A stretch of 51,715 bases of DNA from Candidatus Omnitrophota bacterium (GTDB lineage Bacteria; Omnitrophota; Gorgyraeia; Gygaellales; Profunditerraquicolaceae): the NCBI GenBank assembly GCA_016867115.1, contig VGKG01000007.1, forward strand, positions 1-51,715, in the 5' to 3' direction. The translations under genes were made by a program, and so were the position numbers. The notes under the pieces were generated by a model. The model ran no database searches. It was not told the origin of the DNA and worked only from the letters and a program-made list of their open reading frames with translations. Shown here one piece after another: positions 1 through 51,715 of the stretch. Position 1 is the first letter of the stretch, and every line of letters begins with the position of its first letter.

Positions 1-177
1 ATAGGTGGGAGAGCCGATAAGGATCGCATCGTATTTTAACAGCTCATCCACGTCTACGCTGGCTGCGTCTTTTAAAGCCGCTTCTACATTCTCCTTCTGC
101 AGGCCCTCAAGGACTGACTCTGCCATCTTCTTGGTGTTGCCGGTGCGGGAATAATAGATCACTATTGCCTTAGCCAT
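1..177 (-). CDS. Flavodoxin-family protein, N-terminal part (cut by window edge)
   Basis: Fifty-nine codons run from an ATG at 177 to the window edge. The first beta strand is followed by YYSRTGNT (residues 8-15), the phosphate-binding loop of FMN flavodoxins. The visible end, ILIGSPTY, matches the second FMN-contacting region. The protein should be a cytoplasmic FMN electron carrier. A WrbA-type quinone reductase or a flavodoxin domain of a larger protein cannot be excluded because the C-terminus is missing. It is the last gene of a tightly packed group with the small gene at 193-432, pgeF, a YggU-type gene and a small membrane protein. Confidence 0.85.
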   Translation of the reverse strand, partial: MAKAIVIYYSRTGNTKKMAESVLEGLQKENVEAALKDAASVDVDELLKYDAILIGSPTY

Positions 178-192
178 ATGCGCCTCCCGGGA

Positions 193-432
193 TTATTTGA
201 TCTCATCGATCTTGACCGACCTGATCCTGCCGATCTGGCTACAGAGGTCAAAGACCATGGCCGGCTCTTCGGTATCCATATTCACCCTGAAATTATTCCC
301 TTCGCTTGCCGCGGGATCAAGGGGTGAGATTTCGCAATGCTCTCCGAACTCCGCAAGAGAGCTCCTGATAGACTGGACTGAAGCGTTGTGGCTGTGCAGA
401 ATAAACTCCAGGCGGTATTTCTGCATAAACAT
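193..432 (-). CDS. Small protein with probable ACT-like fold
   Basis: A 79-residue protein that I cannot assign to a named family. Its predicted strand and helix order is beta (YRLEFILHSH), alpha (about 17-30), beta, beta (NFRVNMDT), alpha (about 58-68), beta (IRSVKIDE). This beta-alpha-beta-beta-alpha-beta order is that of ACT/ferredoxin-like domains, which often bind small ligands. It has no signal peptide or membrane segment. It starts 10 bases after the pgeF stop and ends 15 bases before the flavodoxin start, so it is probably co-transcribed. An AGGGG sequence upstream favours the first ATG. The fold is inferred by eye only. Confidence 0.6.
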   Translation of the reverse strand: MFMQKYRLEFILHSHNASVQSIRSSLAEFGEHCEISPLDPAASEGNNFRVNMDTEEPAMVFDLCSQIGRIRSVKIDEIK

Positions 433-442
433 CGTCAGGCCC

Positions 443-1162
443 CTAGGTCAGCATCGCAACCGACATGATCCTGCCGCAGGAAGGCCCTTCCCGGCGGTAG
501 GAAAAAAAATCATCTCTGCGGCAGGAAGTGCAGATCCCGGGGTCAAAGATGTTTTCCTCTTTAAGCCCTGAATCCATGAGCGCTTCCTTGTTTATTTTTC
601 CCAGGTCCAGATACAAACTGCTATCCCTCTCTGCCAGGCCGCAGGCGAAATGACCCTTAAAATCATCACCCACTTCATAGCAGCAGCTTCTTATCGCCGG
701 GCCGAAAGCCGCGTGCAGACCCTGCGGTTCTGTGCCGAAACGCCCCTGCATGAATTTTACGGTCTTTGCCGCGATCCCTTCTCTGGTACTGCGCCATCCG
801 GCATGCACCAGGCCGACCGCCGCCTGCCCCGGGTCATAAAGGAATATACTCAGGCAATCGGCACTGAATATCGCAAGTGGCACGAATTTCTTGTCGGTTA
901 CCAGGCTATCGGTCCCCTCAATGGCGGTCCCGTAGGTAATGGCGCCGCTGCCTGAGTCTCTTTCGTCTACATACCTGATATTGCTGGCATGCACCTGCTT
1001 GGCAGCGACTAAAGAACGGTAATCGATATCGAGCCCGGATAAATAAGCTTTTCGGTTATCCAGGGAATCGCGGGTATCGCCGTAAATGAGCGACATGTTC
1101 CGGTCAGGGCGCCTGCTAAAGGCGCAGATAAGGTTCGGGAAGGTAAATTCCAGGTCAGGCAT
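443..1162 (-). CDS. pgeF: PgeF/YfiH-type multicopper polyphenol oxidase family protein
   Basis: The protein has the signature of the YfiH (laccase-domain) family: FSADCLSIFLYDP, then LVHAGWRSTREGI, and a C-terminal CTSCRRDDFFSYRREG. The His and Cys residues in these motifs form the metal/active site. Family members include PgeF, which removes L-Ser-containing peptidoglycan errors, and purine nucleoside phosphorylases, so the substrate here is uncertain. The open frame extends to a TTG at 1171, but the ATG at 1162 fits the family better and sits on the stop of the upstream YggU-type gene, suggesting translational coupling. Length is 239 residues, normal for the family. Confidence 0.88.
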   Translation of the reverse strand: MPDLEFTFPNLICAFSRRPDRNMSLIYGDTRDSLDNRKAYLSGLDIDYRSLVAAKQVHASNIRYVDERDSGSGAITYGTAIEGTDSLVTDKKFVPLAIFSADCLSIFLYDPGQAAVGLVHAGWRSTREGIAAKTVKFMQGRFGTEPQGLHAAFGPAIRSCCYEVGDDFKGHFACGLAERDSSLYLDLGKINKEALMDSGLKEENIFDPGICTSCRRDDFFSYRREGPSCGRIMSVAMLT

Positions 1163-1373
1163 CGATCTCAATCACTTTATCCCGGGACTTTTCGCCGCCG
1201 GCTATCCGGATCCGGTATTTTTTTACCTTAAAGTGTCCGGACAACAGCTCTATCAGCTCTTTATTCGCCCGGCCCTCTATTGCAGGTTTAGTCAGATAGG
1301 CTTTAAGAAGCCCCTGCTCCTCCTTGACCAGTTTTCTGCCTGAGCCGGGAATGACGCGCACCCTGATGATCAC
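1155..1373 (-). CDS. DUF167 (YggU-type) protein
   Basis: A 72-residue protein of the DUF167/YggU family. The typical features are RVRVIPGSG at the N-terminus, a central AYLTKPAIEGRANKELIELL and RIAGGEKSRDKVIEI near the C-terminus. It is a small cytoplasmic protein of unknown function, usually 70-100 residues. The start is GTG at 1373, which overlaps the TGA stop of the upstream membrane protein gene (GTGA). Its own stop overlaps the pgeF start. The overlaps indicate one operon with translational coupling. Confidence 0.85.
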   Translation of the reverse strand: MIIRVRVIPGSGRKLVKEEQGLLKAYLTKPAIEGRANKELIELLSGHFKVKKYRIRIAGGEKSRDKVIEIDA

Positions 1374-1669
1374 TGTTTTATGGCGTAATTGTAGGCGTCG
1401 TAAATACTAAAGGCGCCGATAAGGCAGATATCGACGAGCCCGGAAAGCAATAACAGGAACCCGGTAAGCGCCATTCCGGCGGATGATATCTTGCCCAAAA
1501 GCCACAAGCCTAGGATCAAAGCGCCCACAATAAAAATGAGTATCCCCAGGGAAGAGAAAAAGATGATCCAGAGCCCTTTTTTGATCTGGCCGTTGTAGAG
1601 CTGGCCCAGGCCGTTATAGACAAAGGAAAGGACTGCCGCGACCCCGGGATGAGGAGAGACTTTTGGCAT
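1370..1669 (-). CDS. Small membrane protein, TM2-like
   Basis: A 99-residue protein with about three hydrophobic stretches. The N-terminus (PGVAAVLSFVYNGLGQLYNG) contains the GLGQLYNGQIKKG motif of TM2-like small membrane proteins, followed by a hydrophobic hairpin and a final helix ending in a polar tail. It sits in the inner membrane; its role is unknown. The start is supported by AGGAGG six bases upstream of the ATG. It is the first gene of the operon and carries copy 1 of the repeated GATTACACAGATT leader element directly upstream of that Shine-Dalgarno sequence. Confidence 0.75.
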   Translation of the reverse strand: MPKVSPHPGVAAVLSFVYNGLGQLYNGQIKKGLWIIFFSSLGILIFIVGALILGLWLLGKISSAGMALTGFLLLLSGLVDICLIGAFSIYDAYNYAIKQ

Positions 1670-1681
1670 AAGCCGCCTCCT

Positions 1682-1813
1682 AGTATAATCCTCTAGTGAA
1701 ACTATTGATTATACTTGATTACACAGATTTTTAAAAATAGATTACGCAGATTAAAGCCTCAGCCGATTTTGTTTCTAATCTGTGTAATCTGAGCATTCTA
1801 ATCTGTGTAATCT
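1682..1813 (-). repeat. GATTACACAGATT leader element, copy 1
   Basis: On the plus strand the element reads AGTATAATC (1682-1690), loop, GATTATACT (1707-1715), two direct units GATTACACAGATT (1718) and GATTACGCAGATT (1740), then two inverted units AATCTGTGTAATC (1777 and 1800). The inverted units can pair with the direct ones in a nested hairpin. It lies between a good promoter (1822-1849) and the Shine-Dalgarno sequence of the membrane protein gene at 1669, so it would be transcribed as 5' untranslated RNA. The same layout recurs at 26846, 28919 and 36834. Confidence 0.85.
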
Positions 1814-1821
1814 TAATATTA

Positions 1822-1849
1822 ATTTTACGGGATATCTACTTTGTCTCAA
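1822..1849 (-). promoter_or_regulatory. Sigma70-type promoter upstream of the 1669 gene
   Basis: On the minus strand TTGAGA (1844-1849) is followed after 16 bases by TAAAAT (1822-1827). The -35 box is next to the rmuC stop codon region. Transcription would start near 1815, right at the edge of leader element copy 1. Predicted from sequence only. Confidence 0.55.
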
Positions 1850-2768
1850 CCTGTTTTACTTCCTGAATATTGTTCAGGCGGTCAGAGAAGCGGTCTAATT
1901 TTTTGGAACTATCGTCGTATTTGGCCTTGGCATTGGTGATGTGGCTGCCGAGGACATCAAAATCATCTTTGAACTTATTGATCTCAAGGGAGAGGCCGCT
2001 TAGGCTTTTAAGGATCACCTTGGCATTCTCCTCGATCTTCAGGCCCTTTAACCCGAGGCAGATCACCTGCAGGTAGGCGTAAAAGGTATTGGGCGAAACC
2101 GGGATCACCCGCTTAGACATGCCGTAGGAAAAGAGGTCCTCTTTGATGACCACTTCATAGTAGACATTCTCGGCCGGCACATACATCAGGGCAAAATCAT
2201 AGGTATTCTCCTGGGGCAGGATGTATTTTGCGCTGACTTCATCAATACGCTCCTTGACATCCTGGATGAATTTCCTGCGAAAGGTGCTCTTACTCGCCTC
2301 ATCCGGCGCATCCATCATTTTTTTGAAATTCTCAAGGCTGAACTTTGCATCCACCGGCACCAGGCGCTCTCCGAGTTTTACCGCCGCATCCACCGCCTCG
2401 CCGGAATTAAACCTGTGCTGGATAAAATAATGGCCCTTAGGAAGGATCTGGGAGAGCAGATTCTCAAGCAGAGTTTCTCCCATCGCTCCCCGGAACTTTG
2501 GCGCGCGCAGGAGCTCCTGGAGGCTTGAGATGTCCTTACTGATCTCGACGATGTGGCGGTTAGTCTCCTCAAGCCTGCCCAGCTGTTCTTTGACATTCCC
2601 GAAGACCTGGGTAGCGGAGCCGAGGTTTGCGCCGATGATCTTATTCGCCTCCTGAAGCGACTGGTTCATCTGGTTCAGGCGCTCGTTAACCTGAGAGGAG
2701 ATCTTAAGGACGATGGCGATAATGCCCGCCGACAAAACCAGGAATAATGCTGCTATAATCCAGATCAT
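1836..2768 (-). CDS. rmuC: DNA recombination protein RmuC
   Basis: A 310-residue RmuC-family protein. It begins with a membrane helix (about residues 2-20), followed by a heptad-rich coiled coil (about 25-85) and the RmuC nuclease-like domain, with GAMGETLLENLLSQILP and later VDAKFSLENFKKMM. Family members are linked to limiting rearrangements at inverted repeats, which is notable in a region full of quasi-palindromes. The family is often 400 or more residues, so this is a short form that keeps the conserved core. The start is preceded by CAGGGAGAACTT. A 7-bp-period array lies just upstream in its leader. Confidence 0.9.
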   Translation of the reverse strand: MIWIIAALFLVLSAGIIAIVLKISSQVNERLNQMNQSLQEANKIIGANLGSATQVFGNVKEQLGRLEETNRHIVEISKDISSLQELLRAPKFRGAMGETLLENLLSQILPKGHYFIQHRFNSGEAVDAAVKLGERLVPVDAKFSLENFKKMMDAPDEASKSTFRRKFIQDVKERIDEVSAKYILPQENTYDFALMYVPAENVYYEVVIKEDLFSYGMSKRVIPVSPNTFYAYLQVICLGLKGLKIEENAKVILKSLSGLSLEINKFKDDFDVLGSHITNAKAKYDDSSKKLDRFSDRLNNIQEVKQVETK

Positions 2769-2781
2769 AAGTTCTCCCTGT

Positions 2782-2816
2782 GTACTGCATACAGCCTACA
2801 GTCTACAATCTATTAC
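2782..2816 (-). repeat. 7-bp-period array in the rmuC leader
   Basis: Five consecutive heptamers on the plus strand: GTACTGC, ATACAGC, CTACAGT, CTACAAT, CTATTAC. They lie between the predicted -10 box (2821-2826) and the rmuC Shine-Dalgarno sequence, so they make up nearly all of the 5' untranslated region. Related arrays occur at 9131, 16553, 46931 and 50349. Confidence 0.7.
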
Positions 2817-2820
2817 TTCC

Positions 2821-2848
2821 AGTATACCACTGACGCTGCCCATCTCAA
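2821..2848 (-). promoter_or_regulatory. Promoter for rmuC
   Basis: On the minus strand TTGAGA (2843-2848), a 16-base spacer, then TATACT (2821-2826) preceded by TGG, an extended -10. The -35 box straddles the stop codon of the upstream thiolase gene. The predicted start of transcription is at the edge of the heptamer array. Confidence 0.55.
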
Positions 2849-3564
2849 AGCAGATAATCCTGCTTGATGCGCTTTACGCTTTTGAAGACGTTAGTCTTGA
2901 CCTCGGGGCAGACCTTTTCCAGCCCTGAAAGGATCTCGGTGATTTTAGTGCGTTGAGACGTAGAAGCATTGGGGCAGGCGCACTTGTGGTGCGGGAAGCC
3001 TGCGGATTTGGCAAACCTGACGATCAGTTTCTCTTCGCAATAACACAAGGGCCTGATGATCACGATCTTGCCGTCAAAAAGCTCCTGCCTCGGATTCATG
3101 GCGGAGATCTCCCCGTGAAAGAACAGATTCAAAAGCATGGTCTCCACGATATCGTCGTGATGATGGCCAAGGGCCACCTTGGTGCAGCCAAAGCGGTCTG
3201 CGGCCTGAAAGAGCGCCTTCCTGCGGTTCCAGGAGCACCAGAAACAGGAGATGTCTTTGCGGGTCTTGCCTTTTAAGATATCGATCTTTTCGATATGGTA
3301 ATCTACGCCTAAACTTTTAAAATATTCCGCAAGGATCCTGGGATGCTGGCAGGGATAACCCATATCAATATGCACGGCGAGGATATCGTATTTGATGGGC
3401 ACGAACTTCCTGCGCTCATGGAGGATCTTAAGCATGGTCAGGCTGTCCTTGCCTCCTGAGACGGCAACGCAGATCTTATCGCCGTCCTTAAGCATCCGGT
3501 AATCCATGATCGCGCGGCCTATGCGCTTTGAGATGTAGAATGCCTGGCCTTCGAGGACTGACAT
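2845..3564 (-). CDS. ttcA: TtcA-type tRNA 2-thiocytidine synthetase
   Basis: A 239-residue PP-loop ATPase of the TtcA/TilS group. SGGKDS (36-41) binds ATP, C107 and C110 form the CxxC of CFWCSW, and a further Cys pair (195, 197) lies in KCACPNAS. GHHHDDIVET (133-142) is the conserved metal/ATP segment. TtcA proteins adenylate and thiolate cytidine 32 of some tRNAs using an Fe-S cluster bound by these cysteines. A broader group of TtcA-like enzymes shares this architecture, so the exact tRNA target is inferred. It starts 5 bases after the malQ stop, giving a malQ-ttcA unit. Confidence 0.8.
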   Translation of the reverse strand: MSVLEGQAFYISKRIGRAIMDYRMLKDGDKICVAVSGGKDSLTMLKILHERRKFVPIKYDILAVHIDMGYPCQHPRILAEYFKSLGVDYHIEKIDILKGKTRKDISCFWCSWNRRKALFQAADRFGCTKVALGHHHDDIVETMLLNLFFHGEISAMNPRQELFDGKIVIIRPLCYCEEKLIVRFAKSAGFPHHKCACPNASTSQRTKITEILSGLEKVCPEVKTNVFKSVKRIKQDYLL

Positions 3565-3569
3565 GGGTT

Positions 3570-5381
3570 CTATATCCTGCCTGATGCGGAGTTTAAACTG
3601 CGGATTTCTTTATTCAGCTTATGTTTCAAGAGCTCCTCAAGCGGAAGAGGCAGCGTCAGGGACCAGTTTTGCGGGCTGATCGTCCCGGGAGTATTGATCC
3701 GGTACTGATAAGGGTCATTTTTAAGGATATCCGACAGATATAGGAGGTCAAAAACCGAATTAACAGAGAAGGCGGCCTTTGAGCCCAGGACGGATCTAAG
3801 CACTGCCTGCACCAGTTCTTTATCGGACTTCTCCCGCATCGGGCCCTTAAGGCCGAGGAGCCGCCACAGTTTTTCTTTTTCGCAATAGGTGTTCAGGTAC
3901 ATCTCGATAAAATCCGCGACTTCTTCTCTCCTCTTGCCAAGGACCCAGCAGAGCTTATCCGGCGAGTCTATATCCGGCTTCCAGCGCAGCCTCCCGTGAC
4001 GGCTAAGCGATAGATCAAAAAGTTCGGGTTTTACCCGGATAAAATCAATGCCGCGCTCGCCACAGCGGCGCTCAAAGAGCGCTTCATCCACCGTGCCTGC
4101 CTCATTCTCCCACCAGGCCGGCCAGTTAGTGGTGTCATGCGTGGAAAGCATGGCCACGGAAAGCTGGCGGTATTCCTGCGGCGCCAAAAAGTCATGGCGC
4201 ACATTCCAGTCTTTTACCCAGCGCTGTACGTCGTTTCCCGGGATGCCCAGCTCTTTCAGGGTATCGAAACAGACCCTGGGGATCACGCCCAGGTCTTCGG
4301 CGCATAGAAGCATGTGCGTGCCTTCAAGGTGCACCGATAATAACTTGCGGCCGTGCTCTCCCCACTTGCTTTCATCTTGCGGGTCAAAAAATCCGCGCAG
4401 CCCCTGGTTCTCCGGGGCGTCTGAATAAGGTATGCTCCAGATGCGAAAGAGCCCCACCACATGGTCGATACGCAGGATGTCGTAAAAGTTCTGGGCGTAT
4501 TTAAGTTTTTCTTTGAGGTAGATATAGTCGCCGGATGAGATCTTCTCCCAGTTATAGGTAGGCATGCCCCAGCGCTGTCCCTTGGCGCAGTACATATCCG
4601 CAGGGGCCCCGGCGGCAAATTCCAGCTTGAAATAATCGGGCCTGGCCCAGACATCGGCGCTGTCTCGCGAGACCAGGATCGGCAGGTCCCCTTTAAGCAG
4701 CACGCCTTTTGAGCGGGCATACTCTCCGGCTGCCCTGAACTGGCGGAAGAGCTGCCACTGCACCCACATATGGTAATCTATTTCCTTTTCCTGCTCGAAG
4801 CTGAACTTTTCCAGCGTGCCCACGTCGCGGTTACGGAACTTATATTCCCAGTCCCACCAGGCAAGGCCGTTAAAATGGCGCTTAAGGGATTTATAAAGCG
4901 CAAAATCAATGAGCCAGTAGGAGTTCTCCTCCTTGAAACGCTTGAACTCACCTGAATCCCGGTGGTCCCAGGCAAGGTACATCGCCCAGAGGAGCCTCTG
5001 TTTCTCGGATTTTATCCCGTAATCCACATAAGGTTTTCCCGTCGGGAAATTACGCGCGAGGTTCTCTATTTCTATCCTGATACCGCGGCTTGAAGCAGCG
5101 GGTACGCTTTTTAGGCTGATGAAAGCAGGTTCCAGGGCAAACGAGCTGACGGCGTCATAGGGACAGAAGACTGACCCCATCTCGTTCATGGGCAAAAGCT
5201 GCAGGATGGAATTGCCGGTTGAATGCAGCCAGTCCGCGAGGATTTTCAAGTCGGAAAAATCTCCGACGCCTATGCTATTGCGGGAATAGACGGAAAATAA
5301 GGGAATAAGGACGCCGGCCCTCTTCTTAAGGCCGGCCCTTTTCCATTTATCGCCGGAAGGGGTATTCAGCAGGTATTCCAT
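3570..5381 (-). CDS. malQ: 4-alpha-glucanotransferase (amylomaltase)
   Basis: A 603-residue GH77 enzyme that transfers maltosyl units between alpha-1,4-glucans. The N-terminal GVLIPLFSVYSRNSIGVGDF is typical of the family. The catalytic set is visible: nucleophile D306 in LRIDHVVG, acid/base E362 in CAEDLGVIP, and H415-D416 in STHDTTNW. The C-terminal tail (about 510-603) is longer than in minimal amylomaltases and includes a segment similar to those in other long MalQ proteins. It has no signal peptide, so it acts in the cytoplasm on glycogen or maltodextrin. It is the first gene of malQ-ttcA; the upstream spacer carries a candidate small RNA in the opposite direction. Confidence 0.93.
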   Translation of the reverse strand: MEYLLNTPSGDKWKRAGLKKRAGVLIPLFSVYSRNSIGVGDFSDLKILADWLHSTGNSILQLLPMNEMGSVFCPYDAVSSFALEPAFISLKSVPAASSRGIRIEIENLARNFPTGKPYVDYGIKSEKQRLLWAMYLAWDHRDSGEFKRFKEENSYWLIDFALYKSLKRHFNGLAWWDWEYKFRNRDVGTLEKFSFEQEKEIDYHMWVQWQLFRQFRAAGEYARSKGVLLKGDLPILVSRDSADVWARPDYFKLEFAAGAPADMYCAKGQRWGMPTYNWEKISSGDYIYLKEKLKYAQNFYDILRIDHVVGLFRIWSIPYSDAPENQGLRGFFDPQDESKWGEHGRKLLSVHLEGTHMLLCAEDLGVIPRVCFDTLKELGIPGNDVQRWVKDWNVRHDFLAPQEYRQLSVAMLSTHDTTNWPAWWENEAGTVDEALFERRCGERGIDFIRVKPELFDLSLSRHGRLRWKPDIDSPDKLCWVLGKRREEVADFIEMYLNTYCEKEKLWRLLGLKGPMREKSDKELVQAVLRSVLGSKAAFSVNSVFDLLYLSDILKNDPYQYRINTPGTISPQNWSLTLPLPLEELLKHKLNKEIRSLNSASGRI

Positions 5382-5394
5382 TTAAAAAAAACTC

Positions 5395-5423
5395 TTGATT
5401 TTTCGGGCGTTTTGTAGTATATA
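5395..5423 (+). promoter_or_regulatory. Plus-strand promoter for candidate small RNA
   Basis: TTGATT (5395-5400), 17-base spacer, TATATA (5418-5423). No plus-strand protein gene follows; instead a short structured stretch ends in a terminator-like hairpin at 5488-5512. Confidence 0.5.
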
Positions 5424-5429
5424 TTAATT

Positions 5430-5512
5430 AGATCTAAGAGATCTGGCAGAGGTGGGGGATGCAACTACAAAAACCCCCAACCGGATAAGGCCGCTAAATG
5501 CGGCCTTTTAAT
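5430..5512 (+). ncRNA. Candidate small RNA between malQ and the prepilin peptidase gene
   Basis: About 80 bases downstream of a plus-strand promoter. Three hairpins are visible: AGATCT-AAG-AGATCT (5430-5444), GGTGGGGG (5451-5458) with CCCCCAACC (5474-5482), and AAGGCCGC-TAAAT-GCGGCCTT (5488-5508). The last is followed by a T-rich tract, TTAATTT, as in an intrinsic terminator. Both neighbours are on the minus strand. Read the other way, the terminator stem is not followed by a T-run, which favours the plus orientation. I do not recognise it as a known RNA family. Confidence 0.5.
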
Positions 5513-6325
5513 TTAATGCACTAGCACCAGGCTCATTATTTTTTCGAACCAGAACAGGGAAAGCAGGCACGCAAGCGCCAGATACGGGCCATAAGGTAAA
5601 GTATGGTCCTTTTTTGCGACTAGATTCGCTACCCCGGGAAGCACCCCTAAAAAAGGCGCAAGGAAAAAAGTCATTACCGCCCTCTCCCAGCCCAGGAATG
5701 CCCCGATCATTGCCAGTAATTTCACGTCCCCTCCGCCCATAGATTCGGTCTCGCCCTGAATAGCCGGCCTCTTCAGCAGCCGGAAATACACCAGGTCAAA
5801 AAGAAGCCCGGTCAGGTAAATGGTCGCGCCGCCGGCGATCAGGCCGAGGAAAGAATCCAGCAGGGGTTTGAAGCTGAAACCGAACGGCCCGATCCGGAAC
5901 CCGGAAATACTCACCAGGATAAATCCTACGATCATGCCGCCGACAGAGACCTCATCGGGAATGATGCGATGGTCTATGTCGATGAAGGTCGCGATGATCA
6001 AAAGGCTGGCAAGGACTGCGTAAATAAAAAAACTGTAGCTTGGGCCGTTAAAGCGGATGAATAACGCCACCAGTAACGCTGCGGTCAGGAGCTCTACCAG
6101 CGGGTAACGCAGGGAGATGCCGCCTTTGCAAAAACGGCACCTGCCCTTAAGCAGGATGTAGCTGATAAAAGGGATATTGTCGTATCCGGGGATCTTCTTT
6201 TTGCAGTGCGGGCAGTGCGATCCCGGCCAGACCACGGACTCGCCCTTAGGCATGCGGTGGATGCAGACATTCAGGAAACTGCCGATGACGGCGCCGAAGA
6301 TAAAGACGACTACTTTTGAGAGCAT
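5513..6325 (-). CDS. Prepilin peptidase (type IV pilin/type II secretion)
   Basis: A 270-residue A24-family aspartic peptidase, integral to the inner membrane. The N-terminal FGAVIGSFLNVCIHRMP is followed by a zinc ribbon (C38, C41, C63, C66). The catalytic aspartates are D116/D118 in FIDIDHR and D200 in GGGDVK. About seven hydrophobic segments follow. It cleaves the leader of type IV pilins or pseudopilins and usually methylates the new N-terminus. No pilin or secretion gene is in the window, so its substrates lie elsewhere. It overlaps the aroE stop by 16 bases. Confidence 0.93.
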   Translation of the reverse strand: MLSKVVVFIFGAVIGSFLNVCIHRMPKGESVVWPGSHCPHCKKKIPGYDNIPFISYILLKGRCRFCKGGISLRYPLVELLTAALLVALFIRFNGPSYSFFIYAVLASLLIIATFIDIDHRIIPDEVSVGGMIVGFILVSISGFRIGPFGFSFKPLLDSFLGLIAGGATIYLTGLLFDLVYFRLLKRPAIQGETESMGGGDVKLLAMIGAFLGWERAVMTFFLAPFLGVLPGVANLVAKKDHTLPYGPYLALACLLSLFWFEKIMSLVLVH

Positions 6326-7176
6326 ATTTTTTTTACTCCTTCCTCTAAAGCTTCCTTCATGATGGCGATGGGTGCGGCTTTATCTGTCCAGTGTTCAAAC
6401 GAGAGCGCACCCTGGTACAAAAGCATCCCTAATCCGTTTGCCGTCCTTGCCCCGGCCTCTTTTGCCAGAGCCAGCAATTTTGTCTCGGCGGGATTATAGA
6501 TAAGGTCATAGACCAGCAGGCCGCTGTGCAGCATTCCTTTTTCAATAAGGCAGGGGTCGGCCTCTTTCATGCCTATGGGCGTTGCGTTTATCAGCAGGTC
6601 CTGCCCTTTCAGGCCAAGGCCGTTAATAGAACCGGCGGCATGAGCCTTGCATTCAGGGAACTCGCGGTTAAGTTTATCTGTCAATTTAGAGCTTCTTTCC
6701 TTATCTGCGTCGTAAAGGGTAATGCTTTTTGCCTTGCGCCTGGCTAATTGATCCGCTACCGCCTTTGCCGCGCCTCCGGCGCCTAATATAGCTGCTCTTT
6801 TACCCGCCGGATCATACCTTAAATCATCTGTCAGATGCCTGTGAAAGCCTATTCCGTCGGTATTCCAGCCTTCCAGATGGTCTTTATCTTTGACTACGAT
6901 AGTATTGACCGCGCCGATGGACTCTGCCTCGGGCGCAAGCCACTGAAGATGCCCCAACACCGCTTCTTTGTACGGGACAGTGACATTCAGCCCGAAAATC
7001 CGATTCTGTGAAAGGGAGCTTAAAAAATCCTCCAGCTCTTCGGGCCTTAGCTCGAACAATCTGTATTCTGCGTCGATCTTCAGGTGAGCGAATGCGGCGT
7101 TATGCATGGCCGGGGAAAGGCTGTGTCTTACGGGGAGGCCGATCAGTCCGTAGATCTTCTTTTCTTGCGGGGTCAT
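6310..7176 (-). CDS. aroE: Shikimate dehydrogenase
   Basis: A 288-residue enzyme that reduces 3-dehydroshikimate with NADPH in the chorismate pathway. Visible are HSLSPAMHN (18-26, substrate binding), catalytic K70 in NVTVPYKEAV, D107 in WNTDGIG, and the dinucleotide loop GAGGAAKA (132-139). Length is typical. The ATG overlaps the stop of the upstream 149-residue gene (ATGA), and the 3' end overlaps the prepilin peptidase start, so the four genes from leuA to the peptidase are probably co-transcribed. Confidence 0.95.
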   Translation of the reverse strand: MTPQEKKIYGLIGLPVRHSLSPAMHNAAFAHLKIDAEYRLFELRPEELEDFLSSLSQNRIFGLNVTVPYKEAVLGHLQWLAPEAESIGAVNTIVVKDKDHLEGWNTDGIGFHRHLTDDLRYDPAGKRAAILGAGGAAKAVADQLARRKAKSITLYDADKERSSKLTDKLNREFPECKAHAAGSINGLGLKGQDLLINATPIGMKEADPCLIEKGMLHSGLLVYDLIYNPAETKLLALAKEAGARTANGLGMLLYQGALSFEHWTDKAAPIAIMKEALEEGVKKICSQK

Positions 7177-7622
7177 CTTTTCTTCAGGATGATGCCGAAG
7201 AACACCTGCCAGTGCTCGTCTTTAAAATAATTGAACGGATTGGGATAAGTCTCTTTTAATTTTTGCGCGATCTCAGCCGGGGTGAGCTGGCGCATCCTCC
7301 TGGGCAGCCCCGGTTTTTCCGGCTCTTCCACCGGGAATGCGCCGTAGATGATGTTCCAGAAGTCATTCCAGGAGTTCTCGTTAAATCTGACAAAGGGGTT
7401 CGGGAAGCCGGCCTTTAGTTCCGTTTCCTTCTGCAACAGAGAGACGGGCCGGTGGCGTTTTGCCTCAGGGCCTGCCTGATAAAAAAGGTTCTCGCGGTGG
7501 ATGCGCAATTTCTCCATGTTGAAATCCCAGACCTCTTTTATCTTATCCTGGTATTGTATGACGAGCACGAGGGCAAGAAAGCCCAGCAGCAGGAAAATCT
7601 TAGGCAGGATTTTAAGCCGCAT
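7173..7622 (-). CDS. Membrane-anchored protein with duplicated PNPF motif
   Basis: A 149-residue protein of unknown function. Residues 6-22 form one membrane helix, so most of the protein probably faces the periplasm. It contains two copies of a motif of about 28 residues. Copy one is LKAGFPNPFVRFNENSWNDF followed by WNIIYG; copy two is LKETYPNPFNYFKDEHWQVF followed by FGIIL. The shared pattern is LK-x3/4-PNPF-xx-F-x4-W-xx-F-xx-II. A proline- and arginine-rich linker separates the copies. It overlaps leuA by 11 bases and aroE by 4, so it is translated from the leuA-aroE message. Confidence 0.75.
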   Translation of the reverse strand: MRLKILPKIFLLLGFLALVLVIQYQDKIKEVWDFNMEKLRIHRENLFYQAGPEAKRHRPVSLLQKETELKAGFPNPFVRFNENSWNDFWNIIYGAFPVEEPEKPGLPRRMRQLTPAEIAQKLKETYPNPFNYFKDEHWQVFFGIILKKR

Positions 7623-9114
7623 ATTTATCTATGGCGTTTAGATAGGCAAGGAGTGATGCTTCGATAATATCGGTGCTGGATGCGCGCCCCGAGATGACCT
7701 TGGATTTAAGCGTAAGCTTAAGGTTCACCTCGCCCAGGGCATCGCGGCCGGAAGTGACTGCCTCCAGGCGGTAATCAGAGAGTTTGGGTGAGAGGCCGGT
7801 GATCTTGTCGATCGCCTTGAAACAGGCATCCACCGGGCCGTCGCCCGTGGACTTGGCCTCAAAGACCTTATTCCTGTGCCTGACCTTGACCGTTGCCTCC
7901 GGAGCGATATCCGTGCCGGTTGAGACCCTGACCGAGACCAGTTCATAGACCTTTCTTCCGGCCCTGGTCTCTTCTTCCACCAGAGCGATCAGGTCGTCGT
8001 CAAAGACCTCCTTCTTTTTATCCGCGAGCTTCTTAAAGCGCGCAAAGATCTCGTTGATCTGGGATTGGTTGAATCTAAAACCCAGGTCTTTAAGCCTTTT
8101 ATCCAGGCCGTGGCGCCCGGAGTGCTTGCCCAGGACTATCTGGCTCTTACCCATGCCGATGTCTTCGGGGTCCATGATCTCATAGGTGGTCCTCTTTTTT
8201 AAGACTGCGTCGGCATGGATCCCGGATTCGTGGCGGAAGGCATTCTTGCCGACGATCGCCTTGTTCGGCGGAACGATAAATCCGGTGACGCTTGAGACCA
8301 GGCGCGAGATATTGAAGATATTCTTCGTATTTATATCCGTATAGAGGTCACTGAATACATCCTTGCGGGTCTTTAAGGCCATGACTATTTCTTCTAAAGA
8401 GGCATTACCTGCGCGTTCGCCGATGCCGTTGATGGTACAGTGCACCTGCCGCGCGCCGGCTAAGACCGCTGAAAGCGAGTTTGCGGTAGCCAGCCCTAAA
8501 TCGTCGTGACAGTGGATGGAGAGCGCCGCCTTATTGATATTCGGCACGTTTTCACGGATATCGGAGATCAGGGAATATACTTCCTGCGGATAGCTGTATC
8601 CGGTGGTATCCGGGATATTGATGGTGGATGCGCCTTCAGCGATCACGGATTCGATCACCCGGAAAAGAAAATCCCTTTCCGAGCGGGTGGCGTCCTCGGG
8701 GGAGAACTCGATATCCGCACAGAGCTTGCGCGCAAGGCGCGTGGCACTCCTGGCGATCTCTAATATTTCGTCTTCTGCCTTTTTGAATTTATATTTGAGG
8801 TGGATCTTGGAGGTGGCCAGGAATATGTGGATGCGGGGATGCTTTGCGCTCTTTAAGGACTTGCAGGCTGCCTCGATATCGGGTTTCAGGCAGCGGGCCA
8901 GGCCGCAGATGGCGCTCTTTTTGATACTCCTGGAAATGGTAGAGACTGCCTTAAAATCTCCCGGAGAGGCAATAGGGAAGCCTGCCTCAATGACGTCTAC
9001 GCCCAGCTTCTCAAGCTGGAATGCCACTTCCAGCTTCTGGTCGCTCGTCATCGCCGCGCCCGGCGCCTGCTCCCCGTCGCGCAGCGTAGTATCGAATATT
9101 ATAATTTTTTCCAC
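7612..9114 (-). CDS. leuA: 2-isopropylmalate synthase
   Basis: A 500-residue enzyme condensing acetyl-CoA with 2-oxoisovalerate, the first committed step to leucine. The catalytic TIM barrel starts with [12 protein letters not shown] (8-19); metal ligands H201 and H203 lie in SIHCHDDLG, and [11 protein letters not shown] (229-239) is the family signature. The C-terminal LeuA domain (about 370-500) is the leucine-feedback module. The start is GTG at 9114, preceded by AGGGA. The ilv genes lie directly upstream. The leader contains a 7-bp-period array. Confidence 0.95.
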
Positions 9115-9130
9115 GTTTTTCCCTAAATGC

Positions 9131-9153
9131 TAACTACTGCCTACTAACTACTG
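9131..9153 (-). repeat. 7-bp-period array in the leuA leader
   Basis: Three heptamers on the plus strand, TAACTAC, TGCCTAC, TAACTAC, plus a partial unit, in the 57-base gap between ilvC and leuA. It is immediately followed (toward leuA) by the AGGGAAAAAC stretch that also follows the array at 16553. Confidence 0.6.
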
Positions 9154-9171
9154 TTGTTTATGAGCCGGAGC

Positions 9172-10164
9172 TTACTTCCTCATCCATGGCATCATGTCTC
9201 TCAGCTTCTTCCCCACTTCCTCTATCGGATGCTTATCTCCTTCGTCTAAGAGGCGGTTGAAGTTCGGCCTGCCCTCTTCGTTCTCCTTGATCCACTCGCG
9301 GGCGAACTTGCCGCTCTTAATTTCTTTAAGCATCTTCTGCATGGTCTTACGCGTGCGCTCATTGATGATCACGGGGCCGCGGGTCAGGTCGCCGTAACAG
9401 GCGGTATTAGAGACCCTGCGCCGCATGCCGCTGATGCCGTATTCCTGGATCAGGTCAGTGATTAATTTGAGCTCATGCAGCACCTCGAAATAGGCGATCT
9501 CCGGCTGATATCCGGATGCGATCAGCGTATCGAACCCTGCCTTGATCAGCTCAGTCACCCCGCCGCAGAGGACTGCCTGTTCGCCGAAGAGGTCTGTCTC
9601 TGTCTCCTCTTCAAAAGTAGTCTCGATCACCCCGGCAGTAGTCCCGCGGATCGCCTTGGCGTAAGCCAGGGCGATCTGCTTTGCCTCGCCGGTTGCATCC
9701 TGATAAACCGCTAAAAGGCAGGGTACGCCCTTGCCCTCTTCATACATCTTGCGCACTAAAGCGCCCGGCCCCTTAGGGGCGACCATAAAGACATCCACGT
9801 TCTTGGGCGGCTTGATCTGTTTGAAACGGATATTAAAACCGTGGGAAAAACAGAGCGCCTTGCCCTTAGAAAGCTGCGGCTTGATGCCTTCATTATATAC
9901 CTTTGCCTGCGCGTGGTCCTGAGTGAGGATCTGGATGATATCCGCGGCGCGCGCAGCCTCAGCGGCCGTCACCGGAATAAAGCCGTCTTTTTTCGCCTGT
10001 TCAAAATTCGGCGTTCCCTCAAGCTCTGAAATGATCACCCGGCAGCCGGAATCGCGCAGACATAATGCCTGGCCGCGGCCCTGTATGCCGTAGCCGATGA
10101 TCGCAATAGTCTTATCCTTCAATAACTCCAGGTCCGCGTCTTTGTCATAATAAACCTTTGCCAT
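9172..10164 (-). CDS. ilvC: Ketol-acid reductoisomerase, class I
   Basis: A 330-residue enzyme that isomerises and reduces acetolactate and acetohydroxybutyrate in valine/isoleucine synthesis. The N-terminal Rossmann domain carries [10 protein letters not shown] (24-33) in place of the more common GxGxQGxxxA form. FSHGFNI holds the catalytic His region. The all-helical C-terminal domain contains [13 protein letters not shown] and the metal-binding acidic residues. Length is that of the short class I enzymes. It lies between ilvN and leuA in the same direction. The spacer to ilvN contains an inverted repeat. Confidence 0.95.
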
Positions 10165-10186
10165 TTCTCTCTCCTCCCACTCTGGT

Positions 10187-10239
10187 CGGGACAGGCCCCT
10201 TAGACAAGCAAGTTAATTGTCCTGGCGGGGTCTGTCCCG
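10187..10239 (-). repeat. GGGACAGRCCCC inverted repeat in the ilvC leader
   Basis: CGGGACAGGCCCC (10187-10199) and GGGGTCTGTCCCG (10227-10239) can pair at 12 of 13 positions. An inner GACAA/TTGTC pair extends the structure. It lies in the gap between ilvN and ilvC. There is no T-run on the ilvC side, so it is a hairpin or REP-like unit rather than a clear terminator. Confidence 0.65.
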
Positions 10240-10256
10240 CGGCATCTAATTCAACT

Positions 10257-10730
10257 TTATTCTGCAATTGCCAGCCTGCCGGTCCGTACTAATTCCTTGA
10301 CCCCGAACTTATCCAGCTGGTCAAGAAGCGCCTTTATCTGCCCCTGATCCCCTACCGCCTCAATAATGGCGGTGTCTCCTTTGGCCTTGATGATCTTGCC
10401 TACATATTTATCAAAAAGGCCCTCAAGCTTTACCTTTTCTTTTGCGCTGTAATTGACCTTTGCCAGGATCATCTCGCGGTCAATGTGCTCTTTCTTGGTG
10501 AAATCAGTAACCGTGATCACGTCGATAAGCTTATTCAGCTGCTTTTTGATCTGCTCAAGCACCTTCACATCTTCCGCCTCGACGACAATAGTCATATAGG
10601 AGATCTCCGGGTCCATGGTCTCGGAAACCGCTAAAGACGCGATATTATATCCGCGGGCGCTGAAGAGCCCGGCGATGCGCGCCAGCACTCCGAACTTGTT
10701 CTCCACCAATACCGAAATCGTATGTCTCAC
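10257..10730 (-). CDS. ilvN: Acetolactate synthase small (regulatory) subunit
   Basis: A 157-residue regulatory subunit. It begins with an ACT domain (HTISVLVENKFGVLARIAGL, then GYNIASLAVSETMDPEISYM) that binds valine, followed by the ALS small-subunit C-terminal domain (about 80-157). It associates with IlvB and stimulates it. The start is GTG, directly after the ilvB TAA, so the two are translationally coupled and made together. Confidence 0.95.
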   Translation of the reverse strand: MRHTISVLVENKFGVLARIAGLFSARGYNIASLAVSETMDPEISYMTIVVEAEDVKVLEQIKKQLNKLIDVITVTDFTKKEHIDREMILAKVNYSAKEKVKLEGLFDKYVGKIIKAKGDTAIIEAVGDQGQIKALLDQLDKFGVKELVRTGRLAIAE

Positions 10731-12395
10731 TTACGCCAACCCTCCGATGATCTCATTGATCGCCTTTCCGGCGGGGACCATGGGAAACACATTCTCCTCA
10801 GGCTCCACGCGAAAATCCATAAAGACAGTGTTATCGACGGAAAGCGCCCTCTCGATCGCAGGCCGCACCTCTTCTTTTCTGGTGACCAGGATCCCTACTG
10901 CTCCGTAACTCTCCGCGAGCTTCACAAAATCCGGGGCATAGATGCAGACCTGGGAATAGCGCCTTTTATAGAAGAGTTCCTGCCACTGCCGCACCATACC
11001 CAGGTATCCGTTGTTGAGGATGGCGACCTTGACGTTGATCTTATTGCAGACACAGGTGGCCAGCTCCTGAATATTCATCTGGATCGAGCCGTCGCCGGCG
11101 ATGTCGATTACTGTCTTGTCAGGACAGGCGACTTTGGCGCCCATGGCCGCCGGAAAACCGAAACCCATGGTGCCTAATCCTCCGGATGAGATGAGCGAGC
11201 GCGGATGAAGGTATTTATACCACTGGGCGGCCCACATCTGGTTCTGCCCGACTTCGGTGGTGATGATGGCATCCCCTTTAGTCAGGTCATAGATCTGCTC
11301 CACCACATACTGGGGCTTTATCTTATCGTTGTCTTTATAATGCAGGGGGTGCCTTTTTCTCCAGTCTTCGACGGTCTTAAGCCACGCCGATATATCCGGG
11401 GCCTTCTTTATCTCTTCGATCAGCTGGCCCAGGATATTCTTGGCATCTCCGACCACCGGCACTTCCACCTTTACGTTCTTGCTGATGGAGGCCGGGTCAA
11501 TATCGATATGGACGATCTTGGCATGAGGCGCAAAGGCATCGAGCCTGCCGGTGACGCGGTCATCGAAACGCGCACCCACGGCAATGATCAGGTCCGCGCC
11601 CATGATCGCATGATTCGCGTAGGCTGTACCGTGCATGCCCAGCATCCCTAAAGAGAGCTCATGCGTGCCCGGAAAACCGCCCAGGCCCATCAGAGTCATG
11701 GCTACCGGAGCCTTGATCTTCTCCGCCAGCTCCTTAAGTTCGCGGTGCGCTCCGGAGGTGATCACTCCTCCTCCGGCATAGATGACCGGCTGTTTTGCCT
11801 GAGAGATCAATCTAGCCGCTTTTTTGATCTGGCCGGGATGGCCGAAATACGTAGGCTTATAGCCGCGTATCTGGACATCTTCGGGCCAGACAAACTCTGT
11901 CTCTGCCTGCTGCACGTCGACCGGAAGGTCAATAAGGACCGGGCCGGGCCTGCCGGTGGAGGCGATAAAAAAGGCTTCGCGGATGATCAGGGCCAGGTCT
12001 TTGACGTCCTTGACCAGAAAATTATGTTTGGTGACCGGCCTCGTCACGCCGGTAATATCCGCTTCCTGGAAGGCGTCGCTGCCGATGAGAAAGGTCTTCA
12101 CCTGTCCGGTGATCGCGACCATAGGAATAGAATCCATATAGGCAGTAGCGATGCCGGTGACCAGGTTAGTGGCTCCCGGGCCTGAAGTGGCAAGGCAGAC
12201 TCCGATCTTGCCGGTTGCCCGCGAATAGCCGTCGGCAGCATGCGCTGCGCCCTGCTCGTGGCGGGTCAGGATGAACTTTATATCGGAATCGTAAAGCTCA
12301 TCAAATATAGGTAAGACCACACCGCCCGGATAACCGAAGATCGCACCTACCCCTTCGCGCTTCAGGCATTCGACTAGAATCTTTGCGCCTGTCAT
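10731..12395 (-). CDS. ilvB: Acetolactate synthase large (catalytic) subunit
   Basis: A 554-residue thiamine-diphosphate enzyme making acetolactate from pyruvate. The N-terminal domain has [16 protein letters not shown] and the catalytic Glu of [16 protein letters not shown]. The C-terminal domain has the TPP-binding [16 protein letters not shown] and the Asn of VAILNN. It has the FAD-domain spacing of anabolic enzymes. The start overlaps the ilvD stop by 4 bases (ATGA) and the stop abuts ilvN. Confidence 0.96.
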
Positions 12396-14044
12396 CCCAG
12401 TATTGCTCCTTTATCCGCTGAACTAACCAGCTTCGTATACCTGGCCAGATATCCGGTCTTGATTTTCGGCGGCACCGGCTTCCAGGCCTTAAATCTCTTC
12501 TCTATTTCCGCCCCGGATAATCTTGCTTCCAACTTTCTATCCCTAATATCAATGCTGATTATATCACCGTCTTTTAAAATTGCAACCGGCCCGCCTGCCG
12601 ATGCCTCCGGCGAGATGTGGCCGATGCAGGGGCCTTTGGTGCCTCCGGAAAATCTGCCGTCAGTGATCAGGGCCACGGAATCCGCTAATCCCATACCCAC
12701 GATCGCAGAAGTCGGAGCGAGCATCTCGCGCATGCCGGGCCCGCCTGCCGGGCCTTCGTAACGGATGACTATACAGTCGCCTTTCCTGATTTTTCCGGCC
12801 AGGATCGCGCTCATCGCTTCTTCTTCCCGGTTAAAGACCCTTGCGCGCCCGTTAAACCTCATCATCCTTGGGCTGACTGCCGCCTGTTTTACTACAGCGC
12901 CGTTCGGAGCCAGGTTGCCGTAAAGAACCGCGATGCCACCCTGTTTATGATACGCCTGATTCAGCGGCCGGATGACTTCTTCGTCAACGATGCTTGCTTC
13001 ATCGGCGATCTCATGGATCTTCCTGCCGCTTAAGGTCCGCGCGTTTTTAAGCTTTGCCTTCAGGCGCTTTAATACCGCAGGGATCCCGCCGGCAAACTCC
13101 AGGTCCTCCATAAAATGCTCCCCCGCCGGCTCGATATTGGTAATATGCGGAGTGCGCCTGCTGATATAATCAAAGGTATCAAGGCTTAAGCTTATCCCGG
13201 CTTCATGGGCAATGGCCATCAGGTGCAAAACCGTATTGGTCGAACCGCCTAAGGCCATATCCACGACAATAGCGTTCTCTAAAGAATCCTTATTGATGAT
13301 ATCGCGCGGCTTCAGATTCTTCTTCACTAATTCCACGATTCTTTCGCCGCTTGCCTGGGAGATCCTGCGCTTCTTGGCCGAGATAGCCAGGGCTGTCCCG
13401 CAACCGGGAAGGCTCAAACCCAACGCCTCGGTAAGGCAGGCCATGGTATTGGCTGTGTAAAGCCCCTGACAGGAGCCGGCGCCCGGGCAGGCCTCCATCT
13501 CAAGACAGGCCAAATCCTCTTGACTGATCTGCCCCCTTTTAGCTGCAGCCAGGGCTTCAAATGTATCGTGCACAAAAGCGAGTTTTCTCTTGCGGAAACG
13601 TCCGGAGAGCATCGGCCCGGCAGTGACTATGATTGCCGGGATGTTCAGCCGGGCTATACCCATGAGCATGCCGGGAGTGATCTTGTCGCAGTTAGTCAGG
13701 CAGACGATACCGTCGAGCCCGTGCGCGTTACAGACTGTCTCAATAGTATCGGCCACGATCTCGCGTAACCCCAGCGGATAGCACATCCCTAAGTGGCCCA
13801 TGGCGATCCCGTCGCAGATGCCCGGGACTCCGAAGAAAAAAGGCACGCCGCCGCCGTAACAGATCCCCCGTTCGATAAAACGCTCAAGATCGCGCATACC
13901 GATGTGACCGGGAATAAGGTCGGTGAAAGAAGTGGCCACACCGATAAAAGGCCTCCCTAAATCCTTCCTGCTTAATCCCGTAGCATGCAAAAGCGCACGA
14001 TGCGGAACTCTCTCCAGGCCCTTCTTGATGATGTCTGAACGCAT
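12392..14044 (-). CDS. ilvD: Dihydroxy-acid dehydratase
   Basis: A 550-residue Fe-S enzyme dehydrating dihydroxyacids to 2-oxo acids in valine and isoleucine synthesis. The cluster cysteines are in [11 protein letters not shown] and [15 protein letters not shown]. The C-terminal half has [20 protein letters not shown]. Length matches the family. It is the first gene of ilvD-ilvB-ilvN-ilvC-leuA. The ATG is preceded by GGGAG. Its leader holds a long nested palindrome built of heptamers. Confidence 0.96.
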
Positions 14045-14071
14045 TTTATCTCCCTTTTATAAAGAAGTTGT

Positions 14072-14163
14072 GTTTACCGTTTACCCGCTCCTCCCCCGAC
14101 GTATCGTCGGGGTCGTCGCTGTTTACCGATTGATACGTGAACGGTACACGGTTAACGGTAAAC
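14072..14163 (-). repeat. Nested heptamer palindrome in the ilvD leader
   Basis: The left arm GTTTACC-GTTTACC-CG (14072-14087) pairs with the right arm CGGTTAACGGTAAAC (14149-14163). Both arms have a 7-bp period; the right side also reads GAACGGT, ACACGGT, TAACGGT. Inside is a perfect hairpin CCCCGAC-GTATC-GTCGGGG (14094-14112). It occupies most of the gap between the aldolase gene and ilvD, upstream of the ilvD start. There is no T-run on the ilvD side. Confidence 0.75.
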
Positions 14164-14189
14164 GTAACTTACCTTAATAAATGTCTATG

Positions 14190-15515
14190 CTAATCCGCAC
14201 CTTCTCCAGTATGCTCCACTATCGGCCCTGTATGGTGCCTGCGCACGATCACGCGCTTTAGAGTCACATATTTATCGATCAGCTCTTTGTTATTCACGGC
14301 ATTCAGCTGCTTGAAGAGGAAATCAAACTTCGCCTCGATCTCTTTGGCGATCGCAAGGCGCACCTCGGGAGCAAGGCCCATGATCTCCTTCTTGAACGGG
14401 CCGAGCGCTTTTTTACGCGTCTTATAGAAGAACTGCTCTTCGGTCTCCCCGGCCTTGGCCTCGCTAGCGGCATTGGTTTTCAGCCATTCATACATCCTCT
14501 TCTTGAGGTCCAGAGGGAAATGCTTGGACTCATAGATCATGTTCTGGAACTCCGTGGCCAGATGCACCTCGGCAGTCTCCGTTTCGGCAAACTTATGGAA
14601 CGCCTCTGGCGGAAGGGTGGATGCGCCGTGCTGCACTGCTCCGGCCAGGCCGAACTCGCTCCTTGCGATCTCAGACAATGTCTTTAATGTGTTAAAATCA
14701 AGCTTCACCTGTGCGATCGAGCCGTCCGGAAGCACGACCCCGCCGTGAGAAGTCCCGGTCTGCACCGAGATCTTGCTGATGCCCACCAGGCCCTTACGCA
14801 ATCTTTCGCGGTAGCCGGCCATAAAGGCGCGCAGGTCTTCGGGAGTTGAGTTCTGATGCCCCACCTCGCCAATCTCACCCCCTACGGAGACAGTAATGCC
14901 GCGCGGCTCGATGCGCCGGATGAACTGGGTAAGCTTTGCGCAGGCCTCGTAATTGTTTTTCTGCTGGTCCTTGATCTTAGGCTTAGAGAGGTCTACCAGC
15001 GTTGATGAATCAATGTCGATATTATAGTAACCCGCCGAGACGGCATCGCTGATCAGGTCCTTAAGGCCGCTGAGCTCTTTTTCCGGGTCTTCCTGGAACT
15101 TTTTCGCATTCGCCTGGAAATGGTCTCCCTGGATAAATACAGGCCCGGTGTATCCTTCTTTTACGGCTGCAGCCAGGATGACGTTAGTATATTCTACCGG
15201 AGGCTGGTTAGTATAGCCCATCTCGGATTTTGCGATCTCAAAAATAAAGGCGCCGCTATTATTCGCTTTGGCTACCCTAAAGATCGCCGCAGCCAGGTCA
15301 AGAGTCAGGCCTCTTAAGTTTATCGCCGGGACGGTAAATCCGCCGAACTCCCCTCTGCCGCGGGCCATATAAAACTCATGTATACTGGCAGGATAGATCC
15401 CTTTCTTATAGGCGATATCCAGGATCTTTTTACCCGGCTCTTTTTTCTTTTCTATATTATCCTCCATGATCAGTTCCATGGCGATTTTTTCAATGTCTAG
15501 CGGCCTTCTTCCCAT
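14190..15515 (-). CDS. Class II fructose-bisphosphate aldolase family protein
   Basis: A 441-residue class II (zinc) ketose-bisphosphate aldolase family protein. Features include FIQGDHFQANAKKF (metal-ligand His), VSVGGEIGEVGHQNSTPEDL and AGAVQHGASTLPPEAFHKF, which correspond to the second-domain metal ligands and phosphate-binding loop. It is about 100 residues longer than typical FbaA because of N- and C-terminal extensions. It probably acts in glycolysis or gluconeogenesis together with pfkA, whose stop is 14 bases upstream. A tagatose-bisphosphate or other ketose specificity cannot be ruled out. AGGAGG supports the start. Confidence 0.85.
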   Translation of the reverse strand: MGRRPLDIEKIAMELIMEDNIEKKKEPGKKILDIAYKKGIYPASIHEFYMARGRGEFGGFTVPAINLRGLTLDLAAAIFRVAKANNSGAFIFEIAKSEMGYTNQPPVEYTNVILAAAVKEGYTGPVFIQGDHFQANAKKFQEDPEKELSGLKDLISDAVSAGYYNIDIDSSTLVDLSKPKIKDQQKNNYEACAKLTQFIRRIEPRGITVSVGGEIGEVGHQNSTPEDLRAFMAGYRERLRKGLVGISKISVQTGTSHGGVVLPDGSIAQVKLDFNTLKTLSEIARSEFGLAGAVQHGASTLPPEAFHKFAETETAEVHLATEFQNMIYESKHFPLDLKKRMYEWLKTNAASEAKAGETEEQFFYKTRKKALGPFKKEIMGLAPEVRLAIAKEIEAKFDFLFKQLNAVNNKELIDKYVTLKRVIVRRHHTGPIVEHTGEGAD

Positions 15516-15529
15516 TTCTTTATTCCTCC

Positions 15530-16495
15530 TTAGGTTAATACTCTGATTAAATTATATAATGCGTCTGCTTCCAATGCCTTCTTCTGGATCGCAGTTTCAA
15601 AATCTACCAGCTCTACTCTTCCGTTACGGCTGCTTACTGCTTTATCGGCATCACCCTTTAAGAGATGCTCCACTGCCGCCTGGCCGAGGCGAAGCGCCAG
15701 CGTGCGGCTGAAAGCTGTGGGCCGTCCGCCGCGCTGGATGTGACCTAGGACCACTGCCCGCGTCTCAAGGGTAGTCAGTTCGGCTATTTGCCTGGCGATC
15801 TCCGTGGCTGAACCCGCGCCTTCTGCCACGACGATGATCCAGCTGATCTTACCCCTGAGATTCCCGTTTACGATATCATGGCAGATATTGTTTAAGTCGT
15901 ACTTTTTCTCGGGGATGATCGCCTCTTCGCAACCGCCGCCTAAAGCTACCTGCAGGGCGATGTATCCGGAGTGCCTGCCCATGACCTCGACCACAAATAT
16001 GCGCTCCATGCTGGTTGCAGTATCGCGGATATTGTCAATAGCGGTAAGAGCGGTATTGATCGCGGTATCCGAACCGATCGTGGTATATACGCCGTTAATG
16101 TCGTTGTCGATAGAGGCCGGGATGCCGATGCAGGGCGTGGCATATCTTTTGTAGAAGCTGTGCGCGGCGCGAAAACTCCCGTCTCCGCCGATGATTATCA
16201 ATCCCTCAATGGCATGTTTCTTTATGTTATCATGGGCTCTCTTCTGGCCCTCTTCCGTTTCAAACTCCGGGCAGCGCATGGTCTTAAGGATCGTGCCGCC
16301 CTCATTGATGATGCCTGAGACAGAACGGTGGTCAAAGAGCTTCATCTCTTCGTTGATCAGGCCCCACCAGCCGCGGAAGACCCCCATCACTTCAACTTTA
16401 TTATTGGTAGCGTAGCGCACCACCGCGCGGACGGCGGCATTCATGCCCGGGGCATCCCCGCCTGTCGTCATCACCGCTATTCGTTTCATAGCCAT
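15530..16495 (-). CDS. pfkA: 6-phosphofructokinase
   Basis: A 321-residue phosphofructokinase. GGDAPGMNAAVRAV (12-25) begins the protein, and IIIGGDGSFRAA has Gly after GGD, the ATP-type rather than the pyrophosphate-type (GGDD) signature. PASIDNDINGVYTTIGSDTA contains the catalytic aspartates. It commits fructose 6-phosphate to glycolysis and pairs with the downstream aldolase. Two ATG codons (16495 and 16489) are possible and neither has a strong Shine-Dalgarno sequence. Confidence 0.93.
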   Translation of the reverse strand: MAMKRIAVMTTGGDAPGMNAAVRAVVRYATNNKVEVMGVFRGWWGLINEEMKLFDHRSVSGIINEGGTILKTMRCPEFETEEGQKRAHDNIKKHAIEGLIIIGGDGSFRAAHSFYKRYATPCIGIPASIDNDINGVYTTIGSDTAINTALTAIDNIRDTATSMERIFVVEVMGRHSGYIALQVALGGGCEEAIIPEKKYDLNNICHDIVNGNLRGKISWIIVVAEGAGSATEIARQIAELTTLETRAVVLGHIQRGGRPTAFSRTLALRLGQAAVEHLLKGDADKAVSSRNGRVELVDFETAIQKKALEADALYNLIRVLT

Positions 16496-16552
16496 TTTAA
16501 GTTTTTGCTTTTCCCTAACTGCATTTATTGTGCACTTTGTCTTTGTTTTTCC

Positions 16553-16580
16553 CTACCTACTAACTACTACCTACTGTATT
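16553..16580 (-). repeat. 7-bp-period array in the ahcY-pfkA spacer
   Basis: Plus-strand heptamers CTACCTA, CTAACTA, CTACCTA, CTGTATT directly downstream of the ahcY stop. It is followed toward pfkA by TAGGGAAAAAC. The rest of the spacer holds no clear promoter. Confidence 0.6.
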
Positions 16581-16581
16581 T

Positions 16582-17914
<1,333 letters not shown>

Positions 17915-17929
17915 GTTCAAACTAATTAT

Positions 17930-19111
17930 CTATAAACGCGCTGCCTGTTTCTTGAGCATAGCAGCCTTATCCGTCTTCTCCCAGGTAAAGTCGCCGTCAT
18001 CAGGCCTGCCGAAGTGTCCGTAGCAGGCTGTCTTATGGTAGATCGGCCGAAGGAGGTCCAGGGATTCGATGATGCCTCTGGGGGTCAGCTTAAAGTTCTC
18101 GCGGATGAGACTGACCATTTTGGCTTCGGGTAATCTTCCGGTGCCGTAAGTATCCAGGTAAATCGACAGGGGATCGGCATGGCCGATGACATAGGAAAGC
18201 TGGACCAGGAGTCTTTCGGCCAGCCCGGCTGCCACCATGTTCTTTGAGATATAGCGGCACATATAGGCGGCCGAGCGGTCGACCTTGGTGGGGTCTTTGC
18301 CCGAGAAGGCGCCTCCGCCGTGGGGCACCGAGCCGCCGTAGGTATCGACGATGATCTTCCTTCCGGTCATGCCGGTGTCAGACTGCGGCCCGCCTACCAC
18401 GAACTTCCCGGTCTGATTCACGTAATACTTGGTCTCCTTGTCGATCAGGCCCCTTAGCACCGGCTTTGCGATCTCATCGATCATCTCCTGCCTTGATTTA
18501 TCGGTGATATGCCTGCCTGTCTTATCCAGTATCTCTTCGGTGTGCTGGCAGGCAAGGACGACCGTGTCTACGCGCTTAGGGTTTCCGTTTTCGTATTGCA
18601 CGGTGACCTGCGATTTGCAATCCGGGCCGAGGTATTTTAAGACGCCTTGCCTTCGCACATCGGCCATCTGTTTGACCAATCTGTGCGCCAGGCTTATTGG
18701 CAGAGGCATGTATTCCTTCGTCTCCTTGCAGGCGTAACCGAACATGATCCCCTGGTCGCCGGCTCCTCCGACATTGACGCCCTGGGCGATATCCGGGGAC
18801 TGCCTGTTTATGGTGTTGACGATAGCGCAGGTATGGCAGTCAAAACCGTATTTAGGATGCGTGTAGCCGATCTTCTCGATGATGTCGCGGCCGAGCCTCT
18901 GTATGTCGACATAGGCGTTGGTAGTGATCTCACCGCCCACGATCAATAACCCCATGGTGACGTAAGTCTCGCAGGCGACCCTGGCGTGCTCGCGGTCAGG
19001 GTCGTCTTTTAAGATCTTATCCAATACCGCGTCGGAGATCTGGTCGCAGACTTTATCCGGATGCCCCTCGCCTACCGATTCAGAAGTAAAAAAATGTTTC
19101 CGCGATGCCAT
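17930..19111 (-). CDS. metK: S-adenosylmethionine synthetase
   Basis: A 393-residue enzyme making SAM from methionine and ATP. Motifs include [20 protein letters not shown] at the N-terminus, [16 protein letters not shown] (ATP site) and [19 protein letters not shown]. The open frame extends to 19261, but that would overlap the upstream gene by 134 bases. The ATG at 19111 has GGAGG at good spacing and gives the family's normal N-terminus, so it is chosen. It lies 16 bases after the nucleotidyltransferase stop. Confidence 0.96.
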
Positions 19112-19127
19112 TGCTATCCTCCGATCT

Positions 19128-19868
19128 TTATTTTTTGGCAAACTTCCTCTTTGCCTCGTAATAGTACTTATAGTCTCCGATGTCGTACCAGCGGCCCTTA
19201 AACACGAATCCGTAAGCCGGGCATCTGTTTTTGAGCCAGTCGATGTAAAATCCGGTGGCATCCTGCCTGTGGCTCTTTATCCTTAAATATTGCCTGATCA
19301 GCCCGAGCTTATCCTTGGGGAAATAATAAAGGCACATGGCTACAAGCGTGGAAGCAGGCTTGGCCGGTTTCTCCTTGAAGTCAATGACCCGCTTACTCCT
19401 GTCCAGCCTGATCACGCCGTATTTAGCCGCCTTAGCCCTGCTTTTTATATCATAAGCGCCGATCACCGGCTTGGCCTTTCCCCGGGCAAAGCGCAGAAAG
19501 TCCTGCAGCGTCCCGTCAAAAAGATTGTCTCCGCCGATGACCAGGAGGTCCTGCCTTATCTTTTTTCTGCTCAAAACGAAGTCTATATCCCCGATAGCGC
19601 CGCGGCGATGGGCGTTATCCGTAGTGAGGTCATCCACCAGCGTAAGCCTGTGCGTCAGGCGCTTCCTCTTCATCCATCTCCTGAAGGACGAAATGAACTT
19701 GCTGTTCGTCACTAAGATGATCTCGTCGAGCCCGTCGAGGCCTTCCAGTTTTTCGACGATATAATCGACGATCGGCTTATTCCTTACAAGCAGGAGGGGC
19801 TTCGGGTAATCCCTGGTAAGAGGATACATCCGGGTAGCATAACCTGCGGCCAGGATCAATGCCTTCAT
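19128..19868 (-). CDS. Sugar nucleotidyltransferase (NDP-sugar pyrophosphorylase)
   Basis: A 246-residue member of the NTP-transferase family. It begins with [20 protein letters not shown] followed by YPKPLL, the nucleotide-binding signature and sugar-phosphate Lys. [10 protein letters not shown] holds the metal-binding Asp. The size and PKPLL motif resemble glucose-1-phosphate thymidylyltransferase-like proteins, but the nucleotide and sugar cannot be read from sequence. It has no hexapeptide-repeat tail. The start overlaps the ptsI stop by 4 bases. Confidence 0.82.
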
Positions 19869-21595
19869 TTCAGGATCTCTGTGAACTTCGCCTGACAGTA
19901 GTCTTCGACTTCTTTTCCCGTAGATAACTTAAGCGCCTCGCTTGCGATCTCCTGCGCCTGCTTAAAGGTGACCGCGCGGATGATGTATTTGAGCTCCGGG
20001 ATCACCTGCGGCGGCATGCTGAACTCATCCAGCCCAAGGCCCAGGAGTATGAGCGAAAGGCTCGGCTCGCCGGCCATCTCTCCGCACATCCCGACGCGGA
20101 TGCCGGCATTATGGCCAGAATCGATGATATTCTTGATCAGCCTTAAGACCGCCGGGTGCGCCGGCTCGTAAAGGTAGGCGACTTTTTCGTTGACGCGCTC
20201 GACCGCCAACGAATACTGGATAAGGTCATTGGTACCGATGCTGAAGAAATTGGCTTCCCGCGCCAGGATATCCGCAGTCAGCGCCGCGGAAGGCACCTCG
20301 ATCATCGCCCCCACCGGAATATTTTCATTGAAAGAAACGCCCCTGGACCTTAGTTCATCCTTTACTTCGGTGAGGATCTTGTGCGCCTGCTGCAGTTCTT
20401 CGAGCCCGGAGATCATCGGGTACATGAGTTTAAGGTTTCCGTGCACCGACGCCCTTAATATCGCGCGCAGCTGCAGTTTGAAGATGTCCGGGCGGGCAAG
20501 GCAGAAACGGATGGCGCGCCAGCCTAAAAACGGCTCCATCTCATAGGGCATCTCAAACTGGGATAAAAACTTATCTCCGCCCAAATCCAGGGTGCGGATG
20601 GTCACCGGATGCGGATGCATCTGTTCGGCGACGTATTTATAAGCCTGGTAGTGCTCTTCTTCCGTGGGAAGGTCCTTCCGGTTCATGTAGAAAAACTCCG
20701 TACGGTATAAACCGATGCCTTCGCCGCCGTGGAGCTTTACGGAAGGGACTTCATCGGGAAACTCGATGTTGGCGCTAATCTCCACGGTCCTGCCGTCAAG
20801 AGTGATTGCGGCAAGGTCCTTTGCCGAAAGATAACCCTGGCTGATCCCCTTGAGCCTCTCTTCCTCCGCCTGATAGGCCTTAAGGGTCTCTTCATCAGGA
20901 TCGACCAGCACGATCCCCATGCCGCCGTCTACGATCAGAAGGTCGCCGCTTTTTATCTTCGTGGTAGCCACCTCAACACCCACTACCGCCGGGATCTCAA
21001 GGGATTTAGCCATGATCGCGGTGTGGCTGGTCTTTCCTCCGATATCCGTGATAAATGCCGCCACGTTCTGCTTGTGCATCGCCGCGGTGTCCGAAGGAGA
21101 AAGGTCATGCGCCACGACCACCACCTTTTCTTTAAGCTCGGCGAGGCTGGGACGCGACCTGCCCAGAAGATGGCGCAGGATCCTCCTTCCTACGTCGTTT
21201 ATGTCGGCAATGCGCTCTTTAAGGTATTCATCCTCGATCTTGGAGAAGACGTCGATGTATTTTTTCAGGACTTCGGAGAAGATATAGGCTACGTTTATAT
21301 GCTCTTTCTTCAGGCGCGAGATGACCTCTTCGATGAGCATGCGGTCCTCAAGCACCAGAAGGTGGGCGTCGAAGATCTGGGCCTCTTCCTGGCCCATCTC
21401 CGTGCCGATCTTCTTCTGCAGCTCGATGATCTCGCGGCGCGTCTTGATCAGGGCCTCTTCAAAGAGCTGGATCTGCAGCGGGATCTCGTCCTCCCTGATC
21501 GGCTCTTTGGGGACATTGATCTCCTCCCTGCCGATCCTGTAGGCATGCCCGATGCATATTCCGCTTGCCGCGGCTATTCCTTTGATAGTAAGCAT
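19865..21595 (-). CDS. ptsI: PTS Enzyme I (PEP-protein phosphotransferase)
   Basis: A 576-residue Enzyme I that takes phosphate from PEP and passes it to HPr. The phosphorylated His is H191 in GGKTSHTAIMAKSLEIPAVV. The C-terminal PEP-binding barrel has GIGLYRTEFFYM, SIGTNDLIQYSLAVER and the Cys of GMCGEMAGEP. Length is that of the classical (non-GAF) Enzyme I. It lies 2 bases after ptsH. No sugar permease is encoded nearby. Confidence 0.96.
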   Translation of the reverse strand: MLTIKGIAAASGICIGHAYRIGREEINVPKEPIREDEIPLQIQLFEEALIKTRREIIELQKKIGTEMGQEEAQIFDAHLLVLEDRMLIEEVISRLKKEHINVAYIFSEVLKKYIDVFSKIEDEYLKERIADINDVGRRILRHLLGRSRPSLAELKEKVVVVAHDLSPSDTAAMHKQNVAAFITDIGGKTSHTAIMAKSLEIPAVVGVEVATTKIKSGDLLIVDGGMGIVLVDPDEETLKAYQAEEERLKGISQGYLSAKDLAAITLDGRTVEISANIEFPDEVPSVKLHGGEGIGLYRTEFFYMNRKDLPTEEEHYQAYKYVAEQMHPHPVTIRTLDLGGDKFLSQFEMPYEMEPFLGWRAIRFCLARPDIFKLQLRAILRASVHGNLKLMYPMISGLEELQQAHKILTEVKDELRSRGVSFNENIPVGAMIEVPSAALTADILAREANFFSIGTNDLIQYSLAVERVNEKVAYLYEPAHPAVLRLIKNIIDSGHNAGIRVGMCGEMAGEPSLSLILLGLGLDEFSMPPQVIPELKYIIRAVTFKQAQEIASEALKLSTGKEVEDYCQAKFTEILK

Positions 21596-21597
21596 TC

Positions 21598-21861
21598 TTA
21601 TCCTTCGCTGGTGACGACCTTTTCCAGTTCCGTGATCGCCAGGTGCGCGTCTTCGCCGTCGGCCTCGATAATGATGGGGGTGCCGGTCTCAACTCCCAGC
21701 ATCAGGATCCCCATGATGGATTTCCCGTTTACTTCCTCCTTATCGCGCTTGACGGTGATATGGGAATCGAACTTATTGGCTACCTGCACGAAGAGCGCGG
21801 CAGGCCGCGCATGCAGGCCCTGTTTATTCTTCACGACCAGTTTTTTCTTGATCAATCCCAT
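21598..21861 (-). CDS. ptsH: Phosphocarrier protein HPr
   Basis: An 87-residue HPr. H17 in KQGLHARPAALF is the phosphate acceptor from Enzyme I. S48 in NGKSIMGILML corresponds to the regulatory Ser46 site of HPr proteins used by HPr kinase, and the surrounding GKSIMGI motif is intact. It sits between yvcK and ptsI in one closely spaced set. Confidence 0.95.
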   Translation of the reverse strand: MGLIKKKLVVKNKQGLHARPAALFVQVANKFDSHITVKRDKEEVNGKSIMGILMLGVETGTPIIIEADGEDAHLAITELEKVVTSEG

Positions 21862-21874
21862 CGCCTCTCCTAAC

Positions 21875-23116
21875 CTACACTTCTTCCATAAGCCCCAGGA
21901 TTATCTGGGCTAATTTCTCGGGGTTGTGCCTGATGACGTTGTCATCTATGACAGTGGCCTCGTCTTCGATGACCCGGTAACCCATGCTTTCTATTCTATT
22001 CCTGTCATTCACCACCAGGAACGAGCTCTGATTGGCGTAACGCCTGAGTATCTCGTCGGGAATATGAGCGGAGTTCACAATGCAATAATCGAGCGCCCGG
22101 GGGTGGCTGTGCGCAACCAGTACCTTCACGTGGTCCGAAGCGGTGTAGCCGTCGGTCTCTCCCGGCTGGGTCATGGCATTGCAGACATATATCTTCGTCG
22201 CGCCCGATGCGGCTACTGCCTCCTGGATCTCCCTGATGAGCAGGTTCGGGATGATGCTGGTGTAAAGAGAGCCCGGCCCCAGTATTATCAGGTCGGCCTC
22301 TTCTATCGCCTTCACTGCGTCCGGCGTCGCCTGCGGCTGGGCAGGCCTTAAGAATACGCGGTTGATCGGCCGGTGCGCCTTGGGGATCATCGTCTCGCCC
22401 TCGGTGGTAGTGCCGTCCTTATGCTGGGCTACCAGTATGACATTGCTTAAAGTCGAAGGGATCACCTGGCCCTTAAGCGCAAGGACGCGGCTTGTCTCCT
22501 TGATCGCTTTCTCAAAATCCCCGGTCAGGCGCGTCATCACCGTGATAAAAAGATTCCCGAAAGAGTGCCCGGAAAGCTGCGAGTTGGTATCAAAACGGAA
22601 CTGAAAAAGGTCGCGCATCAGGGCCGGCGCATCGGCAAGCGCCACCAGGCAGTTGCGGATGTCTCCCGGAGGCAGGATATCAAACTCCTGGCGCAACCTT
22701 CCCGAAGAGCCGCCGTCGTCTGCGACCGTGACCACGGCGGTTATATTAGACGTATACTGCTTAAGGCCGGTGAGCAGGACCGCAAGGCCCGTTCCGCCTC
22801 CGATGGTCACGATCTTCGGGCCCCGGCCGAGCTGCTTTCTGGCATAAAGGATATCCACCAGCTCCGAACCGCGGGATGAAGGGATGAACGCCGCGATAAA
22901 AGAACGCATCATCCTCTTTACCCCGAGGATAAGGATAATAATCCCGGAGATGACGATCAGGGAGTCCAGCGCCTGGGTAATCCAGTGCACGTCCCTGCCC
23001 AGCTGGGTCGTGCCGAAGATCAGGAGGAGCACGCCGAAGGCGCCCAGGCCTATCCAGCGCTTGACCCCGATACCGGGATAAAACCATTTAAGAATGCTGC
23101 TGATCCTGGAAGTCAT
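21875..23116 (-). CDS. yvcK: YvcK/CofD-like protein with N-terminal membrane anchor
   Basis: A 413-residue protein of the YvcK (gluconeogenesis factor) family. Two hydrophobic helices (about 20-38 and 53-68) precede the cytoplasmic domain. That domain has IVTIGGGTGLAVLLTGLK (102-119), VTVADDGGSSGRLR and LPPGDIRNCLVAL. YvcK proteins bind UDP-sugars and link carbon status to cell-envelope synthesis. The membrane anchor is a variation seen in some bacteria. Its position with HPr and EIIA suggests a carbon-signalling unit. Confidence 0.88.
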   Translation of the reverse strand: MTSRISSILKWFYPGIGVKRWIGLGAFGVLLLIFGTTQLGRDVHWITQALDSLIVISGIIILILGVKRMMRSFIAAFIPSSRGSELVDILYARKQLGRGPKIVTIGGGTGLAVLLTGLKQYTSNITAVVTVADDGGSSGRLRQEFDILPPGDIRNCLVALADAPALMRDLFQFRFDTNSQLSGHSFGNLFITVMTRLTGDFEKAIKETSRVLALKGQVIPSTLSNVILVAQHKDGTTTEGETMIPKAHRPINRVFLRPAQPQATPDAVKAIEEADLIILGPGSLYTSIIPNLLIREIQEAVAASGATKIYVCNAMTQPGETDGYTASDHVKVLVAHSHPRALDYCIVNSAHIPDEILRRYANQSSFLVVNDRNRIESMGYRVIEDEATVIDDNVIRHNPEKLAQIILGLMEEV

Positions 23117-23131
23117 TTTTTGATATTTATT

Positions 23132-23602
23132 TTAAGGCTTCTTTTCGTCTTCCTGAGTGATCACCTTGACAACGGCCTTATCGTCGGTGCAGGCGCGCAG
23201 GGTGTCGCGGAAATACCTGTCTTTAAGAAGCCGGGAGATCCGGGCAAGGGCCTTCAGGTGCGGGCCGGCGGAGTCCTGGGGTGCGACAAGCAGGAAAAAT
23301 ATGTATGCCGGCTCACCGTCGAGAGAATCGAAATCGACCCCCTTCTTGGAGAGGCCGAAGGCGGCAACGAGTTTACTGACAGAGTCGGATTTTGCGTGGG
23401 GGATGGCAATGCCCTGGCCGATGGCGGTGGAACCGAGCGCCTCTCTGGCCATAAGGGCGTCAATAAGCTTATTGCGGTGGCGCTTCTCGATCTCGCCGGA
23501 GCCGATCAGGGCGTCTACCAGCTCTTTCATCACCTCGTCCTTCTTGGCGGTCTTAAGGTCCGTGGTGATAGCTTTTTTCGACAGGAAATCCATAATCTGC
23601 AT
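23132..23602 (-). CDS. PTS EIIA domain protein (PtsN/fructose type)
   Basis: A 156-residue EIIA of the fructose/nitrogen type. H69 in GQGIAIPHAKSDSV is the phosphorylated residue. It is a single domain with no EIIB/EIIC partner, as for regulatory PtsN. The start is supported by AGGAG. With HPr, Enzyme I and YvcK it forms what looks like a regulatory PTS without transport function. Confidence 0.9.
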   Translation of the reverse strand: MQIMDFLSKKAITTDLKTAKKDEVMKELVDALIGSGEIEKRHRNKLIDALMAREALGSTAIGQGIAIPHAKSDSVSKLVAAFGLSKKGVDFDSLDGEPAYIFFLLVAPQDSAGPHLKALARISRLLKDRYFRDTLRACTDDKAVVKVITQEDEKKP

Positions 23603-23646
23603 GACTAGCTCCTTTCAAATTTCTAAAATATACTTTGCTAAAAAAT

Positions 23647-23722
<76 letters not shown>

Positions 23723-23758
23723 GTCGTTCGCTATAACTGCAGAACCATAGAACCATCA

Positions 23759-23839
23759 TGGGCGGAAGAGGATTTGAACCTCCACGGGTTGCCCCACAAG
23801 GTCCTAAGCCTTGCGCGTCTGCCATTCCGCCATCCGCCC
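23759..23839 (-). tRNA. tRNA-Leu (UAG)
   Basis: Minus-strand class II tRNA. The acceptor GGGCGGA pairs with TCCGCCC, the anticodon loop CTTAGGA sits on a CAAGG/CCTTG stem, and there is a long variable arm and a GGTTCAAATC T-loop. The CCA end is not encoded, unlike the adjacent tRNA-Gly. Anticodon UAG reads CUN leucine codons. Confidence 0.95.
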
Positions 23840-23861
23840 TCTGTTTTAAGTTCATAGAGCG

Positions 23862-23921
23862 GGTCAATGGTCAATAGTCTATGGCCCCTACTACCGACTA
23901 TCGACTATAGACTATAGACCC
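23862..23921 (-). repeat. Heptamer palindrome between tRNA-Leu and tRNA-Lys
   Basis: Left heptamers GGTCAAT, GGTCAAT, AGTCTAT (23862-23882), then a short centre, then right heptamers GACTATC, GACTATA, GACTATA, GACC (up to 23920). The right half is approximately the reverse complement of the left, so the array can fold on itself. It fills the spacer between the two tRNA genes. Confidence 0.75.
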
Positions 23922-23937
23922 GATCGAATAATTCAAG

Positions 23938-24010
23938 TGAGCCTCCCGCGGCTCGAACGCGGCACACCCACCTTAAAAGGGTGGTGCTCTACCAGATGAG
24001 CTAGAGGCCC
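23938..24010 (-). tRNA. tRNA-Lys (UUU)
   Basis: Minus-strand cloverleaf. The acceptor GGGCCTC pairs with GAGGCTC (one G-U pair), the anticodon loop CTTTTAA sits on a CCACC/GGTGG stem, and the T-loop is GTTCGAGC. No CCA is encoded. Anticodon UUU reads lysine. Confidence 0.95.
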
Positions 24011-24042
24011 AAATTTTCAAAAGAGCTAAAAACTATTTGTTT

Positions 24043-24114
24043 AAAGTTACTTATGGTTGCTTTTGTAACCTAACGCGACCTTACGTAACCCTACGTAACT
24101 TTAGGTAACCTAAA
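24043..24114 (-). repeat. 10-bp tandem array downstream of frr
   Basis: Five exact-period decamers: GTAACCTAAC, GCGACCTTAC, GTAACCCTAC, GTAACTTTAG, GTAACCTAAA (24065-24114). An inverted partner AAAGTTAC (24043-24050) matches GTAACTTT (24095-24102). The TAG stop codon of frr (24110-24112) lies inside the last unit. Confidence 0.75.
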
Positions 24115-24670
24115 ATTTAAGTATCTCTTCTTCCTTACTTTTCAAAAGCTCGTCAACCTTGGCGATGTATTTATCTACCAGCTTCTGCAGCTCGTCAATG
24201 CCGCGAAACTTATCGTCTTCGGCGATGACCTTATCCTTTTCCAGTTTCTCCAGCGCCTCCTTAGCCTCGCGCCTGACAGTGCGCAGCGACACCCTTCCCT
24301 CTTCCGCCATCTTGTGCACCACCTTGGCCAGCTCCTGGCGCCGTTCTTTGGATAAAGGCGGGACAGAGAGCCTGACTAACTTGCCGTCATTGGAAGGCGT
24401 GATCCCGAGGTTTGACTTCATGATCGCCCTTTCGATCTCCGGGATCGCCGTCATATCCCACGGCTGGATCACGATCAAGTGCGCGTCAGGCACGGAGATA
24501 GAAGCCAGTTGCTTCAGGAGGGTCGGCGTCCCGTAATAATCGACATGCAGCCCCTCGACGATCGCCGGGCTGGCCCTGCCGGTGCGGATCTCGGAAAACT
24601 CGCGGCTCACCGACTCAAAAGTCTTCTTCATCTTCTCTTCGCCGGAATGTAAAACTTCTTTCGTCGTCAT
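24110..24670 (-). CDS. frr: Ribosome recycling factor
   Basis: A 186-residue factor that, with EF-G, splits the post-termination ribosome. It has the family's N-terminal helix (MKKTFESVSREFSEIRTGRA), the domain II segment VDYYGTPTLLKQLASISVPD, and the C-terminal helix pair. A GTG at 24679 is in frame, but the ATG at 24670 lies nine bases after AAGGAGG and gives the standard length, so it is preferred. It follows pyrH in the rpsB-tsf-pyrH-frr order common in bacteria. Confidence 0.96.
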   Translation of the reverse strand: MTTKEVLHSGEEKMKKTFESVSREFSEIRTGRASPAIVEGLHVDYYGTPTLLKQLASISVPDAHLIVIQPWDMTAIPEIERAIMKSNLGITPSNDGKLVRLSVPPLSKERRQELAKVVHKMAEEGRVSLRTVRREAKEALEKLEKDKVIAEDDKFRGIDELQKLVDKYIAKVDELLKSKEEEILKF

Positions 24671-24684
24671 CGCTTCCACCCTCC

Positions 24685-25407
24685 TTAAGCCACTACCGTG
24701 CCGATCTTTTCGCCCAGGATCGCGCGCTTGATATTACCTTCCTCATTCAGATTAAAGACGACTATCGGCAGGTTATTATCCATGCAGAGGCTCACGGCAG
24801 TAGCGTCCATCACCTTAAGTTTCTTTTTCAGGACGTCGATGTATCTTAAGCGGCTGAACTTCCTGGCGTCTTTGACCTTTAGGGGATCGGCGGAATAGAC
24901 ACCGTCTACTTTTGTCGCCTTTAATATAACGTTAGCGCCGATCTCCACCGCCCGTAAGGCTGCAGCGGTATCGGTGGTGAAATAGGGATTGCCTGTGCCG
25001 GCCACAAAGATCACTGCGCGGCCTTTCTCAAGATGCCTGATCGCCCTTCTTCTGATATAAGGTTCAGCGATGCGCTGCATCTCGATTGCAGTCATCACCC
25101 GGGTAGGCAGGCCGATCTTCTCCAGTACCGCCTGAAGCGCCAGGCCGTTAATAATGGTAGCCAGCATGCCCATATAGTCGGCTACCGACCTGTCCATATC
25201 CAGGCCGCGGGAACCGGTATTCTCTATCCCCCGGAAGATATTGCCTCCGCCCAGGACTATAGCTATATCCACCCCCAGGCCCCGGATCTCTTTGACCTGG
25301 CGGGAGATCGATTCCAGGACCCGCAGGTCAATACCGTGGGATTGCCTGCCCTGAAGTGCCTCACCGCTCAACTTCAGGACTACTCTCTTATAAACTGGTT
25401 TAGGCAT
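24685..25407 (-). CDS. pyrH: UMP kinase
   Basis: A 240-residue amino-acid-kinase-fold UMP kinase converting UMP to UDP. It shows [12 protein letters not shown] at the N-terminus, [31 protein letters not shown] and [20 protein letters not shown]. The ATG shares its A with the tsf stop (TAATG), indicating coupled translation. Confidence 0.96.
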
Positions 25408-25931
25408 TACTCGCCGGTCTTATAACGCGCAAACCTTCTGACTACGACGTTCTCGCCGACCTTGGTCACGATACTGCCCAGATAATCCTTGACTGTCATG
25501 GACGGATCTTTGACAAAGGGCTGGTCCAGGAGGCAGTGGTTCTTATAGAATAATTCCTTATCCTTTTCCTGCTCGATCACCTCCGCCGGCACATCCTCCC
25601 TCTTGATGTAGGCGGGGCTTGTAGCTGCGATCTGCATGCAGAGGTCCCTGGAGAACTGGGCAAAATCGGAATTCTTCGCCACAAAATCCGACTCGCAGTT
25701 GACTTCAAGCAGCACGCCGATCTTATTGCCGTGATGAATATAGGCCTCGATACGGCCTTCCTTGGCTGTCCGGCTGCTTTTTTTAGCGGCGATCTCAAGG
25801 CCGTGCTTACGCAGGAACTCCGCCGCTTTTTTCAGGTCTCCGCCCGCCTCTTCCAGCGCTTTTTTGCAGTGCGCGATAGACGCGCAGGTCATCTCCCTTA
25901 ATTCCTTGATCAGATCTACTGATATCGCCAT
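25407..25931 (-). CDS. tsf: Elongation factor Ts, short form
   Basis: A 174-residue guanine-nucleotide exchange factor for EF-Tu. It keeps the N-terminal UBA-like domain ([20 protein letters not shown]) and the core motif [13 protein letters not shown], where SDFVAKN replaces the usual TDFVAKN. It is about 100 residues shorter than the E. coli protein, lacking much of the second core subdomain and the C-terminal module. Short forms are known in other phyla. It lies between rpsB and pyrH. Confidence 0.94.
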
Positions 25932-25937
25932 TTTATA

Positions 25938-26831
25938 TTACACCTTTCTTTTTATTTTGGATTTGTCTTCCGGAATCTGTCCTGCCCGCCCTTTTTTGGT
26001 GGGGTGCTCCTCGCCCCCAACAGGCTCGGTGGTCTCGACTATCTCTTCTATCTCCTTGATCTCCTGCTCTTCTTCGGGTAAAATTACCGGCCCCTCTTCG
26101 CCCTTCTCTTCCTTCAGGGCCACGCCTTCCTGCGAAAGGTAGGAAAGGAACTTTTTCCTGCCTTCGATCACGGTATCCGCAAGGATCGAAGTGACCAGAT
26201 GGATGGATTTGGTGGCGTCGTCATTGCCGGGGATGGGATAATCCACCAGGTCGGGATTGGAATTGGTGTCTATCAGGGCGATGATGGGGATGCCGAGCCT
26301 GCGCGCTTCATTTACCGCAGTCTCTTCTTTCTTGGTATCGACGATAAAGATGGCCTTGGGCATACGCTCCATCGGCACGATACCGGCAAAGTTCTTCTTT
26401 AATTTCGCCGATTCCTTCTCAAGGCGGGCGACCTCTTTCTTGGTGAGCTTGCTGAAGGTGCCGTCCTCGCGCATCTTCTCTATGTCTTTGAGCCGGTTGA
26501 TGCTCTTTTTTATGGTGGCAAAATTGGTCAGGAGCCCTCCGGGCCAGCGGTCGGTGACGTAATACATCCCGGAGCGGATGGCCTCCTGCAGCACCACTTC
26601 CTGCGCCTGTTTCTTTGTCCCGACAAAGAGCACGTATTCACCCTTTGAGGTGACATCCAGCAGGAAATCCCTGGCGCGGTTAATGCATTCTTCGGTCTTT
26701 TCCAGGTCCACGATGTAGATGCCGCTGCGTTCGCCGAAGATGAACTTCTTCATCTTGGGGTTCCAGCGCTTGGTCTGGTGCCCGAAATGGACCCCTGCCT
26801 CTAAAAGCTTTTTGATCAGTTCTGATGGCAC
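25938..26831 (-). CDS. rpsB: Ribosomal protein uS2 with acidic tail
   Basis: A 297-residue small-subunit protein uS2. The conserved core is [40 protein letters not shown] and [20 protein letters not shown]. After about residue 230 there is an extra glutamate-rich tail ending in lysines, roughly 55 residues beyond the E. coli length. The start is GTG with GGGAGG upstream. Its leader of about 250 bases contains leader element copy 2, a heptamer stretch and a GC-rich hairpin. Confidence 0.96.
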
Positions 26832-26845
26832 TTTTCTTATCCTCC

Positions 26846-26955
26846 CGTATAATATTTGCGTATAATCTTGGATTATACGTGATTACACAGATTTTTTTAG
26901 ATTACACAGATTAAAGCTTCCAATCTGTGTAATCATTTTTTCAATCTGTGTAATC
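26846..26955 (-). repeat. GATTACACAGATT leader element, copy 2
   Basis: Plus-strand order: CGTATAAT (26846), CGTATAATC (26859-26867) pairing with GATTATACG (26871-26879), direct units GATTACACAGATT at 26881 and 26900, loop AAGCTT, then AATCTGTGTAATC at 26922 and 26943. The closing pair of the small hairpin is C-G here. It abuts the rpsB Shine-Dalgarno sequence. Confidence 0.85.
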
Positions 26956-26962
26956 ATTTTTT

Positions 26963-27050
26963 TCCAAATCCAAATTCCAAATAGACTCTTTTGGGATTTA
27001 AATGCAGGATTTGTTGGGTATAACCGCCTGCTCTTATCCGGCCGGCGGTT
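26963..27050 (-). promoter_or_regulatory. Upper rpsB leader: heptamers and hairpin
   Basis: Plus-strand CCAAATC, CAAATTC, CAAATAG (from 26963) have a 7-bp period like the array at 33062. Further up, AACCGCC (27022-27028) pairs with GGCGGTT (27044-27050). Both would lie in the untranslated rpsB leader. Long leaders of rpsB are often used for autoregulation by S2, but I recognise no specific binding motif. Confidence 0.45.
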
Positions 27051-27085
27051 AAGACAATTGGGGATTTAACCCGGTTATTTGTAGT

Positions 27086-27113
27086 AATATACCATAATCT
27101 CCTCAAGATGCAA
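27086..27113 (-). promoter_or_regulatory. Promoter for rpsB-tsf-pyrH-frr
   Basis: On the minus strand TTGCAT (27108-27113), 16 bases, TATATT (27086-27091) preceded by TGG, an extended -10. The -35 box abuts the msbA stop codon. Confidence 0.55.
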
Positions 27114-28904
27114 CTATTTTTGCAGCTCTTGAAGGGAATAAAGCCTCCTGTAAAGCCCTCCCTGCGAGATGAGTTCGTTGTGCGTGCCCTGTTCTACGAT
27201 CACTCCCTTGTCTAACACGATGATGCGCTGGGCATTACGCACCGTAGTAAGGCGGTGGGCGATGACAAAAACCGTCCTGCCCTGCATCAGCCTGTCCAGG
27301 GCCTCCTGCACGATCCGCTCTGCCTCGGTATCCAGCTGCGAAGTAGCCTCATCGAGGATCAATATCGGTGGGTTCTTTAATAACGCGCGGGCAATGGCGA
27401 TCCTCTGGCGCTCTCCTCCGGAGAGCTTCATGCCGCGGTCTCCGATTACCGTATTATAACCTAACGGCAGATGCGCTATGAACTCATGGGCGTGCGCCAG
27501 CTGGGCCGCCTGTTCGATATCCCTGGTCCTGGCGTCGAGGTTTCCGTAAGCGATATTGGCCTTGATCGTATCATTAAAAAGGATCGTCTCCTGGGTCACG
27601 ATGCCGATCGCCCCGCGCAATGACTTCAGGGTCAGGCCCCGGATATCCGCTCCGTCGATGAGGAGCCTCCCCTTTTTGGGGTCATAAAAGCGCGGGATAA
27701 GGTCTAAAAGCGTGCTTTTACCGGTGCCGCTTGGGCCGACCACGGCGACCATCTGGCCCTTTTCCACTTCCAGATTTACTCCCTTAAGCACCTGGTTATC
27801 GCCGTAATTGAACCAGACATCCTCGAAAACAATTTTTCCGGCGAAGGGGCGCATCTCCTGGGCATTCTCCCTTTCCCTGACTGAAGGCTCGGTTTCCAGG
27901 ACCTCATAGATCCTCTCGCTGGCTGCCACTGCCTGTTCATTGATGGCGTTCACCTGGCTTAATTTCTTGAATGGCCGGATGAGCGATAAAAGGGAGCCCA
28001 GAAATAGCCCGAACACGCCGAAAGAAAGCGTGCCGGCGATCACCTCCCTGCCTCCCCAGAAAAAGACAAAGACTCCGGCGATGCAGCCTAAGAATTCTGT
28101 GCTCGGCCCGACCAGGAGCATGCGCTTGATGGATTTCATGGCCAGGCGGTAATAATCGTGGTTCACTTTTTTAAACTTTTCTATCTCGTAGCCCTCCATA
28201 TTAAAAGCCTTGACAATGCGCGTGCCGATGATCGTCTCATAAAGCAGGGAATTGATATCCGCCATCTTCTCCTGGCCTCTCTTGGAGAGGCGGCGCAGGA
28301 CCTTACCCACCATGACGATGGGGAAAGCGATCAGGGGCAGAAGCACAAAAGCGATCAGGGCCATCTTGAAGTAGATAAGAAAGGTAAGGAGGGTGAAGAT
28401 GACCACCTGCATGGTCTGATAGACCAGGTCTGTCGAGCCGTAGGAGACAGCATTCTCCACGAGCTTCACGTCGTTAGTGATGCGTGACATGAGCTCCCCG
28501 CCGCGCTTATGGGTAAAATAGTCGAGCGAGAGGGACTGCAGCTTGGTATAGAGTTTATCCCGGATATCCTTGACCACCGACTGGCCGATATCGGACATGA
28601 GGTAGCTCTGGAAGAATCCGACCAGGCCCTTGAAAAGAAAAAGCGCCAATACCCCCGCCGCAATATAGACCAGCATATCCTGCGCCGGAGTATTATTGAT
28701 CTTATCGATAAAATCAGCCAGAAAGGCAGGGAGTTTAGTGGGGATAATGATCTTTTTATTAGTCAGGACCTTGTCTGCCAGGGGCACGATCATGGCCAGC
28801 TGCACCCCGTCAAAAATCGCGGAAAACCCCATAAAAACCGAAGCTAAGAGGAACTTTCCGGTATAGGGCCGCACAAAACGCAGTAACCTCATGTAATCGC
28901 GCAT
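27114..28904 (-). CDS. msbA: MsbA-type lipid flippase (ABC transporter)
   Basis: A 596-residue fused ABC exporter half-transporter. Six membrane helices occupy about residues 15-310. The ATPase has Walker A GPSGTGKST (390-398), signature LSGGERQ (494-500) and Walker B ILILDEA (514-520). MsbA flips lipid A-core across the inner membrane. The neighbouring lpxB supports the lipid A role, though other lipid or drug exporters share this architecture. Its promoter overlaps that of the divergent oxidoreductase gene, and leader element copy 3 fills its leader. Confidence 0.88.
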   Translation of the reverse strand: MRDYMRLLRFVRPYTGKFLLASVFMGFSAIFDGVQLAMIVPLADKVLTNKKIIIPTKLPAFLADFIDKINNTPAQDMLVYIAAGVLALFLFKGLVGFFQSYLMSDIGQSVVKDIRDKLYTKLQSLSLDYFTHKRGGELMSRITNDVKLVENAVSYGSTDLVYQTMQVVIFTLLTFLIYFKMALIAFVLLPLIAFPIVMVGKVLRRLSKRGQEKMADINSLLYETIIGTRIVKAFNMEGYEIEKFKKVNHDYYRLAMKSIKRMLLVGPSTEFLGCIAGVFVFFWGGREVIAGTLSFGVFGLFLGSLLSLIRPFKKLSQVNAINEQAVAASERIYEVLETEPSVRERENAQEMRPFAGKIVFEDVWFNYGDNQVLKGVNLEVEKGQMVAVVGPSGTGKSTLLDLIPRFYDPKKGRLLIDGADIRGLTLKSLRGAIGIVTQETILFNDTIKANIAYGNLDARTRDIEQAAQLAHAHEFIAHLPLGYNTVIGDRGMKLSGGERQRIAIARALLKNPPILILDEATSQLDTEAERIVQEALDRLMQGRTVFVIAHRLTTVRNAQRIIVLDKGVIVEQGTHNELISQGGLYRRLYSLQELQK

Positions 28905-28918
28905 CTTTTAAACCTCCT

Positions 28919-29030
28919 GGTATAATCCTCAAGCATAATTATAGATTATACCTGATTACACAGATTAATTCAGATTACACAGATTACAAGCTTTTATCTG
29001 TGTAATCTGCTTTAAAAATCTGTGTAATCA
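28919..29030 (-). repeat. GATTACACAGATT leader element, copy 3
   Basis: Plus-strand order: GGTATAATC (28919-28927), GATTATACC (28944-28952), GATTACACAGATT (28954 and 28973), loop with AAGCTT, ATCTGTGTAATC (28997), AATCTGTGTAATC (29018-29030). The closing pair of the small hairpin is G-C. It lies between the msbA promoter and the msbA Shine-Dalgarno sequence. Confidence 0.87.
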
Positions 29031-29055
29031 TAAAACAGCCTCCAAAAGAAGAATT

Positions 29056-29084
29056 ATTTTATCATATTCATTGACTTGTGTCGA
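29056..29084 (-). promoter_or_regulatory. Promoter for msbA
   Basis: On the minus strand TCGACA (29079-29084), 17 bases, TAAAAT (29056-29061). The -35 box falls within the spacer of the plus-strand promoter at 29071-29099, so the two promoters share DNA. Confidence 0.5.
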
Positions 29085-29099
29085 GTATTTTGATATTAT
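29071..29099 (+). promoter_or_regulatory. Promoter for the oxidoreductase-lpxB operon
   Basis: TTGACT (29071-29076), 17 bases, TATTAT (29094-29099). The ATG at 29106 begins seven bases after the -10 box, where transcription is expected to start, so the message may be leaderless. Confidence 0.6.
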
Positions 29100-29105
29100 T
29101 TTTTC

Positions 29106-30029
29106 ATGCCAAAATTAAGGATTGCGGTCATCGGCGTTGGGCATTTAGGCAGCATCCACGCCAAGATCTACAAAGATATCCCCTCCTGCGAACTGGTAGC
29201 CCTCTGTGACACGGACTCAAAGCGCCTGAGCGAAGTCTCAGCCGGCCTTGGAGTACCGGGATTCACCGGCCACCGCGAACTTTTCGGCAGGGTGGATGCG
29301 GTCAGCGTCTCCACCCCTACCAAAATGCATTGTCCTATCGCCCTGGACTTCCTCAAAAATAAGGTCCACTGCCTGGTGGAAAAACCCTTTACCCTTAACC
29401 TCAGGGAGGCGGATTCCCTGATCAGGGAGGCACGCAAAAACTCTCTCATCCTGCAGGTCGGCCACATCGAACGCTTTAACTCCGCTTTTGCCGCCACCAA
29501 GGAACTCATCAAAGAGCCCAAGTTCATCGAATGCCACCGCCTGAACCCCTTTACCGGACGTTCCCTGGATGTGGGGGTGGTGCTGGATGTGATGATCCAC
29601 GATATAGATATAATCCTGGGCCTTGTCCCTTCGCCCGTAAAGAGGCTTGAGGCTGTCGGAGTCAATGTCCTCACCTCATTTGAGGATATCGCCAACGCCC
29701 GCCTCACTTTTAAGAACGGCTGCGTGGCCAACCTTACCGCCAGCCGCGTCTCCGACGAAACCATGCGTAAGATCCGCATCTTCCAGGAAGATACCTACAT
29801 ATCCCTGGACTACAAAGAAGCGGCTGCCTCCGTATACAGGAAAGCCGCAACCGGAATAACCAGGGAAAACCTGCCCATTGAAAAAGAGCAACCCCTCCAG
29901 AAGGAACTGAATGCCTTTGTGGATTGCGTCATAAACCGAAAAACACCCCTTGTCTCAGGCCCAATCGGCCGTCAGGCGCTTGAATTAGCCCTCAAGATCC
30001 AGGGACTCATATGGCAAAGAAGATCTTAA
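29106..30029 (+). CDS. Gfo/Idh/MocA-family oxidoreductase (lipid A locus)
   Basis: A 307-residue NAD(P)-dependent oxidoreductase. The Rossmann loop is GVGHLGSIHAK (10-20) and the catalytic Lys is K93 in EKPF. DVMIHDIDIILG in the second domain is typical of the family. It overlaps lpxB by 19 bases. Family members beside lpx genes include GnnA, which oxidises UDP-GlcNAc at C3 to make 3-amino lipid A; that role is possible, but no GnnB aminotransferase is present in the window. No Shine-Dalgarno sequence precedes the ATG. Confidence 0.82.
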   Translation: MPKLRIAVIGVGHLGSIHAKIYKDIPSCELVALCDTDSKRLSEVSAGLGVPGFTGHRELFGRVDAVSVSTPTKMHCPIALDFLKNKVHCLVEKPFTLNLREADSLIREARKNSLILQVGHIERFNSAFAATKELIKEPKFIECHRLNPFTGRSLDVGVVLDVMIHDIDIILGLVPSPVKRLEAVGVNVLTSFEDIANARLTFKNGCVANLTASRVSDETMRKIRIFQEDTYISLDYKEAAASVYRKAATGITRENLPIEKEQPLQKELNAFVDCVINRKTPLVSGPIGRQALELALKIQGLIWQRRS

Positions 30030-31156
30030 TCGTCAGCGGCGAGGCTTCCGGAGACCTGCACGCCGCAAGCCTCACCCGGGAGATCCTTAAACTCTTACCC
30101 GGAACAAAGATCCTTGCTGTCGGAGGCGAAAACTTACGCCAGGCAGGCGCGGAGATAATTTACGATATCAAGGGTCTCTCGGTGATCGGGCTCTTTGACG
30201 TCTTAAAGAAACTTCCCGCGTTCTTCGCCTTAAAAAAGTTTCTCCTTGAGAGGATCCGGCAGGAAGGTCTTGATGCAGTGGTCTTCGTGGATTTCTCCGG
30301 TTTTAACCTGCGCTTAGCCAGGGAGCTGAAAAACTCCGTGCCGGCCGTCTATTACGTCAGCCCGCAGGTATGGGCCTCGCGCCCCGGGCGGGTGAAGACG
30401 GTCAAACAATACATCAAAAAAATGATCGTCCTCTTTAAGTTCGAGGAAGAGTTCTATAAAAAATACGGCGTAGACGCCGGTTTTGTCGGCCACCCTCTGC
30501 TGGATATAGTAAGACCCGAGATGCAAAAGCAAGAATTACTGGATAATCTGAAGTTCTCCGCGGACAGGCCCACCATTGCCCTTCTTCCGGGCTCCCGTAA
30601 ACAGGAGGTCAGGAATATCCTGCCCGTAATGCTAGAGGCAGCTAAGCTGATCAACGACGATCTCACCGCGCAGTTTGTGGTCGCCAAGTCAACGTCGGTG
30701 GACTGGCAGGTATATGATCAAATTATCAGGCGCTCAGGAGGTATAGAGGTAAAGACCGTAGAGGGCAAGACCTACGACTGCCTGAACATTGCTGACTTCT
30801 GCCTGGTCTGTTCGGGCACGGCAACCCTTGAGACAGCGATCATGCAAAAACCCTTCTGCCTGATCTATAAAATGAGTCTCCTGAATTACCTGCTCTACCG
30901 GCCGCAGGTGAGGCTTCCTTACATCGGGATGGCCAATATCGTGGCGGGTAAAAGGGTTGTCCCTGAGTTCATCCAGTTCAACGCAAACCCCAAAAAAATC
31001 GCGCAGGAGGCTTTGCGCATCCTGCGCGACAAGAAAGAGTTTCAGAAAATCACGGAGGACCTGGCTGCTGTAAGATCCTCGCTCGGCCCGCCCGGCGCCG
31101 CCAGGCGCGCTGCAGAAATAATTACAGGCCTATTGAGCAGCCGTTCTATTTCTTGA
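30011..31156 (+). CDS. lpxB: Lipid-A-disaccharide synthase
   Basis: A 381-residue GT19 glycosyltransferase that joins UDP-diacylglucosamine and lipid X to form the lipid A disaccharide at the inner membrane. It has ILIVSGEASGDLHAASL at the N-terminus, VYYVSPQVWASRPGRVKTV, GHPLLDIV, LLPGSRKQEVRNILPVML and CSGTATLETAIMQKPF. Length is normal. It overlaps the upstream oxidoreductase gene by 19 bases and is convergent with the next gene, overlapping it by 11 bases. Confidence 0.96.
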   Translation: MAKKILIVSGEASGDLHAASLTREILKLLPGTKILAVGGENLRQAGAEIIYDIKGLSVIGLFDVLKKLPAFFALKKFLLERIRQEGLDAVVFVDFSGFNLRLARELKNSVPAVYYVSPQVWASRPGRVKTVKQYIKKMIVLFKFEEEFYKKYGVDAGFVGHPLLDIVRPEMQKQELLDNLKFSADRPTIALLPGSRKQEVRNILPVMLEAAKLINDDLTAQFVVAKSTSVDWQVYDQIIRRSGGIEVKTVEGKTYDCLNIADFCLVCSGTATLETAIMQKPFCLIYKMSLLNYLLYRPQVRLPYIGMANIVAGKRVVPEFIQFNANPKKIAQEALRILRDKKEFQKITEDLAAVRSSLGPPGAARRAAEIITGLLSSRSIS

Positions 31157-31556
31157 CGACTTTAAAGGAATAACTGCTGGTATCGCTCTTCCATCCCTCG
31201 TAAGAGATGGCCCGCACTGTCCAGGTATAGACCTGGCCTGCCTGAAACCGATCCACCCCTACCGCAAAGGAATGATCCGGCGAAGTGACCTTTTCGCTGA
31301 TGATGAGTTCGGCATCCTGGCCGACATAACCTTTATAGAGCTTGAATTCGCAATAAGAAACTGTCATCAGGTCATGGACGTACCACCTGAACTCCAGGGA
31401 ATCCTTAGCCGTCAGGTCTATCTCTTCCCTGGTAGGATAACTCAGGTCAGGAGGAGGAGGCGCATCCATGTCCCGCGCACCGCCTAAGGAAAAAGCCGGG
31501 CCCGACAAAACCAACAGAAACGCTGCCCCCAGGACCAACTTCATTATCTGTCTCAT
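31146..31556 (-). CDS. Exported protein with Ig/FN3-like domain
   Basis: A 136-residue protein. A signal peptide of about 23 residues (KLVLGAAFLLVLSGPAFS) is followed by a proline-rich linker (PPPPDLSYP) and a domain with alternating strands, including LEFRWYVHDLMTVSYCEFKL and GQVYTWTVRAISYEGWKSDT. This pattern fits a fibronectin type III or similar beta-sandwich. It is probably periplasmic or surface bound. Function is unknown. It ends convergently with lpxB with an 11-base overlap and lies just after the M48 protease gene. Confidence 0.7.
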   Translation of the reverse strand: MRQIMKLVLGAAFLLVLSGPAFSLGGARDMDAPPPPDLSYPTREEIDLTAKDSLEFRWYVHDLMTVSYCEFKLYKGYVGQDAELIISEKVTSPDHSFAVGVDRFQAGQVYTWTVRAISYEGWKSDTSSYSFKVVKK

Positions 31557-31571
31557 AGCCCCTCCCCTCTT

Positions 31572-32690
31572 TTAACTTGCCCTGGCCGCTTCGATGCGTT
31601 CATCGACCGGCGGATGGTCAAAAAAGAAAAACTTTATCAGTGGATGCGGCGAGCGGTCAGCAAGGTTCTGGGCGCTCAATTTCTCCATCATCGAGATGAA
31701 GGCCTCCTTAAGACCGGTGGCCTTAAGCGCCAGGAGGTCTGCCTTCCTTTCGAACCTGCGGCTGATAAAGTTAGTAAACGGCTCCATGACCAGCCCGAAG
31801 AGCGTAAAATAAAGTGCCAGCACCGCAAGGGCAGTGACGTCTCCCAGCGAAGGAAGCCCGAAAAATCCCAATACAAAGCGGCTGCTTGCGTGGATAAGAT
31901 AAAAACAGCCGATGGTCAGGCCTGAGTTTATCAGTATGAGCCTGACCAGATGCTTCAGTTTGTAATGCGCCAACTCATGGGCCAGGATCACCTCGATCTC
32001 ATCGTAGCTGTATTTGTCTTTCAGGGTATCGCTTAAAATCACGCGGCGGCTCCTGCCCCAGCCTAGAAGCGCGGCATTCGCCTTCAGGGTCTTTTTGCTC
32101 AGGTCTATTTCAAAGCAATCAATGACCCTGACCCCGAACTTGTCCCCCAGGGCAAGGAGGCGTTTTTTAAGCGTCTCGTCGGATAACCTCTTATATTTAA
32201 AGAAAATCGGCACGATCAGTATTGGAGCAAGCCTGGCCAGGATCAGGCTGAAAAATATATAAAAAACAGAGGCGATCAGCCACCATAGGCCGGGGCTCAA
32301 CGCTAGGATATAATAGAAACCGCTTAAAAGGATAAGGGCGATGATATAGGAGACTGCGGCGGCCTTCAGCTGGTCCAGGAGCCAGTCTTTTATTTTCTGG
32401 GTGGAGAGAGAAAACTTATGCTCCAGAGTATAGGAACGGTAGAGATTAAGCGGCAGGGTAAGAAGGTAATATCCGAGGGAGAGCGCAAACAGGTTCAGGG
32501 GGACGATGAGTTGGGGGAACAGTGTGTATTTAAAAATGAGCCTCGCCAGGGCCTGGGGCAATCCTGAGGCGAGAAAGGCAAGCAGCAGGAAGAGCAGGAA
32601 GAATATATCCAGTATCGCCAGCTGGTATTTCAGCCGGGAGTAACTCCTGGCTTTTTCCTGTATAGGGGACGGTTCTTTGCTCCCTAACAT
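31572..32690 (-). CDS. M48-family membrane metalloprotease (Ste24/HtpX type)
   Basis: A 372-residue membrane protease. The zinc motif is AHELAHYKLKH, and a later glutamate lies in RFERKADLLALKATG, as in Ste24 (CAAX protease 1) and HtpX. About six hydrophobic segments flank the catalytic domain, matching the Ste24 topology. It probably performs membrane-protein quality control. The open frame reaches a TTG at 32705; the first ATG is at 32690. Neither has a Shine-Dalgarno sequence. The early codons (SKEPSPI) come from the inverted end of the repeat element at 32662. Confidence 0.85.
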   Translation of the reverse strand: MLGSKEPSPIQEKARSYSRLKYQLAILDIFFLLFLLLAFLASGLPQALARLIFKYTLFPQLIVPLNLFALSLGYYLLTLPLNLYRSYTLEHKFSLSTQKIKDWLLDQLKAAAVSYIIALILLSGFYYILALSPGLWWLIASVFYIFFSLILARLAPILIVPIFFKYKRLSDETLKKRLLALGDKFGVRVIDCFEIDLSKKTLKANAALLGWGRSRRVILSDTLKDKYSYDEIEVILAHELAHYKLKHLVRLILINSGLTIGCFYLIHASSRFVLGFFGLPSLGDVTALAVLALYFTLFGLVMEPFTNFISRRFERKADLLALKATGLKEAFISMMEKLSAQNLADRSPHPLIKFFFFDHPPVDERIEAARAS

Positions 32691-32810
32691 AATGGTGTAT
32701 ATCAACTTATAACTTAGCCTCTGCTCAAAATTTTCACTAGATTTCTGACAATGAGGGCATTATAACTCATTGAGAGAGTAGGGGTAATTTTAATAAGAAC
32801 CGTCCCCTAT
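32662..32810. mobile_element. 149-bp MITE-like element with perfect 16-bp inverted ends
   Basis: ATAGGGGACGGTTCTT (32662-32677) and AAGAACCGTCCCCTAT (32795-32810) are exact reverse complements bounding 117 bases with no gene. The element lies between the M48 protease and the bL27-like gene. Its right end supplies the TAG stop of the latter and its left end supplies codons near the start of the former. No transposase is inside. The GGGACGGTTC core recurs in the terminator at 44014-44046, so this may be a REP-type family mobilised elsewhere in the genome. Confidence 0.65.
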
Positions 32811-33034
32811 GGTTGAATATTGATGAAGGTGCGTACTGAGCCGTGACTTGTCTTCTTGCGGGTAAAATAAACCTTTCCCGGGCAGAGTGCAAAGATCGTG
32901 GCCTGGCCCCTGGTATTTACTCCCGCTTTGTAGGGCGGCATGTTCCTTACCAGGATCTGGCCTGTCTTGACGCTCATGCCTGCTGAGACCTTCAACATCT
33001 TATCTTTCTTCGGTGTTGCTTTACCTCCAGCCAT
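32807..33034 (-). CDS. bL27-like ribosomal protein lacking the usual N-terminus
   Basis: A 75-residue protein. Residues about 18-75 match the beta-barrel part of ribosomal protein bL27: SVKTGQILVRNMPPYKAGVN, then ATIFALCPGKVYFTRKK and a VRTFINI end. The N-terminal arm of bL27, normally AHKKGGGS followed by NGRDS and LGVK, which reaches the peptidyl-transferase centre, is replaced by MAGGKATPKKDKMLKVSAG. It is not next to rplU or an obg gene. It may be a paralogue or a divergent bL27. GAGGAGG supports the start. Confidence 0.7.
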   Translation of the reverse strand: MAGGKATPKKDKMLKVSAGMSVKTGQILVRNMPPYKAGVNTRGQATIFALCPGKVYFTRKKTSHGSVRTFINIQP

Positions 33035-33061
33035 AGCATCCTCCTCAAGTAATAGATCAGT

Positions 33062-33195
33062 TAAATTCTAAATTCCAATATCTAAATCCCAAACAATTTT
33101 TAAATTCCAATTTTCCAAATTCACCTGTTTGGGATATTGGGATTTCTGATTTGGAATTTGTTTAGAATTTCGGATTTGGGATTTAGGATTTCAAT
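33062..33195 (-). repeat. Large heptamer palindrome upstream of the bL27-like gene
   Basis: Left half: TAAATTC, TAAATTC, CAATATC, TAAATCC, CAAACAA (33062-33096). Right half, with the same 7-bp period in inverse orientation: GTTTGGG, ATATTGG, GATTTCT, GATTTGG and onward to about 33195. TAAATCCCAAAC pairs with GTTTGGGATATTGGGATTT segments. It fills the gap between the beta-CASP gene and the bL27-like gene, on the 5' side of the latter. No promoter or small gene was seen within it. Confidence 0.7.
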
Positions 33196-33210
33196 AGTAG
33201 CACAAATTCA

Positions 33211-34605
33211 CTAATCCAGCAAGGCTTCTTCGTCTTTTGCCGGGATGTAGGCATTGATGCCCTTTTGGGAGAGTGCCCCGCTAAAGGCCTCTGCCTGGTC
33301 AGGGTCGGCATGCACCAGAAAGACCCTTTTTAGAGGAAGGCAGGCCGCGACAAAAGAGAGCAGCTCATTACTATCCGCATGCCCGGAAAAGGCGTTGATG
33401 ACTATGACCTGCGCATTTAATTCGTATTCCACGCCGAAGATGCGCACAAAGGGCAATTTTTCGACGATCTTTTTACCCAGCGTATCCCTGGCCATGTAGC
33501 CGACGACAAGGATGGTATTACGGGAATCCTCGATATTATTGATCAGGTGATGCAGTATCCTTCCGGATTCGCACATCCCGCTTCCGGCGATGATGATCAT
33601 CGGCTGCCTGTCGGCGTTTAGGGCCTTTGAGTGCTGCTTATCGCGGATGAACTTTAACGAAAGGGATTCAAACGGGCTCTTTCCCTGCGCGATCAGCTCG
33701 CGGGTCTGGTTATCCAGAAAGTTCACATTGTGCCTGAATAGATCCGTAATGCTGGTCGCCAGCGGGCTATCCACATATATAGGTATTGCCGGGATGAGTC
33801 TGGCCTCGATCAGCTCGTTCAGGAAATAAAGCACCTCCTGCGTGCGCTCAAGGGCAAAAGACGGGATAAGGACCTTGCCCCTGCGCGCTACGGTAGAATT
33901 GATCGCTTCTTTCAGTTTGGTCTTTGCCTCTTCTATCGGCGGATGCACCCTGCCTCCGTAGGTACTCTCGATGATCAGATAATCCAGATCTTTAGGTACG
34001 GCCGGGTCATTCAAAAGGGGCAGGTCCTTCCTGCCCAGGTCCACGGCATAACCCAGGCGGATATTGCGCAGGCCCTCTTTTATATCCAGCACGATGATGC
34101 TGGAACCCAGGATATGGCCGGCGTTAAGAAGGGTGGCAAAAATATTTTTTGCCACGCAGAACCTCTGGCCGTAAGAGATGACCCTGAACCTTTTTGCCGC
34201 AGCCAGCGCCTCGGCCGCGGTATAGAGCGGCCTCCTTAAAGGCAGCCCCAGGCGGCGGTTGATCTTGTTCACGTATTTGATGTCTTCCTCCTGGATCCTG
34301 CCTGAATCTTCAAGCATGAGGCGCGCCAGGTCGCGGGTTGCGGAAGTAGCATAGACCTTGGAACGCAGGCCCTTTTTGACCAGGTTCGGGAGATTGCCGC
34401 AATGGTCCATATGCGCGTGGGAGACGACCAGCGCGTTTATCGAGTGGGGATTATAGTTAAAGGTGCTGTTTTGCAGGTAGAACTCTTCGCGGTGCCCCTG
34501 GAATAAGCCGGCATCGAGCAGGACCTGGGACCTTCCCGTCGAGACAAGATGGCTTGAACCGGTAACATTGCGCACCCCGCCTAAGAACTTTAATGTTATG
34601 GCCAT
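33211..34605 (-). CDS. Beta-CASP metallo-beta-lactamase RNA nuclease
   Basis: A 464-residue metallo-beta-lactamase-fold protein with a beta-CASP insertion. The motifs are SHAHMDHCGNLPNLV (HxHxDH), later His/Asp ligands in LNAGHILGSSI and YAVDLGRKD, and the beta-CASP region with SGMCESGRILHHL and AFSGHADSNELL. Proteins of this CPSF/YSH1-like group cleave RNA. RNase J is longer and has a different C-terminal domain. The start follows the VTT gene stop by 4 bases, giving a DUF1846-VTT-nuclease operon. Confidence 0.88.
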   Translation of the reverse strand: MAITLKFLGGVRNVTGSSHLVSTGRSQVLLDAGLFQGHREEFYLQNSTFNYNPHSINALVVSHAHMDHCGNLPNLVKKGLRSKVYATSATRDLARLMLEDSGRIQEEDIKYVNKINRRLGLPLRRPLYTAAEALAAAKRFRVISYGQRFCVAKNIFATLLNAGHILGSSIIVLDIKEGLRNIRLGYAVDLGRKDLPLLNDPAVPKDLDYLIIESTYGGRVHPPIEEAKTKLKEAINSTVARRGKVLIPSFALERTQEVLYFLNELIEARLIPAIPIYVDSPLATSITDLFRHNVNFLDNQTRELIAQGKSPFESLSLKFIRDKQHSKALNADRQPMIIIAGSGMCESGRILHHLINNIEDSRNTILVVGYMARDTLGKKIVEKLPFVRIFGVEYELNAQVIVINAFSGHADSNELLSFVAACLPLKRVFLVHADPDQAEAFSGALSQKGINAYIPAKDEEALLD

Positions 34606-34609
34606 GGGA

Positions 34610-35290
34610 TCAGACCCTCGCCCTTAATTTATAGACTACCAGTATCACCAGTATCACGTAAACGAAACTCACCAGCATGAGAAAACTGTTTTTGGCGAAA
34701 TATTCCACCAGGGCGTAAGGATTGCGCAGGATATTGCTGCCTACGCCGTAAAGGATGTACTGTATCCAGTACATCTTAAGAGGGGAACCTAAAATTACCG
34801 CGGCCAGGTATTTTTTAAAACGGATACCGGTCAGGCCCGCAGCCAGGTCCATGAACCGGTAGGGTATGAGGGGCGTAGCCCGGAAGATAAAGAGCCAGAG
34901 GAAACTGATCTTGCCCAGGCGCTGATCCAGGTCTTCGTACTTCCGGGAGAGCTTTTTCTCCACATACGCCCTGCCCAGGGTGCGCGCCAGGTAAAAAAGG
35001 ATAAACGCGTTACAGGTCTCGGCGATACAGATGAATAACGTGCTCCATCCGGGGCCGAAAAACAGGGCGCCGCTGAGCCAGAAGACATCCTTGGAGAAAA
35101 AGACAAAGAACGTTACCACCACATAGAGCGCGACATAAAGTGTGCCGCTGTAGGCCAGAGGAAAACCCTTCAGTGATTTCTGGACCGCCTCGGCGTCTAA
35201 TTTAAAGGACTTTCCCGCCTGCCACAATAGGACGAACACCAGGATTAAAAGCAGAAACATGAGCTCCTGCTTATGTTTTCTGATCGGCAT
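34610..35290 (-). CDS. VTT-domain (TVP38/DedA-like) membrane protein
   Basis: A 226-residue inner-membrane protein of the VTT family. The core has FFSKDVFWLSGALFFGPGWS and the conserved FRATPLIPYRFMDLAAGLTG. About five membrane segments are present. DedA/VTT proteins are implicated in lipid scrambling or transport across the membrane. It is encoded between the DUF1846 and beta-CASP genes with short gaps. Confidence 0.85.
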   Translation of the reverse strand: MPIRKHKQELMFLLLILVFVLLWQAGKSFKLDAEAVQKSLKGFPLAYSGTLYVALYVVVTFFVFFSKDVFWLSGALFFGPGWSTLFICIAETCNAFILFYLARTLGRAYVEKKLSRKYEDLDQRLGKISFLWLFIFRATPLIPYRFMDLAAGLTGIRFKKYLAAVILGSPLKMYWIQYILYGVGSNILRNPYALVEYFAKNSFLMLVSFVYVILVILVVYKLRARV

Positions 35291-35299
35291 CGGGATTCT

Positions 35300-36823
35300 T
35301 TAGGTCACGAAAAGGTTGCGCGATGAGAACTTTCCGTCTGTAGTGAGGTTTACGCCCAGCCTCTTTAAGCCCACTTCATCGCCGGGGGTGGGGATATGGG
35401 TCATGTGCACTTCGCAGCCCCTCAGCTCCACAAGTTTCTCCATGGCGAGTTCCGCGGTGTGATTGGTAGTCGCGCTTATGGAGAGCGCAATCAGGGTCTC
35501 TTCAAGATCAAGGCTCTCAGACTCGCTGTCCAGGATACCTTCTTTGAGTTTGGCGATCTGATTGATGATGTGGGGAGAAAGCAGGAGTATCTCATCCGGG
35601 ATATTTGCTATCTGCTTAAGGGCGTTGAGGATCAGGCTTGAAGCAGCATGCATCAGCCGCGAGTTCTTTCCGGTAAAGATCCGGCCGTCGTTCAACTGGA
35701 TAGCTGCCCCGCAGAATATCCCTTCATTGCCTTTACCCTTGGCCTCTGCCTCTTCTGCGGCGCGCCGGGCTGCCTCTACCACGGTCCGGTCCGTTACTTT
35801 GATACCCAGCTCCTCCATCAGGAGCACCACCCTGTCTACGGTCTCCTTTTTTTCAATACCCATGACATATTCGGCATTATAACGGAAATACCGGCGGATC
35901 AGCTCCTGTCTTGCCGCTTCCTGCACCGTCTTATCGTCGACGATGCCGAAACCTGCGCGGTTTACCCCCATATCCGTAGGCGAATTGTACATCGGCAGGT
36001 TGACATTTTTATCGAAGATCCGGGTCAGGATCAGCTTCAGGATGGGAAAGCTCTCTACGTCGCGGTTGTAATTGATGGCGGTCTTATTGTATTTGTTGAG
36101 GTGGAACGGATCGACCAGGTTGAAATCCTGGATATCGGCGGTAGCTGCCTCATAGGCTACGTTCACCGGATGTTTCAGCGGCAGGTTCCAGATGGGGAAG
36201 GTCTCAAACTTTGCGTATCCGGCGTTTATCGAGCGCTTGTGCTCCTGGTAAAGCTGCGAAAGGCAGACGGCGAGTTTTCCGCTGTTAGGGCCGGGTGCGG
36301 TGACTACAACGATGGGATTTTTACTTTCGATGTAATCGTTCTTGCCGAGACCCTTATCGCCGACTATCGTATCCACGTCCGCAGGGTAGCCCTCTATCGG
36401 ATAATGCAGGTATACTTTGACGCCGCGGCGTTCCAGTTTATTCTTAAAGATCGCTGCCGAAGGCTGGTTGGCAAAACGGGTGATCACCACCGCCAGGATA
36501 TCCAGGCCCCATTTACGCAGGTCATCGATCAATTTCAGGGTGGCTGCGTCATAGGTAATTCCGAAGTCGCCGCGTACCCTGCCCTTTTCGATGTCTCCGG
36601 CATAGATGGCCAGGACGATATCGATCTTATCTTTGAGCTGCTGCAAGAGCCGGATCTTCACATTGGGGTCATAACCCGGCAAAACCCTGGCAGCGTGGTA
36701 ATCAAAACAGAGCTTGCCTCCGAACTCAAGGTAAAGCTTATTGTTAAACTTCTTCACCCGGTCCAGGATCGCCGCGCTCTGCTCTTTCAGGTATTTTTCA
36801 TTGTCAAATCCTGCTCTCTTCAT
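35300..36823 (-). CDS. DUF1846 family protein
   Basis: A 507-residue protein of the DUF1846 (UPF0371) family, typically about 490-510 residues. Typical features include GFDNEKYLKEQSAAILDRV near the N-terminus, CFDYHAARVLPGYDPNVKIR, and VVVTAPGPNSGKLAVCLSQL. Function in the family is not established. The ATG follows CCAGGAG. Leader element copy 4 lies between its promoter (36992-37020) and the Shine-Dalgarno sequence. Confidence 0.92.
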   Translation of the reverse strand: MKRAGFDNEKYLKEQSAAILDRVKKFNNKLYLEFGGKLCFDYHAARVLPGYDPNVKIRLLQQLKDKIDIVLAIYAGDIEKGRVRGDFGITYDAATLKLIDDLRKWGLDILAVVITRFANQPSAAIFKNKLERRGVKVYLHYPIEGYPADVDTIVGDKGLGKNDYIESKNPIVVVTAPGPNSGKLAVCLSQLYQEHKRSINAGYAKFETFPIWNLPLKHPVNVAYEAATADIQDFNLVDPFHLNKYNKTAINYNRDVESFPILKLILTRIFDKNVNLPMYNSPTDMGVNRAGFGIVDDKTVQEAARQELIRRYFRYNAEYVMGIEKKETVDRVVLLMEELGIKVTDRTVVEAARRAAEEAEAKGKGNEGIFCGAAIQLNDGRIFTGKNSRLMHAASSLILNALKQIANIPDEILLLSPHIINQIAKLKEGILDSESESLDLEETLIALSISATTNHTAELAMEKLVELRGCEVHMTHIPTPGDEVGLKRLGVNLTTDGKFSSRNLFVT

Positions 36824-36833
36824 CGCCTCTCCT

Positions 36834-36950
36834 GGTATAATGTTTCAGGTATAATCGCAATGCATTATACCTGATTACACAGATTTTTAATAAAGATTAC
36901 ACAGATTAAAGCTTCTATCTGTGTAATCTGCTTTTATAATCTGCGTAATC
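36834..36950 (-). repeat. GATTACACAGATT leader element, copy 4
   Basis: Plus-strand order: GGTATAAT (36834), AGGTATAAT (36847-36855) pairing with ATTATACCT (36864-36872), GATTACACAGATT at 36873 and 36895, loop with AAGCTT, ATCTGTGTAATC (36917), AATCTGCGTAATC (36938-36950). As in copy 2 there are three ATTATAC-type arms. It abuts the DUF1846 Shine-Dalgarno sequence. Confidence 0.87.
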
Positions 36951-36991
36951 ATAAATATGATTTTTATAGGCTGACTATTTTTTAAAGACCC

Positions 36992-37020
36992 ATTATATTA
37001 TAGCGGCTAGATCAGGGCAA
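36992..37020 (-). promoter_or_regulatory. Promoter for the DUF1846-VTT-nuclease operon
   Basis: On the minus strand TTGCCC (37015-37020), 17 bases, TATAAT (36992-36997). The -35 box is inside the 3' end of the HD-GYP gene. Transcription would start near 36985, shortly before leader element copy 4. Confidence 0.6.
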
Positions 37021-38356
37021 GATAATCCTTGCCTTCGGTAAGCGGGTTCAGGGAATGTTCGATCTTAAGCCCGTCCTTTTGCCCCTTAAGGTCGATCCTC
37101 TCGCGCTTGTCGGCGGGTGCTATCACCTCTATCGTGGGACGGAAGGGATCATCATCATTCTCTTCCCTGACCACGCCGATGCGGCCGTCGCTTAACGCCA
37201 CCAGTGTCCCGACAGGCCAGACACCGATCAATTTAAAGAACTCATCCAGAAGCACGGGATCAAAGGTCGCGCCCTTCTCCCTCTGCATCATGCCATATAC
37301 TATTTCGGGGGGATAATCCGCCTTATATCCCCTCCTCTGAGAGAGGGCGTCATAATAATCACAGGTAGAGACGACAAGCGATGCAATATGGGGACGTCCG
37401 TAAAAGTGCGTCTTCGGGTATCCGCTAAGGTCATATTTGATATGGTGTTCGAAACAGACCACCACCGGCAGGATGCCGAGAGAGCCGGTGTATTTAAGCA
37501 TGATCTCAGCGCCCAGCAGCGCATGGCTTTTGATCACGGTAAACTCCTCTTCTGTCAGGCGGCCGGGCTTACGGATGACTTTACGCGAAATATAACTTTT
37601 GCCGATGTCATGAAAAAGTGCTGCGATCCCTACGTCCAACATTTCGTCTTTGGCGAATCCGAGCCTGGAGGAAAAATACATGGAGAGTATGGAGACGTTC
37701 AGGAGGTGCGAAAAGGTCTTCAAGTCGTAGCGCTTGAGGGTGGCGAAGTTCAGCAGCTCCTGATACCGGCCAAGCAGGTTCTCCATGACCCCGGTAACAG
37801 CCAGCTGCAGGCCGAGGCGGTCGATCTCTTTTTCGTTGAGGATCGCCTCGAGAGACTCCCCGACTGTCTTGAGGGATTCCTCATAAATACTTAAATGGCT
37901 TATGGCCTTCTCAACCTGTATATCGGCTGCCGTGCCGGATGAGACCCTGATCTTTCCGGCAGAGATATTCTTGACACCCCGCAGCGCCAACTCCTCCTGC
38001 GCTTCTTTTTTTAGCTCTTCCTTCGGTGCCACCAAAAAACTGATAAACTCACTCAGCTCTTCCTGATTGAACTCGCGCAGGATCTCGATCCTCTCGATCC
38101 CTCTTTGTTTTAGATAGAGGATTGCCGGGCGCACGTTGCGGCTCAGGTCAAAGAATATCTCCTTTTCAAAGGCCAGTTCCTCTCCGACGATGCCGATGAC
38201 AAGCTCCTTCTTCTCCTCCAGGACCTCTCTGATGCTGGAATAAGCCTTCTCCACCGACTTCTTAAACTGGGGGTGCCAGTCGGGATAGAGCCGGGCTACC
38301 TGAAGGGCGCTGATCAGGTCGCGGAATGCGCTCTCTATTTTTTCTTTCAGGCCCAT
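37007..38356 (-). CDS. HD-GYP domain protein
   Basis: A 449-residue protein. The N-terminal domain (about 1-140) resembles that of the neighbouring HEAT protein. The HD-GYP domain has HD at 249-250 (FHDIGKSYISRKV), H278, HH at 304-305 and GYP at 312-314 (HHIKYDLSGYP). Such domains hydrolyse cyclic di-GMP; the metal ligands are present, although the usual Glu after HH is Ile. A final domain (about 365-449) with VALSDGRIGVVREENDDDPF follows. It is cytoplasmic. The start overlaps the HEAT gene stop by 10 bases. Confidence 0.88.
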   Translation of the reverse strand: MGLKEKIESAFRDLISALQVARLYPDWHPQFKKSVEKAYSSIREVLEEKKELVIGIVGEELAFEKEIFFDLSRNVRPAILYLKQRGIERIEILREFNQEELSEFISFLVAPKEELKKEAQEELALRGVKNISAGKIRVSSGTAADIQVEKAISHLSIYEESLKTVGESLEAILNEKEIDRLGLQLAVTGVMENLLGRYQELLNFATLKRYDLKTFSHLLNVSILSMYFSSRLGFAKDEMLDVGIAALFHDIGKSYISRKVIRKPGRLTEEEFTVIKSHALLGAEIMLKYTGSLGILPVVVCFEHHIKYDLSGYPKTHFYGRPHIASLVVSTCDYYDALSQRRGYKADYPPEIVYGMMQREKGATFDPVLLDEFFKLIGVWPVGTLVALSDGRIGVVREENDDDPFRPTIEVIAPADKRERIDLKGQKDGLKIEHSLNPLTEGKDYLALI

Positions 38357-40269
38357 TTCTTAAGCAGCTCCTGTGCTTTCTTCCTGACGCTCCTGCTCCA
38401 GAAAAATCCGCCCTTGCTTAACGCCTCTAAGTAAGGCCGGGCGTCCCTGAAGGAAGCATCTTCGATGACCTTTATATTCTCAAGGAGTAATTTATTCTTT
38501 TTGCCGAATGGGTTGGGAAGCATAAGGAGTTTCTCCATGGCCTGCCTGCGGCAGTATTCGTCATCGGATAATACCAGCAGGGCCTCTTTCTTCAGAAAGA
38601 AGGTTTCATTCTCAAGGACTGAAAAGAGGAACTCTTTATCGGGCTCGCCGGAATTGCGCATGGATCTGAGGATCTCAAGCTTAACCATCGGCATGGAAAG
38701 ATAAAACATCCCTTCCAGCATCCTTAAGGCCTCCGGAGAACCGATTCGGCCGAGGCTGCGGATGACCTTCTCCTGCAGGTCCGTGTCTGAACGCTTACTT
38801 TTAAGCCTTTCCAGGAATAGCGGCTCATCCTGCGGGAAGAATTTCAGCCAGAGCGCTAAAACATGGACATTTACCCTGCCTTCTTCGAATATCTTCTTAA
38901 GGTAGGCCCCGGCATCTGAGGCGCTCTTTTTTAGTCTCGTGATAAAATAATCTATCCCGGCTTCAGGCTCTTCGGAAAAAACCGCGTTCTCGGTAAAATC
39001 GCCGATATGTTTTTCGATACCTTCAAACATAGGTATCAGCGCGCTGTCAGTTTTCGCCTTCTCATCCAGCACTTCGGCGGCTTTTTTCAGGAACCAGAGG
39101 CTCTTTCCCCCGGCCGCCGCAAGACACTCTTTCTCAAGCCGCTCCAGGACCAGGGCCAGGGCTTGCGGATCATCCTCCGCGAGGACCAGGTTAAGCAGGA
39201 TATAGCGGTAATTCTCCTGTGCCTGGCCTCTGCTGAACTCAAAATGCGCCCCCCCTTCCCTTTCCCCGGAGAGCGAGATCAGGGCGTGGCGGTAGAGCGG
39301 CGAAATCTCGGTGCTTTCCGGGCTAAGGAAGAGCTCTTTGATCTTCTTTCTCACCCGGGGGTCGGCCTTTAAGGCAGCCGCCCCTTTTATCTTCTCCGAA
39401 AGGGCGGGGGCTACCTGAATATGGGTATCTTCGTCAAATAGCCGGGAGAACAAAGCCAGGCTCTGATAGTTAAAGTTCTCATCCTGGGTAATGCCCCGGA
39501 TCAATTCTTCGGTCAGATCATCCTTGCCCAGATCCGTGAAAAAATGCCTGATCATCTCCAGGTTCTTTTCTTCGAAGACGCCCTTATCCCTGAGGACCGA
39601 ACGCAGGAGCTCTCGCGAGCAGGAGTTGAACTTATCGCTGTTTTGCGCCTTAAGATAATCCAGGAAACTGCGCACACTCTTAAGCAGCTCCTCATCCTCA
39701 AGGAGGTCCTTTGTCCGGAACTTGCTGATTATATTCTCAAAATTATCCGCGAAATCGCTCAAACGTTGCGCATCGACCTTCTGGACCGCCTCTTTAAAAA
39801 GATAGGCCCAGATATCTTTGGCTTCTTCGCCTTCGGAACGCAGAAACTCCGAATAATCAAGCTCCTCGACCGCGATGTGGGGCAAGTCCTGCGAACCCAG
39901 AATATTCTGCAGCCCCCCGGCTTTGAGGATCTCCCTTACGGGCAGAGAGACCGCTGCGAAAAAACCCAGAAGCTCCTCTGCGGTGAGGCCGCGCCTGAAC
40001 TCGACTGACTTGATCTTGCGCAGGTGCCATAATTGGGCAAGGTCGACATAGAGGCCCTGTTTGCGCCAGTGCCTGCCGTCGATAAAAAGGGAGTCGGGAG
40101 TGATCCCGATCTTTAACGGTTCAAGGAAGATAAAGATGGGGTCGAACTTCTCTTTAAAGCTCTCTACGGATTTGATGAAGTAGGGGTGCTCTTTCGGGTA
40201 GGCAGAGGCATTGTTGAGGACAATGCGAAGGGCTTTGAGAAAATCGATCAGGGCTTCGTCTTTATTCAC
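38347..40269 (-). CDS. HEAT-repeat protein paired with HD-GYP
   Basis: A 640-residue, mostly helical protein. Residues 1-150 share features with the N-terminus of the downstream HD-GYP protein (LKALRIVLNNASAYPKEHPY versus LISALQVARLYPDWHPQF). The C-terminal third has HEAT-like repeats, for example EKVIRSLGRIGSPEALRMLE and FFLKKEALLVLSDDEYCRRQ. It probably serves as a scaffold or sensor acting with the HD-GYP protein. The start is GTG with only a weak GAGGT upstream. Function is not known. Confidence 0.75.
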   Translation of the reverse strand: MNKDEALIDFLKALRIVLNNASAYPKEHPYFIKSVESFKEKFDPIFIFLEPLKIGITPDSLFIDGRHWRKQGLYVDLAQLWHLRKIKSVEFRRGLTAEELLGFFAAVSLPVREILKAGGLQNILGSQDLPHIAVEELDYSEFLRSEGEEAKDIWAYLFKEAVQKVDAQRLSDFADNFENIISKFRTKDLLEDEELLKSVRSFLDYLKAQNSDKFNSCSRELLRSVLRDKGVFEEKNLEMIRHFFTDLGKDDLTEELIRGITQDENFNYQSLALFSRLFDEDTHIQVAPALSEKIKGAAALKADPRVRKKIKELFLSPESTEISPLYRHALISLSGEREGGAHFEFSRGQAQENYRYILLNLVLAEDDPQALALVLERLEKECLAAAGGKSLWFLKKAAEVLDEKAKTDSALIPMFEGIEKHIGDFTENAVFSEEPEAGIDYFITRLKKSASDAGAYLKKIFEEGRVNVHVLALWLKFFPQDEPLFLERLKSKRSDTDLQEKVIRSLGRIGSPEALRMLEGMFYLSMPMVKLEILRSMRNSGEPDKEFLFSVLENETFFLKKEALLVLSDDEYCRRQAMEKLLMLPNPFGKKNKLLLENIKVIEDASFRDARPYLEALSKGGFFWSRSVRKKAQELLKKWA

Positions 40270-40339
40270 GGAAGTTATTTTACCTCTAAACTAATCTGCC
40301 TGCAAGAATAAATAGGATACGCAGAAGCGCAACCTCATT

Positions 40340-40388
40340 AAAAACAGAGGCGTTCCCGGTCAAACCCCTGACTAAGAACGCCACTGTC
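40340..40388 (-). terminator. Intrinsic terminator of the type III glutamine synthetase gene
   Basis: On the minus strand CAGTGGCGTTC pairs with GAACGCCTCTG (one mismatch) and is followed by TTTTT. The loop has a smaller GTCA/TGAC stem. It lies about 45 bases past the glnN stop. A second short hairpin (GAGCAC/GTGCTC, 40413-40430) lies just after the stop. Confidence 0.8.
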
Positions 40389-40432
40389 CTTATTATGTTT
40401 TAATTCTTAACGGAGCACTACGGCGTGCTCGA

Positions 40433-42622
40433 TTATTTAATAAAGAGCATCTCCCGGTATTTGGGCAGCTCCCAGTGTTCATCAGAAACCACGCTCTCCA
40501 GCGCATCCGCATGTTTCCTGATGTGCTCCATAAGGGGCTTGAGCTCCCTGAAGTAGACATCCGCGCGTTTTTCGGCATTCAGTCCCTTAGTGCGCTCAAG
40601 AAGCCTCATCATCTCTTTGGTGTTGCGCCGGACATAGTAAATCTTTGCTGCCACATCAGCCAGATGTGCCTTCTGATCATCCAGGGCCGCCTTATCGAGC
40701 CTCACTTTCCCTTCCTTTTTCAGGCGCACCAGCTGTGCCAGATTATCGGAGAGCAGCTTCTGATATTCAAGGCCTGCTGGGACTACGCTGGCATTAACCA
40801 TCTCGTTCAAGGTATTCGACTCGATCTCAAGCGTCAGGTCGTACATGTGGACCCAGATGTGATAACGCGCCAGGATCTCTTCGCGGGAGAAGACCTTATA
40901 TTTTTCAAAAAGCTTGATATTCTTTTCCTTGGTCAGCGCCTCTAAGGCCTCAGCAGTAGAGGCGACATTGGGAAGGCCTCTTTTCTTTGCCTCTTTCACC
41001 CACTCCGGAGAATAGTTGTTTCCCTCAAAGCGGACCTTTTTTGTCTCTTTAAAGACGGTGGCCACGGTCTTAAGGACCCTGGTATTCAGGTCTTTGCCCT
41101 GGGCTTTCTGGGTCTGGCCTGCCACATAATCGAGGCTCTCGGCGATTATGGTATTAATTACCGTTAGGGCAGTGGAGATGTTCTGCGAAGAGCCGACAGC
41201 GCGGAATTCGAACTTTGTCCCGGTAAAGGCAAAGGGTGAAGTACGGTTCCTGTCCGTGACGTCCTTGTTGAATCTGGGCAGGCGCGCAATCCCCAAGTCA
41301 ATAATATCCCTCTTTGAGATCCTGGATTTTACGCCCCTCTCGATCATGTCTAGTATCCTGGTCAGCTGGTCTCCCAGAAAAACGCTCATGATCGCAGGAG
41401 GCGCTTCGTTTGCGCCTAAACGGTGTTCATTGCCTGCCATGGCGATACTTGCACGCAGAAGGTCGGCATGCAGATATACGGCCCTTAAGACCGCGGCCAA
41501 AACTGCCAAGAACTGCAGGTTATCTTCGGGAGTCTCGCCGGGGTTAAGCAGATTATTGCCCTTGCTGTCGGAGAACGACCAGTTAAGATGCTTTCCGCTT
41601 CCGTTTATCCCGGCAAAAGGCTTTTCATGCAAGAGACAGATCAGATTGTGGCGTAAAGCCACCTTCTTCATCAGTTCCATCAGAAGCTGGTTGTGGTCCG
41701 CGGCAATATTTGATTCTTCAAAGATAGGCGCGAACTCGTACTGGTGCGGGGCGACTTCATTGTGCCGCGTCATTAAAGGAATCCCCAGTTTATAGGCCTC
41801 CTCTGCCACTTCAAACATAAAGTTGACTACGCGCTCCTTGATCGTCCCGAAGTACTGGTCCTCAAGCTGCTGGCCCTTTGGTGAGGGTGCGCCGATCAGG
41901 GTGCGTCCGGTCAATAAAAGGTCCTGCCTCAAATTATAATAATGCCGGTCGATCAGGAAATACTCCTGCTCCGGGCCGCAGGTAGAATACGCCTTTTTTA
42001 TGTCCTTATGGCCGAAAAGTTTAAGCAGGCTCACCGCAGATTTACTCAGGGCCTCCTCCGAGCGCAAAAGAGGCAGCTTTTTATCCAGCGCTTCGCCGTG
42101 GTAGGAAATAAATATGGTAGGGATGCAGAGGGTCTTTCCCAGGGTACTTTCTATGATAAAGGCGGGGCTTGAAGGATCCCAGGCAGTATAACCGCGCGCC
42201 TCAAAGGTGGCGCGGATGCCGCCGGAAGGAAAGCTTGAGGCATCTGGCTCACCCTGGATCAGTTTATCCCCTGAAAATTTCTCAATCACCTTTCCCGGGC
42301 CGGCGATAGAGATAAAACTGTCATGCTTTTCCGCGGTCAGGCCGGTCATCGGCTGGAACCAGTGGGTATAGTAGGTAGCACCCTTACTGATCGCCCAGTT
42401 CTTCATGGCACCGGCGATCTCATTGGCCTGCTCCAGGGTGATAGTCAGGCCTTCATTCATCCAGCGCTTAAAGGCGCTGAATGTAGCCTTTGAGATGTAT
42501 CTCTGCATAGTGGCGAGGTTAAAGGTGTTCTCGCCAAAATAAGCGGAAATCTTCTTCGGCATCTTTACCTTTTCCAGCTCCACTGACTTGACCCTGAATA
42601 AGAGCTCCTGCCTTAATCCCAT
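40433..42622 (-). CDS. glnN: Glutamine synthetase type III
   Basis: A 729-residue GSIII, making glutamine from glutamate, ammonium and ATP. Length and sequence are of the large hexameric-ring type: IRATFEARGYTAWDPSSPAF, STCGPEQEYFLIDRHYY, MTRHNEVAPHQYEFAPIFEE, GINGSGKHLNWSFSD and FRAVGSSQNIS are typical. GSIII is found in Bacteroidetes, cyanobacteria and scattered lineages. It forms its own transcription unit, with an extended -10 promoter upstream and a terminator downstream. AAGGAGG supports the start. Confidence 0.95.
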   Translation of the reverse strand: MGLRQELLFRVKSVELEKVKMPKKISAYFGENTFNLATMQRYISKATFSAFKRWMNEGLTITLEQANEIAGAMKNWAISKGATYYTHWFQPMTGLTAEKHDSFISIAGPGKVIEKFSGDKLIQGEPDASSFPSGGIRATFEARGYTAWDPSSPAFIIESTLGKTLCIPTIFISYHGEALDKKLPLLRSEEALSKSAVSLLKLFGHKDIKKAYSTCGPEQEYFLIDRHYYNLRQDLLLTGRTLIGAPSPKGQQLEDQYFGTIKERVVNFMFEVAEEAYKLGIPLMTRHNEVAPHQYEFAPIFEESNIAADHNQLLMELMKKVALRHNLICLLHEKPFAGINGSGKHLNWSFSDSKGNNLLNPGETPEDNLQFLAVLAAVLRAVYLHADLLRASIAMAGNEHRLGANEAPPAIMSVFLGDQLTRILDMIERGVKSRISKRDIIDLGIARLPRFNKDVTDRNRTSPFAFTGTKFEFRAVGSSQNISTALTVINTIIAESLDYVAGQTQKAQGKDLNTRVLKTVATVFKETKKVRFEGNNYSPEWVKEAKKRGLPNVASTAEALEALTKEKNIKLFEKYKVFSREEILARYHIWVHMYDLTLEIESNTLNEMVNASVVPAGLEYQKLLSDNLAQLVRLKKEGKVRLDKAALDDQKAHLADVAAKIYYVRRNTKEMMRLLERTKGLNAEKRADVYFRELKPLMEHIRKHADALESVVSDEHWELPKYREMLFIK

Positions 42623-42657
42623 ATTAGCCTCCTTGAACTTTCCTTCTTCAGGGGTTT

Positions 42658-42686
42658 ATTTTATCATATTTTTCCCTAAAAATAAA
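42658..42686 (-). promoter_or_regulatory. Promoter for glnN (extended -10)
   Basis: On the minus strand TGATAAAAT (42658-42666) is an extended -10. The -35 position (TTTATT, 42681-42686) is weak. AGGGAAAAA lies between them. The msbA promoter has the same ATATGATAAAATAA stretch. Confidence 0.4.
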
Positions 42687-42694
42687 AGTGTTCT

Positions 42695-43819
42695 TTATTC
42701 TTTTAATGCTCCAGCCATTTTTTTAACTATCTTGGCAATGGCCAGACACGCCGTCAATCCCGGAGATTCAATGCCTACCAGGTTGATAAAACCTGTAAGG
42801 CCCTCCTCAGCTTCATGGCGGATAATATAATCCCGGAAATCTTCTCCCGGGCCCTGCAGTTTTGGCCGGATACCCGAGGTATCGGGAAAAAGGTCGTCTT
42901 GTTTGATAAAAGGCAAGAAGCTCTTTACGCTTTCATAGAATTTCACCTTTTTGGATTCATCTATCCGGTAATCTAACTTTTCCACATACTCATCATCCGG
43001 CCCAAGCCGCAAACCCCCGGCTAAATCCGGTGTTGCATGTATTCCGAGGCCCGCACGGCCGTGTTTGGGCACAGGATAAACCAGCCGTTTTATTAATTTT
43101 GCCCTAGCCAGGTTAACCCGGAAATAATCGCCTTTACAAGGCTTGAGGCGATACTCGTCACTATTTAGCCCAAGGAGGCCTGAGACTTTATCCGAATCCA
43201 GGCCTGCAGAGTTAATCAGAATGCGCGTGGAGAATCTAAACGTACCTTCATCTGGGTCTTCTACCGTAAGCTCAAAACCATCTTTGGTCTTCCCTGCGAC
43301 CATGAACTGCGTATTATAGGCGATTGTCCCTCCGGAATCCAAAAAGTGCTCTGCGAGGCGCTTCATCAGGCTATGCGAATCCAGGATCCCTGTAGAAGGA
43401 GAAAAAATGGCTGCTTCTGCCCTGATATTAGGCTCAATGGCCGTTATTTCATTTTTATTCAGCCACTTCAGGTCGCTTACGCCATTCTTAAGGCCCTGCT
43501 CAAGAAGCGCTTCTAAATCCGTTACCTCGTCCTTATTAATGGCTACGATCAGCTTGCCGATTTTTTCATGCACGATATTATTATTTTGCAGGAATTCATA
43601 AAGCAGCTCTTTTCCTTCGATGCAGGTCTTATGCTTGAAAGAGCCGGTCGGATAATATATCCCGGCGTGGATCACTTCGCTGTTGCGGGAACTCGTCTCC
43701 TGACCAAAGGAATGATGCTGCTCAATCACCACGATATCCTTATGGGCCTTAGACAACTCATAAGCTACTGCCAAGCCGACAACTCCGGCACCGATCACAG
43801 TAATATTTACCTTTTCCAT
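42695..43819 (-). CDS. FAD-dependent oxidase, LhgO/glycerol-3-phosphate dehydrogenase-like
   Basis: A 374-residue DAO-fold flavoprotein. The FAD loop is VIGAGVVGLAVAYEL. The N-terminal RNSEVIHAGIYYPTGSFK matches L-2-hydroxyglutarate oxidase (LhgO) and the related YgaF group. GLTGFINLVGIESPGLTACL near the C-terminus contacts FAD. The substrate is inferred to be L-2-hydroxyglutarate; glycerol 3-phosphate is less likely. The frame extends to a TTG at 43834, inside a hairpin; the ATG at 43819 is preferred. There is no Shine-Dalgarno sequence; the leader is a pair of long hairpins. Confidence 0.85.
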   Translation of the reverse strand: MEKVNITVIGAGVVGLAVAYELSKAHKDIVVIEQHHSFGQETSSRNSEVIHAGIYYPTGSFKHKTCIEGKELLYEFLQNNNIVHEKIGKLIVAINKDEVTDLEALLEQGLKNGVSDLKWLNKNEITAIEPNIRAEAAIFSPSTGILDSHSLMKRLAEHFLDSGGTIAYNTQFMVAGKTKDGFELTVEDPDEGTFRFSTRILINSAGLDSDKVSGLLGLNSDEYRLKPCKGDYFRVNLARAKLIKRLVYPVPKHGRAGLGIHATPDLAGGLRLGPDDEYVEKLDYRIDESKKVKFYESVKSFLPFIKQDDLFPDTSGIRPKLQGPGEDFRDYIIRHEAEEGLTGFINLVGIESPGLTACLAIAKIVKKMAGALKE

Positions 43820-43821
43820 TA

Positions 43822-43883
43822 AATGAGCAGACAACTTACGGAACGAGCTTTAGCTGAGTGAACGTAAGTTGTAGCTGCCTCGT
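43822..43883 (-). repeat. Long hairpin at the 5' end of the LhgO-like gene
   Basis: ACAACTTACG (43831-43840) and CGTAAGTTGT (43863-43872) are perfect inverted repeats. The stem continues outward, imperfectly, as AAATGAGCAG against AGCTGCCTCGTTT. The base of the stem lies two bases from the chosen ATG. Confidence 0.7.
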
Positions 43884-43908
43884 TTAATTATATCCAACGT
43901 CTGCGAAT

Positions 43909-43973
43909 TTATCCCGAGCGTACGCAGCGGATTTCGAAGAAATCTGCAAGTGTCTACGCGAGGGAGGGATATA
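43909..43973 (-). repeat. Second long hairpin in the LhgO-like leader
   Basis: ATCCCGAGCGTACGCAGCGG and the following ATTTC (ending near 43935) pair with GAAATCTGCAAG and CTACGCGAGGGAGGGAT (to about 43972). The tip is TTTCGAAGAAA. Together with the first hairpin it fills the leader. Confidence 0.6.
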
Positions 43974-43986
43974 GGTTTACTTTATT

Positions 43987-43995
43987 ATTATAACA
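43987..43995 (-). promoter_or_regulatory. Extended -10 promoter for the LhgO-like gene
   Basis: On the minus strand TGTTATAAT (43987-43995) is a perfect extended -10. No good -35 is present. It lies directly after the gdhA terminator, so the oxidase is a separate transcription unit with a leader of about 160 bases. Confidence 0.5.
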
Positions 43996-44013
43996 AAAAC
44001 TGGTTAAAAAAAC

Positions 44014-44057
44014 AGGGACGGTTCTGAATTTTATTGAACCGTCCCTTATTTTTTTCC
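44014..44057. terminator. Bidirectional terminator after gdhA
   Basis: AGGGACGGTTC (44014-44024) pairs perfectly with GAACCGTCCCT (44036-44046). A T-run follows on the plus strand (TTATTTTTTT), and on the minus strand the stem is followed by GTTTTTTT. It terminates gdhA on the minus strand. The stem sequence is the same GGGACGGTTC core as the inverted ends of the element at 32662-32810. Confidence 0.75.
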
Positions 44058-44082
44058 CTAGCCAGCTAAGCCGGTAACGGAC

Positions 44083-45493
<1,411 letters not shown>

Positions 45494-46915
45494 TTATTTA
45501 GTTTCCAGGTATTTGATAATCGCCTCTGAAGCCTTCTTGGCCATTCCCATAGCCTCAATAACCGTTCCTTCGCCTCCCACAATATCCCCTCCGGCATAGA
45601 CACCCTTAATAGAGGTCTCCATGGTTTCGGGATCCACCACCAGGTCGCCGTACTTATCTGTCTTAAGTTCCGCAGTAGCCTTGGTCAGCACCTCATTAGC
45701 CTTAAGGCCGATGGCAATAACTGCCAGGTCGCAATTCGCCTCAAAGTCGCTCCCTTTTATGGCTATGGGCCTTCTCCTTCCGGACTCATCCGGCTCTCCC
45801 AATTGGCACTGAAGGCAGGCAAGCTTCTGCACGAAACCGGCGTCATTGCCGATAAACTCTTCCGGCTGCACCAGAAACCGGAAAATTATCCCCTCTTCCT
45901 TGGCGTGTTCGATCTCAAGGCGCCTGGCCGGCATCTCTACCTCTGTACGGCGGTAAAACACCGAGGTATCGGGAGTGATCCCGTTCATCTTCTGCAGCCG
46001 CAGCGCTGCCCTTGCCGCATCCATCGCGGTATTGCCGCCACCGATCACTATTATCTGCCTGCCTATATTGATGGGAGTATGGGACTCGGGGAACTTGAAC
46101 GCAGACATCAGGTTCACCCTGGTCAGGAACTCGTTGGCAGAATAAACATTGCAGAGGTTTTCTCCCTTGATCCCTAAAAAACCCGGAGTACCTGCGCCAA
46201 GCCCGAGAAAAACGGCAGAAAAACCCTCTTTGAAAAGCTCATCCAGGGTCTTAGTCCTGCCGATGATCACATTCGGGATGAGCTCTACGCCTAATTTCTT
46301 CAGATAATCTATCTCGTAGTCCAGGATGTTGCGCGGAAGGCGGAAAGGCGGGATACCGTAACGCAAAACCCCTCCCGGCTTATGCAGCGCCTCAAAGACC
46401 ACTACCTTCACTCCGCGGCGAGCAAGTTCTCCGGCGCAGCAAAGGCCTGCGGGCCCTGAGCCGACTACCGCCACCTTGAACTTAGCGAGCTTTTCGTCTC
46501 TTTCTATCGGGGCCTCCAGGGCCTTCTGCATGCCGTAGTCGCCGACGAAACGCTCCAGGAAGTGGATATTGATGGATTCTTCGGAACAGAAAGGCGAACC
46601 CTTCTTAGTCAGGACGCAAGTCTTGCGGCACTGATACTCCGCAGGGCAGACCCTGCCGCAGATAGAGGCAAAATCATTTTTCTGGCGGATGGTAAAATAT
46701 GCCCCCCCGTAATCCTTGTCTACGATCTGCAGGATGAACTTTTTGATGTCTATCCCTACGGGGCAGCCGGCAATACAGGCAGGATTCTTGCACCGGAGGC
46801 AGCGCTTTGCCTCGGCAAGCACCTGCTCTTCGATGTAGCCGAGGATCACTTCATCAAAGCTTTTTATGCGTTCCTGCGGGCTTAATTCTTTAGGTTTCTG
46901 CGGTCTTTCTCTCAT
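45494..46915 (-). CDS. NfnB/GltD-type NADPH-dependent flavoprotein
   Basis: A 473-residue FAD protein of the GltD family. Two clusters of cysteines (C39, C42, C47, C51; C86, C90, C96, C100) bind [4Fe-4S] centres, followed by an FAD site (VVGSGPAGLCCAGELARRG) and an NADP site (IVIGGGNTAMDAARAALRLQ). Beside an NfnA-like partner and without a glutamate synthase large subunit, it is more likely the NfnB subunit of an electron-bifurcating ferredoxin:NADP oxidoreductase (or sulfide dehydrogenase) than glutamate synthase. The start is 30 bases after the nfnA stop, which lies inside a heptamer array. Confidence 0.85.
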   Translation of the reverse strand: MRERPQKPKELSPQERIKSFDEVILGYIEEQVLAEAKRCLRCKNPACIAGCPVGIDIKKFILQIVDKDYGGAYFTIRQKNDFASICGRVCPAEYQCRKTCVLTKKGSPFCSEESINIHFLERFVGDYGMQKALEAPIERDEKLAKFKVAVVGSGPAGLCCAGELARRGVKVVVFEALHKPGGVLRYGIPPFRLPRNILDYEIDYLKKLGVELIPNVIIGRTKTLDELFKEGFSAVFLGLGAGTPGFLGIKGENLCNVYSANEFLTRVNLMSAFKFPESHTPINIGRQIIVIGGGNTAMDAARAALRLQKMNGITPDTSVFYRRTEVEMPARRLEIEHAKEEGIIFRFLVQPEEFIGNDAGFVQKLACLQCQLGEPDESGRRRPIAIKGSDFEANCDLAVIAIGLKANEVLTKATAELKTDKYGDLVVDPETMETSIKGVYAGGDIVGGEGTVIEAMGMAKKASEAIIKYLETK

Positions 46916-46930
46916 TTTCCTTCAACCCAG

Positions 46931-46958
46931 CATACTGCATACAGCCTACTGCATACTA
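46931..46958 (-). repeat. 7-bp-period array at the nfnA-nfnB junction
   Basis: Plus-strand heptamers CATACTG, CATACAG, CCTACTG, CATACTA. The TAG stop of the nfnA-type gene (46946-46948) lies inside the array, so its last codons (DSM-Q) are written in repeat sequence. Confidence 0.65.
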
Positions 46959-47779
46959 TCGTATAACTTGCAGATGTGCTTTTCTTTATCCTCATAGACC
47001 CGGTTTCTCTTCTCCAGCTCTTCCCAGTCCACGTCGCTACCGTCAAACTCCGGGCCGTCGATGCAGCTGAACCTGGTCTGGCCTGCCACATGCACGCGGC
47101 AGCATCCGCACATGCCGGTGGCATCCACCATCAGGGCATTCAGGGAGACGATGCTTCTGACGCCGAGTTCAGCGCTCACCTTGGCGGCCCGCTTCATCAT
47201 CGGGATCGGGCCTACGGCATACACCAGGTCATATTTTGTATTTTTTAGCAGCTCTGCCAGAACTTCCGTGGTAAAGCCTTTTCTTCCGTAAGAGCCGTCG
47301 TCAGTAGTGACACAAAACTCATCGGATGCCTCTTTCAGCTCATCCTCCAGGATCAAAAAATCTTTGTTCCTGGCCCCGATAATGGTGGCAATGCGGTTAC
47401 CTGCCTTCTTAAAGGCCCTGGCTACCGGCAGGATCTCCGCGATCCCCACCCCGCCGCCGATAAGGATGATCTTGCCGTAGTTCTTAATCTCGGTGGGGTG
47501 TCCCAGCGGTCCTACCAGCGCGTATAAAGAATCTCCGGCATTGAGCCTGCCCAGGAGCCGGGTGGTAAAGCCTGCCTCCTGGAAGATCAGGGTGATCGCG
47601 CCTTTTGCTTCGTCCTTATCCACGATGGTCAGAGGCACCCTTTCCCCCTCTTCGGAGCCCATCAGCGCCACAAACTGGCCGGGTGAGGCCTTTGCGGCAA
47701 TATCCGGCGCAAGGACGTCCAGCCGGGTGATCTTCATGCCCCCTGTATCTGTTAAAACCTGCTTGTTTAGTATCTTCAT
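46946..47779 (-). CDS. NfnA-type ferredoxin:NADP oxidoreductase, FAD/[2Fe-2S] subunit
   Basis: A 277-residue FNR-like protein. It has FAD/NAD domains (GEGVPLTI-type segment here ERVPLTIVD, then LIGGGVGIAEILPVARAF) and a C-terminal [2Fe-2S] region with GMCGCCRVHVAGQTRFSCID followed by GPEFDGSDVDW. With the downstream protein it should form a NfnAB complex linking NADH, NADPH and ferredoxin; sulfide dehydrogenase SudAB is an alternative. The frame starts at a TTG (47791), but the ATG at 47779 is preferred, with GGCGG upstream. A promoter and attenuator-like leader lie directly upstream. Confidence 0.85.
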   Translation of the reverse strand: MKILNKQVLTDTGGMKITRLDVLAPDIAAKASPGQFVALMGSEEGERVPLTIVDKDEAKGAITLIFQEAGFTTRLLGRLNAGDSLYALVGPLGHPTEIKNYGKIILIGGGVGIAEILPVARAFKKAGNRIATIIGARNKDFLILEDELKEASDEFCVTTDDGSYGRKGFTTEVLAELLKNTKYDLVYAVGPIPMMKRAAKVSAELGVRSIVSLNALMVDATGMCGCCRVHVAGQTRFSCIDGPEFDGSDVDWEELEKRNRVYEDKEKHICKLYDSMQ

Positions 47780-47790
47780 TTGCACCGCCA

Positions 47791-47856
47791 AAAATAAAGC
47801 GCCCTTTCTTCATCAGGCATAGGGCCGGATAAAGAAAGGACGCCTTTGTCCTTCCA
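47791..47856 (-). promoter_or_regulatory. ANTAR-type antitermination leader of nfnA
   Basis: On the minus strand an 8-bp stem, GGAAGGAC with GUCCUUUC, closes a hexaloop AAAGGC (47835-47856): A at position 1, G at position 4, as in ANTAR-bound hairpins. The 3' strand of this stem also pairs, as GGCGUCCUUUCUU (47833-47845), with AAGAAAGGGCGC (47800-47811), followed by TTTATTTTT (47791-47799), an intrinsic terminator. The two structures are mutually exclusive. The terminator ends just before the nfnA start at 47779. The usual second ANTAR hairpin is not seen. Confidence 0.65.
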
Positions 47857-47871
47857 AAATTATGAATAGTA

Positions 47872-47899
47872 TATTAACACAACGGGTCTTCTTGTCAAG
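47872..47899 (-). promoter_or_regulatory. Promoter for the nfnAB leader
   Basis: On the minus strand TTGACA (47894-47899), 16 bases, TAATAT (47872-47877). Transcription should begin near 47865, just before the hexaloop hairpin. Confidence 0.6.
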
Positions 47900-47912
47900 T
47901 AATTTTAAGTTA

Positions 47913-48347
47913 TTACTTTTTGTCCGGCGCGCCGTCAAAATAGCGGTAGTTATGAGAAGAAAAACCGCTCTCCTTTTGCGGCTCATAGGAAGGGAGACTA
48001 TCTTCCGGGGAAATGCTCTCGTTATATTGCGCGGCCTCCTCAGTAGTATCTTCTAATTGCTGGGAGTAATCCAGGTATTCCAGCGTCCGGTCAATAGAAC
48101 CGAGCGTAGGCTCAGGATAGAGCCCGGGACTGGATAAAGGCGCGGAATTGATGTTCGGTGTATTGGTCATATTGTTAAAAGCGCTGGTTGCGCTATTTAT
48201 GCCCTGCATCTCGTTTTGGACGGTGTTGTAGATAAAAGGAATGGTGACCAGGCTAGTGGTGCCGCCTCCGGAACGGTCTCTGCCGCCGGCAAAACCGGGG
48301 CTAAACGCCAGAGAAATAAACAGCACGGAGAGAATGAAGCTTTTCAT
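47913..48347 (-). CDS. Small exported protein, unknown function
   Basis: A 144-residue protein with a signal peptide (KSFILSVLFISLAFSPGFAG) followed by a low-complexity, Ser/Asn/Pro-rich mature region with no recognised domain. It has no Cys after the signal, so it is not an obvious lipoprotein. It is probably periplasmic or secreted. GGAGG lies 13 bases before the ATG. It sits between the GAF-ANTAR gene and the nfnA promoter. I cannot assign a function. Confidence 0.65.
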   Translation of the reverse strand: MKSFILSVLFISLAFSPGFAGGRDRSGGGTTSLVTIPFIYNTVQNEMQGINSATSAFNNMTNTPNINSAPLSSPGLYPEPTLGSIDRTLEYLDYSQQLEDTTEEAAQYNESISPEDSLPSYEPQKESGFSSHNYRYFDGAPDKK

Positions 48348-48353
48348 TTTTTC

Positions 48354-48440
48354 TCAGGATCCTCCGCAGAAAGAATACCATCTCCTGCCGGCAAATGCAA
48401 TAGCCATAAGGGCCGGCTCTGAAAGCGTTTTCGAACCGGT
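48354..48440 (-). promoter_or_regulatory. Structured leader of the exported protein gene, with possible leader peptide
   Basis: On the minus strand CCGGTTC-GAAA-ACGC-TTTC-A-GAGCCGG forms a strong hairpin just after the GAF-ANTAR stop, followed by GCCGGC/GCCGGC enclosing a loop. A 17-codon open frame (48354-48407, MAIAFAGRRWYSFCGGS) ends seven bases before the gene's ATG and contains its Shine-Dalgarno sequence. Read on the plus strand, the first hairpin is followed by TTTTT and could terminate antisense transcripts. Confidence 0.35.
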
Positions 48441-48442
48441 TT

Positions 48443-49168
48443 TTAAGCTTTTTTCGCCTTGATATCCCTGGCCAGGATTATGGCTTCGGCGACTTCGCGC
48501 ATGGACTTACGCAGGTCCATGCTCTGTTTCTGGATGAGCCGGTAGGCATCGGCAGGTGAAATATCCGCTTCCTGGGAGAGTATGTCTTTGGCGCGCTCAA
48601 CGAGCTTGCGCGTAGTCAGGGCCTCTTCTGCCGAACGCGCCCTTAAGTCCAATTCCGCGTTCTCAATGGCAATGGCAGCCTGATTCGCCAGGGCGATCAG
48701 GATATCCAGCTCGGGCTTGGTGAACTTGTGCTTCTTGGAAGTATAGCAGTTCAGCACCCCGATGACCCTCCCCTTTACGGCAAGCGGAACGCTGGCCAGG
48801 GAGCAGAGCCCTTCTTTTTCGGCGATATCCAGGTTCAGATACCGCGCATCCTCCTTCACATCCGGGACTACGATGGGCTTATTCTTAAGCGCCACCCCAC
48901 CGGAGATCCCCTCGCCTAATTTGACGTTGGGCTTCTTGTTGTATGCTTCGGAGACAGACTGGGTCGCCCTGATCACCAGCTCTTTCTTTTCGGGATCAAG
49001 AAGCATCAGGGATAAGACCTTGGAGTTCATGATCTCGGCAGTGACCTGTACAATGAGGCGCAGAAGCTCCTCTAAGTATAGCCCCGAAGTAATCAGGTTA
49101 GCTACCTTGGAGAGGGCCTCGATCTGCTTTACATAAAGCTCGTAGCGGGACTTCTTCTGTTTCGGCAT
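48443..49168 (-). CDS. GAF-ANTAR transcription antiterminator
   Basis: A 241-residue cytoplasmic regulator. A GAF domain (about 30-170) with EDARYLNLDIAEKEGLCSLA and VPLAVKGRVIGVLNCYTSKK is followed by an ANTAR domain (about 180-235) with TRKLVERAKDILSQEADISP and AYRLIQKQSMDLRKSMREVA. ANTAR domains bind paired RNA hairpins with A1/G4 hexaloops and prevent termination (EutV, NasR, AmiR). Here the GAF domain would sense the signal. The nfnA leader about 600 bases downstream carries a matching hairpin. It follows the aminotransferase stop by 5 bases. Confidence 0.9.
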   Translation of the reverse strand: MPKQKKSRYELYVKQIEALSKVANLITSGLYLEELLRLIVQVTAEIMNSKVLSLMLLDPEKKELVIRATQSVSEAYNKKPNVKLGEGISGGVALKNKPIVVPDVKEDARYLNLDIAEKEGLCSLASVPLAVKGRVIGVLNCYTSKKHKFTKPELDILIALANQAAIAIENAELDLRARSAEEALTTRKLVERAKDILSQEADISPADAYRLIQKQSMDLRKSMREVAEAIILARDIKAKKA

Positions 49169-49173
49169 CGCCT

Positions 49174-50334
49174 TTAATTTTTCTTAAGGAACCTTGCCAT
49201 CCTCACCAGGGCCTCTTTGAGGTTTTCATAACTCGAGGCGTATGAGATGCGCACGTAATCCGAGAAGTCTTTACCGAATGCCGAGCCCGGCACGACTGCT
49301 ACCTTCTCTTTCTTAAGCAGCCCCTGGGCAAACTCCATATCCGTCATGCCGGTCTTTTTCAGGCAGGGAAAGGCGTAAAACGCGCCTTGCGGCTTTTCGC
49401 AGGAAAGGCCGAGCCTATTCAGCCCGTCAATGACCAGTTCCCGGCGCCTGCGGTACTCCCGTTTCATCTCTTCCACGGATTTCCTGCCGGAGACAAGAGC
49501 CTCACAGGCTGCCATCTGGCCGGTGATCGGAACGCACATGATGGTGTACTGGTGGATCTTGGTCATCGCGGCAATTATCTCTTTCGGCCCGCAGGCAAAG
49601 CCTACTCGCCAGCCGGTCATAGCATAGCTCTTGGAGAAACCGTCCAAATATAAAGTGTTCTCCCTGGCACCGGGAAGCGTAGCAAAGGGCGTATGCTGGA
49701 AATCATAAGTCAGGTCTGCGTAGACCTCGTCGGTGATGCAGAAAATATTACTCTTAAGGCAGACACGGCTGAGCTCTTTCAATTCATTCCTGGTATAGGT
49801 GACACCCGTCGGATTAGAAGGGTAATTCAGGATCAATGCCTTGGGCCTGGCATCGATGTGCTCTTCTAAAAGCTTAGGGGTGAGCTTAAAACCGCTCTTC
49901 CTCGTATTTATATATATGGGCACTCCTGCGGTAAGTTCGGTGACCGGGCCGTAAGAAACGTAGCTGGGTATGGGGATAAGGATCTTATCTCCCGGATTGA
50001 TCAGGGATCTAAGCGCCAGGTCCACGCCTTCGCTCACCCCTACCGTGATCAGGATCTCTTCTTCGGGGTCATACTCAAGGCCGAACCTCTGCTTAAGATA
50101 CCGGCTGATCCCCAGCCTCAATTTATAGAGGCCCTTGTTGGATGTGTATGAGGTAAAACCCTCTTCCAGGGAGTAAATCCCTGCCTCGCGGATCTGCCAG
50201 GGGGTGACAAAATCCGGCTCACCCACGCCAAGGGAGATCACATCCTTCATCCCGAGCACCAGGTCAAAAAAGACCCTGATGCCGCTAGGCTGCATATCTT
50301 CCACTTTTTTAGCAACCAGGCTTTTTTTGGTCAT
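49174..50334 (-). CDS. Class I/II aminotransferase (aspartate-type)
   Basis: A 386-residue PLP aminotransferase, fold type I. The PLP-binding Lys lies in LDGFSKSYAMTGWRVGFACG; NYPSNPTGVTYTRNEL holds the conserved Asn; the C-terminal Arg is in DYVRISYASS. It resembles the AspC/PatA group, but the exact substrate is unknown. The frame extends to a TTG at 50367, but that segment is heptamer-array sequence; the ATG at 50334 has GGAAGGGA upstream and is chosen. It lies between the Lrp and GAF-ANTAR genes. Confidence 0.88.
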   Translation of the reverse strand: MTKKSLVAKKVEDMQPSGIRVFFDLVLGMKDVISLGVGEPDFVTPWQIREAGIYSLEEGFTSYTSNKGLYKLRLGISRYLKQRFGLEYDPEEEILITVGVSEGVDLALRSLINPGDKILIPIPSYVSYGPVTELTAGVPIYINTRKSGFKLTPKLLEEHIDARPKALILNYPSNPTGVTYTRNELKELSRVCLKSNIFCITDEVYADLTYDFQHTPFATLPGARENTLYLDGFSKSYAMTGWRVGFACGPKEIIAAMTKIHQYTIMCVPITGQMAACEALVSGRKSVEEMKREYRRRRELVIDGLNRLGLSCEKPQGAFYAFPCLKKTGMTDMEFAQGLLKKEKVAVVPGSAFGKDFSDYVRISYASSYENLKEALVRMARFLKKN

Positions 50335-50348
50335 TTCCCTTCCACCCT

Positions 50349-50370
50349 GACTACTGTCTACAATCAACTA
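50349..50370 (-). repeat. 7-bp-period array between the lrp-type and aminotransferase genes
   Basis: Plus-strand GACTACT, GTCTACA, ATCAACT and a partial unit. The TAG stop of the Lrp gene (50368-50370) lies at the edge of the array, and the aminotransferase Shine-Dalgarno sequence follows directly. Confidence 0.6.
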
Positions 50371-50853
50371 ATACGATATGGCGATTCTCTTATTCTCTTC
50401 CCTCTGCTTAAGGATCACCCCGTCTTCCTTATATTTCTTCAGCAAAAAATGCGTGGCTGTGCCCCGGACATTCTCCAGGGGCGCTAATTTTTCCGCTACG
50501 AACTGGGCCACGGTGTGCAGATTCTTTCCTTCGACGATCAGGAGCAGGTCATAGGTCCCGGAGATCAGGTAGCAGCTTGAGACTTCAGGATACGCATAGA
50601 TGCGCTCGGCGATCTTGTCAAAGCCGAGGTCCTTTTGCGGCGTGACATTCACCTCGATCAGGGCCCTGACCTCCGACTCGGTATCCTTGGCCAGCTCCTT
50701 GTTTATCACTGCCTTATATTTTAAGATTACCCCTTCCTTCTCGAACTTTTTTATCGCCTGTTTCACTGCATCGGGCTTTTTCTTAAGCATCTTGGCGATG
50801 TCTTCTACGGGCGTGCGCGCATCCTTCTCTAATATTTCAAGTATCTCCTCCAT
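50368..50853 (-). CDS. Lrp/AsnC-family transcriptional regulator
   Basis: A 161-residue regulator. The N-terminal winged helix (DIAKMLKKKPDAVKQAIKKF) is followed by a RAM/ACT-like ligand domain with RALIEVNVTPQKDLGFDKIA and VSSCYLISGTYDLLLIVEGK. Such proteins sense amino acids. It is followed by the aminotransferase gene, suggesting that it may regulate it. GAGGT supports the start, 14 bases after the nadE stop. Confidence 0.9.
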   Translation of the reverse strand: MEEILEILEKDARTPVEDIAKMLKKKPDAVKQAIKKFEKEGVILKYKAVINKELAKDTESEVRALIEVNVTPQKDLGFDKIAERIYAYPEVSSCYLISGTYDLLLIVEGKNLHTVAQFVAEKLAPLENVRGTATHFLLKKYKEDGVILKQREENKRIAISY

Positions 50854-50867
50854 CTTTTACCTCCGTC

Positions 50868-51584
50868 TTATAAATAACAAACCTTGGGCCCCTGGCGTTT
50901 ATGTTCAGAGCACTGCATCATCTTCTTTACCTTTTTAACTTTCAGCCGGGAATAAATCTGCCTCCGCCCCTTCTCCATTCGCTCCAGGATATCATCCAAT
51001 TCATTATAAGTTACCCCCATTTCGCCTTCGTCAGTCTGGCCCGGCCAAAGGCCAGCTGTAGGCGGCTTGGTAATAATGTGGGTGGGGATCTTCAATTCTT
51101 TCGCCAGTTTTCTGACCTCTTTCTTGTACAGGTCTCCGAGGGGCAGAATATCCGTCGCCCCGTCGCCATGCTTGGTGAAATATCCTACAGCAATCTCGGA
51201 TTTATTCCCTGTACCGCAGACTAAATAGTTGAGTTTATTGGCGAAATAATAAAGAGTTGCCATCCTCAGGCGCGGCTTTAGATTGCTCCTGGCTAATTTT
51301 CCCGCAGGAGGCAGGACCTTCAGAAAATCGCCATAGATCCTTGAAAGATCGATGATTTTTGCCTTAATGCCTAATTTTTTTGCCACAAGCTTCGCATCCT
51401 CCAGGTCCCGGGGATGGCTGTGGATAGGCATCATCAGGGCAAGGACCCTGCTTCTTCCCGCTGCTTCTTTTGCAAGGCTTGCGACTACAGAAGAGTCCAC
51501 CCCGCCGGAAAGCCCAAGGACAATACCTTTTGTCCCGGATTTTTTTACCTCATTTTTTATCCAGCGGATGATCCTTGCCTTCAT
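50868..51584 (-). CDS. nadE: NH3-dependent NAD synthetase
   Basis: A 238-residue NAD synthetase without a glutaminase domain, making NAD from deamido-NAD, ATP and ammonia. The PP-loop is GLSGGVDSSVVASLAKEA (24-41). GTGNKSEIAVGYFTKHGDGA and LPLGDLYKKEVRKLAKELKI contain the metal and substrate contacts. It is the first gene of nadE-lrp-aminotransferase-GAF-ANTAR. It has its own promoter (51624-51652) and AAGGGA upstream of the ATG. Confidence 0.95.
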   Translation of the reverse strand: MKARIIRWIKNEVKKSGTKGIVLGLSGGVDSSVVASLAKEAAGRSRVLALMMPIHSHPRDLEDAKLVAKKLGIKAKIIDLSRIYGDFLKVLPPAGKLARSNLKPRLRMATLYYFANKLNYLVCGTGNKSEIAVGYFTKHGDGATDILPLGDLYKKEVRKLAKELKIPTHIITKPPTAGLWPGQTDEGEMGVTYNELDDILERMEKGRRQIYSRLKVKKVKKMMQCSEHKRQGPKVCYL

Positions 51585-51623
51585 TTAAATTCCCTTCAGT
51601 ACCGGTCGAGGATAATATAAGTA

Positions 51624-51652
51624 ATAATACATTAAATCAGTGCGGGGGTCAA
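51624..51652 (-). promoter_or_regulatory. Promoter for the nadE operon
   Basis: On the minus strand TTGACC (51647-51652), 17 bases, TATTAT (51624-51629). The leader to nadE is about 33 bases. Confidence 0.65.
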
Positions 51653-51667
51653 GGAGATACTAGAGGC

Positions 51668-51715
51668 CTAAAAGAGGAGTTTGATCTTGGTCCCGAGGAC
51701 GTTTATGCGCGGCCA
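51668..51715 (-). CDS. C-terminus of a probable outer-membrane protein (cut by window edge)
   Basis: Fifteen codons run from the window edge to a TAG at 51668-51670, ending in the residues INVLGTKIKLLF. A final amphipathic strand with a terminal phenylalanine is the C-terminal signature of outer-membrane beta-barrels recognised by the BAM complex. Too little is visible to name the family. Confidence 0.45.
   Translation of the reverse strand, partial: WPRINVLGTKIKLLF

Follow-up and report, generated by a model that had tools for sequence, protein, structure and literature searches.

Leader repeats in an Omnitrophota genome as probable miniature mobile elements inserted directly 5′ of Shine-Dalgarno sequences

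Four structured repeats that precede different genes in a 51,715-nt stretch of a Candidatus Omnitrophota genome (GenBank assembly GCA_016867115.1, contig VGKG01000007.1; the whole stretch is herein called the window) are, judging from sequence comparison, very probably copies of a miniature mobile element. Each would be an ORF-less derivative of a larger element that carries a gene for a nuclease-like protein of the GxxExxY family, and each would have inserted directly 5′ of the Shine-Dalgarno sequence (SD) of the gene downstream. The original prediction had considered the repeats either a family of RNA regulatory elements or a mobile repeat turned leader, and the mobile repeat of the second reading is supported by empty sites in related genomes, ORF-bearing relatives, hairpin ends and copies in several phyla.

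All four copies were recovered at the predicted positions and in a single orientation, with the minus strand as the coding strand (Table 1), and the window holds 16 matches to the unit GATTACACAGATT at ≤2 mismatches compared with 0.74 expected. As proposed, the GTATAAT/ATTATAC hairpin adjoins the SD in 4/4 window copies, but it usually has three arms rather than two (xGTATAAT-n5-ATTATACx′-n5-ATTATACx′). The direct and inverted units are likewise present, although the AAGCTT loop that they were said to surround is absent from copy 1, and the gene-distal limits had been drawn too short, with copies 1 and 4 extending further upstream. The left end of copy 4 was placed by eye, through alignment to the AGACATCC ends of other copies, and the left end of copy 1 (AGATATCC) overlaps the TAG stop codon of the upstream rmuC gene (1836-2768). 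Overlap between the TAG stop of an upstream gene and the first two bases of the element, AG, was seen at L037, L060, L064, L093 and L127, so that insertion seems to preserve a T/AG stop wherever the SD, too, starts with AG. Pfam supported the downstream genes named for three copies (ribosomal protein S2, ABC transporter and DUF1846), whereas the 99-aa ORF that follows copy 1 has no Pfam match. Promoters had been placed directly before three copies; sigma-70-like matches do lie just upstream of the copies at 36834 and 28919, but the claim is weak since such matches are not above chance in the scanned region (12 vs. 9.1 ± 3.3 in shuffles). A second short repeat phrase, of the TATGCAGTA type, occurs in the window at 2776-2811 and 46926-46960 (mutually 80% identical), immediately before the minus-strand start codons of rmuC (2768) and an FAD/Fe-S oxidoreductase gene (46915), and is possibly another leader-targeting repeat family.

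Table 1 Features of the four element copies and their surroundings in the window.
Feature	Coordinates	Strand	Remarks
Complete element, copy 4	36834..36976	-	Left end AGTCAGCC.. at 36976; foot of right end GGTATAAT.. at 36834
Copy 4, right-end block with three arms (terminal hairpin)	36834..36871	-	GGTATAAT-n-ATTATACC-n-ATTATACC
Copy 4, core with two direct and two inverted GATTACACAGATT units	36873..36950	-	
Host SD AGGAGAGG, putative insertion target, directly 3′ of copy 4	36826..36833	-	Empty sites elsewhere suggest host origin
DUF1846 gene downstream of copy 4	35300..36823	-	Pfam
TTGCCC-17-TATAAT, a sigma-70-like match shortly before the left end of copy 4	36992..37020	-	Consensus match only
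Element copy 1, A-T closing pair	1682..1837	-	
Host SD AGGAGG of the 99-aa ORF (1370-1669), at copy 1	1676..1681	-	
Element copy 2, C-G closing pair, upstream of rpsB (25938-26831)	26846..26956	-	Left hairpin not recognisable
Host SD GGAGGA of rpsB, at copy 2	26840..26845	-	
Element copy 3, G-C closing pair, upstream of the ABC transporter gene (27114-28904)	28919..29030	-	Left hairpin not recognisable
Host SD AGGAGG of the ABC transporter gene, at copy 3	28913..28918	-	

The source genome, a 1.47-Mb Omnitrophota-type MAG, contains approximately 30 copies of the element. Exact matches to the 13-nt unit number 60, compared with none for the reversed control, and they fall into 30 clusters that make up 29 elements. 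In the complete element, a left end formed by the hairpin A-GACATCC..GGATGTC-T and a right end reading GGTATAAT..ATTATACC (the right block) flank four units. The pattern GTATAAT-n-ATTATAC was found at 15 places in the genome, 14 of them within unit-bearing elements; the fifteenth (C1:156824) is an element that has lost its core and is reduced to left end AGACATCCTATAAAGATC plus right block, situated after a stop codon and before the AGGAG of the following gene. Around half of the source-genome copies have no recognisable right block, and most of these still shortly precede a start codon. The block has three arms in most source-genome copies and two in many copies from other phyla; the three-arm form resembles a 13-nt tandem duplication (GGTATAATCCTCA GGTATAATCACTG ATTATACC in L040; cf. 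window 36834-36871), with an internal copy that resembles the CCTCC target. Another palindromic repeat, TTCCCGCC...GGCGGGAAAA, is inserted in the unit spacers of L040, L041 and L035 (source genome C23, C24 and C16). Some subfamilies (L230, L233, L234, L237 and L238) have other end hairpins around the same units, e.g., AGAGGTCGC/GCGACCTCT and AGTTAATG/CATTAACT, and lie away from SDs, while in L231 and L232 the units sit within apparently open coding sequence and are read in frame. Two matches to the element pattern are on viral contigs.

In the source genome, 15/15 right blocks are immediately followed by an SD with its start codon. Public genomes, searched with a pattern of unit plus block that omitted the SD, yielded at least 109 stretches; by record title, the matches listed come from Omnitrophota, WOR-3/Stahlbacteria, Cloacimonadota, Nitrospirae/Thermodesulfovibrionia, Elusimicrobiota, Thermodesulfobacteriota MAGs and others, and thus span at least six phyla, where single cross-phylum matches could be binning errors since most records are MAGs. 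From the source genome, its relatives and the public matches listed we compiled 118 distinct elements, a partly redundant set selected on exact GTATAAT/ATTATAC arms, and since the search fixed the arm sequences it is uninformative on arm conservation. Among these, an SD-like motif begins 0-3 nt after the element in 108/118 and at offset 0 in 86/118, and a strict AGG[AG]G stands at offset 0 in 83/118, against a window background of 0.0026 per base. Of the ten exceptions, several have no units and appear to match the pattern by chance. The consensus of the six bases that follow the element in the 118 listed is A (.86), G (.86), G (.89), A (.70), G (.84), G (.64). Copies are not equally frequent downstream of genes or inside them, and the block always faces the SD. 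Both ends and the upstream gene were assigned for 31 elements, 19 of which have at least 50 nt of upstream noncoding DNA, and 18/19 of these roomy elements are still 0-1 nt from the SD; lack of space alone therefore does not explain the adjacency. Purifying selection could contribute to the placement. Related subfamilies that differ in the right hairpin are located away from SDs, so that SD targeting belongs to one lineage.

Empty sites were resolved at two loci, neither of which is in the window. At the first, G127 carries a copy (L157), and 19 of the 20 congener junctions fetched have no such insert. These 19 read ..CACTTTCA-AAGGAGG..ATGGCC or a variant, compared with ..GTCA-[AGACATCC...ATTATACC]-AGGAGG..ATGGCC in G127, and their SD, mostly CA-AAGGAGG, is kept at the same distance from the ATG. 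An unrelated palindromic insert occupies the same site in G112 (L191, G112:C30), also directly 5′ of the SD. At the second locus, crcB/DUF190, the query consisted of the two flanks joined and the alignment ran through the junction: G024 reads ..AAATGA-[AGACATCC...ATTATAC]-AGGGGGTGTTATG vs. ..AAATAAGGGGGGAATATG in G095, i.e., crcB-TGA-[element]-AGGGGGTGTTATG corresponds to CTATTTAAATAAGGGGGGAATATG. Relatives that lack the element have the same SD, which is therefore host sequence and marks the insertion point; because the SD is there before any insertion, target choice accounts better for the placement. The flanking SDs also differ among copies (AGGAGG, AGGGGG, GGAGGC, AAAGGGGG), as expected of host sequence, and on both grounds we rejected the SD as a part of the element. 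A target duplication above 2 bp is ruled out at both empty sites, where at most A or AG (1-2 bp) is duplicated; this, together with left and right end hairpins that differ in sequence, led us to reject a MITE of a DDE transposon. The IS200/IS605 family is not known to duplicate its target.

The longer versions of the element indicate where the short ones may come from. Exactly one PF13366 gene is present in the source genome, and it lies inside an element, between the unit pairs that form its 5′ and 3′ flanks, with its start codon in the first unit. The ORF of the full-length element scores 126.5 bits against TIGR04256 (cut-off 35) and reaches an E-value of 3e-35 for PF13366. GxxExxY matches that are whole, partial or internally deleted (e.g., residues 1-24 plus 84-130 in L105) occur within 200 nt upstream of 23/131 blocks at related loci, and GxxExxY ORFs between the same repeat units are also found in other phyla. 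Because these longer versions carry the gene between the units, the window copies look like ORF-less derivatives. Across the phylum PF13366 was detected in 55/384 genomes, and G127 has a copy of the element and no GxxExxY gene. Inverted repeats around the gene exceed every shuffle in 25/30 loci examined, and the repeat phrase varies by locus (GATTACACAGATT, CACAGAGGACACAGAG, ACACGAAT and others). At most GxxExxY loci of the phylum (L257-L285), clustered short repeats border the gene on one side and inverted copies of them on the other, and some of these loci (L265, L267 and L268) adjoin tRNA genes. In 28 GxxExxY sequences the residues G31/E36/Y39, D75, E85 and K87 are invariant, and a structural model (pLDDT 90) has Cas4, lambda exonuclease and Hjc folds among its best Foldseek matches in the PDB. 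By its modelled fold and its conserved D...ExK core, the product is a member of the PD-(D/E)XK nuclease superfamily and a predicted nuclease.

Whether as RNA or as DNA, the copies of the element fold strongly (z −7.7 to −11.4). When the end hairpins were located through neighbouring units, independently of pairing, the partner arm was complementary at ≥6/7 positions in 98/137 cases, compared with ~25% in swapped controls. The closing base pair of the small hairpin does covary, as had been noted in the window: it is Watson-Crick in 100/111 cases vs. 86.1 when permuted, and 0/20,000 permutations were as high. This is modest evidence since only 10/111 are non-G at that position, and the hairpin and closing-pair counts are not independent since both sets contain related copies. 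Compensatory changes of this kind fit RNA function and recognised transposon ends alike, and since transposon end hairpins predict covariation equally, it gives little preference to a regulatory RNA leader family, in which a structured 5′ UTR would control downstream translation with the SD-adjacent hairpin as a switch. Such a family would agree with the strong folding, with the position of all block copies in 5′ leaders and with the three-arm form, which permits alternative pairings beside the SD; however, the genes downstream are unrelated, the SD lies outside the predicted hairpin, the same element occurs with a nuclease gene inside, and its presence or absence at orthologous sites is precise. 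An Rfam scan of the window matched tRNAs only and no family to the element, and a known Rfam cis-regulatory RNA or riboswitch was rejected on this result. Taken together, we regard the regulatory reading of the original prediction as very unlikely. A regulatory function for individual copies is possible and is not needed to explain the pattern.

It is also conceivable that copies insert anywhere and that only those just 5′ of an SD persist in compact genomes. Some sites are indeed tight gene junctions that tolerate little else, but the adjacency of roomy elements to SDs and the predominance of offset 0 among the matches listed make survival without target choice an unlikely account. A mobile promoter seems improbable to a similar degree: the first arm of every block copy reads TATAAT on the coding strand (by virtue of the search pattern) and could give the downstream gene a −10 box, so that selection would fix copies there, yet no −35-like hexamer was seen by eye 16-18 nt upstream, where a unit lies, no match in the scanned part of the window uses the right-end TATAAT on the coding strand, and a hairpin better explains the compensatory arms. 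Closer to our preferred explanation of a miniature mobile element is a variant that differs in the enzyme only, and that we consider possible but rather doubtful. Here a Y1 HUH transposase acting in trans would move a REPIN- or IS200-IS605-like element that has hairpin ends and a CCTCC target 5′ of the end and that makes no duplication; the GxxExxY gene would be a passenger. In its hairpin ends and its target flank on one side only, the element agrees with the published account of IS200/IS605 (PMC6006769), and a Y1 gene is present in the source genome and in 11/13 genomes tested. Y1 genes are, however, equally common in relatives without the element (90/108 family genomes), and G058 has 10 block copies and no Y1 match, but this genome is 65% complete. 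Furthermore, paired units or end hairpins were found at 0/20 Y1 loci, unlike REPINs near RAYTs, with a single chance-like unit match in L209, and a Y1 transposase as internal or adjacent gene was rejected for the 20 loci inspected. Because Y1 genes occur regardless of the element and its ends are absent from these loci, two candidate routes were kept, and the element may move by Y1-like single-strand transfer in trans or by nuclease-driven mobility.

The element shares traits with three known systems. REPINs are doublets of REP sequences that form hairpins (PMC3116915), and like the REPIN/RAYT system the element is short, palindromic, extragenic, multicopy and non-autonomous mobile DNA with compensatory hairpin changes; it differs in that its ends have no adjoining RAYT, it may enclose a nuclease gene, it lies directly 5′ of SDs, and it is larger and of other sequence. 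With IS200/IS605 (PMC6006769) it has in common hairpin ends, a fixed flank at one end and no clear target duplication (1-2 bp, A or AG, being compatible), whereas its full-length version encodes only the PD-(D/E)XK-like GxxExxY protein and no HUH transposase, and its flank is CCTCC. The intervening sequences of 23S rRNA with an S23p ORF (PMC4990558) are likewise ORF-bearing selfish inserts in a transcribed region, with complementary ends that form a stem and direct repeats near the ends. In contrast to these, the element stands 5′ of protein genes, in mRNA leaders, its ORF is of the nuclease-like PF13366 family rather than S23p, and excision by RNase III is for the element a conjecture by analogy.

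We propose that the element inserts directly 5′ of a gene's SD or, on the other strand, just 3′ of CCTCC, with the hairpins as the recognised ends and CCTCC/AGGAGG as the recognised target. Movement would be by one-ended, probably single-stranded transfer, in which the GxxExxY protein may take part, e.g., as an end or target nuclease. Since an insertion of this kind leaves the SD and start codon of the downstream gene in place, it would be close to harmless and accumulate in leaders and tight intercistronic gaps. Once in the mRNA, the element might form a stem open to removal by RNase III, in the manner of the 23S rRNA intervening sequences. With slightly less than even confidence, we suggest an undescribed class of transposon whose sole gene encodes the GxxExxY PD-(D/E)XK nuclease, whose clustered direct and inverted repeat phrases diversified with the nuclease, of which one lineage homes to SDs across phyla, and which moves without a known transposase or recombinase.

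We found no publication that describes GxxExxY elements, nor one in which the GxxExxY family (PF13366, TIGR04256) is assigned to a mobile element; titles and abstracts held nothing that matches SD-targeted insertion of this kind, and a text search for the unit sequence found no paper. Our results suggest a one-gene mobile system that targets CCTCC/AGGAGG. If this is true, a target choice that spares the ribosome-binding site would be a new safe-harbour strategy, with a logic like that of elements that exploit tRNA genes or terminators. The large, uncharacterised GxxExxY family would also gain a role, and many of the leader repeats in uncultured bacteria that resemble regulatory RNAs would be explained.
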